The position numbers and the translations under genes are program-made. The notes below the pieces were generated by a model. The model made no database searches and was not told the origin of the DNA. It saw nothing but the letters and a program-made list of their open reading frames with translations. A DNA stretch of 64,000 nt from Platycnemis pennipes (lineage: Eukaryota > Arthropoda > Insecta > Odonata > Platycnemididae), in NCBI GenBank assembly GCA_933228895.1, contig OW121852.1, positions 110,149,544 to 110,213,543 of the forward strand, given 5' to 3'. Each line of letters opens with the position of its first letter. The first letter of the stretch is position 1. Below are positions 1-64,000 of the stretch, one piece after another.

Positions 1-2566
1 CCATTAATGCATGGGGCTTCCATCATTTACCATCATCGCTTCCGTGTAATTAAGGGTTAATAAGTGAGTAAAACATCTTTTGTGCTAGCTGGGTTTGGAC
101 TTTTTTTGTGCAAGAAATTACATGATACAAAATAAAAAACTTTTTGACCAAAACTTTGTGCAGCAGAAGTTGGAGATAACCACCAACTATCACACTGTCA
201 CATGCTGGCACAACATACTTTCACCTAATGTTGACCAAAATATTACGTGCACTTAAGCTTTATCATTTCTTGAACAGATAAAATTCTGAAATTTAATGAA
301 AAGCTATAAAACATTCTTTTTTATACTGTGTTAAAATTTGAATTAGATTGGCTGATATTTTTTGGAGAAATAATTTTTTTGATGTAATTGTTGAACATTA
401 AAAAACAGGCACTTTTCCATTCAAACTATTATAAAACACTTAAAAATTTTATATGTACAAAAATTAATGCAGAAGTAAACGACAAAAAATAAGATATAAT
501 TGAATTTTTGCAGGTCTTTTGGTTAATTCAAAAACATACTTCACACTCGAGTGACATAATATTTTGGTCGACAGTAGATACACATTAATTGTTTTAATTA
601 CAGTGGAATTATGCACTTTTGAGTTTTTAATTCACACTCAATGTGCTCCTCAAATCAAATATTCAATTAGCCACAATAGTACTGTACTGTCAAGTCCATG
701 GCATAAAAAAAAATAATAATTGGGAAATAGGGGCATAGGTTTTACAACTGAGGAAACTACACATCATGCATTGAATCTTTGTCTGACAGTTCAATAGCCA
801 ACATATTTTATAGCTAAAATATTAGTTTTGATTTGAGAATTTGTTTAATCATACCAAGGAATCGTTTTTACTGATAATATGACTTTTTATATGAGCCTGT
901 ATTACATTACCTCCCTATGGGAACAAAAATGAAGTTTTAAAATGGAATATATCTTTACCTCAGTACAAGAGTACTGTAATTGACTTAGAATTGAACATAT
1001 CAAGGCTAGAAAATGCAAGGAAAATTCATATCATAGATATACATATCATTCATATTATGTTTTTAAAATTAATGGTATTACAAATGTGAAACAGGATATC
1101 TGAATTATGATGTGTCAGTCATAAGTATAAACAAGGAGTGAAAAACTGAGTTAATTAGCAATTAATATAAAACTGTTTTACAAGTAAACACTAGCAGAGA
1201 AATTAAGGATGCATAAATAGAATGAGGTATCAACTGGCATGCAAAAAAATGGGTATGCAAAATAGTAGGTACACAATAAAATTAATGCTCTACAACATCA
1301 CTTAACAGCAGAGAATTACAGGTAAATTAGTTCCCTAGATTACATTAACACTGGAAATAATCACAAAGAGATAACAGAAAAATGCAACTTAAAAGCTGAA
1401 AATAATATAGGCAGTGAAATCTGACATTAAAATCTTAACACATACATTTTGAGCATTATGATCCATTCCTTGTAACACATCAATGAGAACAACTTTCATC
1501 AGCTCAGACTGATTTTTCTAAACATTTAGCATTAACAAAATCAATTATTCCCCTCTGAGAGCTCCACTTTTATATCCACACAATATAATTTAAAAAAAGC
1601 ATTCAATCTACATTTACTACTTTCAAACCAAATACAAGCACTCTTGCACTGACAGAACGGTTTGTTAAAATATATTACTATCTATAATATAATTATAGTT
1701 AGTAATATATATAGTTATAAAAATAATTTTCAATGTATAATAATATACATGGCAAATTATTTTTACAACAACCCAGAGGCCAACTTTCGCCAAAAGATTC
1801 AAACAAAATTGGAGGATGAGTAGAATTCCAGAAGAATGGGAGGGAAAGATTCTGTTCAAGGGCATTCCAAAATGAACATTAATTATTGAAAACGTTTCAG
1901 ACAAGTATAATGCTGATATTGTCTACATTAAAATTAAGGATTATTTTCTGAGGTCTTCATTGGAGGAAAACAAAATATTGTACGCAGGTGAATGTATCAT
2001 TTAATTTCATTTAATCCATCATAGAAATACCTATATCCCAGAATTATGCCTAATTTACACATTGGGGAGGCAAAGTTCCATCCTGATTAGTATGGGGTGC
2101 AAAGAAAATGAGGCCTGATAAATGATCCTAAAGTTTGAGAATGCTGTATACAGCAATTTAAAACTAATTCATTCAACCGGTAGAGGAAAGTATTTGCTGG
2201 TTATTAATCACATTATAGTGAAATTGTTATACTGAGCTTCTTTATTTCAGTGATATAAGGCAGTGACATAAGTTGAATGAAATAGAATATATTCTAGATA
2301 TCACTGGATTGGAAGGAAATTATTAAACATGAGAAACCATGGGCCAAAAATGCACTTTTAAATAATGATAATGACCAGTTGAAAAATGTAGTTACAAAAT
2401 AAAATATGACCAAAGTGGAATATGAAAGATGCCAAAAACAAGACAAAACTAGGAAAAATATTCATAGGAACTGTAAGTATTCCAGAAACTGAAATACAGA
2501 TCTTCACTCATAAAATTTCATGAGCTGATGATAAAAAAATTAACTTTTGGGCATTTGTGACTAATT
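1..2566. other. AT-rich region without a supported gene
   Basis: No long reading frame and no recognised repeat. On the minus strand there are short open stretches bounded by splice-like signals: 1005-959 and 914-855 (20 open codons with a pyrimidine-rich acceptor). They are short, and the implied intron between them would be only 44 nt, so I do not call them as exons. CpG is scarce, as in the rest of the left third of the window. It could be intron or 3' flank of a minus-strand gene. Confidence 0.4.
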
Positions 2567-2670
2567 TAGCTACCATGGTATAAGCCAAAATAATGACACA
2601 CTATCAGCGAACCATGACACTATAAGCCAAAATAGTGATATCATTATTTTGGCTTATAGTGTGGTAGCTA
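2567..2670. mobile_element. Short palindromic MITE-like hairpin
   Basis: The first 30 bases and the reverse complement of the last 30 bases match at about 27 of 30 positions (core TATAAGCCAAAATAATGA). A third, direct copy of the core lies at about 2620-2638, so the element looks like a hairpin with an internal partial duplication. Both ends begin with TA, which suggests TA target use as in Tc1/mariner-type MITEs. No coding capacity. Confidence 0.6.
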
Positions 2671-3686
2671 TTTCATTCAGAATAGCAGCCCTGACAAATA
2701 TTATTTGCATCTTAGAACATAGCATTCTGAAGTTCTATTTCAACATGATCTGCACTTAGCGTGCTTCTATGAAGCCTTCCACATGATCCTTTAATACATG
2801 TTAATTTATTATTTAACACATTTACAACCAGTCAAGAGTTTTCTCATGTTTTATGTGCCATCTGCTAAGGATTGGTCACGAGTATACTCGCGTTTAGATG
2901 TACTTTGCAATTGTATAGCAGATGTGGTTCGGAATAAAAGAATTTTGCAAATTCCTTGAAATTATTAGTAAACCATTTTCCTTCTGCTTTTTTCGCAAAT
3001 GATGAATTTTCAAACCTAATGTTTTATAAAGTTTATAAACTATTTAAAACTTGTGTGCAAAACAGTAGGAGAAAAGGCACAGCCACTGAGGAAAGATACG
3101 AAAAAAAAATGTCTGCAATGTGTTAAGTTTTCAAGTATTGAATACTTGAATTTTAGCTTTGGTTGTTATCAGTTTGAGTACAAGTAGAGGTATGCACATT
3201 ACCTGAACATCACATTGCTTATGTGATTCATATTAACTATGTATACTCTGAATGATGATTCCAAAATAAGTGAACTTACTTTAAATTCATTTTCGCTACT
3301 TCTTTGTAATATTTTTATACTAAGCCTATTCATACATGAAAGTAAATGTCATGGACAGCAAATAGAACCAAATGTCAATTAAGTGAGCAAAAATATCATT
3401 TTTAATAGCTATCTTCATAACATATTTGGGCCATTCACCCAAAACACTCACAATATTAGGTAGTTAAACAAGAGTGAAAGTCATAGAAATTGGCTGTTAA
3501 ATGATTATTTAAACATCTTCGCTAATAATGAGAGTTCAATATAGCGAGTGAGTTTTTTTGGCTCCAGAGAGCTCTCAATATATAGATACATAGGCTTTTT
3601 ACTACTAAAACTGACTAGGAAGACCCTTTCAGCACCACCATTTATAGTGGACTCAGAGAGACTTTTCAGCACAGCTGGCATTAATG

Positions 3687-5146
3687 TATTTACTCGTATA
3701 AGCCGCGCCCTCGTGTATCCCATGCACCCCTATTTTCGGGCACGCTTGTGAGGAAAAAAATTATTTTTGTAAAAAAATTATTTTTTTGGCCTTGAGTCTG
3801 CATCATTTTGTCATAACATGAAAGCACATTCTTTAACAGAAATACCTAGTCTAACTGATGTGTACGTCTTTCTCATTTATCGATTGAATTACATGTTGAT
3901 ATCGCCACGATCGTCATCGTGTTGTGCATCGATGCACAGCCTCTCATACTGTGCATCTTTTTCTCGTAGCATCTCACAGTAATCACAGTTACATACGATC
4001 ACATCATCCAGCTATAAAAATGGCATCTGTTCCAAATAACAGCCAACTGGAATAATTGCAGAAATATATTCAATTTCAACCTGCGATTACTCTATTATTA
4101 TGGAAATTCATAGGCATATCAACAAATAAAAGCAGAATGCCATCTGTACCTGATAGCGGTGGTCTCGTCTGCTCTCTGTGCAGTAACTGTGGACTGGGAC
4201 GATTCAACAACACCGGAAAGTCTTGGGAACACACGGAAAAACTAAGCTCAATGTAATAACAATTATAATTCTTATAAAACTAAAGAAAAGCGCATTCGTG
4301 AAAATGGAATCATAAATCACTAATGAATATTCATATAATAACAGCTCTCATTTTTAGTTTTTGTCACTGCTAGATTCAGATACACCATATTTCCTTCCTG
4401 CAGCTCGATTTCCTACTTTTTCAGCATAATATGTAGTTTTGTACTCACAGAAAAAGATCGCAATTTCACATCAGAATTAATTTTTAGGGTGATAATTGCA
4501 CTTTATTTTAAAATGCTAAATGATCGATTCGAACTCATTTACTACTATCACGCACGGATAGTAACAAGGTATAATCTCTGAGCATATGACTCTTGCCACT
4601 ATGTAACAAATTCTTTGTCGTGTCTTTGCAATTCAGCTTTAATGTGTACGCAAAAGGAGTTATCTATCACATAAAAATGTAGCTACAGATACGCGATACC
4701 AAAACAAACTTCGCTTATGATTTTGAAAAGACATAAAAGATGGCAGCTTACAGGATACAGTAGATTTAAATACATATCAGTGCTACAATGTGTTGCCCTA
4801 TGTATGATCTATAAACCATAAATCTATTGCTTTGTCAAGTGGTGTTTCTGATCTAGCGTTTCTTCAAGTACCGTCATACGCTCAGACTTTGTTAACTGGA
4901 TTTTTATTACTAATTACTTCAAAATTTCAGAATAATTTACAATGTACGATTTACTAATACACCATACTTACCAGTTAACGCTGATATGTTCACAAAATGC
5001 GAAACTTAGAAGAAAAAGCAAACGGGAATTTGAGGAAAAATGGTGCGCGGCTTACACAAAAATCTGGAGGATTCGTGTAAGCCGCACATCCCTATTTTTT
5101 TACAGGCGTTTCGGGAAAAAAGGCGCGTCGCTTACACGAGTAAATA
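3687..5146. mobile_element. TA-flanked TIR DNA transposon, non-autonomous
   Basis: The ends are inverted repeats: after a TA at 3687-3688 the sequence reads TTTACTCGTATAAGCCGCGC, and the right end, reversed, reads TTTACTCGTGTAAGCGACGC before TA at 5145-5146. Behind each end lies a further CCCTATTTT or AAATAGGG block next to more CGTGTAAGCCGC-like copies, so the subterminal parts are also related. The interior of about 1.4 kb has no long open frame. TA duplication and this end sequence suggest the pogo/Tigger or a related Tc1/mariner group, but the family is not proven. It is richer in CpG than its surroundings, consistent with a younger insertion. Confidence 0.65.
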
Positions 5147-5771
5147 TAGTATTAGTGATACAATGAGAAATCTGCTTGGTCAAATGCTAATATTTTTAAA
5201 TATCAACTAAAAGCAATAAAATTATTTTTAGCTGTAGTTGCAGTGTTTAATTCACTTGTATGTGTAAAATTAGTAATAGAATTCAAAATAAAATATAAAA
5301 TTAAGGAGAAAATAAAAATTTTGCTTTAAATTTATACTTGGGATTCAAGGGAATAGAGGATCTAGTTACATTTAGATTTTAGATGAAATATATGATTAAA
5401 GGTAAAGATAAAATTCGGATTCGAAATGAGATTCGAGAGTGAATTTAAGATTCAGATTTGAGGAAAGCTGGATTCGACCCATCTATAATTTATTTCATCT
5501 AGTCAGTGTTGAGTAATTATATCAGCTAAAATATTTTTCTCATGCCATTGTTTACAACAAGAAAAGCATGAAACACCATGCTGATAAAAAAAGTGAAAAA
5601 TTAAATAATACTATTTAAGCACTAAAAATAATATACAAAATACAAATAAAAGGCTAGTCAAAAATAACACAGAAAAGACTTTAACTACAAAAACATGTAA
5701 TAACCTCAACATGAACATGCAACACTCAATGTTCATCATTATAAAAACAATTATGATTTAAAATCACTTGC

Positions 5772-5865
5772 CTTTTTGGTAGATTTGCTAGACTGGTGCA
5801 GAAATGAAGTATGACATTCTTGACAAGCTATAGCCCTTTTATTTATATACATATGTGCAAACATA
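5772..5865 (-). CDS. Candidate coding exon, unknown gene (GC-AG donor)
   Basis: On the minus strand this stretch reads one base plus 31 open codons, beginning MFAHMYINKRAIACQECHT and ending in SKSTKK, with a CxxC pair. It ends at AAAAAG|GCAAGTGA, the strong consensus of the rare GC-AG donor class. The acceptor (CCTAAAG) is weak, with a poor pyrimidine tract. I do not recognise the protein. It could be part of an unidentified minus-strand gene together with 8393-8326, but the phases of the two do not join directly, so further exons would be needed. Chance is a real alternative. Confidence 0.3.
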
Positions 5866-5935
5866 CTTTAGGATATTTGTTATCACCTCAATGAACCAAT
5901 AAAAAATTTGGCATTTAGGTATTTAACACAGGCAT

Positions 5936-7353
5936 ATTTATATTAGAGATGTGCGAATACTACTCATGAATTCCTCGAATACTAAAGAGTACTCAACATT
6001 TGAGATCTTAAATAATTATGCTAATTACACAACTTATGTGCTGATGAACTACCTCATATGGACCACGAGAGGACAGTGGAAATATTGGTCTATTTTTGGG
6101 TTTTGCCAAGTAATTTATGGTAGAAAAACAACAATTTCAACAAATGGAGTTTTGGCAAAACTGTTGCCTTTCCACCATAATTAACATGCCAAAACTTAAG
6201 TCACCACGAGTCATGATTCAAAATAAATAAAAATGGATGCCGCTTGATACGAGTGTTGCTTACTCCTGTTAAATATTCATCATTAATTTATAAGCGATCA
6301 CACAATGTGTCTACTTTTTCATATTGCACTTTCATAAAAAATTAATGAATTTTACATCAAGAGAGATACTGAGAACTCATGCCTATACTCTGCTATCACT
6401 GCGTGCCATTGTCCCCATTTTCTATTGAGACATCATCAAGAATACACTGAGATGCCCGAGTTTGAGAAGCTATAAGCTGACAAAAAATTCGATTACATAC
6501 ATTTTTTTTTCAACTTAGATTACCTTTTACAAAATTTTATTTGGATTAAAACTGTTTTTGTAACATAAAATACCACGAAAAAGCATTTCACACTTTTTAT
6601 TCTTTTAGCTGTTCTGATGTTACATTTAAATTTCAGTAAAAAATTAATTGATGATTAATTTTTATTTAAATGATTGATTGTTATTTCAAATATTCTAAAG
6701 TTATTATGAAATTTGACTGAAACTTGAGTGGGACCATTGAAACCACAGGTTTTCCAGCAAGAAGAGTATAGCAAAGTAGAGAAATAATAATTACCAGTAT
6801 TCCCTAGCTGCATTAACATTGGTATTCTTATTTGGAAGAGATAGCTTCTCAAATTCACAGGTCTCAACGTACTAAACTGACAGTAGATCCTTTCAAAATG
6901 TGCATCAACTAAACACAAAATGTGTACTTTTTAATAGTAATATCATAGTTCATGCTGTCAGATCTGATATTAAGATTGCCGATTTAAATAATTTTAATAA
7001 ATTTTCAATTTACTTGAACTTGATCCATAGTTTGTGGTTAATTCAAAACTGGACAGGACATGGTGTATTAACACTTTCTGCTCACTTATTAATGCTTAAA
7101 AAAGTTCATGTATTCAACAGCCCATAATTGGTAGTAAAATTATTTTATTATACATTTGACATTTTAAAACCAGAATTAAATTTTTTAATTTAAACAACTT
7201 GTAGCTTTTTAATTCAACAGGAAACAATGTAATGAGCAGAATAACATTTAGCATATCAATAACAATTCTAATATTCGAAATTCGAGATACATGAGTAGCG
7301 ATTTAATATTTGAATTAGAGAAATCTATTATTCAACCCATCTCTAATTTGTAT
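5936..7353. mobile_element. hAT-like DNA transposon with 8-bp target duplication
   Basis: The element spans 5944-7345. It starts TAGAGATGTGCGAATA and ends with the inverted counterpart (reverse: TAGAGATGGGTTGAATA). The flanks ATTTATAT (5936-5943) and ATTTGTAT (7346-7353) match at 7 of 8 bases, as expected of the 8-bp duplication made by hAT transposases, and TAGAG-type termini also fit hAT. At about 1.4 kb with no recognisable transposase it is probably a non-autonomous or decayed copy. A related lone terminus (GATTCGACCCATCTATAA) lies at about 5472-5490. Confidence 0.7.
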
Positions 7354-9335
7354 GCAAAGATACTCACTTAAAAACACCATGCTTCAAAAATTACAACGGA
7401 CAACAATATTTTGCAAGTTTGCAACCACACTGGCATGAGTTTGATACATATGAGATAGTCATAATAGTGAAACAGTCAATGCAAATATTTTTGGGCTAAT
7501 TAAGACATGCTCATTTCTTTCAACAATGCCAATGAAGCCAATGGCTGCACTTGGCCAATGGCTTCACTAACTCATACATTAGAGGATGGTTGTAGGAGAC
7601 ATATTTATTAACAGCATTTTAATTGCGTTGACCTAATGAAGGTTATTATTAAGCAGTCAAGAAGGTAACTAAAGGCCAATACTTATAAGTTACATAATAC
7701 TGCTGAATTCCGACAATTTCGTTTTCTTCAAGAGTTTTGAAAACTACATGAGAATCCCTGATTTTTACCCTTGTCTTTTTCTTGACTTGAGAGTTTTCCT
7801 ACCCTGTCTCTGATTTCAAAGATTATAAAAAAACACAGCATACTGATGCTTTATAACTAAGATATTTCATTCAGTAAATTAGAATGGTATGAATTGTTTC
7901 AATTCTTTAAATGGAATTTTGCACTGATATGTTTACAGTGAAATAAAGTCTTATAGGCAAATGGGCTTTCAGAGAACAACTATAACAATTAGGCAAGTTT
8001 TAAGGATACTTATAAACTCAATACATAAAGTGTTTGCAGAAAATACTGATTTGAATTCCATCATTCCACTTTTCATGGTGGTTTCACATAACCTAATATG
8101 ATGAAAAAACTGTTACTTTCTGTATCCCTTTTCATAAACCCAAACAGGGAAAAAGAAATGAACTGTAATCAATCATTTTAAATATTAGGTATATCATCTA
8201 ATTTCTATACATAATCAATACAACATTTTTGGCTTTGATTCAAGATAACTGAGAGTGGAAATTCTTGTGATGACAAAATAACACATACAGATAAGTTTAC
8301 ATAAAATATGAAACCAAAAACTTACATTAGTCTCTTTAAAGCATATCCTTGTTTTTGTCATTAAAGCGTTCACTAAATTTGGACCCCACTTCACTGTTTG
8401 TACATTTTAAAGAGCAGTTGAATTTGCTGAGTAGGAATAATTTACCAAAAATAATGTGGTCCCAACTTTTTTTCATATTGATATAAATGACTCATCCCCA
8501 CAGCTAACGACACAGTGTGAATCAGCTACGAATTTGTAGGAAATTAAGTATGAAAATTCATGGGAAAAGAGTCAGAATGCATATCACTCCACCACCCTAA
8601 GGACAGTTAATATGCTAGGAGATTCCTAGGTGTCTTTTTCAAGATGAAATACTAATCACGAGTCAAAACTTCCAATGTCTCTTATAAAATTATAGCTTTG
8701 GTAAACAGTAGAAAACAACTAATTCAATCATCATATCATCATTCATTTCTTAACATAAGATAAACTAATCATTTAGCACAAAAACAGGCATATATTACCT
8801 TCACAATATGGAAATGGATCCAGCCAGAAAAGTAAGCCTTACTTTGGTAATAATGATAGAATGTCTAAGTGCAGCCCATGAATCAACACTAAACCATGGG
8901 TTTGACTTAATATGACTTGATTGTAGTTCATTGTAGTATGACTCTAAAATAACTCATCAGTTAAATCTACATACAAGAAGTATCCCAGCATCACATAATA
9001 CACAAGGTTGGTCATACAACTTAATGAGCATCAATGTATCTATCAACCATCTTCCACAAAAATTCAACAGCAACAAATTTTTCGATTGATCAGGAGTTCC
9101 CAAAATGGCTATATACACCATCTTCTTCAAAAATATTTCAATGCAAAATAGTCATTGAAAATACAACAGTATTGCGAACAGAATACTCAGAAAATAATTC
9201 ATCCATACTATACACTAGAATAATACAAATAACATATTGCAATGCAACATGCTGCTTACTTTTCCACTACAGAAAATTTTAAGAAACATAAAATTTCAAT
9301 TATTGAGCTAAATGACCTCTTTGTTCTTGAAAATA
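7346..9335. other. AT-rich region, one weak exon candidate only
   Basis: No repeat ends or long frames were recognised here. The only coding-like stretch is the candidate exon at 8326-8393, listed separately. Confidence 0.4.
8326..8393 (-). CDS. Candidate coding exon, unknown gene
   Basis: On the minus strand a plausible acceptor (ACAAACAG, after CTGCTCTTTAAAATG) and a strong donor (ACTAAT|GTAAGTTT) bound 68 nt. The frame taking two leading bases is open throughout and ends in phase 0: 22 codons beginning KWGPNLVNALMTK and ending CFKETN. A second frame is nearly open. The peptide is not recognised. It lies in the CpG-poor zone 3' of the ITPRID-like gene and may belong to a separate minus-strand gene. 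Being short, it could be chance. Confidence 0.3.
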
Positions 9336-11339
9336 CAGTAGACTCTTGATAATACGAAGTCAGCAGGACCAGAAAATTGGCACTTTATAATTTCGAACAT
9401 TTTCAATAAATAGTGATCAATCATTTTTTTTATCTTTGGCAACACTGAATAACTTTTTTGGTAATTGTTTGTGAAAGCATTCTTAAAGGATGCCTTTGTG
9501 TCATACACTGTATCGCATCCCTTAAAAGATTGTAAAATAAATACCTACTTGTATTTCCTATTCAAATGGTTTAAAGTCAGCGATTGTAGTGTTGGCAAAA
9601 TTTTGTCCCAGTATCAAAAACATATACAAAATAGAAGTAGAACATTTTGTAATAAGAATTTTATGTTCAGAATCAGCAGTCAGAAGAGATGGGGCAACTG
9701 GTATGAATGCTAGAAATAGACATTTGCTTCAAACATCTCCGCTGTTATGATGACAGCTGGCCCAACCATGCTTTAGTTGCCCTCTACCGCCCAATCATAG
9801 CTAAAAAAAAGCATGGAACTAAGCCTGTTCCCAGAAAGAAATCATTCACAGGTTAATATTTGTGGCGTCTTCCATATTGCCAGCTGAAAAAATGGCCTTG
9901 GGAGGAAACCATGTTGTTTCTTTTCTACTACTTAGACCTTGATGACAAATGGGGCGTGATTCGGCATATTTTCAGCATCTTCTCCTCAAGGATTATATGA
10001 TGGCCGGGGAGTTCGGGTTTACGGTGCCGCGGGGAAAAAGGTCTGGTTGTGGAGAGGGAAGGTCCCAGTTGCGGGCTTTTCTTTATCTGTCTTGCTGAGC
10101 TTGTAGGTGGGGAGGGGAAATGGTGTTGTAGAACGTCTGTGATGTTCCCTCCACTTCTTCTGGGCAAACCTGGGGGGTGATTCATGGAACTGCTCTGGGT
10201 GCTGAGAGGAATGGGGAGGGCCAGGGATGCAGCGTCCTTTGCTTACAGGAGGGTCTTCGAGGGATGTGGGGGTGGAGGGAAGGGAAGGGGATGGTCTAGA
10301 GGTGTCAGAGTGTGAGAGGAGGGGTCGAAGACCCACCTGTAAACAAAGGATGCCACATCCCTGACCCTCCCCATTCCATTCAGCACCCAAAGCAGTTCCA
10401 ATCAGCCACCGGCACTTGCCCGCCAGGGTTGCCCAGAAGAAGAGGAAGGAACGTAACAGACGTTCCATGATGCCATCCACCCAGCCCCTTCCCACTTATC
10501 CCCTCCCCCTTCAAGTTCAGCACCACAGATAAAGATATGCCCGCAACTGGAATCTTCCCTCTCCACAACCAGACCCTTTACCCTCCACGTACGGTAAACC
10601 TAAACTCCCCGTCTGTCATAATCCTTATCCCCACCATCATAACCTGCCCAAATTTCTAGCGGCATCACCCACCTCACTCACCCCGTCCATGCTACAAGAT
10701 TTTGGTGCAGACAGCCCCTTCATGGAGAGCTGAGCTAGGAGTGCTCATCTTTAAGGACAAAGTAGGGTTTACCAAGAGGTAGGGTACACCCAGAATTTGA
10801 ACTGCCATAATTCCAGGAGAATTACACCAGGTCACACATAAGTTTTAATCAAAAGAGAACAGTGTACATTATTAAAAACCTGATGACAGTTAAGACAAAA
10901 AATTACCACTCTGTAGGATAAATAATGGCATTAACTACGATTTCCACATTACTCAAGGTCTAAATAATATGCGGAGTTACATTCGGAAAATGATGGGGAG
11001 AGACTGGCATATGTAGGAGATGAATGCACTACATACTATTCATGCATTTCACTTTTAATGCACCATAATCGGCAACACTTATTTTGTCAAGTGTCTACAC
11101 CAGAAAAAATATTTTTGCTGAAGTAGTTTTTTTGCCAAGGTTCATAAAAATGAATTCCATTTGTTCCTGGGGAATGGGCCCAAAGTTTGTAATTTAAAAA
11201 AAATTGTAGATTCAAAACTTCTTATTTTCGATTGTTGCCATAAGTATATTATTTATAGGCTTTTCGTCGGGACCAGCAGTTTTGCTTCACATAATCATAA
11301 CTTTGAATTTTTGTGCTTCGTATTATTGAAAGTCTACTG
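9336..11339. mobile_element. pogo/Tigger-like TIR element
   Basis: The left end reads CAGTAGACTCTTGATAATAC after TA (9334-9335). The right end reversed reads CAGTAGACTTTCAATAATAC, followed by TA (11340-11341). CAGTAGACTCT-type termini with TA duplications are typical of the pogo/Tigger branch of Tc1/mariner. The 2.0-kb body has no recognisable transposase. Its middle is occupied by a GC-rich inverted repeat (9991-10623) of quite different composition, so this is a non-autonomous element carrying unrelated cargo. Confidence 0.7.
9991..10623. repeat. Large GC-rich inverted repeat inside the Tigger-like element
   Basis: Left arm about 9991-10262, right arm about 10325-10623, spacer about 62 bp. 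Both arms share GGTCTGGTTGTGGAGAGGGA, CAGTTGCGGGC, TTCTTCTGGGCAA, GGAACTGCT and GGGTCTTCGA in mirrored order, roughly 75-80% alike by eye. The block is far richer in G+C than the AT-rich element around it. A transcript of either strand would fold into a hairpin of about 270 bp. The long open frames across it are symmetric by-products of the palindrome and resemble no protein I know. Confidence 0.75.
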
Positions 11340-12642
11340 TACCACAGTAATGTAATGCTCATTTTTTTATATTAACTGGGACATTGACTTCATCACTGAA
11401 ACAACAGTGAGTACAGCCAAATACAACATTTCCAGAAAAAATACAAATTTCATAAACAGACATATTTTATCATGAAAAAAATATCGAAGGCGGCTAAAGA
11501 GATTTTCCTTTGTTCATTATTACCATTTTGATATTGCTATTTAAATGAGCCTATTGTTTGAATACATGTATTTTGGCAAGCCAGAGCACGACTCCCTTCC
11601 TACAATTCCACTACAATTTCTGTTTGTTAAACATAAAAAAACAGCAACTATACTTTTATGATCATCACAGCATCGTTAATGAGAATTATAGAGCATCATG
11701 AATGCAATTATTTTAGTTGCAGTAATTCTTGAACCCAATGGGAGCAACATTTGAGATATGTAAAAGATCCCTTCCAACTTTTTATCAAGTAAAATTTAAT
11801 AATATAAAATTAGCAGCACAGCAAAATCTCAGCCAATTTATGAGTGAACCCATTTTTATTTAGCTTTAAAACTTGATTTGACTTAAATGGAAAATCCTTC
11901 CTTTGAATATAAATATATTTTGAAATACAATTGCCATATTATTTTTTGGTATACAGTCAAATACTGGATATACTAATGTATGATTCGAATCCTAATTTAT
12001 CTAAAAAAAATTTCAAATTTTTTCAACGACTTTTTTGTCAGTCACCAAATGCATGGTCAAGACAAAAATGTTGGCAAGGAAAAGAGGTTCAAACATATTG
12101 AACTCATTGCATACAAATTATTTTAAAATATAGCAAGAGAATGAAAAATGAGTGGAGTTCTATACTTCTGATTAAAAAATAATGTTAAGCCTTTGGAACA
12201 ATTGTAACATGGATTTTTCACTCAGAGTCGAGAACACAATCTGTATGTGTAATACATGCCCAAGTCGTTGGAGGTATGTACGTCAGAATCAATAATTATG
12301 ACATCTTCAGTTCAATTCAGTCAAATTCAAGAATGTAAATATAACTAAATGCAAAAGATACAACAATTCACTGATACTCATTGCTCCACAGAAGCAGCCA
12401 ATAATAAGTCATTTAACCATTAAACAGGATAACATTACACAATTATTTTAAATTGAATAAAGCCCATGCATATGAGTGTATCCATGGGCTATTTAAGAAT
12501 TTTAGTTCACAATTTCCCTAATATTCGATTGCATTCCTTATGAGCATCTATTGACAAACCAGACAATAATATCTTATAAAATAAGTCCATTCCTGGGAGC
12601 AGGTGTTCCTACAAATTTCTAACTTCCATTGACATGGTCATT
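11340..12642 (-). other. Probable 3' UTR and downstream flank of the ITPRID-like gene
   Basis: This lies directly 3' of the stop codon at 12645-12643 on the minus strand. The first clear minus-strand AATAAA I see is at 11860-11855, which would give a 3' UTR of roughly 0.8 kb. No other feature is recognised in the stretch. Confidence 0.35.
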
Positions 12643-12795
12643 TCAATAGTCATTGGATGGATTAAAATTTTTTTGTGCCAACCAGTCATTGGAGGTAAAA
12701 TAGGAAGGCATGAAATTGATACCATTTTGACTGACAAGGGTTTTGCACATTGACTGTTTCTTGGGTGCTGAAGAAAATGGCAGAATGGGAGTCCC
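12643..12795 (-). CDS. ITPRID-like gene, terminal exon
   Basis: The acceptor is excellent (TTTCTTGAATTGCTTACAG). It is entered in phase 0 and encodes 50 residues starting GTPILPFSSAPKK and ending NPSNDY, then TGA. It joins in frame to the donor at 13347. No known motif is present in the tail. That this is the last exon is inferred from the stop codon. Confidence 0.65.
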   Translation of the reverse strand, partial: GTPILPFSSAPKKQSMCKTLVSQNGINFMPSYFTSNDWLAQKNFNPSNDY

Positions 12796-15700
12796 CTGTA
12801 AGCAATTCAAGAAATACCACCACTTGGATTGTGCTTCCACCAGATTCACACAAATGATTTTTCAATGCATGTTTTTAATTTCACATGATTCTCAAGATTA
12901 AGTCACTGAAACTTTTTGTGATACACCTGAAGCACATAATGTAATGGAAGACAACAAAAAATAATTGAAATGCAAAAAATATAGATCCTGAAAACATCAG
13001 ACCCTAAACCTCAATTAAATTACGCTAACAGGCTTCTTTTCAATCTTTTCTTTTCAATCTCCATGAAGAATGGCCAAAAATAAGGCATTTTAATGAAGTA
13101 CCATGGTGTAGTTAAACATCTTATCTATTTAACCCAATGGATATAGAACTCAAAAGGTGACTTGGCTCGCTGAGGACTACCTTCAAACCAAAGAGTTAAA
13201 ATAATATAAGACCCAGACAATGGATTCTTCCTTAGATGGAAAAAAACCTAGAGTAGTCTTGATGGTAAATACAATGAGAGCTTTTCAAATCACAATGGAA
13301 CAGTTATGTACACTATGGATTCAACCTATCCTTAAACATATGATACCAGTTCCCCCTTTGTTTCTTCATCATCTTCCTCACTTCCCCAATCCGACCCAAA
13401 TTTACTCTGCAAGTCCATCTCCTCACCAATTACAGAGGGGGCTGGACTGCGGAATTTTACTGAGAGGAGCCGTGCTGAAGTTCTTGGAGTAGGACCAATG
13501 CTTGGAGGGAGGAGAAGATGGCGTTGAGGCCTCGGGGCTTCATATGGGGATGGGGAACGTGAAACAATGACACGAGCATGGGACATAAGACTGGGGAGGA
13601 AACGCACGGGTATGCTGGGACCACAACGGTTATTCATGATGGACCACAGCATATTCATCAAGGGTATCCTGCTATCACCACGTCGATGGGCCCTTGCCAA
13701 AGCTTGAGCCATTCCTGAAGTACAAATATTATGCAGGGAAAAGGTGATAAGCCCAATACACTGACTGATTACCAACATCATCTTTAATAGCCTTCTGAAA
13801 TTTTCATGATCCAATTCATGCATAAACAGCACAAATGAATAACCTTTCTGAAGAACTAAAAGCATTCAAATACTCCCAGCTAGCATGGACCGATTGAGTT
13901 GATATTCTAAAGGAAATAATGCCATATCATTACAATGATATTGTTTCATATTCTATGTAGTCTGATACAAATGGAAAATATTGCCACTGACGATCAGTGG
14001 CTGGATCCTTTTGCAGAGGATCATTTCAGTCCTTTCAAAAAGAATCAAAACACTGGTTCTATGCAGGAGTGTGAATTTTGACATTACTAGCTATTGGGGA
14101 AGGCAGTAGCAGCTAATTTTCAGCATCAAGGATAAGAGCATTTCTCAACGACTTCCAAGGATAAAAAGATAAGAAGAAATCTAGTCCCAACATTAACCTA
14201 CTTCAATGGCTTTTACCACAGGAATATTTGCAACTGAAATACAATTAAAACATATAACCTTCATTCTTTTCTATATTAGAGTAATAGACCATAATGTCTA
14301 TTTAATTATGCTTGGAAGTCTAACCACTGAAATTCCTTCTATTTGAACAATTTCAATGAATAGAATGAACAGGATTGGCACATTTTCCATGGCAGATTAG
14401 AGAAACTTACTAAAGGAATTTAGGACTCAACATTTATATAAAGGCACTTGGTCTTTGAGACCACTACAAATGAGTAGATTATAGTATCTCTTTTACAACT
14501 CAAACTCCAGCAGAACAATACTCACAGTGGCTAAATAACCATGACACCAGATTGAGAGCTTATTTTTTATAAGGCAGCTACAACTAATAAATCATCTTCA
14601 AAAAGTCATCTGGTAAGGAACATTCAAGATTTTTAACCCAAGGAAAATAGCATTAAATACATTTACACATAGTGATGTACTATAATACTATGATTTTTCC
14701 TAATTCACAATTCTGTATGATGAAAAAATATGACCTTCATATTATCTTCACAACTTAAGTACAATATGTTCTCCAAGAATATGGATTTTAAGTGTACAAA
14801 AGCTTTTAATTTTGACAATACAAAAAAAAGCCCAAGATTGCAGCTTTGCAATACGATTTTATCAAAATTCATATTCAAAGAAAGATAAATATTTTATGAG
14901 CATTATTATGTATAATATAAAGTTACATATTTTAACACTACTTAGCTGTCTAATTCAACTAAAAATTATGATAATCAATAAATAACTTATTTCTACTTAC
15001 CAGTTAATCCTCTATATCCACAAAATCCTGATTCAAAAGTTTCTATTAGGTCCTGCTGGTACTTGAAAAAGTCATTTATTGCGACTCCTTTCACCTATAA
15101 CAAAAGAGGCATCCACATTCAACAGGAATACAAAGATTATATAGGATCATACATCACAATAAATAATACTAAAAATACCAACAACTAATACTAGCAAGAT
15201 AGGTTTCATGAATGAGTACCAACATCTCTTCAAATTACAAAATTACTGAAGCTAACGCTTATAAAACAAACATGGAAGCCATTTACACACATGGAAATAC
15301 AGATAAATCAAATCAGAGAGAGAGAATCCTCAACAGGAGAAATAATAGATTATCAACAGTAGATGACTTCATAATCATTTTAAACAATAACTACGATAAC
15401 TCCCCCACATTTAGACTTATGAAAACCATATGATTTTTAGTATCTCCTTTGTGGGATACAGTAACCAAGGCGATTTACTCTAATTACTAACTTTGAAACA
15501 GGTTTTTAAGAACTTAGGAGACAACTATTATTTCAACAAATTTTGTGACTATTTACATTTGTCCTCCATTAAAGTCACAATAACTACAACTCCTCTCTGG
15601 GACAACACTTAATTTATTTTTCAGTTGCCATGAATGTTTCAATATGAGGAATCAAAAGCATACTCCTTCCCTTCCAATGGTGAAGCAGTTACCAACCTTT

Positions 15701-16692
15701 GATGGCTGCAAAAACCTCCGAGGAATGCGTGACACCTCTTCATCACTCCCTCCATCATTTCCACAACTTCCAAATGGGAATGGACTTGGTGCACCTCGCT
15801 GAGACCCTGAGACTGACCCAGGACCACCACCTGCTGATCCTTGACTTGGAAGGGAAGCACCACTGGTAGGCCCCCCAAAACCAAGCCCAAACAGCATTTC
15901 CTCAGGGTCTGGTCTACGAGATTCCAGCAGGGAATCAATACTGGAGTGCGACGCAGGTGAATGTGTGTCTGACTGAAATGAACCCCCACCCGCTGAATCA
16001 GTCATCCCCTCTCCATCTCTTCTCCTGCCAGCAAATGCTTCCCTACGCTTTGCAGTTGCTGAGGACCCACCCCCAGAACGTTCCCTTCGAGAAGTCTGCG
16101 AAGCAGGAGTTGCAGTAGATGGTTCTGAAGATGGCTGACGGGGACTGCAATTTGGGACGAAAACAGAAAAGGGGTTATAGGATGAAAAGACCATCATGCA
16201 TTTTCATAATCTTGTATTGGCTGAGACAAACCAGCAGAATTGATAATTTTATCAATTGATACCCATTATCTTACACTTAAACCAAATTTCTGTATCTTTT
16301 CATACTTAATTTCCAAAAAGTAGCCATGATAGCAATAAAGCAATAACAGCAATATCCATAACGACAGCAAATGATTTTTTTGCTTTCTATACACCTCATG
16401 CTAATATTTTGCAAATCAACTCATATTATGTCACTCCAGATGGGTAGCCAATTACAGGTGAATTACAACTTTATTTTATGGTTTTACCTCAAATGTAATG
16501 GTACATAATGCTAGTTACTGCCAAGGAATACATTTATAATATTACAATTATGTATTGGTTTTTCATCACAGAATTTAAAAATATATCTTAACTTTTTATT
16601 TTTATTGTTACTAATTCTCATTAAACTTACCACATGACTTCATCAGGCACACAACCAGAGTAGAGATGACCAGCTAGAATGAATAAGCGATA
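12643..16692 (-). CDS. ITPRID/TESPA1-like protein, C-terminal five exons (partial)
   Basis: The join is 16692-16631, 16144-15697, 15094-15001, 13714-13347, 12795-12643. All four junctions keep one frame (phases 2, 0, 1, 0) and give 374 residues plus a TGA stop. Residues about 100-201 carry the signature of the KRAP IP3-receptor-binding domain: SLLESRRPDPEEMLFGLGFG, a Gly/Ser-rich insert, then SRIPRRFLQPSK joined to VKGVAINDFFKYQQ. In vertebrates this domain (ITPRID1/2, TESPA1) anchors IP3 receptors to actin or signalling complexes. An equivalent role here is inferred from family membership. The N-terminus is not in this part: the first exon starts in phase 0 without an initiator, so the model is 5'-partial. 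Introns are 486, 602, 1286 and 551 nt. The Ser/Pro/Arg-rich flanks look disordered. Confidence 0.8.
13347..13714 (-). CDS. ITPRID-like gene, fourth exon of the model
   Basis: The acceptor is TTTGTACTTCAG. The leading GA completes a Gly codon begun in the previous exon. It encodes MAQALARAHRRGDSRIPL, then a Pro/Ser/Arg-rich segment and an acidic end (GSEEDDEETKGEL). The donor chosen is CTG|GTATCA because it keeps phase 0 with the terminal exon. An alternative donor ATTG|GTGAGG lies upstream, and reading on without splicing would stop six residues later (V-S-Y-V-stop), so a shorter isoform is possible. Confidence 0.7.
15001..15094 (-). CDS. ITPRID-like gene, third exon (KRAP domain core)
   Basis: 94 nt between TTATAG and CTG|GTAAGTAG. 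It encodes 31 residues beginning VKGVAINDFFKYQQ and ending CGYRGLT, plus one base. The K-VKG segment directly continues the SRIPxRFL motif of the preceding exon, as in the ITPRID/TESPA1 family, where the motif is followed by a KGI-type turn and a hydrophobic helix. Too short to stand alone as an open frame. Confidence 0.85.
15697..16144 (-). CDS. ITPRID-like gene, second exon (KRAP domain)
   Basis: 448 nt, acceptor TTTTCGTCCCAAATTGCAG, donor TCAAAG|GTTGG (chosen because it gives K followed by VKG). It has a Ser/Thr/Arg-rich start (SQTSRRERSGGGSS) and a 14-3-3-like or kinase-target-rich stretch, then SSIDSLLESRRPDPEEMLFG, a Gly/Pro/Ser insert, an acidic GGSDEE and SRIPRRFLQPSK. The DPEE-LGFG and SRIPxRFL pair is the family hallmark. 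A second possible acceptor (CCATCTTCAG) lies 18 nt inside and would fit the outgoing phase of the exon at 24136. Confidence 0.88.
16631..16692 (-). CDS. ITPRID-like gene, first exon of the recovered model
   Basis: 62 nt with strong signals on both sides: acceptor CCTTATTATGCTTACAG and donor CATGTG|GTAAGT. Only frame 0 is open, reading YRLFILAGHLYSGCVPDEVM and leaving TG, which with T of the next exon gives Cys. The phase match to 16144 and the protein-like sequence support it. It needs an upstream exon ending in phase 0, which I have not found. Confidence 0.7.
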
Positions 16693-16945
16693 CTGTAAGC
16701 ATAATAAGGACATAAAAGTACATGGGTTCATAGCTCCCTCCAGTATAAGTGACAGCAAATAATATACTACTGGGGCTAGCAGCTTTTAACAAAGGACAAA
16801 ATCTAAGGTAACATTCAAATGGCATTCATCTTGCATATGAAGCAGGTTAATAAAGTGTTCAGTGTTCTATGCCATTAGACACAGGTTGAAATATGCCTAA
16901 GAGCTGCGATGCTCACATGTCATTTTGCTGTTTAACATTACTTAC

Positions 16946-17046
16946 ACTGTTAGCCGGTAAAAAGGCAATTTATCATAGCATCAACAGCCAGATGAGAGCA
17001 GGCTGCTTTCACTTGTTGCAACTATGAGACATCCATCAAAAGTCTC
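16946..17046 (-). other. Exon-like segment with stops in all frames (possible poison or decayed exon)
   Basis: A strong acceptor (ATTAGAATTTTCAG) and a strong donor (ACAGT|GTAAGTAA) bound 101 nt about 250 nt upstream of the 16692 exon. All three frames contain stops. One frame is protein-like for most of its length (QQVKAACSHLAVDAMINCLF, stop just before the donor). It may be an NMD-type cassette, an inactivated exon or chance. Confidence 0.35.
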
Positions 17047-17341
17047 CTGAAAATTCTAATATGCCCATGGACTACTAGTTATGTTCAATAAGCTACAGAT
17101 AAGATGTAAACCCTTTCAAATCTATGTTCGGCCTCATCTGACATGATTATTTTCCTGTTCCACTCCTATGTCGGGTGACGTTGGACACATTTTTCTCTGC
17201 TGTATTTGCAGCTTTGCCATTTGCACTTATTTCAGGATTTCCTCATACACTTATGATAGTCAAATAATGCAGTTTTAGACAAAATCATGGTGATTGTATT
17301 ATGCTTCCTCAATTAAAACATCTGTACAATCACAAATAACA

Positions 17342-19866
17342 ATTCCCAGGTAAAAATATTTGGTCTGTAACTAAACTGGAACAGGTCTGGAACCGGGGTG
17401 GAGCAAGAGGTCTGTATGTGGTCTGAAACTGGGAAGAAATTGAAACATGGCTCCAGACCAGTATGGTCTGTAACTGGTCTGGAACCAGGTTTTACAGTCT
17501 TGTCTGTAACTGGTCTGTGCCGCTTGAGCTGTTGCTCTGGAATTGGGCTGGATTTAGAGGGTTTATCTTTTCTGTAACTGGCCTGTTCTCTGAGGATCTA
17601 TCAGGTCAGGAGCTAATTTGTTCTAGTGACTAGCTGGTTTGTAATAAGTACTTAACCTGAGATGGGATAACTTGTTGACCAGTCAATCTCATTGATCTGG
17701 GTGGTTCAGCTCAGCCAATATGGAAAAGGAAACACCCTAAACAGATAAATCTGAGAAGAGGGCTAAGACTGATTTCCCGGGTAGGATTGTCAAGTTCTTA
17801 GGAAGGAAAGGAATGGTAATGAAAACGTACCTGGAGGCTTGAAAGGGTAAACGTAGCGCTTACGGAGATAAGCCTGAATGCTAATGAAATTCTTTACTAA
17901 TAATAATGCGCCAGGTAATAAAAATATTATTAATAATGCAAAATAGCAAAGTAAATATGATATAATCCACTTTCAAATATGCAGTTGAAATTGAATCGAA
18001 GATAATTTGGGAAACAATTATTAAATCTTAATAAACATTTAGAAATTCGTTACGGTAACATTTCACAACTATGGTTATATATTTTAGCATAGTTAGCAAA
18101 GGAAATTGATTTCACTATTCTGATTAGATATCCAAATATACTCGTTCCTAGCATAATTCCGAATAACATTCATTACGAAAGTTACACAACAAGAAGAAAG
18201 TAAATAATTTAAATTCTTTTGCATCTATTTACCTCTACATTTATTATCAGTCATTAATTATACATTTCAATGAGAAATCACGTTTATCTTGCATCCACTG
18301 GTGACACTGTTACTCAGAAACACATTCTTTGGTGTTTTATCTTCTCCTTAGCTCCTCCACATAATGGCATCTGAAAGCAGCACGATCAGAAGACTTAAAT
18401 ATTGCAATAACTACATCTCTTTCAATTCATTATTAAAAGCAGGAAGGAACTATTAATAGTTAATTTCAATTAATTTGAAGCCACTCCTCTCAATATGATT
18501 CAACGATCTTCCGTCAGGACATCGCACAAAAAGCATAAATTTGTATAAATATACAAAGCACACTTATGAAAGTTAACTGAACAAATGAACTCACCCTTGT
18601 CTCTTTCTGCACTAACAACGCACTAAGATGCACGATGCCATAAAAATCTCTTATCCGTAGTCCCGGAACCTTGCGAGAAGTACTAGTCATGTATGAAAAA
18701 AACGAAACTACTAAGCAAACAATTCCTAAGAGACGTGTGTATATTTTCAGTGATGCCATGAGCGAATATTCTCTGCTCAATAATATTAGATGAACACATA
18801 TTATCAGTATTCAGTTCAAAACATACCTCCTAGAGTGAGGATTTTCACATCACAAAATCTATCCGTTCTTTTTGCTTCGTCGTAGTTATCCGTCTAATTT
18901 AATCCTTTAATTTATCCTTGTAATTTGTTTCAAGTTACACAAGACTTAGCCCCCCCGATTCAAGTTTCTGGCTACATTCCTGGTGTAGATATGAACCATT
19001 ATCAACATATTGATTGTGCTTCAACACGCATGCACAACCTCATAATTGAAGAAATGGATAATAAAAATTAAGTAACTTGCTATGAAGCTTACAAATACCA
19101 AATTTATGAGAAAATTATAACTACTGCCCCAAACCCTATTTCAACCTAATTACTTAATTACTTCAGCTATCATTTAGAAAATATTTATTTTTACCTTGTG
19201 TTCTTTTTCCACTATGTTTACTAACTAGATGCTTTGTGATAAAGTACCTACTTCTAATATTTGAGAGTACATTTATGACACAGTCTTTTGTAATGCTATC
19301 CAAGTAAAGCAACTCTCCATAAGCCATAGTGATGGGTAGTGGGTACCCTTTAAACCATGTGCAATTCATCTATATGACAGCAAATATATAAATTGCAACT
19401 CTTCTAGAAAAAACTCATGTAACTTAAAAAGTGAATTCCTAATCCTATTAAGCATTAATGTCTAAAATATATTCTAATCATTGAACAGTTACAAATAAAT
19501 TTAAGATCAATTTTAGATCACTGAATAAAATATCAGAGCTCTGTGTCATGTTAGAATCCAGACCAGTTAAAATCCATAAAAAAATTCAGCACAGTTACAG
19601 AATAGATCCAGACCAGGTGCAGACCATCGAATATTGCAGTACAGTTACAGGCAATGGATCCAGAACAGTTACACACTATCGAATGTTACAGTGCAGTTAC
19701 AGGCCAGAATCCCATACCAGTTACAGACCATTTTCCTTTGCCTCTTTGAAATCCAGATCAGTCCAGTCCTGTTACAGACCACTTACAGAACAAAAATCAG
19801 CCTTTCAGACCAGTTGCAGGCCAGATCCAGATTAGTTACAGACCAAAAATTTTTACCTGGGAACCA
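17342..19866. mobile_element. Foldback-like element with long repetitive inverted arms
   Basis: The left end (TTCCCAGGTAAAAATATTTG) is mirrored at the right end (reverse: TTCCCAGGTAAAAATTTTTG). Each arm, about 260-320 bp (17342-17600 and 19548-19866), is built of many degenerate copies of a unit close to GGTCTGTAACTGGTCTGGAA, reversed between arms. The 1.9-kb centre shows no transposase. No clear target duplication was found. A minus-strand frame at 18780-18514 contains a signal-peptide-like start, but it is not supported otherwise. The element sits in an intron of the ITPRID-like gene. Confidence 0.7.
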
Positions 19867-20538
19867 TCCTGTTCCCACCCAAATTAAATAAGAACTAGTG
19901 AAAATGCAGGTAGTAGACAAACTGGATTGGAAAGGGTTTAATTATTATCAAGTTTAACAAGCTTAAAAATACTGCATTAGACTTTAATACATTAGCTGTA
20001 CTACTCATAAACTGTGACAGTAAAAAGGGACAAAATATGCAATTTCAACTATCAATAATGTACACACTTTTACAGCATGGGGATGGATTGAAATGCCATA
20101 ACACACTTTATTTTCAACTACTCAAACCCTAACTCTCCTTCCATTGACAAAACTCGGTCCTCATCCTTCTTTCTATGCATACACTATACGTAAAAGTGAA
20201 TGAATGGGTTAAATACACAATAGAAATAAATACATTTTACTCTGTATGGGAGGGTATTATAATCACTAAGAGGATTGAAAGTGAATAATAAACAGGGACC
20301 CCAGAAAGTTGGAGGTACTCCAGTAGCATGTGAAATATTGGGAAACAGATCATCATGTAGACAGTCTTTATGCTATAAAGGAGCCACTTAAGGATAATTG
20401 ATGAAATTTTCTTTAGTATTACGATATAATGGAGAATGAGCACAGTTAACATATGCTTAGCACTTGGGATCATTCTGACAAACCCACCTTTTAGATATGT
20501 GCTGCACCAAAAGTTTCTGATACCATTATAACTAGTTT

Positions 20539-20672
20539 GAGAGTAAAATCAAATAAACTTTGTTATTCCGCACTGTTCATTGGGTACAGCCTGACCAGTT
20601 TCAACACTTCTGTATCATTATCAAGGGACAATAAACAGTGCGGAATAACAAAGTTTATTTGTTTTTACTCTC
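20539..20672. mobile_element. Inverted-repeat element with TTTATT/TTCCGCACTGTT arms
   Basis: Arms of 39 bases (20539-20577 and 20634-20672) are nearly perfect inverted copies (GAGAGTAAAA, CAAATAAACTTTG, TTATTCCGCACTGTT). The interior, read on the minus strand, holds TTGATAATGATACAG...GTGTTGAAACTGGTC. This TGATGAT-type and GAAAC pairing is seen in many invertebrate inverted-repeat or Penelope-type termini. A similar architecture occurs at 34283-34520. Confidence 0.6.
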
Positions 20673-21321
20673 CAACACACACTTCCACACCATAAGCTCG
20701 CAAAACATAGAATATATTATAAATAATGCCTGATTAAGATCCTTAGAGGCTCTAAGAGCTTGTTCAACTTAGTTCCCATTTTATGTCCTTCAAGACAAAC
20801 TACATTAAACCAAATGCAATACTTCGAAATTTAACAAAGGTACTAAAAGATGTAAAAGAATTATTATTTCTGTTTACATTCACTTCATTTATAGCTGAAA
20901 AGTTTTCAAATTACTGTGGTATCCCCCCTTCCCTTGATGCCTTAAACATTTATGTACTATTTTTATTTATGGCTAATCTAGTCCTGATTACAACAACAGA
21001 TCATCCAGCATGTTGGCAATGGGGTAAGATGCATATTCAGGGGTTTAACACTAGAAAGGCTGTATTTTCCCCATACCTAAAAGTGCCAGCGGCGGTCATT
21101 TTGACCGCTAGGTGTTTTCTCTTGTTTTCGAGGTGTATATGAAAGAATTTACGCATATATTCATTTTTGAAGTGATCTCGTATTATTATCAAATAATGTT
21201 TACATTTTTTAAAAGTAATAAATAATATTTAAAAACATTTTATTTTTTTTCGTTTTTATACATACTTCGGAATTCAACGATATATCATCAATTGTGCAAT
21301 ACAAGATATAGATAGTGGTTG

Positions 21322-21562
21322 GCAAGGGCCTAGCCACGTTGACACACCGGTTCCCGTGAGATCACCGAAGTTAAGCAACGCTGGGCCCGGACAGGGGTTG
21401 GATGGGTAACCCTCCTCCATACTTCTACCGCGGTGCTCTTGTCCCCTGTCTGCAAGTGGCGGGCAGGTTAAATGTGGGTTGGCACAATGGATCTAAAGAG
21501 GTCTAAGTGCCAGGGGGGCTCCAGAAGGCCCCCGCCCACCCCTCCAATTTATTATTTTTTTT
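21322..21562 (+). repeat. 5S rRNA-derived SINE, copy 1
   Basis: 241 bp with a perfect 13-bp target duplication TAGATAGTGGTTG (21309-21321 and 21563-21575). The first ~100 bases resemble 5S rRNA: GCCTAGCCACGTTGACACAC, GGTTCCCGTGAGATCACCGA, AGTTAAGCAACG (A box) and GGTTGGATGGGTAACC (C box), i.e. the whole type I internal pol III promoter. An unrelated body follows (GCGGGCAGGTTAAATGTGGG, GGGGGGCTCCAGAAGGC), then an A/T-rich tail ending in a T run. This is the SINE3 architecture. The perfect duplication suggests a fairly recent insertion. Confidence 0.9.
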
Positions 21563-21899
21563 TAGATAGTGGTTGTTTAGTGCATAAATATTATGTTGAG
21601 TAACTATATACCCTGCATTTACTATCATGAATTGTTTATAAGGTAAGGTAAGTAGCATCATTAAACCATGCATATAGCAATGGAATAACAGTTCTACCAT
21701 GCTAAACTTTTTTCTTCATGACAGAGAACATATGTAATAAGTTTTTCACTTCTTGATGTCCATTTTCCACTCCTTTATTTTTGGTATCTTGAACATTTTT
21801 CCATAGTTTTGTTTCATTTGCATTTTTGTACCTGACACTGATGTCTTTTTCTGATTTTTGGACCTGAAATGACATGTTCTGGACCTGACTGTGACTTGA

Positions 21900-23300
21900 T
21901 ATACTCGCTACGTAGTTCTTCAGCTAACGTCAAAATAACTTTGGGGCGGCTGATGCTTTGTATATCACCCATGCATTAATGACAGTTAAATCTAGGATAT
22001 TGTATAAAATTTGCAGAGGCCATAGGTGAGATCCAACACACGTAGTGTTATTTCTTGCCATTTGGTCCAGTATATCTAATCCATATTTTGTGGAATTGTA
22101 GAAACTGAATGACTTTGGTAATCTTTTTTCTGTATTATCTATTTCAATGCAGGGATGCATGATACTCAGCACCAATACATTTCTGTTTTTTTTACTTTGG
22201 TAGACTTATACTGTAATGTCTTCACATTATATGACTGTGGTATCGTGCAACTTAGCCTTTGACGCCCAAACTTCTTCAGGGACTCCAAGTCTCGTTCTAT
22301 CCATTGTGCCAGCAATGCTAATGCTATTTTCATTTAGTTTTCTCAACAAATGCAGTTACGAGAAAAAATTATGTCGTGACATTTTGTCCTGAATTTAGGT
22401 ATGGATGGGGTCAAGGGCCTAGCCACGTTGACACACTGGTTCCCGTGAGATCACCAAAGTTAAGCAATGTTGGGCCCGGACAAAGGTTGATGGATTACCC
22501 TCCTCCATACCTCTACCGCGGTGCTCTTGTCCCCTGTCTGCAAGTGGCGGCCAGGTTAAATATGGGTTGGCAGGTCTAAGGGGTCTAAGTGCCAGGGGGG
22601 CTCCAGAAGGCCCTCACCCACCCCTTCAATTTACATTTAGATACGGACGTAATAAGCATAACACAGCATTTTCAGGGAGACTTTCGTAGGGTGGATGCAT
22701 CTCATCTTTCCCCAGATACGGAAACCCATTGCAGAAATATTTGGAATTTACAACTTCTAACACCCAGAACTTGGTTCCAAATTTGTCTGCTTTATTTGCC
22801 ATGTACTGAGTGAATCTACACCTAGCTTTAGTTGAAAAAGGCTGCTATTCCAAGGATAGGTATTCACTAGGATTTATAGCAGGCTATACAGTTGCCCACA
22901 AAACTGTTCCATATTTTGGAAATCAATGCAACTTTATGTATACTGAGACACTGAGAACTTATCCTCCGAACATCAAAACATAGGTACCGCATGCGCTTGC
23001 AAAATGTTTCGTGGCATCGTCTGAGGGAAATAATGCTGGCCCCCAATCACTAGACCATTACATATCATAATCTAACGAACCACAACCATATGCTCCTCGT
23101 GCATACATTAGGGCAATAATAGCTTCAATTTCTTCAACAGTTGTGGTCCAATTTCCCCCACCCAAATGCACTCCTTCTGCTTCAGTGCATATTTTGATAT
23201 GCCGGTGCAAACGAAAATAAATGCCATGTGCTAGATAAATAATCTTTAGACACACTGTGTTTTTGGCTTTAGGTGATGGTCCCGGATTTTTTTTCAAAAT
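21900..23300 (-). pseudogene. piggyBac transposase, inactivated
   Basis: The remnants read in order on the minus strand. At 23297-23058 is the N-terminal part (GNWTTTVEEIEAIIAL). At about 22835-22690 is QYMANKADKFGTKFWVLEVV followed by FCNGFPYLGKDE, the start of the DDE core. At about 22380-22180 are broken pieces, and at 22175-21930 is FYNSTKYGLDILDQMARNN followed by LWPLQILYNILDLTVINAW, the highly conserved C-terminal core. Several stops and frameshifts and a SINE insertion at 22408-22635 interrupt the frame. Where relatives carry the first catalytic Asp, this copy appears to have Val. It is not functional. Confidence 0.85.
22408..22635 (+). repeat. 5S rRNA-derived SINE, copy 2
   Basis: Same family and orientation as the copy at 21322, 85-90% alike by eye, inserted in the piggyBac transposase coding remnant. 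The target duplication is imperfect (22394-22407 TTTAGGTATGGATG, 22636-22649 TTTAGATACGGACG), implying an older insertion. The 5S head is intact apart from changes in the C box (GGTTGATGGATTACC). Confidence 0.88.
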
Positions 23301-24135
23301 ATTTTGAAGTTGTTACGTTGTAAAACCGAGTCGCCGGGACATGTCTTTTGTCTTAGAAGCACTACTCCTACGCAAAGTGCGGTCATAGCTTGACTGACCC
23401 TGTAGGGATAAAAAAGGGACGAAGAGGGTGGTGTAAAACAGCACACCTTGCATCCCTTGGGATAAAGGAGAACTGTGTGCGTGTATCCTTAAGGTTTTTG
23501 ATATATCTGTTGAGACAATTCTGAGAAAGTCTATGAAATATTCCTGTGATATAATTGCACAATTATAAATACAAAAGAAATTTCTCAGGAATCATGTACA
23601 AAAACTTATGGAATTCAATTCGTTCACGTGACTACTACTTTCAAAGCAGAAAAAAATCTTATTTGAAAGATAAAAAATTATAAGATGAAAATTTAAGAAA
23701 CCGGTCAAAATGACCGCTCTGGCGCTTTTAGGTATATCAATGAATGTTGCAAAAATTAACTAGCCAAAAATAATTATTTTTGGCATTTGAATGTTAGATA
23801 TAACATTAAAAGTAACGAAACATCAACAATTTTTATTCATTGTGAAAAAAACTGTGACCATTTAAAATTCAAAAATGGTCAAAATGGCACTTCTGGTGTT
23901 AAGTGGCATATTCACCCAAACATAAGTGAGCTCACATGAGCTGTTTATGTTTACCTGATTTTATGATATGGTACAGAACATACCATATGAGAGGTTTGAT
24001 CTCAAGCAATGCTATGCTTGCCATTATAGCTTTAACACAAAGGAAATTAAGAACGGAACTAAAGACTAAAATCTTCTGCAAGTTCAATACCATGAGGATG
24101 CTGCTATGATAGCATCATGGCCTGTATTTCCATAC

Positions 24136-24239
24136 CTTCTGCTCCAAGGCTGAGACCGTCTTCTACCATATCACTTTGTGCAGCAGAAGCCCCCTCCCCA
24201 GTCAGCTCTGGTCTTTCCTCTCCCTCCTCGTCTTCACTC
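24136..24239 (-). CDS. Probable upstream exon of the ITPRID-like gene
   Basis: 104 nt between a good acceptor (TTTGCCTATCATTTCAG) and donor (GCAGAAG|GTATGG). One frame is open throughout: SEDEEGEERPELTGEGASAA, then QSDMVEDGLSLGAE. It is acidic and low complexity, typical of a disordered region. It enters after two bases and leaves in phase 1, whereas the next recovered exon (16692) enters in phase 0, so an exon of length 3n+2 is missing, or this exon joins the inner acceptor of 16144 directly. Membership in the same gene is inferred from strand and position. Confidence 0.55.
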
Positions 24240-24313
24240 CTGAAATGATAGGCAAACATCACATAAGCTGCTTGCAGGAAAACCCCAAAAATGGATTGCT
24301 AACCATAGACATA

Positions 24314-24490
24314 GACAAATGGATGGACCAAGTAACAAATGAAGAGGTACTTAGAAGGGTAAGAGAAATTTTTTCAAAAATTCTATAAAGACTGAAGAAC
24401 CCTGTCACATACAATTTGAGTTATTACAGTTCCCCTTGATGATTGCCATTAGGGGGAAGAAAATAGGAAGAAACACAGAGGAAGACCATA
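24314..24490 (+). pseudogene. LINE C-terminal fragment (endonuclease/RT-type non-LTR)
   Basis: The plus strand reads DKWMDQVTNEEVLRRVRE, then after frame breaks GRKKHRGRP. The WxxxVTNEEVLRRV...GRRxRGRP pair is the usual C-terminal tail of a common group of insect non-LTR retrotransposon proteins. Only this tail survives. Confidence 0.7.
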
Positions 24491-24984
24491 AAGAAGGTAT
24501 CCGAAGAAGTAATGAAGGACGTAAATGAACAGAATTACACTTTCATAAGGAATCAATAGAATATTTGATGGCTTCAACCACCTCAGACTTTATGATCAGA
24601 GATATTGGCCCCAAGATGATAAAGACATCTGGGATCCAACCAAGAAAAATTGTGAACGGTAATCTTCAGTAGAAACAATGAAAAATATACAACTTAACTT
24701 TAAAGCAATTAATTCATGTTGAACTTGAATACATGGCTCCAATACAATTTACAGTAGATTTGAAAAGGTATGTGAATCACCAAAATCATATTTCATGAAC
24801 AGGAGAGTATTTTTTTTTTTAAAGGTTAAGTGACTTATTGATATTTTATGACAAGTACCAATTTTTTATAAATGTTGTATGTATTCAACTTTGTACATTC
24901 CACACTTTAATGCTAAAAACAGAACTTAACTCCATACCAAATGGAAGGACAGGAATAGGTCAGTGTTCTGGCCTCCAATTTAAG

Positions 24985-25326
24985 GTGGTAGGGAAATGCC
25001 AAGGATGGGGAAGGTCAGGAAAACATAATCATTCACAAATTCACAATATGATGAAGGTTGCAAGTTTCTTTATCTCCAGCTCCTACAAAATGTCGAGCTT
25101 CTTGCCTTTGTTTTCAATGTTGCGGATCCTTGGAGTGAAATCACTCATATGGTCCTCCTCAAATGGGAGTTTTAAAAAAAAAGACTGTGCAATGTTTCCC
25201 TTCTGCAATCAATATATTTGAACAATATTTGAACAAATTTTCTGTGTTTTTGGTCCTTATTTTAAATAACCTTCCAGTTTGATCAACATATGTTGCATCA
25301 AAATCATGGCATTCAAGCAAATATAA
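24985..25326 (-). pseudogene. Penelope-like element fragment with GIY-YIG-type domain
   Basis: The minus strand reads YLLECHDFDATYVDQTGRLF KIRTKN, matching the YxLxCxxCxxxYVGQTGRxFxxR start of the GIY-YIG endonuclease of Penelope-like elements, followed by LPFEEDHMSDFTPRI and NKGKKLDIL-stop-ELEIKK, the usual C-terminal LDxLEELEI block. The N-terminal RT is missing. The MITE at 25327 abuts its 5' side, so the fragment was probably cut by that insertion. Confidence 0.7.
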
Positions 25327-25565
25327 AGGCCGCTTTACACGATGTCGCTTTACACGATACAATTTTTTGTACAATTTCTTGTACAAATGCTTGTATCAAC
25401 TGAACAAAATTGTATGTTTGTCTGAATGGAATTAGAACAGGTTCTATTTCCTGATCAGTCATTCAGACAATTGCACAAGCATTCGTACAATTTGCCGCTC
25501 TACACGGTACAATTTCTTCATACAAGAAATTGTACAAAAAATTGTATCATGTAAAGCGGCCTTAA
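25324..25565. mobile_element. PIF/Harbinger-type MITE with TAA duplication
   Basis: The element is 25327-25562. It starts AGGCCGCTTTACACGATG and ends with the inverted form (reverse: AGGCCGCTTTACATGATAC). Arms continue as inverted repeats of ACAATTTTTTGTACAATTTC. TAA at 25324-25326 and 25563-25565 is the TWA-type 3-bp duplication of PIF/Harbinger. No coding capacity. Confidence 0.75.
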
Positions 25566-26159
25566 GAAAGGGCAGGGCAAAAGCACTCCTGCCATATAAC
25601 TCTATTCTGTCCTTCGTTGTGTTAGTCATGTTTTTTTGTTATTATTATTATAAAATGAAACTATGTAATTGTTTTTCAGGAAAGCCCTGGCATCCTTCTC
25701 CATTAGCCCCACCCCAAGATACCATTGAGATATGAGTTTGCACTTATATCCTGGAGTCGAACCTGTAATATTACCCACGTTGTAAATTCCCTTCTTTGCA
25801 TCTAAAAGGTGTTTTTTCTCTATGATTTTGTCTATGGTTTCCACTTTACAAGCATTGCTTCAGGGAAAATATTTAATAACTTCTAACATTCTTCTGAAAC
25901 TTTCATCAGAAAGCTGGATAGGTAATTAAAAGCCTGGTCACCATGGAATGAAATGCCAAAAGCTTTTGCGACAAATGGTAGCGGGTGTTGAAATGAATCA
26001 CCTGGTATATCGAAGCAGATTTTCTAAAAAAATTCAAATTCATATTTGTTCTCACAGGATGAGATGGTGACATTCAAGAAATTGAGTTTCTCCTCCGTTT
26101 CCCTCTCTAAGCGTAATGAATATCAATAATTAAAAAAATTTAAGTATCTGACGAAACTA
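25566..26159. other. No supported gene
   Basis: There is a minus-strand open frame of 72 codons at 25844-25626, but it has no recognised similarity and weak coding character. The rest is AT-rich. The change from CpG-poor to CpG-normal sequence falls at its right edge. Confidence 0.35.
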
Positions 26160-26620
26160 AGGAAGAAGCGTGAGTCGCTACGCTCGCACGCGCGATGTGA
26201 GCATAGGCGGTATAAAATTGTCGATAGAGTTTCTTCAGCTACTCAAAATATTAAAAATATCATCCCATGTTCGAAGATAATTCGAGAAGCTTGCTCTAGA
26301 AGGGAGAGAGGAGGGAATTATCTATCAACCGTACTGCATAAGGGCGGTAACTAGACGATAACTCTTTTCGCGAGCCACCACGAGCAGGAAGTGACGCCGT
26401 ATGTGGTGCACCAGTTTTCAAGAACGAAGTCGGATCGGCAACGCGAATAAGAGCTTCCCCTTGAAACGCTCCTCCTTAAAACGAGGCACTAACCTCCACC
26501 CAGTCCCGCGCTTAGCGCCACCCACAAGGTCTAATTAGGACCAGGAGAACGAAGCTTGCGCGGGAGACGTACGCCCTACGTGACAGCAGCGGAGGTGTCG
26601 CAAGCCTCCGGCGAGAGGGG
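26160..26620. promoter_or_regulatory. CpG-rich block, candidate 5' end of the minus-strand gene
   Basis: A dense cluster of CpG (GCTCGCACGCGCGATG, CGGATCGGCAACGCG, CCGCGCTTAGCGCC) lies at the border between CpG-poor and CpG-normal sequence. On the minus strand a donor-like GGTGGAG|GTTAGTG occurs at 26501, compatible with a non-coding first exon. No initiator or ATG is assigned. Promoter function is inferred from composition and position only. Confidence 0.3.
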
Positions 26621-26748
26621 GAATTTCGAGGTATACCGACGGAAAAAATGGTAAAATGTCGAGAAAAATCACCACAAAACATCATTGGGGGATGAAGAGG
26701 TGAAGTGAAGCCGAATTGTATTGAAATGTGAACTATACCAACAACAAA

Positions 26749-27240
26749 TACGAGGGTCACTCCAAAACTAATGCACACAAATTTCCTGACACCACAACCT
26801 TAATTCTAGGCACTTCCAATTTTTACAGTGTATTAACACATCCTTTAGGAACACCATGTCACTTTTCAACATAATCTCCGTCCTTTTCAATAGCCTTACG
26901 CCACCTTGGAACTAAGACGTGTATTCCTGTACGGTAAAACTCTGACCCGGCACGTTTAGGCCACTGTTTCGCAGCTGTCACGAGGTCCTCATTATTGTGA
27001 AATCTTGTCCCACGAAGCGCGTCCTTCAGCGGACCAAAGAGATGGTAGTCAGAGGGTGCCAGATCAGGGCTGTAAGGTGGGTGTTGCAGCACAGTCCATC
27101 CAAGTTTCCGAATCTCACCTGTGGTTTGACGACTGACATGAGGCGTACGCATGTACGTATGCATGATCACTCATGAGGATAATTTTCCATCCAGATGGAA
27201 CCAGGTGAGAGATTTCAGTCTATCTCTGTCAATCATGTAA
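26749..27240 (-). mobile_element. mariner element, 5'-truncated
   Basis: The right terminus (low coordinate) is TA followed by CGAGGGTCACTCCAAAACTA, a mariner-type TIR. Upstream on the minus strand is the C-terminal third of the transposase. The other TIR and the 5' two thirds of the gene are not present. Confidence 0.75.
26859..27170 (-). pseudogene. mariner transposase C-terminal fragment
   Basis: The 103-codon frame includes LQHPPYSPDLAPSDYHLFGP, which holds the last catalytic Asp of the DD34D triad (SPDLAPSDYHLF), then LKDALRGTRFHNNED and ends PRWRKAIEKDGDYVEK-stop, the standard mariner C-terminus. The DNA-binding domain and first two catalytic Asp are missing, so it cannot be active. 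Confidence 0.85.
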
Positions 27241-27635
27241 TACCACTGCACTGGAGCGCAAAAACAAATAAGCGGCTCTAAAGATCACTATTAAGAGGTT
27301 CGATCATCATCGTCACTAGCTAACAATCCTACGATTGACTAGACGCAGCTCTCCCTTCCGTTTTCCTATTCGCGAACCTCTTTATATTAATGTAGAAGTA
27401 TTTTCTTTCAATGCTTAACAACCTGCTCCCTATATCTGATGCGAGGCCTTCCTTAGCCATTCTCCCAATTCAGTTTTCTCTCGACGATTACCTTTATAAC
27501 ACTATCAAGTCTCAAGTAATCGCGGATTAGTTTGTCGATTAATCGTCGAATTAGTTTTTTTCTTTCATGTATTCAGCATATTTCTCAGTTCTACTCCCAG
27601 CCTTGACTTCTATATATTGGTATTACCGTCCATGT

Positions 27636-27899
27636 CTCACTACCAGGGGCGGCGTGGCCAGGGCGGGAAGGCGGGGATTCCCGCCCGGGCCCTTTTACGT
27701 CTAAAATAAGACGTTTACCGCAGCGAAAGTTTTTATGTCGTTTATATATTATTTGCAAACCTTTGCCCTTAACGACCTGAAACGTGTTATTAACGTATAA
27801 ATGTTTTCAGAAGGGGGGCGGGGGGGTCACAAAAACCGGGCCCCTCTGGACGTGTAGCGGCCCGGGCCCCTGAGCACCCACGCCGCCCTTGCACACTAC
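27636..27899. mobile_element. hAT-type MITE, GC-rich, 8-bp duplication
   Basis: The element is 27644-27891 (248 bp), starting CAGGGGCGGCGTGGCC and ending with the inverted form CACGCCGCCCTTG. The flanks CTCACTAC (27636-27643) and CACACTAC (27892-27899) match at 7 of 8. Secondary internal inverted segments CCCGCCCGGGCCC and GCCCGGGCCCC are near the ends. The 8-bp duplication and CAGGGG ends fit hAT. Confidence 0.75.
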
Positions 27900-28831
27900 C
27901 ACAAAAACACATGCTCTAGATGTAGTCCTAAAGATGATTTCTTCCGAGTTTGTATTTGTCGCTGTAAGTTGATTCTTCTTATAGTAGAATCCCCTCATTG
28001 CCTATTTTATTCGACTGAACATTTCCTACTCGCTTCGCCCATCGGTAGGCATTTGGCTTCGAGGCTACAAAGCACTAAATGTTGAAGGACTTGTAGAAGC
28101 ATGCTTCTCAATGCTTTTCGCCACCTTTTCTTACACTATAGGTACTCAACGAGAGATTACTTTCAAGCATAGGAAATACTTTTTCCGGTAGAGATCCAAT
28201 TGGGGAAATACTACTGGCTATAAAAACAGTGGTAGCTAGGCTCCTCATGATAAATGGTGATTCGGATTCAACAAAATTGTACGGAATATATCAAGGATGG
28301 TCGAACTTTGCTCAGATAAACAGCAAGGCGGAGGAGGTGGTGCTGTTTATGCCCCAAGGGCACAACCCTAAATGCTGGTCTGTACTACAACTTCCACCCT
28401 TCTCCCCATTATATCCCCTGTTACCCACGCTTCCAGCTGCTAGGTCATCGAGACAATACCCTTGAAATACATACATACGGCAGGTCGGCATTCAAATCCA
28501 CGTTTGCCCCGAAGCGAATGACACTGGGAAAAAAGAACTAATTTACCTCGCAGAAACCACGGTCACAGTCGCCAATAGCCGCTTACTTACGACCCATATT
28601 ACTAGTTGAAAACATTCAAGTTGCCACAAAACGCTAGGTTGTAGTAAAGAGAAAATAAAACTATACATTTAAATCCACAATAAAAGCTATAAAGCGATAT
28701 AGCGTTCTTCTACATGCTTGTACCTTATGATGAATTTCACAAATAACTATCAATAGCAGAAGATTTCCGTTCAAAATTCCAACAGGAAAATAAAACATTA
28801 CAAATGATTATGACCTAGCTACATAACGTCG

Positions 28832-28915
28832 GCGACAGTAGGTAGCTAGGTCGTAACGCGCCAGCCTGGAAACCATAAGGTCGCGGAATCGAATCCCTCC
28901 TCGTGTATAGATTTT
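28832..28915 (+). repeat. tRNA-derived SINE head
   Basis: A box-like TAGCTAGGTCGTAACGCG and B box-like GGTCGCGGAATCGAATCC are spaced as in a tRNA. No CCA end and no convincing cloverleaf closure, so it is a SINE or tRNA relic rather than a working tRNA. Confidence 0.45.
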
Positions 28916-29130
28916 GAATTTGTTTTATAGGATTACATTTAGATTTGACGATACAATAAAACCTTAGCCAGTTGAGCTCCTACAAAAAAGTCCACTACTA
29001 CGTACTAACAGACATTATTTGGGTTGGAATTAAGTGATGACTAAGTTTCTCTGTTATGATACCAATAATACATGTAATTTTAATTGTAATTTGATATTGC
29101 ACTCCGCAACTTGTTCCAATTATGCTTGCA

Positions 29131-29168
29131 ACTGCTCCAGAGAGAGATAGAGAAAGAGAGTGAGCGAG
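29131..29168. repeat. GA-rich simple repeat
   Basis: An imperfect (GA)n tract. No other significance seen. Confidence 0.6.
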
Positions 29169-29199
29169 CACAGTAATTTTGGACAATTATCTACGCTGG

Positions 29200-29905
29200 G
29201 GCATTTAATTATTGTAATTACATGCCTTCGAAATGCCTTTTCCATATTTTCTCCTTACGCAACAAATGTCTACTTCCGGGTAAAAAAAACTATTTATGAT
29301 TCTCTTGTCCATTCTAAAATTTCTTATGGTATAATCTGCTGGGGAAGGTCATATTTAAACACATTAAAGTGTGCACTAGTTTTGTAAAAAAATATAATCC
29401 GTATCATACTATCTAAACACCTTTATGAACACTTTTCACATCTAAATCTACGCGATACCTTGCAAGCCACCGCGAGGGTGTGTGGCAGGGGGTGAAGATC
29501 ACCAAGCATGCACTATCGACATGCAAACATGCTACTATAGGATCTCATGCAACTAGATTGTTAGTACATATCTACACAGTAATTAAGGGAATGGCAGTTG
29601 TATGTGGCCGTTAGATTTCTGCCACAAGGCATTTATATTTATTTAAATTCTTAGCAATGCTTTATAACATAAGTGGTAATATGCCGAGTGTATCCGAAAA
29701 ATGTAAATATAATTTAAGGAATTTGTTAAATATTGTAACATGTAGACCAAGAGTATCATTATATAAACGCTCTTTTCTGTATATGAGGCCAAAAATATAC
29801 AACGCACTGCCCACTGTAATTAAAAAATGTAAATCCTCAACAAAAATGCTAAAACTGGCCAAAGATAGACTTACTTATCAAGAAAATGTGGAATATTTAT
29901 TTTAA
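29200..29905 (+). pseudogene. Non-LTR retrotransposon C-terminus, split by another LINE
   Basis: Upstream piece to about 29436: TIYDSLVHSKISYGIICWG, matching the conserved LVHSxLSYGIxxWG block of Jockey/CR1-type proteins. Downstream piece at 29657-29905: MRPKIYNALPTVIKKCKSS, matching the RxxKIYNxLPxxIK block near their C-terminus. Between them sits an inverted, 5'-truncated LINE end (29437-29640). Frame breaks show an old copy of a family different from the inserted one. Confidence 0.65.
29437..29640 (-). mobile_element. LINE 3' end, family with GATGTA tail
   Basis: Minus-strand copy of the common 3' end (GCCACCGCGAGGGTGTGTGG, read on plus, at its core), with tail remnant ATCTAAATCTACG at the left edge. 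It is inserted in an older LINE coding remnant. Only about 200 bp of 3' sequence remains. Confidence 0.75.
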
Positions 29906-30352
29906 TTGTGTTTTTTCATTAATTGTGCATTGTATAACTGTTACTGCTTTTATTTTATAATGGCATACATCTTTTATACTGATGGTGTCTCAATTCAGGT
30001 CCTATGATCTTGGAGACCACCTAAAGATTCCGTTATATTTTTTGCATTCATCGTATCGATCATGTGGGAGTAAATAAAATATCATATATTCACCTATGGA
30101 GTTCACACCTCATGGGGTGAGGTGATTCATTCAATGATCACCAATGTATGCGCTTTCACGCCCATCCAGGTAAAGGAGAAGCTTTCGGTCTTAAATTACA
30201 ACAGTCTTCCAAATTCTTCCCCGACTGCATAAATAAAGTGCACCTTACCGCAAGGTTTTAATGTTTCCGACACATGTTATAAAGCGGAAACTTCATATAC
30301 AATCATATACGAGGATTTATTTGTCTCAAAATCGATATTAACTTATTTAAGT

Positions 30353-30472
30353 TGCATGAGACAATATAGTTGCTAGTTTGCATGTTAGTAGTGCAAGCTT
30401 GGTGATCTTCACCCCCTGCCACACACCCTCGCGGTGGCTTGCAGGGTATCGTGTAGATGTAGATGTAGATTA
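30353..30472 (+). mobile_element. LINE 3' end, solo
   Basis: Plus-strand copy of about 120 bp starting GTTGCATGAGACAATATAG and ending GGCTTGCAGGGTATCGTG, then TAGATG repeats. Nearly identical to the end of the copy at 42270-42396, so relatively young. Confidence 0.85.
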
Positions 30473-30509
30473 ACTACAATAATGATCCCAGAACGATGAC
30501 ATACTAATA

Positions 30510-30592
30510 CGAGAGTCAGGTCGTTAACACGCCGCGCCGGCCTTGCAATCCAAAAGTTGCAGGTTCAAATCCCACCCAGGGCATGAACTTAA
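30510..30592 (+). repeat. tRNA-derived SINE head
   Basis: AGGTCGTTAACACGCCGCGC and GGTTCAAATCCCACCC are at tRNA-like A/B box spacing. Followed directly by a second tRNA-like unit at 30615. Confidence 0.5.
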
Positions 30593-30614
30593 AATCAAGC
30601 TCAGGATAAGTTTG

Positions 30615-30790
30615 ATGGCAGGCCGCGATGGTCAAGTCAGAGAAGCTCCAACCTGGTAACCCAAAGTTCGCGGGTTCGAAGCCCCACGAGGAATGATTGC
30701 TATGATCGTATAAGGATCAAGTATTAAAAGTAAGGGTAAATGATGCGATACATCCTGAGAGGTTGAAGCATCTTAAAGATTAACTCTATA
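30615..30790 (+). repeat. tRNA-derived SINE, with body
   Basis: The head includes AACCTGGTAACCCAAAG and the B box GCGGGTTCGAAGCCCC. The body (ATGATCGTATAAGGATC, ATGATGCGATACATCC) aligns loosely with the bodies at 37670-37760 and 48430-48530, so these are copies of one SINE family. This one is diverged. Confidence 0.55.
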
Positions 30791-31375
30791 ACACTACCAA
30801 TTTTTGAGGAAAATGATAACCTTTCTTTCTCGTCTGTTTCCTTAACTGGCAGCACCTACCCTAACTGTTACCGGATAACGAGGAAATGGCTGTAATTATT
30901 GTGATACCGGTAGCTTACCTGTGAGGAAATACGAGACGGCGGAATGCACACGTTTCCATCACACAGGCATCATTACTCGTATAATTCCATACGAAACACG
31001 AAGCTCCTCTTGTCGAGCCTATCGAATTTACTGCAGGATATCTCTCTCTCCAAACGCATCACGCACGCGACACTCCCCGGGAAGACGAAAACAGACTGGA
31101 GGTATTCGCAGTTTACGGTCTCCCTCCAGTGCTGAGCGGAAAGGGGAAAAAGTGCGCGCGGGAGGGTACCTACGTTCGTTCATGGCTCTGCGGTTGAAAC
31201 TCGGCGACACCCGGAGGGCTCCGAGACAAAGCGGCGTGTCGGGGCCGTAATTGGTCGGAGTGTGCCATAAGCATTATTTCTTAGATATTTGAGTACCCGA
31301 ATGAATACAAGGGAACCTGACAATTACAAGAGTGCTTGAATGAGTGAATGGATATCTCGATTCTCATACACACCT

Positions 31376-31510
31376 ATGTAGGTAATAACCTGTAAGCCAC
31401 CGCGGGTTGTGTGGCAGGGGGTGAATATCACTAAACATGCAACTAGGATACTACAAGGAAACATGTTAGATACATTGGCAGCCATCTAGATGAATACCAC
31501 TGTTTTCATT
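31376..31510 (-). mobile_element. LINE 3' end, solo, degraded
   Basis: Core TGTAAGCCACCGCGGGTTGT, then GGCAGGGGGTGAATATCACT. Same family as 29437 in minus orientation, with small deletions. Confidence 0.7.
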
Positions 31511-31628
31511 CGACCGCTAACGCACACAAAACGTGATTTTAACCACATTAAGTGCCTTGAATGCGCAAAATTATGAAGAAGCAAGCTTTGTGGATTGCTT
31601 ATTTCGGTTCTTGTATTCCGGTATTCCC

Positions 31629-31939
31629 AATCAGGCCAGGGGCGTTGGAACTATTTTCGCTGGGAGGGGCCAACATTGAGAAGGGCCCGGCTCTTAAGAA
31701 AAGGGGACGGCTTCTATGAAAAGGGCCCGCATTTTTTTGCGGATAGGAGGGGGTAGAGACTAGAATTCCGCTAAAAGTGCATATGAAGGTGGTAGAATAT
31801 GCGTCAGAGGGGAAAAGGCAAGCTGGAAACAGTGAAATTTAATTTTTATTAACGAAGACTCATTTCTTAAGGGCCCGGGGCAAATTTGGGGGGGGGGGGG
31901 GGGGTGCAGCCCCCCGCTTCCGACGCCGCTGAATCAGGT
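31629..31939. mobile_element. hAT-type MITE, 8-bp duplication, G run inside
   Basis: The element is 31637-31931, starting CAGGGGCGTTGGAA with inverted end (reverse: CAGCGGCGTCGGAAGCGGGG). Flanks AATCAGGC (31629-31636) and AATCAGGT (31932-31939). It contains a run of about 18 G next to the right end. The ends resemble those of the MITE at 27644, suggesting a related hAT family. Confidence 0.75.
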
Positions 31940-32129
31940 ATTCGAAAATTCGCCAAGGCGTCAAGTGATTGCCCTAGTATACATTCGTGTACCTACTCAT
32001 CTCGGCATTCATGCAATCGTCAGGTACCCATGAATTCATCTGGATATCCAAACACCTATACCCTACATATGGCACATTCCTGATCAATACGAAGCGCGCG
32101 CACGAGATTTCATGCGTTTACGGAACGTT

Positions 32130-32330
32130 ACATGTCTACATCTATGTTATTCCCTGCGAGCCACTGCGAGGGTGTGTGGCAGGGAGTGAAGATTACCAAA
32201 CATGCACTACTTAGAACCAACTTGCAAGAGCTATAAAGCTACTACTTCATGAAAACGTGTTAGATATAAGAGTTACGTGCAACTAAATGGTTAGTATCTA
32301 CACAATAACGAATTAATTACTGTTTATAAA
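32130..32330 (-). mobile_element. LINE 3' end, solo
   Basis: Tail remnant TCTACATCTATG at the left, then GCGAGCCACTGCGAGGGTGT and GTGAAGATTACCAAACATGC on plus. 5'-truncated to about 200 bp. Confidence 0.75.
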
Positions 32331-34282
32331 GGCTTTCTTCTATAGAACGCGGCCTGGAAAATCTGGAGCGTTAAAACGACACGGATTCCCGGAACGACCA
32401 CCACTTCTCTTAGCCGACAACAAGTCTAGTACCGCGGCATTTGAAGCGGACACTCATCGACGGCTTCGCCGGCACAGGAGAGGAAGCGAGAGATGAGAAA
32501 ACAAGGGGAATACCGTTACGCACTCGAAGCAATCGTATGTTGTTGACACAACGGTCTTCTTTTACCACCCGTCGTTACCTACCCGGTCATCGAGGGGAGA
32601 GGCACGAAAACAGATTTGCATGGGAATAATGAAAAAAATGGTGGCTGATATCCCGAAAAGAAGACCGAGAATCGGGAAGACTTCTACGCTTCGCAAGCTA
32701 ATTTGCCACGGCAAGACTTGACAAAACGTTAAGCACACATGCTGCATCCTTTAACTATTTGACAGCAAACATTCAAGGACTTAAGAGTCATTATGAGGTA
32801 AAGTATTCGGAAATTCTATAAATTTGCATAAACATTGGCTTCCTTTTAACAATGCATGACATCGGAGAACACTTCGTTTACCGTATTTAGAGGCAATGTG
32901 ACAGTGACTTATGTGAATGAAGTGTTTCCATTCGGATGCTATCAACTTCCCTGATATAATTAGTCATCTGACAATGGAAAGCTGGCACATGGAAGCAAAT
33001 ACGGCAAAAAGGGTTGTTTTCGCCAGTCTTTAACGTAATGAGTTTTCGGTTAGAAAAAAGCATGAAATTCAGAAGTATGTTAAATAAAAAAATGAATTTA
33101 GAAAGAATAATGAAAAACATTCAAGCTATCAAGATGGTAGCACATAGTAGGCACTAAATTTGTTCCGTTCACGATTTCTGAACAGGAAAGCACGTTACAT
33201 ATACGGTTTGTGCACCGGTAGGTACAAAATTCTGACTTCTACAATGAAGATCGATAGGAAAATAAAAAGGCATGCCCCAGATATTAACAGAGAAAAATTT
33301 ACCCTTAGTAAAAAAAATCGAAAATAATCAGACAATTCAATACAAAACTTCAACTCAACCTCCTCTAATTCTCCCAGATCTTCTAGCTCAAAATTTTGAG
33401 ACAGCCAGTGACACACGTTTATGGCAAAATAAATATTTAAGAGGATTAGGGGGAGCCAGTGGATGGAACAGATAGTGAGGGGACGATGGCGTTTTGAAGG
33501 GAATAATAGAGGGGGAGAATGTTAGGTAAGCGGGGAAGGGGGAGGATGGGAACGGGCTTTTTAGATGAAATTATGAGAAGCAGGGGGTATGAAGAACGCC
33601 ATGTTCTTAATACCTCCTGCAATGACGGTGCACTATTTGGTGCATCCTCCAATATGAGGATGTTTAGAACTATGAATACGGAATGATTTCATGTTCATCT
33701 AAACCTACCGTAGCCGGAAGAATATATATGATAAAATATCTTTTGAATTACGGCAACTTCTAAATTCTTTGGTGGTGCCTACTAATTTATTCACAGTAAA
33801 AATGAATATCTGAATCATTCTGCGAAACTCTGAACATAGGTTTCGCATTTTTCCTATCACTAATTCTTTAGAGACATAATAACGCTAGCACATAACGAAA
33901 ATCCACGACTGCGGCCCATAGTCGTATAATCTAATGTCTGAATGAACGTTGAATATTAGAAAGCTTACTCGGAATTTGACATTTGACCGTACACAGATAC
34001 AAAAAAACTACGATATATAATGAAGATGAGATACCAAACGGTTAGAAGAGGAGGAATATGGATAAATAACAAACAGTCTTCATTTATCTTGGGAGAGAAT
34101 CCATGAGAATGATCCCAGGCCCACCTAGAATATACTGCAAGCATATTGGGATCGTAGATTGAAGTGTTGCAAAATCTCCGACAGAAATGGGTAGCTTTTA
34201 TGAATATATTAATAAAAATATAATGAAAACTCCAGCAAACCAAGGTAGAAATCTGGAATGCACAGGAGAGGATGGCACCTTG
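32331..34282. other. No supported gene
   Basis: Short frames only, none recognised. No clear repeat ends seen. CpG content looks ordinary for intergenic sequence. Confidence 0.4.
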
Positions 34283-34520
34283 TAAAATGTTTAAAAAAAA
34301 TACACCTTGTACGGTCCACTAAAGAAATTTATTGAGTACGACCCGGTTTACGTTACATAATAACATCATCTGGTTCCCACTGTAACCTTATAAAATTAGT
34401 TGGTAACCTGAAGAAATTTGTAGGTACTATCAGGCCCAAGATGTTATTATGCAACGAAACCCAGGTCGTGCTCAATAAATTTCTCTAGTCGACCGTACAA
34501 AGTGTATTTTTTAACATTTC
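34283..34520. mobile_element. Long-arm inverted-repeat element
   Basis: Arms of about 85-90 bp: AAAATGTTTAAAAAAAATAC, TTGTACGGTC, TTTATTGAGTACGACC, ATAATAACATC at the left. The right arm is the same reversed with about 85-90% identity. The rightward reading contains GATGATGTTATTATG, then TAACG and AAACC next to AATAAATTTC, the same architecture as 20539-20672. No coding capacity. Confidence 0.65.
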
Positions 34521-35711
34521 TGATATGGAGAGGTTCCACATGCTTTAGCCTGAAACCGTTAGTCATACATTATATGCCTAGTGAGTTTCACTGGATTACA
34601 CAGCACTCGGCGCGATATTGAAGTTAGGGTCTCGGTCAAGACGGATGCATTTTTCTGTGTGGAATACTTGCACAGGTGTGAATATCAACGAGAAAGGCTA
34701 ACCGTAGTCAGATGACATTCCCTTCAATGTGTACTAAATTATAGGTTAGATCATAAAAAGAATATTGGAGAGCTTAGTTAAATTTTTAAGTTCGGTAAGT
34801 CATTTTCTCCTAAGGACGCAATAATGGACGATAATATATTGAATCGAAGCTACCAGAACGATAATCGGGATACGTAACATAGCCTTTAAAATATTTCGCA
34901 AGTCTGCATGAAACTCCTAACATACGACGAATAACCTAGATTGTTTTAAATATTTCCTTGGATGATTGCACCGGATTTGTGTGATGATTGTCCACCCTCA
35001 TGATAATTTGAAATTAGAAGCAAAGTTGCGGATTAAACTACTGAGTTTCTTCGGAAAATACATGTGACCAAACAGTAACACCTGTAATACTCCAACAAAT
35101 ATTATGATTGTTTTTCGACGGCATGCTCGGTGTCATTAAAACCACTCCAACCAAACCTTTACCGTCGCTATCAGGGTACTGCGTGGAAGTAATTACGAAA
35201 GAAACAAGATTCCTTCGCGCAGGCAGATGAGAGGGCTGGGCAGGATGCGAGACGTACTGCCCAGGGGCGGGAATCCGACCTTTTATCGGTTGTCTCCCAC
35301 GCCAGTCACGATCGATGGGCCCTGGGGAGACCCCCCACCCTTCGCACCCTAACCCCCGTCCTCGCATCAAATGAGGAGGGCGTGACAACCCTTTAACGAC
35401 AAGAACTAATTACATACGAAATCTCTCGAAGATTCTGGACCAAATTAAGGACACGTTTAGCTATCAACGACACATCCTTTGACCAAAAGCATAAATGCAC
35501 CCTGAAATAGGACAAAGGCCATTGCTCTTTCGAACCATTCCGGGATACGTTGAGTTAATTCTGACTCGAGTGAATCAGGATACAATCCCCGGCCCAATTT
35601 ATGAACCCGTGTAACAGTTTTTAACGAAAAAAGTCGAGATCCTGAACGGATAGTTTAAGGGTAAACGTAATCATTTACATTAGGCGTCACTTCTAGAAAA
35701 TGTAGGATATT

Positions 35712-35905
35712 ACATCTACATCTATGTAATATCCAGCGAGCCACCACGAGGGTGTGTGGCAGGGGGTGAAGATCACCAAACCAGCACTATTGACATTCAA
35801 CTAGGATATTTAATGGAGACATGCTAGCTAATAGGGTCACATGTTGCTAGATGGCTAGTATCTACATAATAAGAAAGGGATTATTGGTTATCATTACATG
35901 CATAG
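35712..35905 (-). mobile_element. LINE 3' end, solo
   Basis: ACATCTACATCTATG tail remnant, then GCGAGCCACCACGAGGGTGT. About 190 bp of the LINE 3' region in minus orientation. Confidence 0.75.
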
Positions 35906-36149
35906 CATGTATATTATTGCTTATGCAATTTACTCACAATTCAAATCACTGAATACGTTTGTCTAAACCATGACCAGTGGTTTTTGAATAGTGCGTGCGT
36001 ATTAAAAAGCGCTTCTACTTAACCAGCATGGATTCCCAGCATGAAGACAGAATTCACCTGTTAATAACCCCCGCCCTTTAAGAGATTTATTCATCCTGTT
36101 TGAAACTCACATCAGTGACTTCTCAGAAAGTTTTGGAGAGCAGATAATC

Positions 36150-36250
36150 GCAGATCTGGGGATGAACTTGGGATGTACTGAGACATGAACGGGTTTTGAA
36201 CCCGAGCCATTCGGTCAGCTTTAGAGTGCTCCTCTCACTAAGTTACCGCA
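36150..36250 (-). repeat. tRNA-like relic
   Basis: The minus strand reads GGTAACTTAGTGAGAGGAGC, then CTCGGGTTCAAAACCCG, a possible A/B box pair with a perfect T-arm-like hairpin. Weak. Confidence 0.35.
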
Positions 36251-36465
36251 CACAGAAGTACGTTCACACACATATGACGAAATCTCCAGCCATGCAGGAA
36301 ACACTGCGTAAGACAATGGTTTGTTGATTGAAAAACCTCTCTTTACATAATAGCCTATTTTACGCGACCGCATAACTATCACAGCAGTAGAGTATAATTT
36401 TGATCTAATGCCCTACGAATCCCACTTCGCTCCTTTCAGCTGAAAGGTGGGTTTACAATACATAC

Positions 36466-37602
36466 ATGAAAAATTACGTCCAGTTTAGCTTAAATAAAGA
36501 CGTTGTATGTGGGGTAAAAGAATTCTTAAGTGGGCGAGAGCAGAGGGTTGTCATAGATGGTATTATGTCGGACACAATCAAAGTCACATCGGGAGTTCCC
36601 CAGGGTAGCGTAGTAGGTCCGCTTCTATTTCTTTTATACATAAACGATTTGGGTACCGTAGTTAGTAGTAAGCTTAGACTTTTTGCAGGTAGTGTATAGG
36701 GGTATATAAAAAGAAGAAGACAAGAAATCGCTTATCAAGGATTTAGATGCAATTCAAGAGTGGTGCGACGAATGGCAGTTAGAGCTTAACCTTAAAAAGT
36801 GTGTAGCTATTACTTTTTGGAGGAGGAATAATTCGATACGGCGATCCTATAAAATTAGTAACACGAAGATCGAAAGCGTTGAAACCATAAGGTATTAAGG
36901 TGTAACAATCACTAAAGATTTATCGTGGGGAAGACACATCCGGGAAATATGCGGCCGAGCGAAGATAGGATTTATAAAAAAAGTACTTGGAAAATGTGAT
37001 GAGAAGACAAAAGAGCGATGTTACTTTTCTCTAGTTAGGCCCCACCTTGAGTATGCAGCCAGTGCATGGGATCCGAATGAATTAGGTTTCATCAGAGAGC
37101 TAGACAGTGTGCAGCGTAGAGCAGCTAGGTTCGTTAAAAGGTGCCACGATAGGTTGAGTAGTGTTTCAGAATTAATACAAGAATTAGGGTGGGAATCATT
37201 ATCAGAGAGTAGGTTTGTACAGATTAAATTTATAAGATAAGTTTCAATCGGATAGCTTTACAGAAGATGTTAGGCACAAATTAAAAACACCAGCGTATTA
37301 TGCTAGATTCGACCACTAAGATTAGAGAGATAGATAGCCGTACTGATAGATTCAAAATGGCATTTTTCCCTCGTACTATAAGAGAACAGAATAGGCAGCA
37401 TAGCAAAGGGATAGGTAGGGGAAATATTTTAGAGTAGTCTGTAGTGCATGATGCATGTATTACTCTCGTAAATACTATAGATACAAACAATCTAGTTGCA
37501 TGTGACCCTATAGTTGCTTGTTTGCATGTCAATAGCGCATACTTAGTGATCTTCACACACACCCCCGCGGTGGCTTGCAGGGTATCGCGTGGATGTAGAT
37601 GA
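36466..37602 (+). pseudogene. LINE (CR1/L2-like) RT, 5'-truncated and broken
   Basis: Begins in the RT palm with VKEFLSGREQRVVIDG and [20 protein letters not shown] (RT motifs 4-5), continues through thumb and C-terminal blocks with stops and frameshifts, and ends in GGTGGCTTGCAGGGTATCG and GATGTAGATG. Compared with 41310-42396 about 8 bases are missing right at the FADD catalytic motif (TTTGCAG joins GTAGTG). Roughly 90% identical to that copy. Not active. Confidence 0.85.
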
Positions 37603-37765
37603 ATTGGCCTGGTCGGTAAAGCGATGGCCTGGCAACCCAAAGGTCGCGGGGTAGAATTCCGCTCGGGGTATGATGATGTGTTTGTCCATGGGTTAAAATC
37701 TTAGGTTAGACGGTGCGATATAACCTTAACCGTTGGATCACCTAAAAGACCCAGTTAGGTCAACT
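37603..37765 (+). repeat. tRNA-derived SINE, abutting a LINE tail
   Basis: The head has TGGTCGGTAAAGCGATGG and GGTCGCGGGGTAGAATTCC as A and B box relics. The body has GTGTTTGTCC, GGGTTAAAATCTTAGG and CCTAAAAGACCCA, shared with 48428-48535. It starts at the end of the LINE tail in the same orientation. Confidence 0.65.
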
Positions 37766-38569
37766 CATAATTTGACAAAACTCTAACGAGCGTTCCACAG
37801 GATAAAAAATTCTAGCATGACATGTATCACTGTACCGTAGCATCTTCGGTACGACCCGTACCGTACCTGAAACAGTAACAGGGTACTAGTACCTCTTTTC
37901 CTAGTCCTTCCATTAAGTATGGAATTTCGCAATGTCTCGTTAGCAAGAATGAACTACGTATATGCGTACACGAATGCCCTCTAACCTCCACGCTTACTGC
38001 TAAGTACCGATACAAAGAATGGCGGTAATTTACATCGAACTGGAGATAAAATATCAGCCACGTAAACATACGCGATGAGTCGATTATTAAATAGGTGAGA
38101 AGAACGCACCACCCATTTGTGAGGTTTCAAAAGAAAGGTGAATGAGCGAGGTTAAGCAGGGAATTAAGCAAAAAAAAGTTGGGTTGACCTCGCCTACGCC
38201 ACGCGTCCTAGAGCTTCTATTTGGACTGTCCTTGCCGTCTGATCAAGACGGGGAGTATCAAGGGCGGAAGGGGGAGGACAGAGGAAGGAAGTGAGCTAAC
38301 GCTCAGCAAAGCTGGGGACTCTGCTCCCACGCCAATGGCACACACCCGGCACTCTGGACAACCGCAGAGTGCGATAATACCAGGAAAAAAAATTAACATT
38401 TGCAACGATCCAAAAGCCATAGCTACCTGAGTAACTCTCATGTACTTTTAACTTTCTGGTAAATGCATCGAGAGTGGGCAAAAAATCAGGCCAAACCTTC
38501 GAATTTAAATAACCGAATTCAGGCGTTATGTATCAGTCCATAATCTACTTCGATTCACAACGCGCTCCG

Positions 38570-41181
38570 ATGACTTACCTCAATTTCAAGGGAAATGAAA
38601 ATGGTGTCATGACACGAAACGTGTCGTGAATTAAGTTGGATTGTGGAGAGTAAAATTGCATTTCTTTTTTGCTTATTGGAATCTGCTAGGGGAATTTGTT
38701 TCCCCAGGGAAATATGTTTCAAATCTTCGAAAAATTTAATTATTTTCTGATGATAGATGTACTATATAGTCTCACTCTCGCCCCAATTAGAGTCAGTTTA
38801 ATTTTATTATGATAAAATACTCTGAATCTTTTCATTACAATAATGAAAATACTCAATCAATGACTAGTTACACCGACGTTGCGGATCGTATTCGATCGAT
38901 ATGGACTTCTTGCGGCCACTAAAGTCACAAATGGTAAAGAACTCCAATAACGGCAAAAGGATACCATAAATATATTTAAAGCCTTCGCAACACTCGGCGA
39001 ACGGGTTCCAAGACTTTTAAATCTTATAGCTCAATCCAATACTTATGTGGCGTTTATTCAACTGGCCATGACAGTGCCATCACACTCTTTCTAGGTGATT
39101 TAAGATCGGCTGACGATGTTTATAGTACTACATACATTTCCCTCGCGACTTTAATAAGCAAGGGATCACGGAAAAAGAAAGCCAAGTCTGATATACTCGA
39201 TGGTATCGGCCGTAACGTGGTAGAAAAGATTTATTATAAAACATCAAACACATGATTTGCCAAATATGAAGTAAAATTACGGCGTAATTATTGACTGACA
39301 AGAGCATAATTATGCGGTTGTAGAAAAAGGCATTCTGGAGCGTCGGCAGTAATTAAAATGGAACCCTATTATGAAAAATGTTTCATCTAGACGTTGTACC
39401 ATCTTGACGATATTTGACGATAATCTATTACAGCTTCCGAATGGTTGAAGCATATTTTCAAAATCAAAAGCGTAAAAGGAATAACATTTCATGTATTTGA
39501 GATTAAAAGGTATCATAAAAATATTGTTTAAAATACGAATAGAAAATCACTGATTACAGAAAAATACAGGGAATATCAACACTACGATACCAGTTATTCT
39601 TGAGGTAGTTTCCATTGACAAGGAAACCTCACTTGGTATGACTACTGTTGGATGATAGGGCTACAATTTACCGAACGATCATAAATGAAGAGGAAAATCA
39701 AACTTCCTGGCTACGGAAACATGATTATACCTGTAGAAACTCATATACTTAGCTTAAAAATTTACGAAATACTACCTACTCTGGGTCATGCTACAAGGTT
39801 AACTAAATTCGTTATTAGTTTTGATAAATCATTAATATTTTCATGTCTTCTCATTACGATTCAATATTTCTCTTTTTACATAGTAATACTTTTAAAAAAT
39901 ATTTTGGGGCCAGAATCAGATATAAAATATTCATATGATTTTAAATTAATTATTTTCGAGTTCAAGGCCCATTTCTAGCACGACCCATGTCGTGCATCGA
40001 AAAAATAATGAATTTTCTACGAATACTATCATGTTTCCCGGGTGAAAATGTTTGGTTCTCTTTTTTATTTACGTCATTTCGGAAATCGTAGCCCCTTTTT
40101 TACCGAATTTACTCACACCAAATGAGGCTCAATTGGTAGTAAGCCGGATTTAAATGAGGATTTCTGTGATCACAAGAAAACATAAGCGTAACTATGTAAG
40201 TAATTTACTAAGCAAACTAAAACAGAAGCTAATTCTTCCTGTCAGGCGACGCCAAGATTACCCTAAAAATGCACTATCGAAGGAAAGGTTATGGATCTCA
40301 ACGATGCAATGCACCATTCAATAGTTCCTTGGCCAAAAAGAAATTTTATTACGGTTTTCTTCTCACACCATCACCTATACTTTCCACTGAAAACTTTTCG
40401 GGGACTTTTTTTCTGGGATTTCAAAGTGCCTTGGGGTTTAGGAGTTACGTGAAGCGTATTTTCCTGGAATTTGGATAGCGTTATGAAATCTAAGACCCAG
40501 GCGAGTAAGCAAGAAAAATACACTAAAATATTCATAACGGGCCTTCGCCATTCCAGGGAGTTAAACACACTTACTCTGGAAAATTCATAACACGGCCTAG
40601 TTTTTATCACTGAATACAGTCCGAGTCAAATTTTAATCGAATTAATTAACCTCTCACGTACATACGTAGGCGCATTGGCCTTTTACGCAAATGAGAAAGG
40701 TCGTCCAAAATTAGTCCATCGCAGAGCTGGAAGAGGGGTACATTTTTTACCTAGCCATAGAAATTCCAATTCCGCGTAGCTATACAAAAAGGGTGCCGTT
40801 TCTTCGGTCGATAGCTAGATCATTTTCAATGATTTTTCCTTCTTTGATAGTCTTCAACACAAATAATTCTTTAACAACAAAATGTTAAACACCTCATCAT
40901 ATCTCGTACATCTTCGATTGACGCTTTCTGCGAATTTTTCTTCTATTTCCTTGAATCCACTACTGTATCAAAATTTTCTACTTTTCCTATCCAGATCATT
41001 TGTACTACAACTTCCACCATTTACCATACTACCTATAAGAAAGAGCTTAAGGATGTCATGCCAAAAGTGATAAAGGCCCTTCCCCGGAGCACTAAACAAG
41101 GCATGACTACAATTTAATGTCGCAGGTATTCGATATGGCTAAGCGTTGATGCGTTAATTATGCACAGGTTTCAAAGAATAT
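38570..41181. other. No supported gene
   Basis: Short frames without recognisable similarity. At about 38600-38680 there is TGACACGAAACGTGTCGTG followed by GGAGAGTAAAATTGC, resembling one arm of the inverted-repeat element at 20539, perhaps a decayed relative. Confidence 0.35.
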
Positions 41182-41303
41182 GGGCCATATTCAGAATCTC
41201 AACTAGCCTTGCTTCCACTGCAAACGTACAAAAATATCTACTTCGAGTCAAATTGGTGTGCAGATTCACCCTGCAAAGTTGATATTATATATCAACTTTG
41301 CAG
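41182..41303. mobile_element. Truncated MITE ending in a perfect hairpin
   Basis: Starts GGGCCATATTCAGAATCTCA, matching (reversed) the right end of the MITE at 42517-42669 and aligning with it for about 100 bp. It then breaks at a perfect 14-bp inverted repeat (CTGCAAAGTTGATA, loop TTATA, TATCAACTTTGCAG) at 41271-41303, beyond which LINE sequence begins. Confidence 0.65.
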
Positions 41304-41309
41304 CATAGC

Positions 41310-42396
41310 AACATATAGATGGTATCATGTCGGACACAATCGAAGTCACATCGGGAGTTCCCCAGGGTAGCGTAGTAGGTCCGCTTCTATTTCTTTTATA
41401 CATAAACGATTTGGGTACCGTAGTTAGTAGTAACCTTAAGACTTTTTGCAGACGATGCGGTAGTGTATAGGAGTATATCTAAAGAAGAAGACAGGGAATC
41501 GCTTAGCAAGGATTTAGATGCAATTCAAGAGTGGAGCGACAAATGGCAGTTAGAACTCAACCTTGAAAAGTGTGTAGCTATCAATTTTTGGAGAAGGAAT
41601 AATTCGATAGAGCAATCCTATAGAATTAATAACACGAAGATCGAAAACGTTGAAACCGTAAGATATTTAGGTGTAACAAACACTAAAGATTTATCGTGGG
41701 GTAGACACATCCGGGAAATATGCGGCCGAGCGAAGAGAAAGCTAGGATTTATAAAAAGAGTACTTGGGAAATGTGATGAGAAGACAAAAGAGCGATGCTA
41801 CTTTTCTCTAGTTAGGCCCCACCTTGAGTATGCAGCCAGTGTATGGGATCCTAATGAATTAGGTTTGATGAGAGAACTAGACAGTGTGCAGCGTAGAGCA
41901 GCTAGGTTCGTCAAAAGGTGTTACGATAGGTTGAGTAGTGTATCAGAATTAATACAAGAATTACGGTGGGAATCATTATCAGAGCGTAGGTTAAAGTTCA
42001 GATTAAATCTATTAGAGAAATTTCAATCGGATAGCTTTACTGAAGATGTTAGGCACATATTAAAAACACCAGCGTATTATGCTAGATTCGACCAGCCAAA
42101 TAAGATTAGAGAGATAGATAGTCGTACAGATAGATTCAAAATGTCATTTTTCCCCCGTACTATAAGAGAACAGAATAGGCAGCATAGGAGAGGGATAGGT
42201 AGGGGAAATATTTTAGAGTATTATGTAGTGCATGATGCATTTCTTACCCCTTAAATACTGTAGACACTAACAATCAAGTTGCATGAGACAATATAGTTGC
42301 TAGTTTGCATGTTAGTAGTGCATGCCTGGTGATCTTCACCCCCTGCCACACACCCTCGCGGTGGCTTGCAGGGTATCGTATAGATGTAGATGTAGA
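41310..42396 (+). pseudogene. LINE (CR1/L2-like) RT, best-preserved copy
   Basis: 5'-truncated inside the RT palm ([19 protein letters not shown]). One extra base before [11 protein letters not shown] breaks the frame, after which 263 codons are open: DLDAIQEWSDKWQLELNLEK, VRYLGVTNTKDLSW, SLVRPHLEYAASVWDP, ELDSVQRRAARFVK, FFPRTIREQN. These are the usual thumb and C-terminal blocks of CR1/L2-type non-LTR proteins. The 3' UTR ends in the family hallmark CCCTGCCACACACCCTCGCG, then GATGTAGATGTAGAT. Apparently the youngest copy in the window. Confidence 0.9.
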
Positions 42397-42516
42397 TGAT
42401 ATTACCAAACTTTATACCGTTTCGAACCACATCGAGGAGTATCTGTAAGCTCTTTTTAGCTCGTAATAGATATTTTACGACCTAATCAGAAGAAGTACGA
42501 CTGTATTTGAGATTAT

Positions 42517-42669
42517 GGGCCATATTAAAAATCGCAACACTGTTCTCGGCGTCAAGCTAAGTAATGCCACCTCTGCAGGTAGAATCAGTACACTAATTCG
42601 ACTCATAGTACGGCTTTTACGACGCAAGCAGTAGAAGCGAGACTTTAGTTGAGATTCTGAATATGGCCC
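42517..42669. mobile_element. Short TIR MITE (GGGCCATATT ends)
   Basis: The left end GGGCCATATTAAAAATCGCA and the right end (reversed GGGCCATATTCAGAATCTCA) match for about 24 bases. 153 bp, no coding capacity. A truncated relative lies at 41182. Its right end touches the TAA of the next MITE. Confidence 0.65.
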
Positions 42670-43114
42670 TAAAGTCCGTTTCACACGATACTTGATCCAG
42701 CACAAGACCTAGTGTGCTAGCCGCTACTTGATATTTGAGGACGGAATCTAGCATGATTGGAATCCTGCTAGGAGGTTTCACACGATCATCCACCTTGTGC
42801 TTGCTATGAAGCGTTATTCCGTATGATTCAATACATTCTCTTCTCTACGACCGTGTTCAATACTAATTAAAAAAAGAGAAGATCGCACAGCGTCTGTAAA
42901 GTGAACGTGATTGGTAGATGGCCACTGGGTCCTATTGGGTCTAGTAGCAAACTAGTACCGCATAAAGTAGGAAATCCGGTAGCTCAGCGAGTATACTAGC
43001 GATCATGCTTGCCAGCCAGTATACTGGTTATATTCACACGATACTGGAAAGCTAATATATTATCGAGTATCCTCGACCTTGTGCTGGATCAAGTGTCGGG
43101 TGAAACGGGCTTAA
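42670..43114. mobile_element. PIF/Harbinger-type MITE with TAA duplication
   Basis: The element is 42673-43111, with ends AGTCCGTTTCACACGATACT and (reversed) AGCCCGTTTCACCCGACACT, both continuing TGATCCAGCACAAG. TIRs are about 35 bp, and TAA lies on both sides. Internal copies of TTTCACACGAT and TTCACACGATACTGG hint at composite structure. Confidence 0.8.
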
Positions 43115-43339
43115 GACACGTCTCTCTCGAGTTCGAAAGTAGATAGGGAGTTGGTGACAGAGAGCGCAGAGAGAGGCGATGATTTCCGCGCGTCAATGCA
43201 GCACTCGACGACGAAAAAATCCCTTCATGGCAGTCAAAACAGCGTGGGGCTCCCATCGCATTGAACGATCAGTCCCTTGCCGAAGGGACTGAGGGATTGG
43301 GAGGGGACGCGAGGCATAGGGAGGGCCTCTCCAGAGCTA

Positions 43340-43440
43340 CGGGAAAGGGGTTGGGAGGGGGGGGATAGGGGTTGGGAGGGGGGGGGAAAGGGGTTGGGAG
43401 GGGGGGGGAAAGGGGTTGGGAGGGGGGGGGAAAGAGGGCA
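43340..43440. repeat. G-rich minisatellite, about 22-bp unit
   Basis: Four units of a GGGGTTGGGAGGGGGGGGGAAA type sequence, with the TTGGG step at 43351, 43372, 43394 and 43416. Many runs of three or more G on the plus strand, so G-quadruplex formation is likely. The long minus-strand proline-rich frames across it are composition artefacts. Confidence 0.85.
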
Positions 43441-46301
43441 GAAACGAGAAAATGAGTAGTCTCCCGCCTGCAGATGCTGACAGCTCCCAATGAAGAAGAC
43501 ATTTGGGACCATTTTGGCAGCATTTGGGATCCAACTCAAACGAGGAAAGACAAAAAAATTACGGATGAAAAAGAAATGACACTAAGTCGAGTTTCCGTGT
43601 TTTTTTCCCGCTAGTACATTCGAGAATAATTAATGAATTCTGCCCGGCATGCAATGGAGTACGCGCCTGCCAATATTCCTTCCAGTTCTATGAAAAACGC
43701 ACCAATGACAATTTTTTCCCAGGCGCCGGAGTTGAAAATTGAGAAATTCGCATGCTGTGCTCGAGAACGAAGTTGATCACTTCCGCCATTACGTTGCTTG
43801 AAATAAGATGATATACGCACGGAAAACATAGAAGTAAATGACAGCTCTCTATTTTTATACTTTTTTACATATATAGAATTTATCGAAGACTAGTTCAAAT
43901 GAGATTCAAATTTTTCAAATCTTAACGAGACTAGTCGTCAATAAATTATTTGTAAAAGAGGAAAATTGCTAAATTGTTATTAACCATAGAACAGTTCTGC
44001 CAACTCATGCCTGAAACTGTATTATATAGCAAATAGTATTGGAATATTTAGCAAGTTACACAGCAGATTACGCCAGGCATTCAATAAAAACATATGCAAC
44101 TCGATGAGAACATTAGTTAATCGGCTAACTTATACATTCTACTGCTCATATCACACCGTAGAAATTATTCCACCGAGACAAAAGCCACAAAAATTATTGC
44201 AACTATCAGAAACTCCACTGTTTTTGCCAAAATATGATAAATTAATGTTAAAACGCAGGTTTCCGCGGTGTTGATCTGATATTAAGCTGTTGTATCACTC
44301 CAAACATAACACTGCGAAATACGCCGTGGTGCAAAACTTAACATGAAAAATTAATGCTTTTCATTCCGTTCTTTTTAATCTAGTTACGGTCCAGTGATTC
44401 GTGCAATATTAATCGCTGGAAAATTAACTGAACACAGAATGACTTTACTTTGTTGCACGTCTTCAAAAATAAATTTCAGGAAACAAAACGGCATTGAATA
44501 GTCTCATGTAACGTGCATAGACTTTACAGCAGAAGCTCCATAAATGGCCTCTCAAAAATAAACGTAGACGTATCGGATCATGATCGTCTCAATCATGAAC
44601 GATAAACCCGCGGATTAGTGGAGAAAATTACCAGAAGGGTGGTGGGAGGCTACGGAAATCACTCCCGTTGTCTCCACATCCATCAATCTCCTTCGGACGC
44701 CGCACTTCGACCCGACTCGATTCGAACGGCCCCTTAAAGACGGTCGGTCATTAAGGAAGAGGCCTGAGCGAGTGGGAGATAGGGAGCCTGCCTCTCAAGT
44801 GGTAGACAAACGTTTCGCCTCGTGACTTGAGTGGACCTCAAGTCTCCAAAGAAGGGTCTTCAACGACTTGGGGCGAAATGGCAAGGGATCTTGACCCGGG
44901 ATCGACCGAGCTTGGCTCAATAGCAATGAGGCGAACGTATCGACGCTGGAATAATAGGTGTGTTACGGCCGATGCAAGGGCAGCTGCAGAACTGCTATCT
45001 TTTATTTCTCCTCTCCTTAGCTGGTCAGACTACACGTTCAGGGAGGACCTTTTCAGCATAGAGTGCACTTCCTAATGCTTTCAGTCAGCGTTTCCCAATT
45101 TATGCGCAGCGAATGAGAGATATGAAGCCGAAAAATGTGTCGCAAACATTTTTCAAAACGAAACCAACTTGCACTTCGTTACCACGGAATTCATGTTAGC
45201 GGAAATAAGAATGCAAAATGAATAATCTCTGCGCTTATCATTAGCAAAAACAAACATCATAAAAACATTTGCAAGGACGTGTCTATTACACTTTAGCAAA
45301 ATGACTACATCACATCCTTCAACGAACACATTTATCAAAGGAGGTTTCTTCGTCGGAAAGTTTCATAGTACTAATGTTACTACGGATTTAACTCCATGGG
45401 CGGATGCCTATCATGAAAATAATGGCATGTAGAATTCACTAGCCATATCTCTAATACAAAACAAGACTTTGCATACTTGCGGAAAGAGGATGATCGGAAA
45501 TGAATAGAATTTTGAGATACGGGCGGAAAGAAGGATGGAGACGATTACTGAAATAAAGAGGATGACGAACAAACTGTTATTATCCTCGGTTCAAATTGCC
45601 AGAAAAGCTACGAATTGGTTATTTCGATTTTCATTTCTGTGCCGGACACAGCCATTAATCATGCATTAATTTACATAACTTCACCATTAACTCACTCATA
45701 TTAACTAATACACAACAGAACACAGTAAAGATTTGGTAATGAATAGGATTGTCAATTATCAAACACCAAACTTCTATATTAGGCAGGAGCTACAAAACAG
45801 ACTTTAGAGCTTCAAGATGCAAGGACCTTCATTAATATTTTCGCAGCGAAAACTAATGAGTGAAAAATTTAAGATAACTTTGCAAATGAAGATGCTGTAA
45901 GGGAGATGGCAGGAGAAAATTTTAGCATCGTAGTTAGCCCATTGAGCAAATCCAACACCATAGCACACCAAGGAAAATGATAGCACATCAAGATATTTAA
46001 AAATATGTTTCCTACTGGGGACTAATTGCATTGTAAAATATGAAAAAATTAAACAAATACTCAGGATCTGAAAATCAGGATATTAACAGATAAAACAGCC
46101 ACTTTAATCGATGAGGAAAAGCCCAGGAATAATTTCAACTGTAGGCAGTTTAGTTCGTGATTTATAAAAGTTACGCGGACATTTTCACAAATGTTACAAG
46201 ACGTAAGAAATGAGTAATTAATAAGTTTTTCTCGGACATCTCATGAGGTCGTTTTTTTTATATAGTTAGCCCATTTAGTCTAATCGAAAAAATAAACATT
46301 G
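43441..46301. other. No supported gene; CpG-rich patch at 44.64-45.08 kb
   Basis: The patch (CCGCACTTCGACCCGACTCG and similar) holds an open frame of 82 codons at 44827-45075 without recognisable similarity. It could be an unmethylated regulatory region. Nothing else was recognised. Confidence 0.3.
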
Positions 46302-46689
46302 AAAATCCAATCCAATCAGAATTTTTTTCGCATGGCAATTAATGTGAATTTCACTGCCGTTCACGCGGCAGGATTGAATTATCCTACATTTACCGCCAAG
46401 CGCGGCTTTAGCGCTGGGTGGGGTTCACCTTTGAAGCCCTTTCTCTCTTGCGTTGCCATCCTTGATGGACCGCGAGGGCTCAACATCTAGTGCCTTGAAC
46501 CTCGGTAAAAATTGCCATGCGAATTAAGGATCTTGGGTAGCGTAGTGGTCTGCGCAGTGGCCCGGAAAGCCAAAGGTCCGAGGTTCAATTCCCGGTCCAG
46601 GTGATTTTTTTCGCATGGCGATTAATGTGAATTTCACCGCCGTTCACGCGGCAGGATTGAATTATCCTACACTAAAAATCCAATCTAAT
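46302..46689 (+). repeat. tRNA-derived SINE with duplicated body
   Basis: Flanked by AAAATCCAATCCAAT and AAAATCCAATCTAAT (15-bp duplication, one mismatch). Inside, a 68-bp block (TTTTTTTCGCATGGC to GAATTATCCTACA) occurs at 46321-46388 and again at 46604-46671, offset 283 bp. Between the copies is a tRNA-like head: TAGCGTAGTGGTCTGCGC, then GGTCCGAGGTTCAATTCCCG. The order body, tRNA head, body inside a single duplication indicates a partial dimer transposed as a unit. Confidence 0.75.
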
Positions 46690-47829
46690 TGTGATCAAAT
46701 TGAGCACTAGACTCTCCCAAACCCTACTCAGAGCAACGAGTCCAACTTACAACTACATCTATATAATAACCAGTCAAACACAAATTGAAGGAGTTCAATT
46801 AAACATAGACTCGACTTGGTAAATTGAAAGGCACCTCTGACAGATGAATAGACACGGCCCAGAGGAATTTTTGTGAGCCGCATGATCTCATTCATGGATG
46901 ATATGTGGTCGAAAAATTTTATTAGCGTAGGGAAAATCGGCTTATGGATTAATTTCCCAACGGAGGGCTGATATCAGGCGGGCGGAGGGGTTGAATGGCG
47001 ATTCATTTATTTTGCTGGGTTATTGAGACTAACGCTACCGAAGAAAGAACTCCAAAATTATGCGGAATGAGCAGAAAAAACTGGCCAAAATACATCCGAC
47101 CCAACGAACATTATTGCTTACAATACAAAAGCGTGAATTCAGAGCGTACGAGTTCTTGTTGACTCTTAACGGTACGAAAAAAAGTTTGACTTGGTAACAT
47201 TATATATCCCACGCATAGGTTGTATTCTACGCGTTTGACCTTTCATTGGTGTTGTACTTGTCACTGAAGTTCACACTCACGTACGAATCCTAAGTCAAAT
47301 TTAAAAAAATGTAGCCACTAATTTCCCGGGTGCAACGAATGTAATAAACTCGTTTCAAAGGAAGAAGATCTGTAATTTTATTTACAAGACTGGGAAAAGT
47401 GGAAAATATATTATCCGTAGGCAGGAACAAAAAAAGTCGGAAATGAAAGAATCCAAGTTCATTAAGTTCATTTTAGGGTACATCCTAAATTAAATTATTC
47501 GCTAAATAACGTTCTTAAGCCAAGAAAAAATTGCCATTGCCTAAACCCAGTATCACATGATAGTCGATTAAGCCTTCATTCAAGCATACTATGCTGCTTG
47601 ATACAGGAACAAAAATCTCATACCAATTCAGTTTTAATAATAATTCAAATTTAGCCATTAGCATCCTTCAGCCATTCAGTTTTAATAATACTTCCTATCG
47701 TCAATATGCAGAAGAAAGCTATCGTCAATATGCTCTCTCGTCCATGCAGAAGCTCCTAGCAAACGGTAATACGGTTTCCGCCGGTCGTGGTAGCCAAGGT
47801 CGGTAACTACCAAGGTGATAACACCTTGG
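46690..47829. other. No supported gene
   Basis: Nothing recognised except a short LINE-tail-like ACTACATCTATATAATAACC at about 46755, too short to assign. Confidence 0.4.
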
Positions 47830-48263
47830 GTAACTACCACATCCACATCTACATCTATATAATACCCTGCAAGCCACCATAAAGGTGTGTGGCGGGGGGT
47901 GAATTATCACCAAACATGCACTACATATCATGCGTTAAAAAGGATTAGTATTTATATACTGTTCTAAACTACACTATTTAAGAGAAGATAAAAATAGCAA
48001 AGCAAACATGCAAAAACATGCTGTTAGTTGGGTTAGCTTCAAGTCCTTATACCAACATGCAGCTACCAATGTTATCCATTGCTACACTCGTACTGGATAT
48101 ATTTACCGTTATTCATATCCCTAATTGTACGAGGAAAAAAGGACATTTTGAATCTGTCAGTTCGGCAATCAATTTCTCTAATTTTGTGATTATGGTCCAG
48201 TCTACCATAGTAAGTTGGGATTCGCAAAATATTTTCAACATCATCACTGAAAATATCAATCAA
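47830..48263 (-). pseudogene. LINE 3' part with C-terminal coding remnant
   Basis: Minus strand 48263-48072 reads DDVENILRIPTYYGRLDHN, then KIREIDCRTDRFKMSFFPRT, matching the C-terminus of the copy at 41463-42254. It is followed by the family 3' UTR to a CATCTACATC tail at 47830. 5'-truncated. Confidence 0.8.
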
Positions 48264-48275
48264 AGATCAAACGCA

Positions 48276-48370
48276 ATAACCGCAAGCCACCGCGAGAGAG
48301 AGTGGCAGGGGAAGAAGATGATCATACATGCACGATTGACCTGCAACTAGGCTACTACAAGGAAACATAT
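48276..48370 (-). mobile_element. LINE 3' end, adjacent second copy
   Basis: GCAAGCCACCGCGAGAGAGA, then CTAGGCTACTACAAGGAAAC (plus-strand reading). Same family and orientation, directly 5' of the copy at 47830-48263. Its own tail is missing. Confidence 0.65.
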
Positions 48371-48535
48371 TAGATAAAGCGCTGACTTGAAAGTCCAACA
48401 TGTCTCGGGTTGAGATTCCTCCCAGGGCAAAGACGTTGTGTTTATCCTAGGATTAAAATCTAGACAGTGACATATATCCTTGGACGTTGGGGGACCTAAG
48501 ACCCAAGATTACCCCTACGGACCGATTAAGCCCAC
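48371..48535 (+). repeat. tRNA-derived SINE
   Basis: TAAAGCGCTGACTTGAAAG and CGGGTTGAGATTCCTCCC as box relics, then a body (GTGTTTATCC, GGATTAAAATCTAG, GACCTAAGACCCA) shared with 37670-37760. Confidence 0.6.
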
Positions 48536-49944
48536 TTTTAGACGAGCTGAAACATTTCCAATCGTTAATGTTAGAGCGCCCCTGTACCTCAATTCAATGC
48601 CAGAAATTTCAGGCTCACAATAATGCTAACAGCAGAGGTCGCCGCAGCCTTCTTTGCTGAATTTTCGCCCACAATTATTCAATTTACACTCTCGGATTTT
48701 ATATTGGAAAAGTTCCTTAGAGGTTAAGTTTGCTAAACGTGTATTTCTCTAGAAATTCAACATCACTCTATATTCAGTTCACGAACATAACGTCACCTAA
48801 GGTACCGGATGGTGGGATATCGTGTGACAGAAGCTTTATAGATTGATTGATGCAGAATTATACAGCGACCGCCACAAACCAAAGGGGTGCAAAAATATGA
48901 ACAGCCCCAGAGACGATATGCCATTTTTTTTCTCATATTCAATGACGCCTATTTCATTCACACACAACTTGTCGGAGGATTCGTTTAGCACGGATATCAA
49001 CTGACGAAAAGTCATCATCCTCGGACTATTATTATGACGGCATCCACCAAACCGTAGAGAAAAATGAAAGTCACGCACATGAGTGGGTTGAGTCACGAGG
49101 TTCATAACTCGGACTCTCGACTAGCGGAGTCCCTGACATAAATCCACACTAGATGACGGGGAGGAAAAGTGTTCCACTATGAAAGGTGACGATTATGGCT
49201 AGTCTCTCCAGCGAGAAGCCGGGAAGGTACACTCAATACAGTGGCGACTAGTAAGTGAAGGTTGTTATAATTCAAAAATGCGATTGAACTCATATATACA
49301 AGATTTTACGAGGACGATGCAAATCGTTCCAGTTCAATACACGATAATATTTCACATATTGATTAGCGATCCAATCCACAACTCTATTGCCAGCCTGGAT
49401 GATGTATACTACCAGTCGCCAGCAGAACCCCGTATTCTTCCGGGACGAGCCGAACGAAAGAAGAGACTACGACAAGATATGACACGCCTTAGAAAGACGG
49501 GAGTATGGAAAGGCAAGAAGACGCTGGCTGCAAACAGCCATGAGGCAATAGCTTCAAGATTATTGAGCGGAAGTTTACGCCAGAGATTAAGTCTCTCTCC
49601 TTCCACTTACGGAACAGTGAGGGAAATCGATAATTTTCTAATCGCGAATTTGAGTCCGGTCTCTACACTCGTTCAAAAGAGATAACTGACAGCGCCAATC
49701 CATTAGATCACCATCATCAATCCTAAGGTTGGATTTACAGGCTCTCTACGACTTTTCAACAATTATATCTCTTATGTTAACGCATTTATTCACCTTTTTC
49801 GCCATCCTTTACTTTTTTCGACATTTTTATAGAAGGTCTTTCATAGCCGCTCACTTCTACCTCGACACATCTTTAGATAGATCTCGCAGATATTCGTGAT
49901 GCATGAAATCGTCTCGTTTCCCATAAAAAAATTGGGATTATATG

Positions 49945-50040
49945 GGGTCGGCTCGGTGTAATACAGTACAAACCTCTCATTCCGAGGACCCGCGGTTCGA
50001 ATCTCGGTAGTGGAAGGTATTTTTCACTGTATAAGTAAGC
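49945..50040 (+). repeat. tRNA-derived SINE head
   Basis: GGCTCGGTGTAATACAG and the B box GCGGTTCGAATCTCGG, followed by a short body. Adjacent to the MITE at 50081. Confidence 0.45.
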
Positions 50041-50080
50041 CGGCCTCTACTCGAGTGCTTTAAGGAGAGCATTCAGTCCA

Positions 50081-50393
50081 AGGGGGCTGTGTTTGATACC
50101 GTTGCGATCATCTCGAATTGGTAATCGAAGAGTCACGTAATATAAACACGAATGGTTCGCAAATTCGGAGCGTTAAAACCGATAATCACAACCTCATTCA
50201 TTTTTTACACTTGCGTCATCTCTCATCTGTGGATTCTAAGGTCATGACGGATGAGAAAAACTCAAGTGCAACAATTACTGATACTGTAACGAGAGATTCA
50301 GACACATAAATTTGAAAATCATTCGTGTTGCACCACGTGACTCCTTGATTACCTATTCGAGATAATCCCGACGGTTCCAAGCACAACCCTCCA
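50081..50393. mobile_element. Long-TIR MITE, copy 1
   Basis: The left arm (GGGGGCTGTGTTTGATACCG, ATCATCTCGAATTGGTAATC, GAGTCACGT, CACGAATGGTTCGCAAATTC) is mirrored by the right arm from 50393 back. Arms of about 85 bp. Same family as 62118-62434. No clear target duplication. Confidence 0.7.
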
Positions 50394-53300
50394 CTATTCT
50401 ATTCGTCGGATGCGACATTAATCCGTGGACTCTGTTGACGCCAATTGTTCAGAGCAAGGTAATGCAGACGCTGGGTTTCTCTTCACCATTTCTCCTTACC
50501 ATTCCATTTCTATCCTTGAACTTTTATCCACGGTCAGACGTGCTTTTAAGTGCGGATACAGACTTGAAAACCAAAGCTTAGATGGGATAAGGCAAGAAAC
50601 TAAGCAATTTCTTACTGATTCAGTCAGATTCGGCGATAAATTATTGACATAAATGCTTCTACTGAAATGATTAAGAAATAATTGCTTTCTTGGCTGAAGT
50701 TTACGATTGATCATTCCGATTCAAAAGTTTGTAGTTTGAGTTTAGTAAGGAGTAGAACGGAAATCAACATAATTACCAACCGATATGCATCCACAAGCAT
50801 GCACATCACATAATTCCATTAACATTAGCGTCCACTTGAAGTGGAATTTATTAAAAAAAATAAAAAATCTTGAGCATATCGAGCATCAAAAAAATAGCAG
50901 TTACCAAAACCCCGTCCGAAAATGGAAGGGGTCAAGACTCGAATTCTTAGCACACGAAATTGACCTCTGTAAACTTTTTCAACAAACTTTTTCGAAAACA
51001 AGTTTTTATTCGAGAAGAAAACTGGAGTAACGCAATGGACTTGTAGTCAACATGGGATACTGAAAAGTCTTAAAAGGTTGTTGCTCACAATCCAGAAACA
51101 CATTGCGTTGGGTGGCCTGCGGGCGACCGGAGTAGGTATTGAATTCATAAAGGGGATGGGAGCTAAGGGATTCGCGGAGAGATAACGACCGCAGGGCACA
51201 CGCAAAACAACAGCCGCACGCAGAGCGTATTAATGACGTGACGAACACCGAGGGACACGTGCCTCATCTTTGGGTTCAGACGCAATCGGACACTATGTCG
51301 CCCGAGAGACGCGTCGCTCGGCAACCGCTACTCCCGCAAAACCTAAGCTGGACCTTGCGAAAGAGATATTTAATAAGAGTCTTCGGCCGGTGCGATCGAA
51401 ACGTTTAAGCACGAAAAAACTGTTTTCTTTTTCTTTTTCGATCAGCGGTTCGCCATGGAAACTTAAAACTTCCACATAGCTAAGTGCTGGATAAGGTGAA
51501 CGAGACTAGTGCCAACTTGGCGCTCACATTATATGCCCTACAACGAGTTAATCGACTATGTACAATCATCTTCAGGAACTAGCGAGGTGAAGCAGATAAT
51601 GGCTATGGTGGTAATAAATAAAAATAAGAGCAGATAATAGATATGGTGGCTATCGAAGAACAGATTAATTTTTAACGCACAAAAAATCAACACTCCCTCA
51701 TGACAGAGTTAATCTGCATCGATGCACAGCATAAATTATTTTGGGTACCTAACTAAACTATAGTGGCGCTATTTAAGGTTAATTGGTGCGGGCCCAGAGT
51801 TGGCGGAGGTATGTTCGAGCTATAAGAACTAAGTTAAAAATTCTTACCATCAAAAATCCTCCCAAATAACAGCGGAAAATAAAACTCCGATTCCCACGGA
51901 AGATTATATAGATTGAAAATTTTACGGCGTACTTCAGTATCAGTACGGCGCTCGACAGATGCATAGGTTTTTCAAGTTTTCCCAAAACTGTTCAAAACAA
52001 CCTTGCGATAAATACCACTGGCGGCAGAAAAAAGAAATCAGTTCAATCCAAATTTCCAGTGCAATTTACAGCATCTGGGTGATTTAATGGATTGATTAGG
52101 ACGTAAAGTACGGTACACACTGATCACCTCACTTGACTCGAATAAATCAGTTATCCGAAGATGAACTAAAAGTGTTTCAAAGCTAAACGCCCATTCTGAA
52201 AATTTCAATGTTAAGTTTAATTCTTAGCCCAATATATCACGGCAAAGAATATTGATGAGATGGGCCGGCATGACCTGCATAAATTACATGCTTGGAAACA
52301 GTTTACTACTTTAAAGATGGTAGCACAGTACCGAGTGATAAACTCTCCGGGGGCATGAACCTACGGTTGGCATTCCTGGAAATCTTCCTTGAGTAAATAC
52401 ATAACTGACTTACGGTTTTTACCAAAAGCGTGTCTAACTTTGTATCAGTGAAGGATTTAACTACACGTGTAAGCAATTTTCGCAGAGTACCTAGTCTAGT
52501 AGTAAGTGTGATGCTATAGGCGGTAGATTGATTCTATGGTATTCCATGGTTACAAACATCATTCGATTGTGTTAAGGCCAAAAACACGTATTATCCCCAC
52601 CGTAATTCGATCAAATAAATTCAAATATCATTCGAGTGTGTTAAAGCCAAAAACGCGTATTATCCCCACCGTAATTCGATCAAATAAATTATAAACACAG
52701 ACATTAATTTCAAGTGGTTGAATCCCAATCTGCATATAAACAAAGCTTTATTCTGGTTTTCAATAATTGAAACTTTTATTCCTCGTAATCATTCAAATTT
52801 CAGCGAGCGACCACATTCGATATACAACTAGTGTTTTCCACCAAGGAGCCAAAACGCTCAATGCTGATATAATCAAATAAGAATGAACTCGTAAATACAT
52901 TTCGTGCCTACGATAAATCAATTTCCGAAGGAAAAATGAATTCACACAAAAGGCAATGTCATAGCTAACGAACTTAAAAACGCTCCATGAAACGAACGAA
53001 TCAATTTAACGAACTTAAAAACGCTAAAAACTTCCGTTCGTACGGAATGAACGGAAAAATTCAGATGTCCGAAAGAGAGGTCGAATTCAGTACAAGCAAT
53101 GTCGTGCGCTCTCGGAGATTAGGCGACCTGCCAAAACTTGATTTCTGTTGAAGGTTAACGCAGATGGCGAATTGCAGCGCCGCCGCACTGAGTCTCCAAA
53201 GTACATGACCAATGAAAGCTCGCTTTTCAGTTACTGAATTTTTATGAGCTCTTGACAGAGTAATTTCCTCACTTGAGCACACAGAGACGATAAGATAATG

Positions 53301-56300
53301 CTTAAAATGTACTCATAAAATAAAAATATCGCAACCTTGGCGCTCTTTGAATTTATTTTTTTTATCTCAGCGCGTTCTTTAAAACTTTTATTTTAAATGT
53401 ATGCAATACAGCCAGGATGCTCTTCCAAAGAGGCTGGGGGATAAGTAATAATTATCGTTGACAAGGATAAGCGATTAAAAATGATACGATACTTTTCATC
53501 AATGATAGACTTGAATTAACTCTGAATTCAGCATGATCGCCAAATTGCATTAGCTACATGGGCAATTTAAGTGTAGGAAGGTAAAAAAAGGCTTAATCAT
53601 AAAATATGGACTCATAATTGTCTTCAATACGGTTATCATTATTGATTAAGCCATAGCAACATACAGAAACCAAGTACGAGAGATACGCGCAGCATTAATT
53701 TTAGTCGGATTATTTCGCCACTAAGTACATATTATCAGCTTTGAAGCAAAAAGAACTATTCAGAATGAGACGAAAATATCAACAAAAATGTGACTAAAAA
53801 TATCAAACGATTAAAGACAAAGAAAAATTGCACACATCCCAGCCAATGCGATATGCATTACATATTAAATGGCATGACGCTTTATGAATAAGCACTCTAC
53901 GTAAGAAAACAGGTCGCCGATACATAAGAGTTTATTTTTCTTTGCCTGAGATATTTTGCAAAGCTGAACAAAAGGGAAACAAGGTACATCAGAGTACTTA
54001 TCAATGATTCCACCGATGGACTCATGGAAATTCGAGTATTAACTATACCAGGTATTTTTGACAAATACTTAGGAACTCTTTAACCACAGCAGTTAATATT
54101 CCTCTCCCTACCTGAGATTCAACAGCGATGAAATCTGAACCACCTTCCATTCGACCGAGATGAATAATGAATCTCCTTCCGAATTATATCACAGGGCGGA
54201 CTAATGCTTCTAAATAATAACACACACAGTCCTGTTCCATAAGAATAAAAACGCCGGTAACAAAAATAATAAATGACTCTCGGAAAAAAGCAGGGGTGAC
54301 ATTCAAAAAATAAACTCGAGGGAAAGCATAGATGAAACTCCGGAACTAAGAGATGCATACGTGAGAAGATGTTAAACCCGACCGTTTCCAAAATGTAGAG
54401 ACATTAAGGGAGGGAGGTGAAACAAGTCGAGAGATGCTCGGGATGAGTTACGAGCCTCGGAGCTCATTCGTAAAGGGAAAGGGGAGGAAAATAGAGAGCG
54501 GGAACAAGCTACGCGCATCATTTGAAGCACCGCACCGGGTGGCATCGGCTTGGCACCAAATGAGATCTCTCGTCAGAACACCCAGAAGTTTCACGCTGGG
54601 ATGGTTCTCGAAACCGCAATCACTCCAACGGACAATGACCCTGCGAGATCCAGACAAACCAACTAATTAAACTCATCACGTCTGAAAGATGCTAAGCGAA
54701 CTGTCTCCAGGGAAGTTGGACCGCGGCAGCGAGTCTGAAACGACGACGAATCCCACATTTTTCGGCGAATGCAATTAAAAAAAGACTACCATTCTCACCG
54801 TTGGCAACCTTAAAATTGGCAAAGTTGGCAATCTTAAAAACAATGGAAGAGTGGAAGTATACAACCGCCCAGCAGACCCCTTTATTTTCATTGCGAGGAA
54901 CTTCTGAATGATGCAATAAGATAAGGGAGAATGTTGAGTAGCAGGGAGTCATTCTTTAGTATTAAACAAATATTTGTGGGATTCTACCGGCATCCCCTCT
55001 AATACTGTCATCAGTCTTCAATAGTCTCTCAAAACTCCATTTAATTTTATTCAAGTCGACAATACATCACAAGTCCATCCTCTTTAACAGCAAACGTGAA
55101 TTCTTCCGACCAACGTCAATTTCTCTCTTAATATCTTATTTCATAATCACTCGTACTCCTCTCGATACAGCTAAACGTCTGCATTCCTCTCTATAACTCT
55201 AAAATCTTCAATTTCCTCTTTTTGCAAGGACCAGGAGGGAGAGAGAGAGAGGATGGAAAAGAAGAGGAGTTTTTGGACTGAACGAGGGAAGGTGTAAATT
55301 ATGACGAGTTCAAGCGGGACAGGGGGTACTTTATAAATTGGTTTAGTTAACAAGGAGTGTGGCGGTACTCAATCAGTCATCGCTAACCTTCGTCTACTAT
55401 GAGATACGTAAGAATGAAGAGTCTCCGTGGTTTGCCTCGAGCAACACACCTCAATGTAATCCTACTTCTCGAAAGCGTTTAGCCCGCGGCAATTTTAGTG
55501 ATTTGTTAGGGAGTCGTGAACTAGAGCAATCCTTGTCCTTCACTAAAAATATCATTACTTGTATCTAACTGCTATTTAACAAAGAGCGTTGCATCAGGTT
55601 TTCGCAAAAATCAAATATTGCTGTGCTATCGAGAATTTTAACATTTTTCTCTTCCTAATATTTTTGTAGATTCGCCGGCTATTTATGGAACAATTGCAGT
55701 AGGTATCCATATTGTATCCTTTAACCAAAAATGATGGAATACAATTCTTTATAACTAATGACCATCAATGCTAATTAATATCTTTATTCATCCCAGGATC
55801 CCACCTTGACTGATCGCTTTCAACTGTCACGGCATTCGGTGCCGCTCGTCGATGGCAGCAAAGAGGCGGCGAGAAAGTGAGCGATGGAGGACGTCTTGAA
55901 AAATCCCAGAACACAACCGCCGCGAGGAAAGAAAGAATCAAGAAAGCGGCGGACAGGAGAAAGTGGAACTCCTCGAGAACGTAATACGGGATGGGCCTCT
56001 TTCATTTTTCTATCTTCGAGGAGAAGGTTTAGGAAATAAAACGCATTCGAATTTTTTCACTGCTATATACGGACTGACCCCAACAATGGAATTGAGAACT
56101 TAATGCAATAATATTAACTTAAAAAATATTGGATGACACAATGCTGAGATAATCTAGTAGCAGTAGCGATGGTAATGGAACTTAATAACGTATTTTAAGT
56201 CAACAGAAGGTTCCTGCTCATCTCTTGACTCAAATTTGTAGACTCAAGTTGATTCAAGGCCAGAGCCTATCACGAACGACCACTTATTATTGCGTAGCAA

Positions 56301-57711
56301 CAGTCAATACCAAAGCAAGTACACGAAATTGTTCGGGTGGAATTGGAGTTCCATGTGCTGTTGGGGGGAACGGGGTGTTATTCAAAAATTCAAAAATCAA
56401 CATCCATACATCGTTTCGTGACATTTTAGGTTAAATTTACCAGTTAAATATTATTCGACAATACACACAAGGAAATCAACTCTTTGTGATTCCACTTAAT
56501 TTTTTTTCTTGTGTCTATTAACAAGTTTCACCAAGTATCGACCTCAATAGCTTCTTCAAAACTGATTAACGACATCGTCCCTGGCTGATGAGATTTTACG
56601 CCACTGCGAACTATAATGTATGTTTAGCTTAAGTTGGTTACACTGAATACGAGTCGAGTGCATTAAGTTATGCCGCATACGACGAATTTCTTTCTGTTAT
56701 TGTGAACCGGTCTTCAGGACCCCGATCTCAAGTGCGGGCAGAGATAGAGCGAGAGATCTCCGCCGGAGGTTGTTCACCCAGATTCGCTGCAGGACCTCCT
56801 ACCATTCAAATCATCGAAAATAAATTTTTTAAATCTGCCCCTTGGTTTGGCTTCAGAGTTCTCCAACTACCGCCTTATTGGGGAATTTAATTAGAGGGTG
56901 GAGTACGTTTCTCCGTTACAGAATCCGGGTCAATCGGGGACGGCGAAGGAAAAATAGCACTGTCTTGCGAACGGCGGAGGGATTTACAGGTAATTCTCGT
57001 TCAAAGATAAGTTTTTAAAAAACTCTTCCATAGACTTTGATTTCCGTTTCGAAAAACGTTCCATTAGTAATGGTGCACGCAAAGCCTGAATCTGGACACA
57101 TTTTATCATGCTTCATGCAAAAAATGTAAAGGGCAGGAGCAAGTCGTTAAAATTTAGTGCTTATTTTTTTTGTTTTCTCCATCACTACGGAAAAATCAAA
57201 CAAGCTTCAACTCATTTTTTTTGTCAAGCGCAGACGTTGCTTGTAGGTACGATATCGCAATATCCGCAACTAATATTAACATTGGTGCAAAAGATAACTA
57301 TTTCTTTACCATTGGTGCAAAAGATAACTATTTCTCCTAATATCTTTCTCTTCTCCTTCTTTTCTCCTCTCTAGGACAATAGAAAATTCAACGTGTTTTC
57401 CCTGTGTCCGTCTAAGTAGAAAAATCATCTTATTAAACTAGCTAGAGACAATTTGAGTTATTACTACAAGCTGAATAAATCACAACGCATCGATGTCATA
57501 CTCAATATTTAAATCTAATTAATGCAGGGTTATATTATAATTTATTACGACACAACCTTAATTTAATCGGTGTTTTAAAATGACTAAATGAATAAAACTG
57601 GAGGTTCGCTCACTTAAAGCCACTTTAAGTGAGTGCACCTTCAAAAAAATTAAATATCTCAAACTAGAAGCCGACGGCGCGGCGCTGCTTCCAGATATTA
57701 AGACAGCTGGA
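50394..57711. other. No supported gene; small local repeats only
   Basis: Many short frames, none recognised. CpG-richer patches at 51.1-51.4, 54.4-54.7 and 55.8-56.0 kb. A GA-rich tract lies at 55229-55247, a direct repeat of 25 bp (ATTGGTGCAAAAGATAACTA and following) at 57281 and 57311, and a perfect hairpin CTCACTTAAAG-CCA-CTTTAAGTGAG at 57609-57633. Confidence 0.4.
52554..52690 (+). repeat. Tandem duplication, 69-bp unit
   Basis: Two units starting AAACATCATTCGATTGTG (52554) and AAATATCATTCGAGTGTG (52623), over 90% identical, sharing CGTATTATCCCCACCGTAAT. Not part of a recognised element. Confidence 0.85.
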
Positions 57712-57910
57712 CCAAAATATTTTCAAAATAGGCCTAACATATTTCAGATATCGCCATACATTAGGAAAATTATATTCCACTCAACAGTTGCAAACCAAAA
57801 TCCTCGGTGAGAACAGAAAACCTTAAATCCGTACAAATTAAATTTCTGAACATATTGCATTTCTTGTTCTCGTGATGGCTTACATAAATAGTAGATAAAT
57901 ATCACGGTTG
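57712..57910 (+). repeat. Local direct duplication, copy 1
   Basis: ACCAAAATATTTTCAAAATA through GATATCGCCATACATTAGG to TAGTAGATAAATATCACGG, about 88-90% identical to 59038-59233. The family is unknown. The two copies lie 1.3 kb apart in the same orientation. Confidence 0.8.
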
Positions 57911-58209
57911 CTCACTCATTTAAAGTATAGGCAGCAGATTCTCTCACTGATACCCTAGTTTCTCCTCTTGCCTGCTGAGGCGATAGATTTGCGAGCCCCA
58001 TGGATATGATACCTGAACGTCTAAAAGCTTATATCAACAGAAGAAAAATATTTCTGTACACATCTCTTCATTCTACTTTCGATCCTACATGCTAGTCAAT
58101 CGTATAGAAAGTAGAAACAAGATTATTCGTTAACTCAACCGCCTCGCTTCCCACAAGATAGAAATAAGCAGAACTACAGCCAATTCCGGTTGCTGTCTTT
58201 AGATGATCA

Positions 58210-58400
58210 GAAAAGAGAGGTGCGAGTAGTAGGTGGTTACGAACATCCAGTGCATGTTTGGTGATGAGTGACCCTAGAGGTGTATTGCAAGCTAAACGCT
58301 TGTAGGGGTAGTAAATCTTCAAGAATGTGGTTTATCATATGCCCCTGCCACTCACCCTTGATGAGTATTGCTTGCAGAGTATTACGTAGATGTAAAAGTA
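58210..58400 (+). mobile_element. LINE 3' end, degraded
   Basis: CCCCTGCCACTCACCCTTGA, then TTGCTTGCAGAGTATTACGT and AGATGT correspond to the family end with many changes. An old copy lying between the two units of the local duplication. Confidence 0.6.
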
Positions 58401-59037
58401 AAATATTCCCGAAATCCCAGTCATTATTACCGAGACACTGCACCACGATCATGTGCAATTGACGCTTTCCAAACGTCAAGCCTTAGCACTCAGTCACTTC
58501 AATACTTTCGCAGTTTCAACTGGCGGACTTTTCGTAATTATGTACAATCGCTAAGATTCTAGAACTACTCCATCCTTGTTTTCATCGATATCGAAAACCA
58601 CAGCACTGTGATGAGATCCTGTTTGAACCGTTCGAGTCGAGTGTGAATTCAACAGAGCAGACCATCTTCCGACGCGACAAAAAGAAAGGCGCAAGGACTC
58701 TGCCACCCTTGGTCACAATTTCCGGGAAATCTATGCTTCAGTCAAATAAACGCAAGCTGGAACCACCGACATCGAGCGGGAGCGAGTATGAGATGGGAAG
58801 GATGTGCACAATTTTTTTGGGTAGGAAGAAGTGAGAGGGGAACTGATAAGTCTGTTTTCCCCACAACAAGGAAACGACGCATCACACATCACATTTGCAG
58901 TTTTTGCGGGGGCGTTGTTTCACGATACGACGCGCAGCCGTCTTCCACGAGGAAATGCAGCCTCCCCAAATGGGACGACTGGTCCCTTTTTTCCTGCATT
59001 TACACCTTCTGTAGACACTAAATCGATGCAATACATG

Positions 59038-59233
59038 GACCAAAATATTTTCAAAATAGGTCTAACATATTTCAGATATCGCCATACATTAGGAAAAATA
59101 GATATTCCACTCAACAGTTTCAAACTAAAATCCTCGATGAGAACAGAAAATCTTAAATCCGTACAAATTAAATTTCTAAACACAATGCATTTGAGTGATG
59201 GCTTACATACATAGTAGATAGATATCACGGTAA
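59038..59233 (+). repeat. Local direct duplication, copy 2
   Basis: Second copy of the unit at 57712. It lacks about 13 bp present in copy 1 (after TTGCATTT) and has small indels near ATTCCACTCAACAG. Confidence 0.8.
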
Positions 59234-59580
59234 TCGGTATAAACGGTATCACGGAATAGCATTCTATGGAGGGATTAAAGTCCATGGGACATGTAGTCAA
59301 TATATGCCAGCTCTTTCACGGACTATCAACATCAAATGAAGCACCTATCATTTTAAGAGCCGTAAGATGAATGAAAACAATAGGTATTAAAACTGAACGA
59401 TGGTTAGACAAACGTTAGTAAATTACGGTAACTGACCACAATTATACATTATCAGAAACATTACAGCCAGCAATTACTTTCATTGCAGGTAGCCGAAGTT
59501 GAAAAATAGTCAATTAACCTGCATAGGATCAACGCCAATTTAACCTGTCTTGAGTAAAATATTAAAATAGGAGCAAATAA

Positions 59581-59800
59581 AAGTCAAGATATATAATAAC
59601 GAACCAAATTCAAGCTAAAGTTGCATTTGATCGTGTAAAACGTAGGATCCTTTCTTCATTGCTTGAAGGAGGATTGACTAGCGAAATAAGGAAAAAATTA
59701 CACAGAGAAATAATTCAAGGTGTTGTTCTTAGAAGGAATATTGCTAGAGCCAAATTAATCAATTTAAAGGAAATGAGATATATAGCAAGATACATTTAGT
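59581..59800 (+). other. Open reading fragment, unknown
   Basis: A plus-strand frame without its own start reads VAFDRVKRRILSSLLEGG, then SEIRKKLHREIIQGVVLRR and LINLKEMRYIARYI-stop. Composition and amphipathic pattern look protein-like, loosely like linker regions between the RT and C-terminus of non-LTR elements, but this is not established. Confidence 0.35.
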
Positions 59801-60559
59801 CATCGTCGATGTTATATCGAAAGAATTATTACGTATCTATCAGAATGAACATAGATAACAGCAGATCACCCCATCAATTGACTTTCATTTGTGTAATTTA
59901 TATTTATTACTATTTTATTTATTTAGTTCACGTATTCATGCAGTATTCTACGCCAAATCTATTGGTATACCGAAGAGAGTTGAAAACATAACATTTCATA
60001 ATTTTTCTACGGCTGTAGTTTTCGTTACTTCCAAATTCATTCACCGCTGATGAACGTTTGAATCAGAAAAATGTTAAGCGGTATTCAGCACTAAGTAAAC
60101 TGCAACGCAACCGACCAAAATTATGAAATATAATCAAGATATTAATAAAACATTTTTGATATACTGAAGCGAGAAATTTTAGGCATTTAAAAAGTAATGT
60201 TTTCATTGTAAATTCATATTATTCGGTTATGAATATTTCATTATCAATAACCCTTAAGGATTTCTCCCTAGGTCTTCATACCATTCCATTTCCCAAACCC
60301 ACCATATTCCATGACAAATTACAGTTACGAGCTACAATTACATACGATGATAAAGACAGTATTACTTTCACTATGCGGAGCTGAAAATTACAAAAAATCG
60401 TCAATAGACCAACAAAGGAATAACACCTATCAGACCTCTTTCGAGTACTAGAGCAATACAATCATAGTAAAAAAGAGAGTTAAATGACATCACAATAAAT
60501 TATGTAAGGGTTAAAATTACAAATGTTGAAGTAAAACCCAGGCCAAAATTTCCCTCCAA

Positions 60560-61250
60560 CAATACTGATCACTTTCGCGAGCGGGACTTCACTTACAATG
60601 GGACTCGTATAGCTCCGTCGTCGGCGACCTCCTCGTGATCTGCTATGCGACGCGGACCACCGAGGCGTGAAAGAACAAGGATCAAGGGAGTTGACAAGCA
60701 AACAAACAAGACGCAAATGTGTGTGTGTACATCGGGGGGGACACGCACATACGCCATCGAGTCGGCCGCATCCGCGCGCCATCCTTTCCCAACCTCCCGC
60801 TTACAACCCGAGGTCGCCAGACGCGACCCTAATTGCAGTCGGGAACGCTTTTCCATTCCCACAATTCCCATCCTCCACTCGGAGAGCTGCGCCCGAGAGA
60901 TAAGAAAGAGAGCTTCCGCGGAGAAAGGGCGATTCGGCGAAGGGAAAGTGAGTAATTGTCTCCTCCCGCTATCGCATTTGTGCAGACACAATCAAGCCGG
61001 AATTGGGGGAAAACACGAATCAGTCGGCGCATATTCCCTCCAGCGGCTCGCAAACACGTATTCCATCGCGCGGAGGTCCGGGGTCTGGATTCTGCAAGGA
61101 CGCGACATCAACGTGCCTCAACAAAGACCACATTTTGACGTCAAGTCACCCGACTGTCCCCGATTTTGGCATCGAGGCTTTGATATGGTCACCTCCAAGG
61201 ATGTTACAATGTACTGAAGGAGGCATCGCAGTTGATTTGTGAAGGCAGCA
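60560..61250. promoter_or_regulatory. CpG-rich block, candidate promoter or first exon
   Basis: The most CpG-dense stretch of the right part (GGACTCGTATAGCTCCGTCG, CGCATCCGCGCGCC). A donor-like GGGAAA|GTGAGTAA is at about 60950 on plus, compatible with a 5' UTR exon of a gene running out of the window to the right. Long frames exist on both strands (190 codons plus, 132 minus), but none resembles a known protein, and GC-rich sequence has few stops by chance. Confidence 0.3.
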
Positions 61251-62117
61251 GCCATATTGGTAGGTACGACATATGGGCACCCCGCTCACGATACTAGTAG
61301 GTATGAAGTTGTTTTTGCACGCCGTAAAACTTAGTGAGATGAATCATTGGCTGCATTTTTTAAATTCTTTGAAAAAACAGAGGAAAGTGTTCGAATACGC
61401 AAACAAGCGCCAAATACGTTGGAAATGAAATGTCGCTATGACATTTACATGTCGAAACAATGGTCTAAGTTATTAAAGTGTTTGTGTGGAAAGTACAACG
61501 CGACGTTTCATTTCCAATCTCGTGATTCCACAAAGTTAAGCTTCAAACGTTAAACTGTGGCCAACTACGTCATTTAAGTAGGTTAAATTCGAACCAGTTT
61601 TAGTAATTAAATTAACTTCCAGGGGAATAAAAAGCATTAATACGTGCCTAAAATAGGCTTAGGAAGATAAATTGACACCGCTGCAACTGAATTTGTGAAC
61701 GATTTCATTGTTATTTATGCTATAATAGACATACAATCTCCATACGAGGCCGTACAAAACGCATTTTGTGCTGAGTTGGTGGGGTCTAATCCTTCCCAAG
61801 CATCCCCAAAATGCCTTCATTATCACCCATAGGCTAGTAAGCCAATGCCTCTTCCAGTACAATCTAACTCCTTAGTTAGCTCGGCACTGTCGCGGTACAA
61901 ACATTTTGAACCATTAGGTACCGTAAAAGGTCTTGGAACTAGAGAATACTGGAATGAATCGGGTTCTGGAACAGACTCTTGAAGGCCACGAACACGAGTC
62001 TCGTAAATGCGCAGTCTGGCACATGAAAAAAAGGAGATTAAAAAAAGTGCATCGCGAAAAGAAACAAACTGCATTGAAAGTCGTCCAAGTTTATTAACAA
62101 CTGCTTAGAAAAGATCT

Positions 62118-62434
62118 CTGGGGGTGTGTTTGAAACCGTCGCAATCATCTCGGATAGGTAACCAAGGAGTCGCATGGTACCAACAAGAATGGTTTGCAAA
62201 TTTGGTACGTCTGAATCGCTCGTTACAATATAACTAATTGTTTTCATTCGAGTTTTTCTCATCTGCCCCAACTATAGAGCCCCCAGATGATATAAAACAC
62301 AAGTGCAAACAATGAATGAGGTTGTAATCAGTGGTTTTAACATACCAAATTTGTGAACCATTCGTGTTAATAGCACGTCACTCCTTGGTTACCTTTTCAA
62401 GATAATTCCGAGAATTAAAAACACAACCCCCCTA
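62118..62434. mobile_element. Long-TIR MITE, copy 2
   Basis: The left arm GGGGGTGTGTTTGAAACCGT, then AATCATCTCGGATAGGTAAC and AGAATGGTTTGCAAATTTGG is mirrored at the right (CCAAATTTGTGAACCATTCG, GGTTACC, AACACAACCCCCCTAG). Same family as 50081-50393, with better-preserved interior. Confidence 0.75.
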
Positions 62435-64000
62435 GATACATTTTCACGTATCCATCCAAGCAATTTCAACGATTTTCAGACACATGCGGTGAACGAACAA
62501 GGGTTAAGTTTATCCGATTGACTGATGTTACAGGTAGGAAGATAAATGACATCGATGAGTATTTATCTGAAGTGTGTGGTCTCACTTCGCCTTACTCAAG
62601 AGACCCTTAGCTCCCTCTCATCTCTTGAGTTGAAGAGTCGGTTAATGCGTTAACATGTTAACAACCCTTTCAATGAAGCGTGCAGCCCACATAATAACGG
62701 ACGCGAGTGCTTCTACAGAAATAATGGCCGTTCCCTACTGTTCTCTCACTGACTTCCTCCAGTCGTGACTTGCTACGAAAACTACGTCGCAAACATATTT
62801 TGCGATAGATCTGAAAAAAATTGTTTGCCCACATTAAACGCACTGAAAAGCATCCTCTCAAGGTATTATTTGCCAAAAAAATACACGAATTAACGCGGTT
62901 TCATAATTCGCAAGTAAATTTCTCGGGTAAAACGGTGATAAAAAACTGAATAAATGAAAGGATAGACTCAGACGTGCCGAAGGAGGCAGCAGCATGGTTC
63001 GCAACGCACTGTTAGCAAGCTACAGTGAAGGAGTGGTCGACCGCTCAAGGGTCAATTATGAAAGTGAAGGGTTAGCCACGGCCCGGCGGTCGCAGACTGA
63101 CTTATTCATCATCCTCCCGCGCCGACCTAGGGAATTGGCGCGACGAGCACATTCCCGCTATTTGCCTGTCGGGCTCATCTGGCCGGTAGCAAGTCCGCCT
63201 GTTAACCCAGGGTATCTCGGAGTCGGCCCTCAACTTCAGCATGGATATAATGCAGCAAAAATATTCAAATAAACTGTATTCCTCACTGAGCATTATATAC
63301 GACAAAAAGGCACGCCAATTAAGATGACAAAGTGGGAGGAAATGAAAAAAAAACAATATTTAATACGCACGGAAAACCATCTATGATGCACAAAAATATA
63401 CTAAAGTAATTAATTGGAGTAGAGAGGGTATGTAAAACGTACACAGACATATAAAGACAGTTAAGAGACTTTTATGGAAACAGAATTCAGATCCCCTACC
63501 TACGCTATCCAACCTAAGCTCAAACCTAAGACATATGTAAATGCCATTCCCGAGATTAGAACATGCGACCTTTGGGTAGCCGGGCCAGCACGCTCCGGAT
63601 CAGACTACCGGTGGCGGGATTAGGAAAAGGAGATTGCCACTGAAACTGCAGGATAAAAACTGTGAAGGAGTTGGAAGAAATAGGAGGGCTACAGAAAAAA
63701 GAAAATGAATTTTCCTCAGATTAAATTACTTTCATTTAATATATTAAATGACGAATGTTTACGAGATGTTTGTTCTACAATAATCTAGAGTTATGGTATA
63801 ACCATATCTGACAACAGAACCCTCTTTAACTTCTAAAATGTGACTAATTGTTTTAGGCTTAGGTGGGCGTCCATCAATTACGTGAGGCGATTTTGGCGAT
63901 TCTTCGAATCCCCCTCCCCCCTCGGTGAGATGTCGTGAGGTTTAGTTCGACCCCCTCCTACCCTAATCTCACGTGAGATTTTTCAAAATGCGTATTTTTA
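62435..64000. other. No supported gene; one tRNA-like relic
   Basis: Short frames only. A minus-strand tRNA-like stretch at about 63545-63620 (GGTAGTCTGATCCGGAGCG, then AAGGTCGCATGTTCTAATC) is probably another SINE head. Confidence 0.4.

Follow-up and report, generated by a model that had tools for sequence, protein, structure and literature searches.

Zebrafish SINE3 is the type case of SINE3, the SINEs whose heads derive from 5S rRNA. Besides this vertebrate example, 5S-derived SINEs have been described from fruit bats and springhare (PMC8010984), and the insect cases given in the relevant sections of the literature are Tribolium SINE3-1_TC, Helicoverpa HaSE3, and families from Plutella, Lerema, and Chilo (PMC3272025, PMC8010984), with four additional lepidopteran families on record (PMC10886601). 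Planthoppers also carry SINE-like sequences with the SINE3-1_TC motif, one copy of which resides in an iridovirus (PMC6401454). The original prediction held that such elements are known mainly from fish and a few mammals and are rarely described in arthropods, which is only partly right, because SINE3 elements have been reported from Tribolium, Lepidoptera, and planthoppers (PMC8010984, PMC3272025, PMC10886601, PMC6401454).

HaSE3, from Helicoverpa armigera, resembles the damselfly family presented here in its 5S-derived head with boxes A, IE, and C (PMC3272025). Compared by description, it differs in sharing its body and tail with HaSE1, a tRNA-derived SINE, and its 3′ end with an RTE LINE that terminates in TGA repeats (PMC3272025), whereas no such sibling or LINE was found in our searches. 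The lepidopteran PxSE4, PxSE5, LaSE2, and CsSE2 likewise have 5S-derived heads and are present in 532 to 4,415 copies; they measure 294–389 bp and have (TGA)n or (ATGT)n tails where a tail is given (PMC8010984). Judged by these descriptions, the damselfly family is set apart by a length of ~236 bp and a T-rich tail that sometimes repeats ACATTT. SINE3-1_TC and the planthopper sequences, which share the insect SINE3 type or its motif, come from other orders (PMC3272025, PMC6401454).

The window, the whole 64,000-nucleotide stretch of Platycnemis pennipes DNA that was analyzed, holds two elements on the same strand, 1.1 kb apart. We put at roughly 93% the probability that both are insertions of a P. 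pennipes 5S rRNA-derived SINE of the SINE3 type, mobilized through RNA polymerase III (Pol III) and a LINE enzyme. Copy 1 covers 241 bp (21322..21562, plus strand) and is bounded by target duplications, with one extra G at its 5′ limit that is ambiguous with the duplication; copy 2, the older of the two, covers 22406..22634 (plus strand), its start possibly being 22408. As predicted, both have 5S-like heads on the plus strand that match the full Rfam model RF00001 (model 1–120), at 21323..21442 in copy 1 (46.2 bits, E = 2e-6 for the whole window) and at 22412..22530 in copy 2 (41.2 bits, E = 4.1e-5 for the whole window). Both lie above the gathering score of 38, and they are the two 5S matches in the window at that threshold. 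Against the commonest 5S gene variant sampled from the same genome, the head of copy 1 shows 84.8% identity across 79 nt and that of copy 2 84.7% across 59 nt. The best 21 of 47 genome matches scored, which we take to be its own 5S genes, reach 105.6–118.5 bits, so the window heads, at 46.2 and 41.2 bits, are derived sequences rather than ordinary 5S genes. On three small contigs (G000:C19, C37, and C61), 5S matches occur both at full length (model 1–120) and in a shorter form (model 11–110), suggesting a truncated 5S variant within arrays.

A complete internal promoter had been predicted, and part of it stands. With the limits of the A box, intermediate element, and C box placed on what we take to be the layout of 5S promoters, all three fall inside the 79-nt 5S-like stretch of copy 1, beyond which likeness to 5S is mostly lost. 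The A-box region was located as a string in both copies (21367..21386 and 22456..22475, plus strand), in copy 1 also by alignment to the species' own 5S. By the same alignment, the C-box core of copy 1 (21399..21411, plus strand) reads TGGATGGGTAACC against TGGATGGGTGACC in the 5S gene, a single difference. The parts that did not hold are the intermediate element, in which both copies depart from the 5S gene (21389..21401 in copy 1, plus strand), and the C-box core of copy 2 (22489..22499, plus strand; aligned to the species' own 5S), which is damaged by substitutions and a deletion (GATGGATTACC). The sequence immediately 3′ of box C is also unlike the 5S gene, and because of this and the altered intermediate element, promoter activity is not assured.

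The likeness between the copies extends well past the 5S part (90.0% identity over 229 nt), bearing out the non-5S body that had been proposed. This body occupies 21443..21544 (plus strand) in copy 1 and is common to copy 2 and to the genomic copies. Close to its end, the predicted consensus fold places a G/C-rich 3′ hairpin at 21507..21535 (plus strand), with the corresponding region of copy 2 at 22589..22617 (plus strand); this hairpin is a candidate recognition element for the reverse transcriptase of a partner. The expected T-rich tail is present in copy 1 (CAATTTATTATTTTTTTT, 21545..21562, plus strand), where it may act as a Pol III terminator, and is short in copy 2. Similarly, the predicted target duplications are perfect around copy 1, as an exact 13-nt repeat of TAGATAGTGGTTG (21309..21321 and 21563..21575, plus strand), and degenerate around copy 2, where ATTTAGGTATGGA (22393..22405, plus strand) matches ATTTAGATACGGA (22635..22647, plus strand) at 11 of 13 positions, or at 12 of 15 when extended to 22407. 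The flanks of copy 2 failed the test for exact duplication, with a longest match of 6 nt; a shuffled downstream flank equalled or beat the degenerate duplication in 4 of 500 shuffles.

Two minus-strand matches to the transposase profile DDE_Tnp_1_7 (PF13843) flank copy 2, with profile positions 136–204 at 22626–22844 (E = 9.5e-7) and 274–349 at 21930–22205 (E = 9.9e-6). We take this remnant to be of piggyBac type, and as it lies on both sides of copy 2, the SINE is nested in an older, broken DNA transposon. Elsewhere in the window are two LINE copies with a reverse transcriptase end (36553–37601 and 41315–42392, 89.6% identical), of which the second alone yielded a PF00078 match and has a TAGATG-repeat tail. 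Seven pieces of ~75–200 bp partly resemble the 3′ end of this LINE (29438–29589, 30349–30470, 31376–31472, 32128–32327, 35710–35891, 47840–47933, and 48282–48357) and are either shortened LINE copies or a SINE family using the LINE tail. A tRNA-like sequence at 46531–46603 (Rfam, 42.1 bits), in which ARAGORN calls no tRNA, is adjoined by a 68-bp direct repeat (46321–46388 and 46604–46671, 97% identical).

The arrangement of the two window copies can be set against a small LTR element carrying 5S sequence in its LTRs, with the copies being its two LTRs. Elements of the Cassandra or Ajax kind do bear a 5S promoter (PMC10886601), but the window copies each have their own, different flanking duplication, are 10% divergent from each other, and are separated by the piggyBac-type remnant. 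Across the genome, duplications of 12–15 nt at 31 of 40 copies contrast with the 5 bp reported for Ajax (PMC10886601). Two LTRs, as in an Ajax-type 5S TRIM, or the pairing expected of Cassandra, whose 5S-bearing LTRs accompany a PBS and a PPT, were not seen in 39 loci excised with ~500 bp of flank at either end, as no second match at E 1e-20 turned up in any of them; two SINE copies do occur together in some loci outside these 39, L100 being one. We consider an LTR origin highly improbable.

To place the copies in their family, we searched the genome (1,793,331,434 bases in 88 contigs). The search with copy 1 returned 4,076 candidates, and the 40 places scored were 95–100% identical. A 26-mer from the body, allowing ≤3 mismatches, was found at 3,866 places and a second body 20-mer gave 1,065 exact matches, with no match for the control in either case (for the 26-mer, the reversed pattern); both counts are of places, not of full-length copies. 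This search confirmed the family that had been predicted. The element is short, non-coding, dispersed, and multicopy (~236-bp consensus, 3,866 places), as SINEs are, and it combines the features of SINE3, namely a 5S-derived head scoring above the gathering threshold and a body that is shared by the copies and unrelated to 5S. The consensus, of ~236 nt, was built from 41 aligned copies, whose mean divergence of 2.1% overstates the youth of the family because only best matches were included. Copy 1 diverges from it by 2.6% and copy 2 by 8.4%. In a sample of 20 consecutive chromosome-1 copies, selected solely by an exact 20-mer, identity to the consensus was 83–97% (median about 91%), with some copies not full length. 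From this spread, it follows that the family was active over a long period and that some copies are young. Three matches on chromosome 1 (G000:C1:162506963, 162512900, and 162518837) are spaced exactly 5,937 bp apart, which suggests a tandem duplication carrying the SINE. Viral contigs gave no match to a body 20-mer.

These data also bear on the idea that the copies are 5S rRNA retropseudogenes dispersed through the genome, or what is left of 5S gene clusters, with no SINE family behind them. The genome does contain many 5S-like matches outside the SINE. Two of the lower-scoring ones, L059 and L060, are simply derived from 5S and agree with the gene at 98.1% over 107 nt and at 95.6% over 113 nt, respectively. 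Unlike these pseudogenes, each window head has ~85% identity to the gene where it aligns best, and SINE copies have a common ~110-nt body beyond the 5S sequence and one 3′ end; the recurrence of the body 26-mer at thousands of places speaks against retropseudogenes as well. We regard this explanation as very improbable, and the prediction of a 5S rRNA-derived SINE family is supported by the 5S heads, the common body, the thousands of places, and the duplications together.

Marks of insertion recur across the family. Of 40 copies, counted without the duplicate locus L005, 36 are bordered by an exact duplication ≥9 nt long (median 13), compared with 9 of 1,600 mismatched pairs in which the flanks came from different copies; copy 2 is among the four that failed. 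Leaving out one further copy with a mutated tail anchor (L040), 35 duplication-bearing copies remained for analysis of duplication starts and tails. Their duplications begin with T in 27 cases and with TT in 16, where the flanks contain 31% T and 11% TT, although part of the T-start excess stems from how the longest match is drawn. Duplications that start with T, together with a tail that ends in T, fit priming by pairing of a U-rich RNA end with the target. Within the tail, 22 of the 35 contain ACATT, and 25 have TTTT there or at the tail junction. Upstream of the tail, TTTT is absent from all 41 aligned copies and from the consensus, as expected for a Pol III transcript that terminates in the tail; among the older copies of the chromosome-1 sample, 2 of 20 do contain an internal TTTT.

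Taken as a mechanism, these features would describe a SINE transcribed by Pol III from its internal 5S-type promoter (A box, intermediate element, and C box), with transcription ending in the T-run that the tail provides. A reverse transcriptase encoded by a LINE would then recognize the 3′ hairpin together with the U-rich end, nick the DNA at a T-rich site, and reverse transcribe the SINE RNA there, producing duplications of ~13 nt. The structure, copy number, duplications, tail, and T-rich duplication starts are observed; transcription, termination, and the LINE source of the enzyme are inferred.

The original prediction proposed finding the partner LINE by comparing the 3′ end of the body with LINE 3′ ends, and this comparison yielded no partner at four SINE boundaries (126, 149, 188, and 216) or in 12 LINE 3′ ends. 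The boundary searches combined a body or tail pattern with a requirement for non-SINE sequence upstream, and part of the matches was read. At boundary 126 there were 50 matches (control 0), assessed from the matched letters alone. Boundary 149 gave 39 matches, and the 25 read comprised 12 continuous SINE copies, 3 interrupted copies, and 10 headless ones, which near the junction did not resemble one another upstream at E 1e-6. All 10 read among the 23 matches at boundary 188 were SINE copies with indels, insertions, or rearrangements. At boundary 216, a search with 0 mismatches and 10 excluded positions had no matches, the pattern being too strict to inform, and a looser one had 71 (control 5), of which 10 were read as 7 SINE copies and 3 tail-only loci with unrelated upstream sequences. 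Six-frame translation of two loci with foreign upstream sequence (L091 and L102) revealed no LINE end by eye. The 12 LINE stretches, each the 1.5 kb after a reverse transcriptase domain, form about seven families by mutual similarity and were drawn from 150 scored of 62,018 candidate reverse transcriptase matches; the SINE tail was not found in them (best likeness 20 nt, E = 1.9), and the true 3′ end may fall outside some of the stretches. The LINE inside the window has a different 3′ end, with TAGATG repeats. The partner may be extinct, may have diverged at its 3′ end, or may lie outside the sampled part.

The matches at boundaries 126 and 149 also bear on a recombinant origin, in which template switching would have placed a 5S head on a body and tail taken from a tRNA-derived SINE. 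HaSE3 is given such a history by its authors (PMC3272025), and other SINE-like pieces are present in the window. Against this, the 43 of 50 matches at boundary 126 for which letters were shown were mostly shifted or deleted SINE versions with no recurring other head, and the 10 headless loci among the 25 read at boundary 149 had no common upstream sequence. We consider a history of this kind unlikely for the damselfly family. Two rearranged copies were also encountered. In L084 (~1440–1800; G000:C9:11974299), the 5S-SINE body includes an extra 53-nt block that shares 81% identity with the window LINE's 3′ hairpin, and in L087 (~1522–1731), the 5S-SINE is broken by a ~209-bp insert with an antisense tRNA-like look, as judged by eye.

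We also examined folding of the SINE RNA. The consensus has a predicted fold of −105.8 kcal/mol (z = −3.7), more stable than 200 shuffles, in which a 5S-like head is accompanied by a hairpin domain close to the 3′ end. In a hand-set ungapped alignment of the consensus, the head runs as far as the 5S gene itself does. Terminal helix I keeps 9 of 9 pairs in this alignment despite substitutions at 5 of its 18 bases relative to the 5S gene L009 and at 6 of 18 relative to the commonest sampled variant. Two pairs are changed on both sides (C-G to G-C and C-G to G-U), and the single mismatched helix I position of the commonest 5S variant is paired in the SINE. Automatic alignment retained 5 of 8 helix I pairs, a count equalled or beaten in 2,983 of 20,000 random trials, and across the whole head it retained 29 of 41 pairs (equalled or beaten in 1,118 of 5,000); as we read it, this alignment misplaced the 3′ strand of helix I. 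Random changes kept all helix I pairs in 6,530 of 100,000 trials at the same five sites and in 263 of 100,000 at random sites, so the support for helix I is modest and alignment-dependent. Per copy, 35 of the 40 best keep 9 pairs and 5 keep 8; 17 of the 20 chromosome-1 copies span both strands, and of these, nine retain 9 pairs, four retain 8, three retain 7, and one has an indel. These counts are not independent support, because the copies share ancestry. It is conceivable, though we think it improbable, that the whole 5S fold has been kept and that the SINE RNA might bind 5S-binding proteins and so reach ribosomes, beside newly made LINE reverse transcriptase. Alu is thought to use SRP proteins similarly. 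If the retained 5S fold is functional, the family would make it possible to test by what route SINE RNAs come to LINE enzymes.

There is some chance, which we judge to be well short of even, that the family is already catalogued in Repbase, Dfam, or an Odonata repeat library. Further insect SINE3 families are in Repbase (PMC10886601). In the open-licence literature, we found no paper combining SINEs with Odonata or damselfly, and the main text of the genome note for this species has no word starting with "sine" or "repeat." The damselfly family adds an insect case of a mobile element reusing the 5S promoter, and with it, 5S-derived SINEs would extend to Odonata, an early-branching order of winged insects. 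Its young copies with clear duplications may be usable as phylogenetic or population markers in damselflies.
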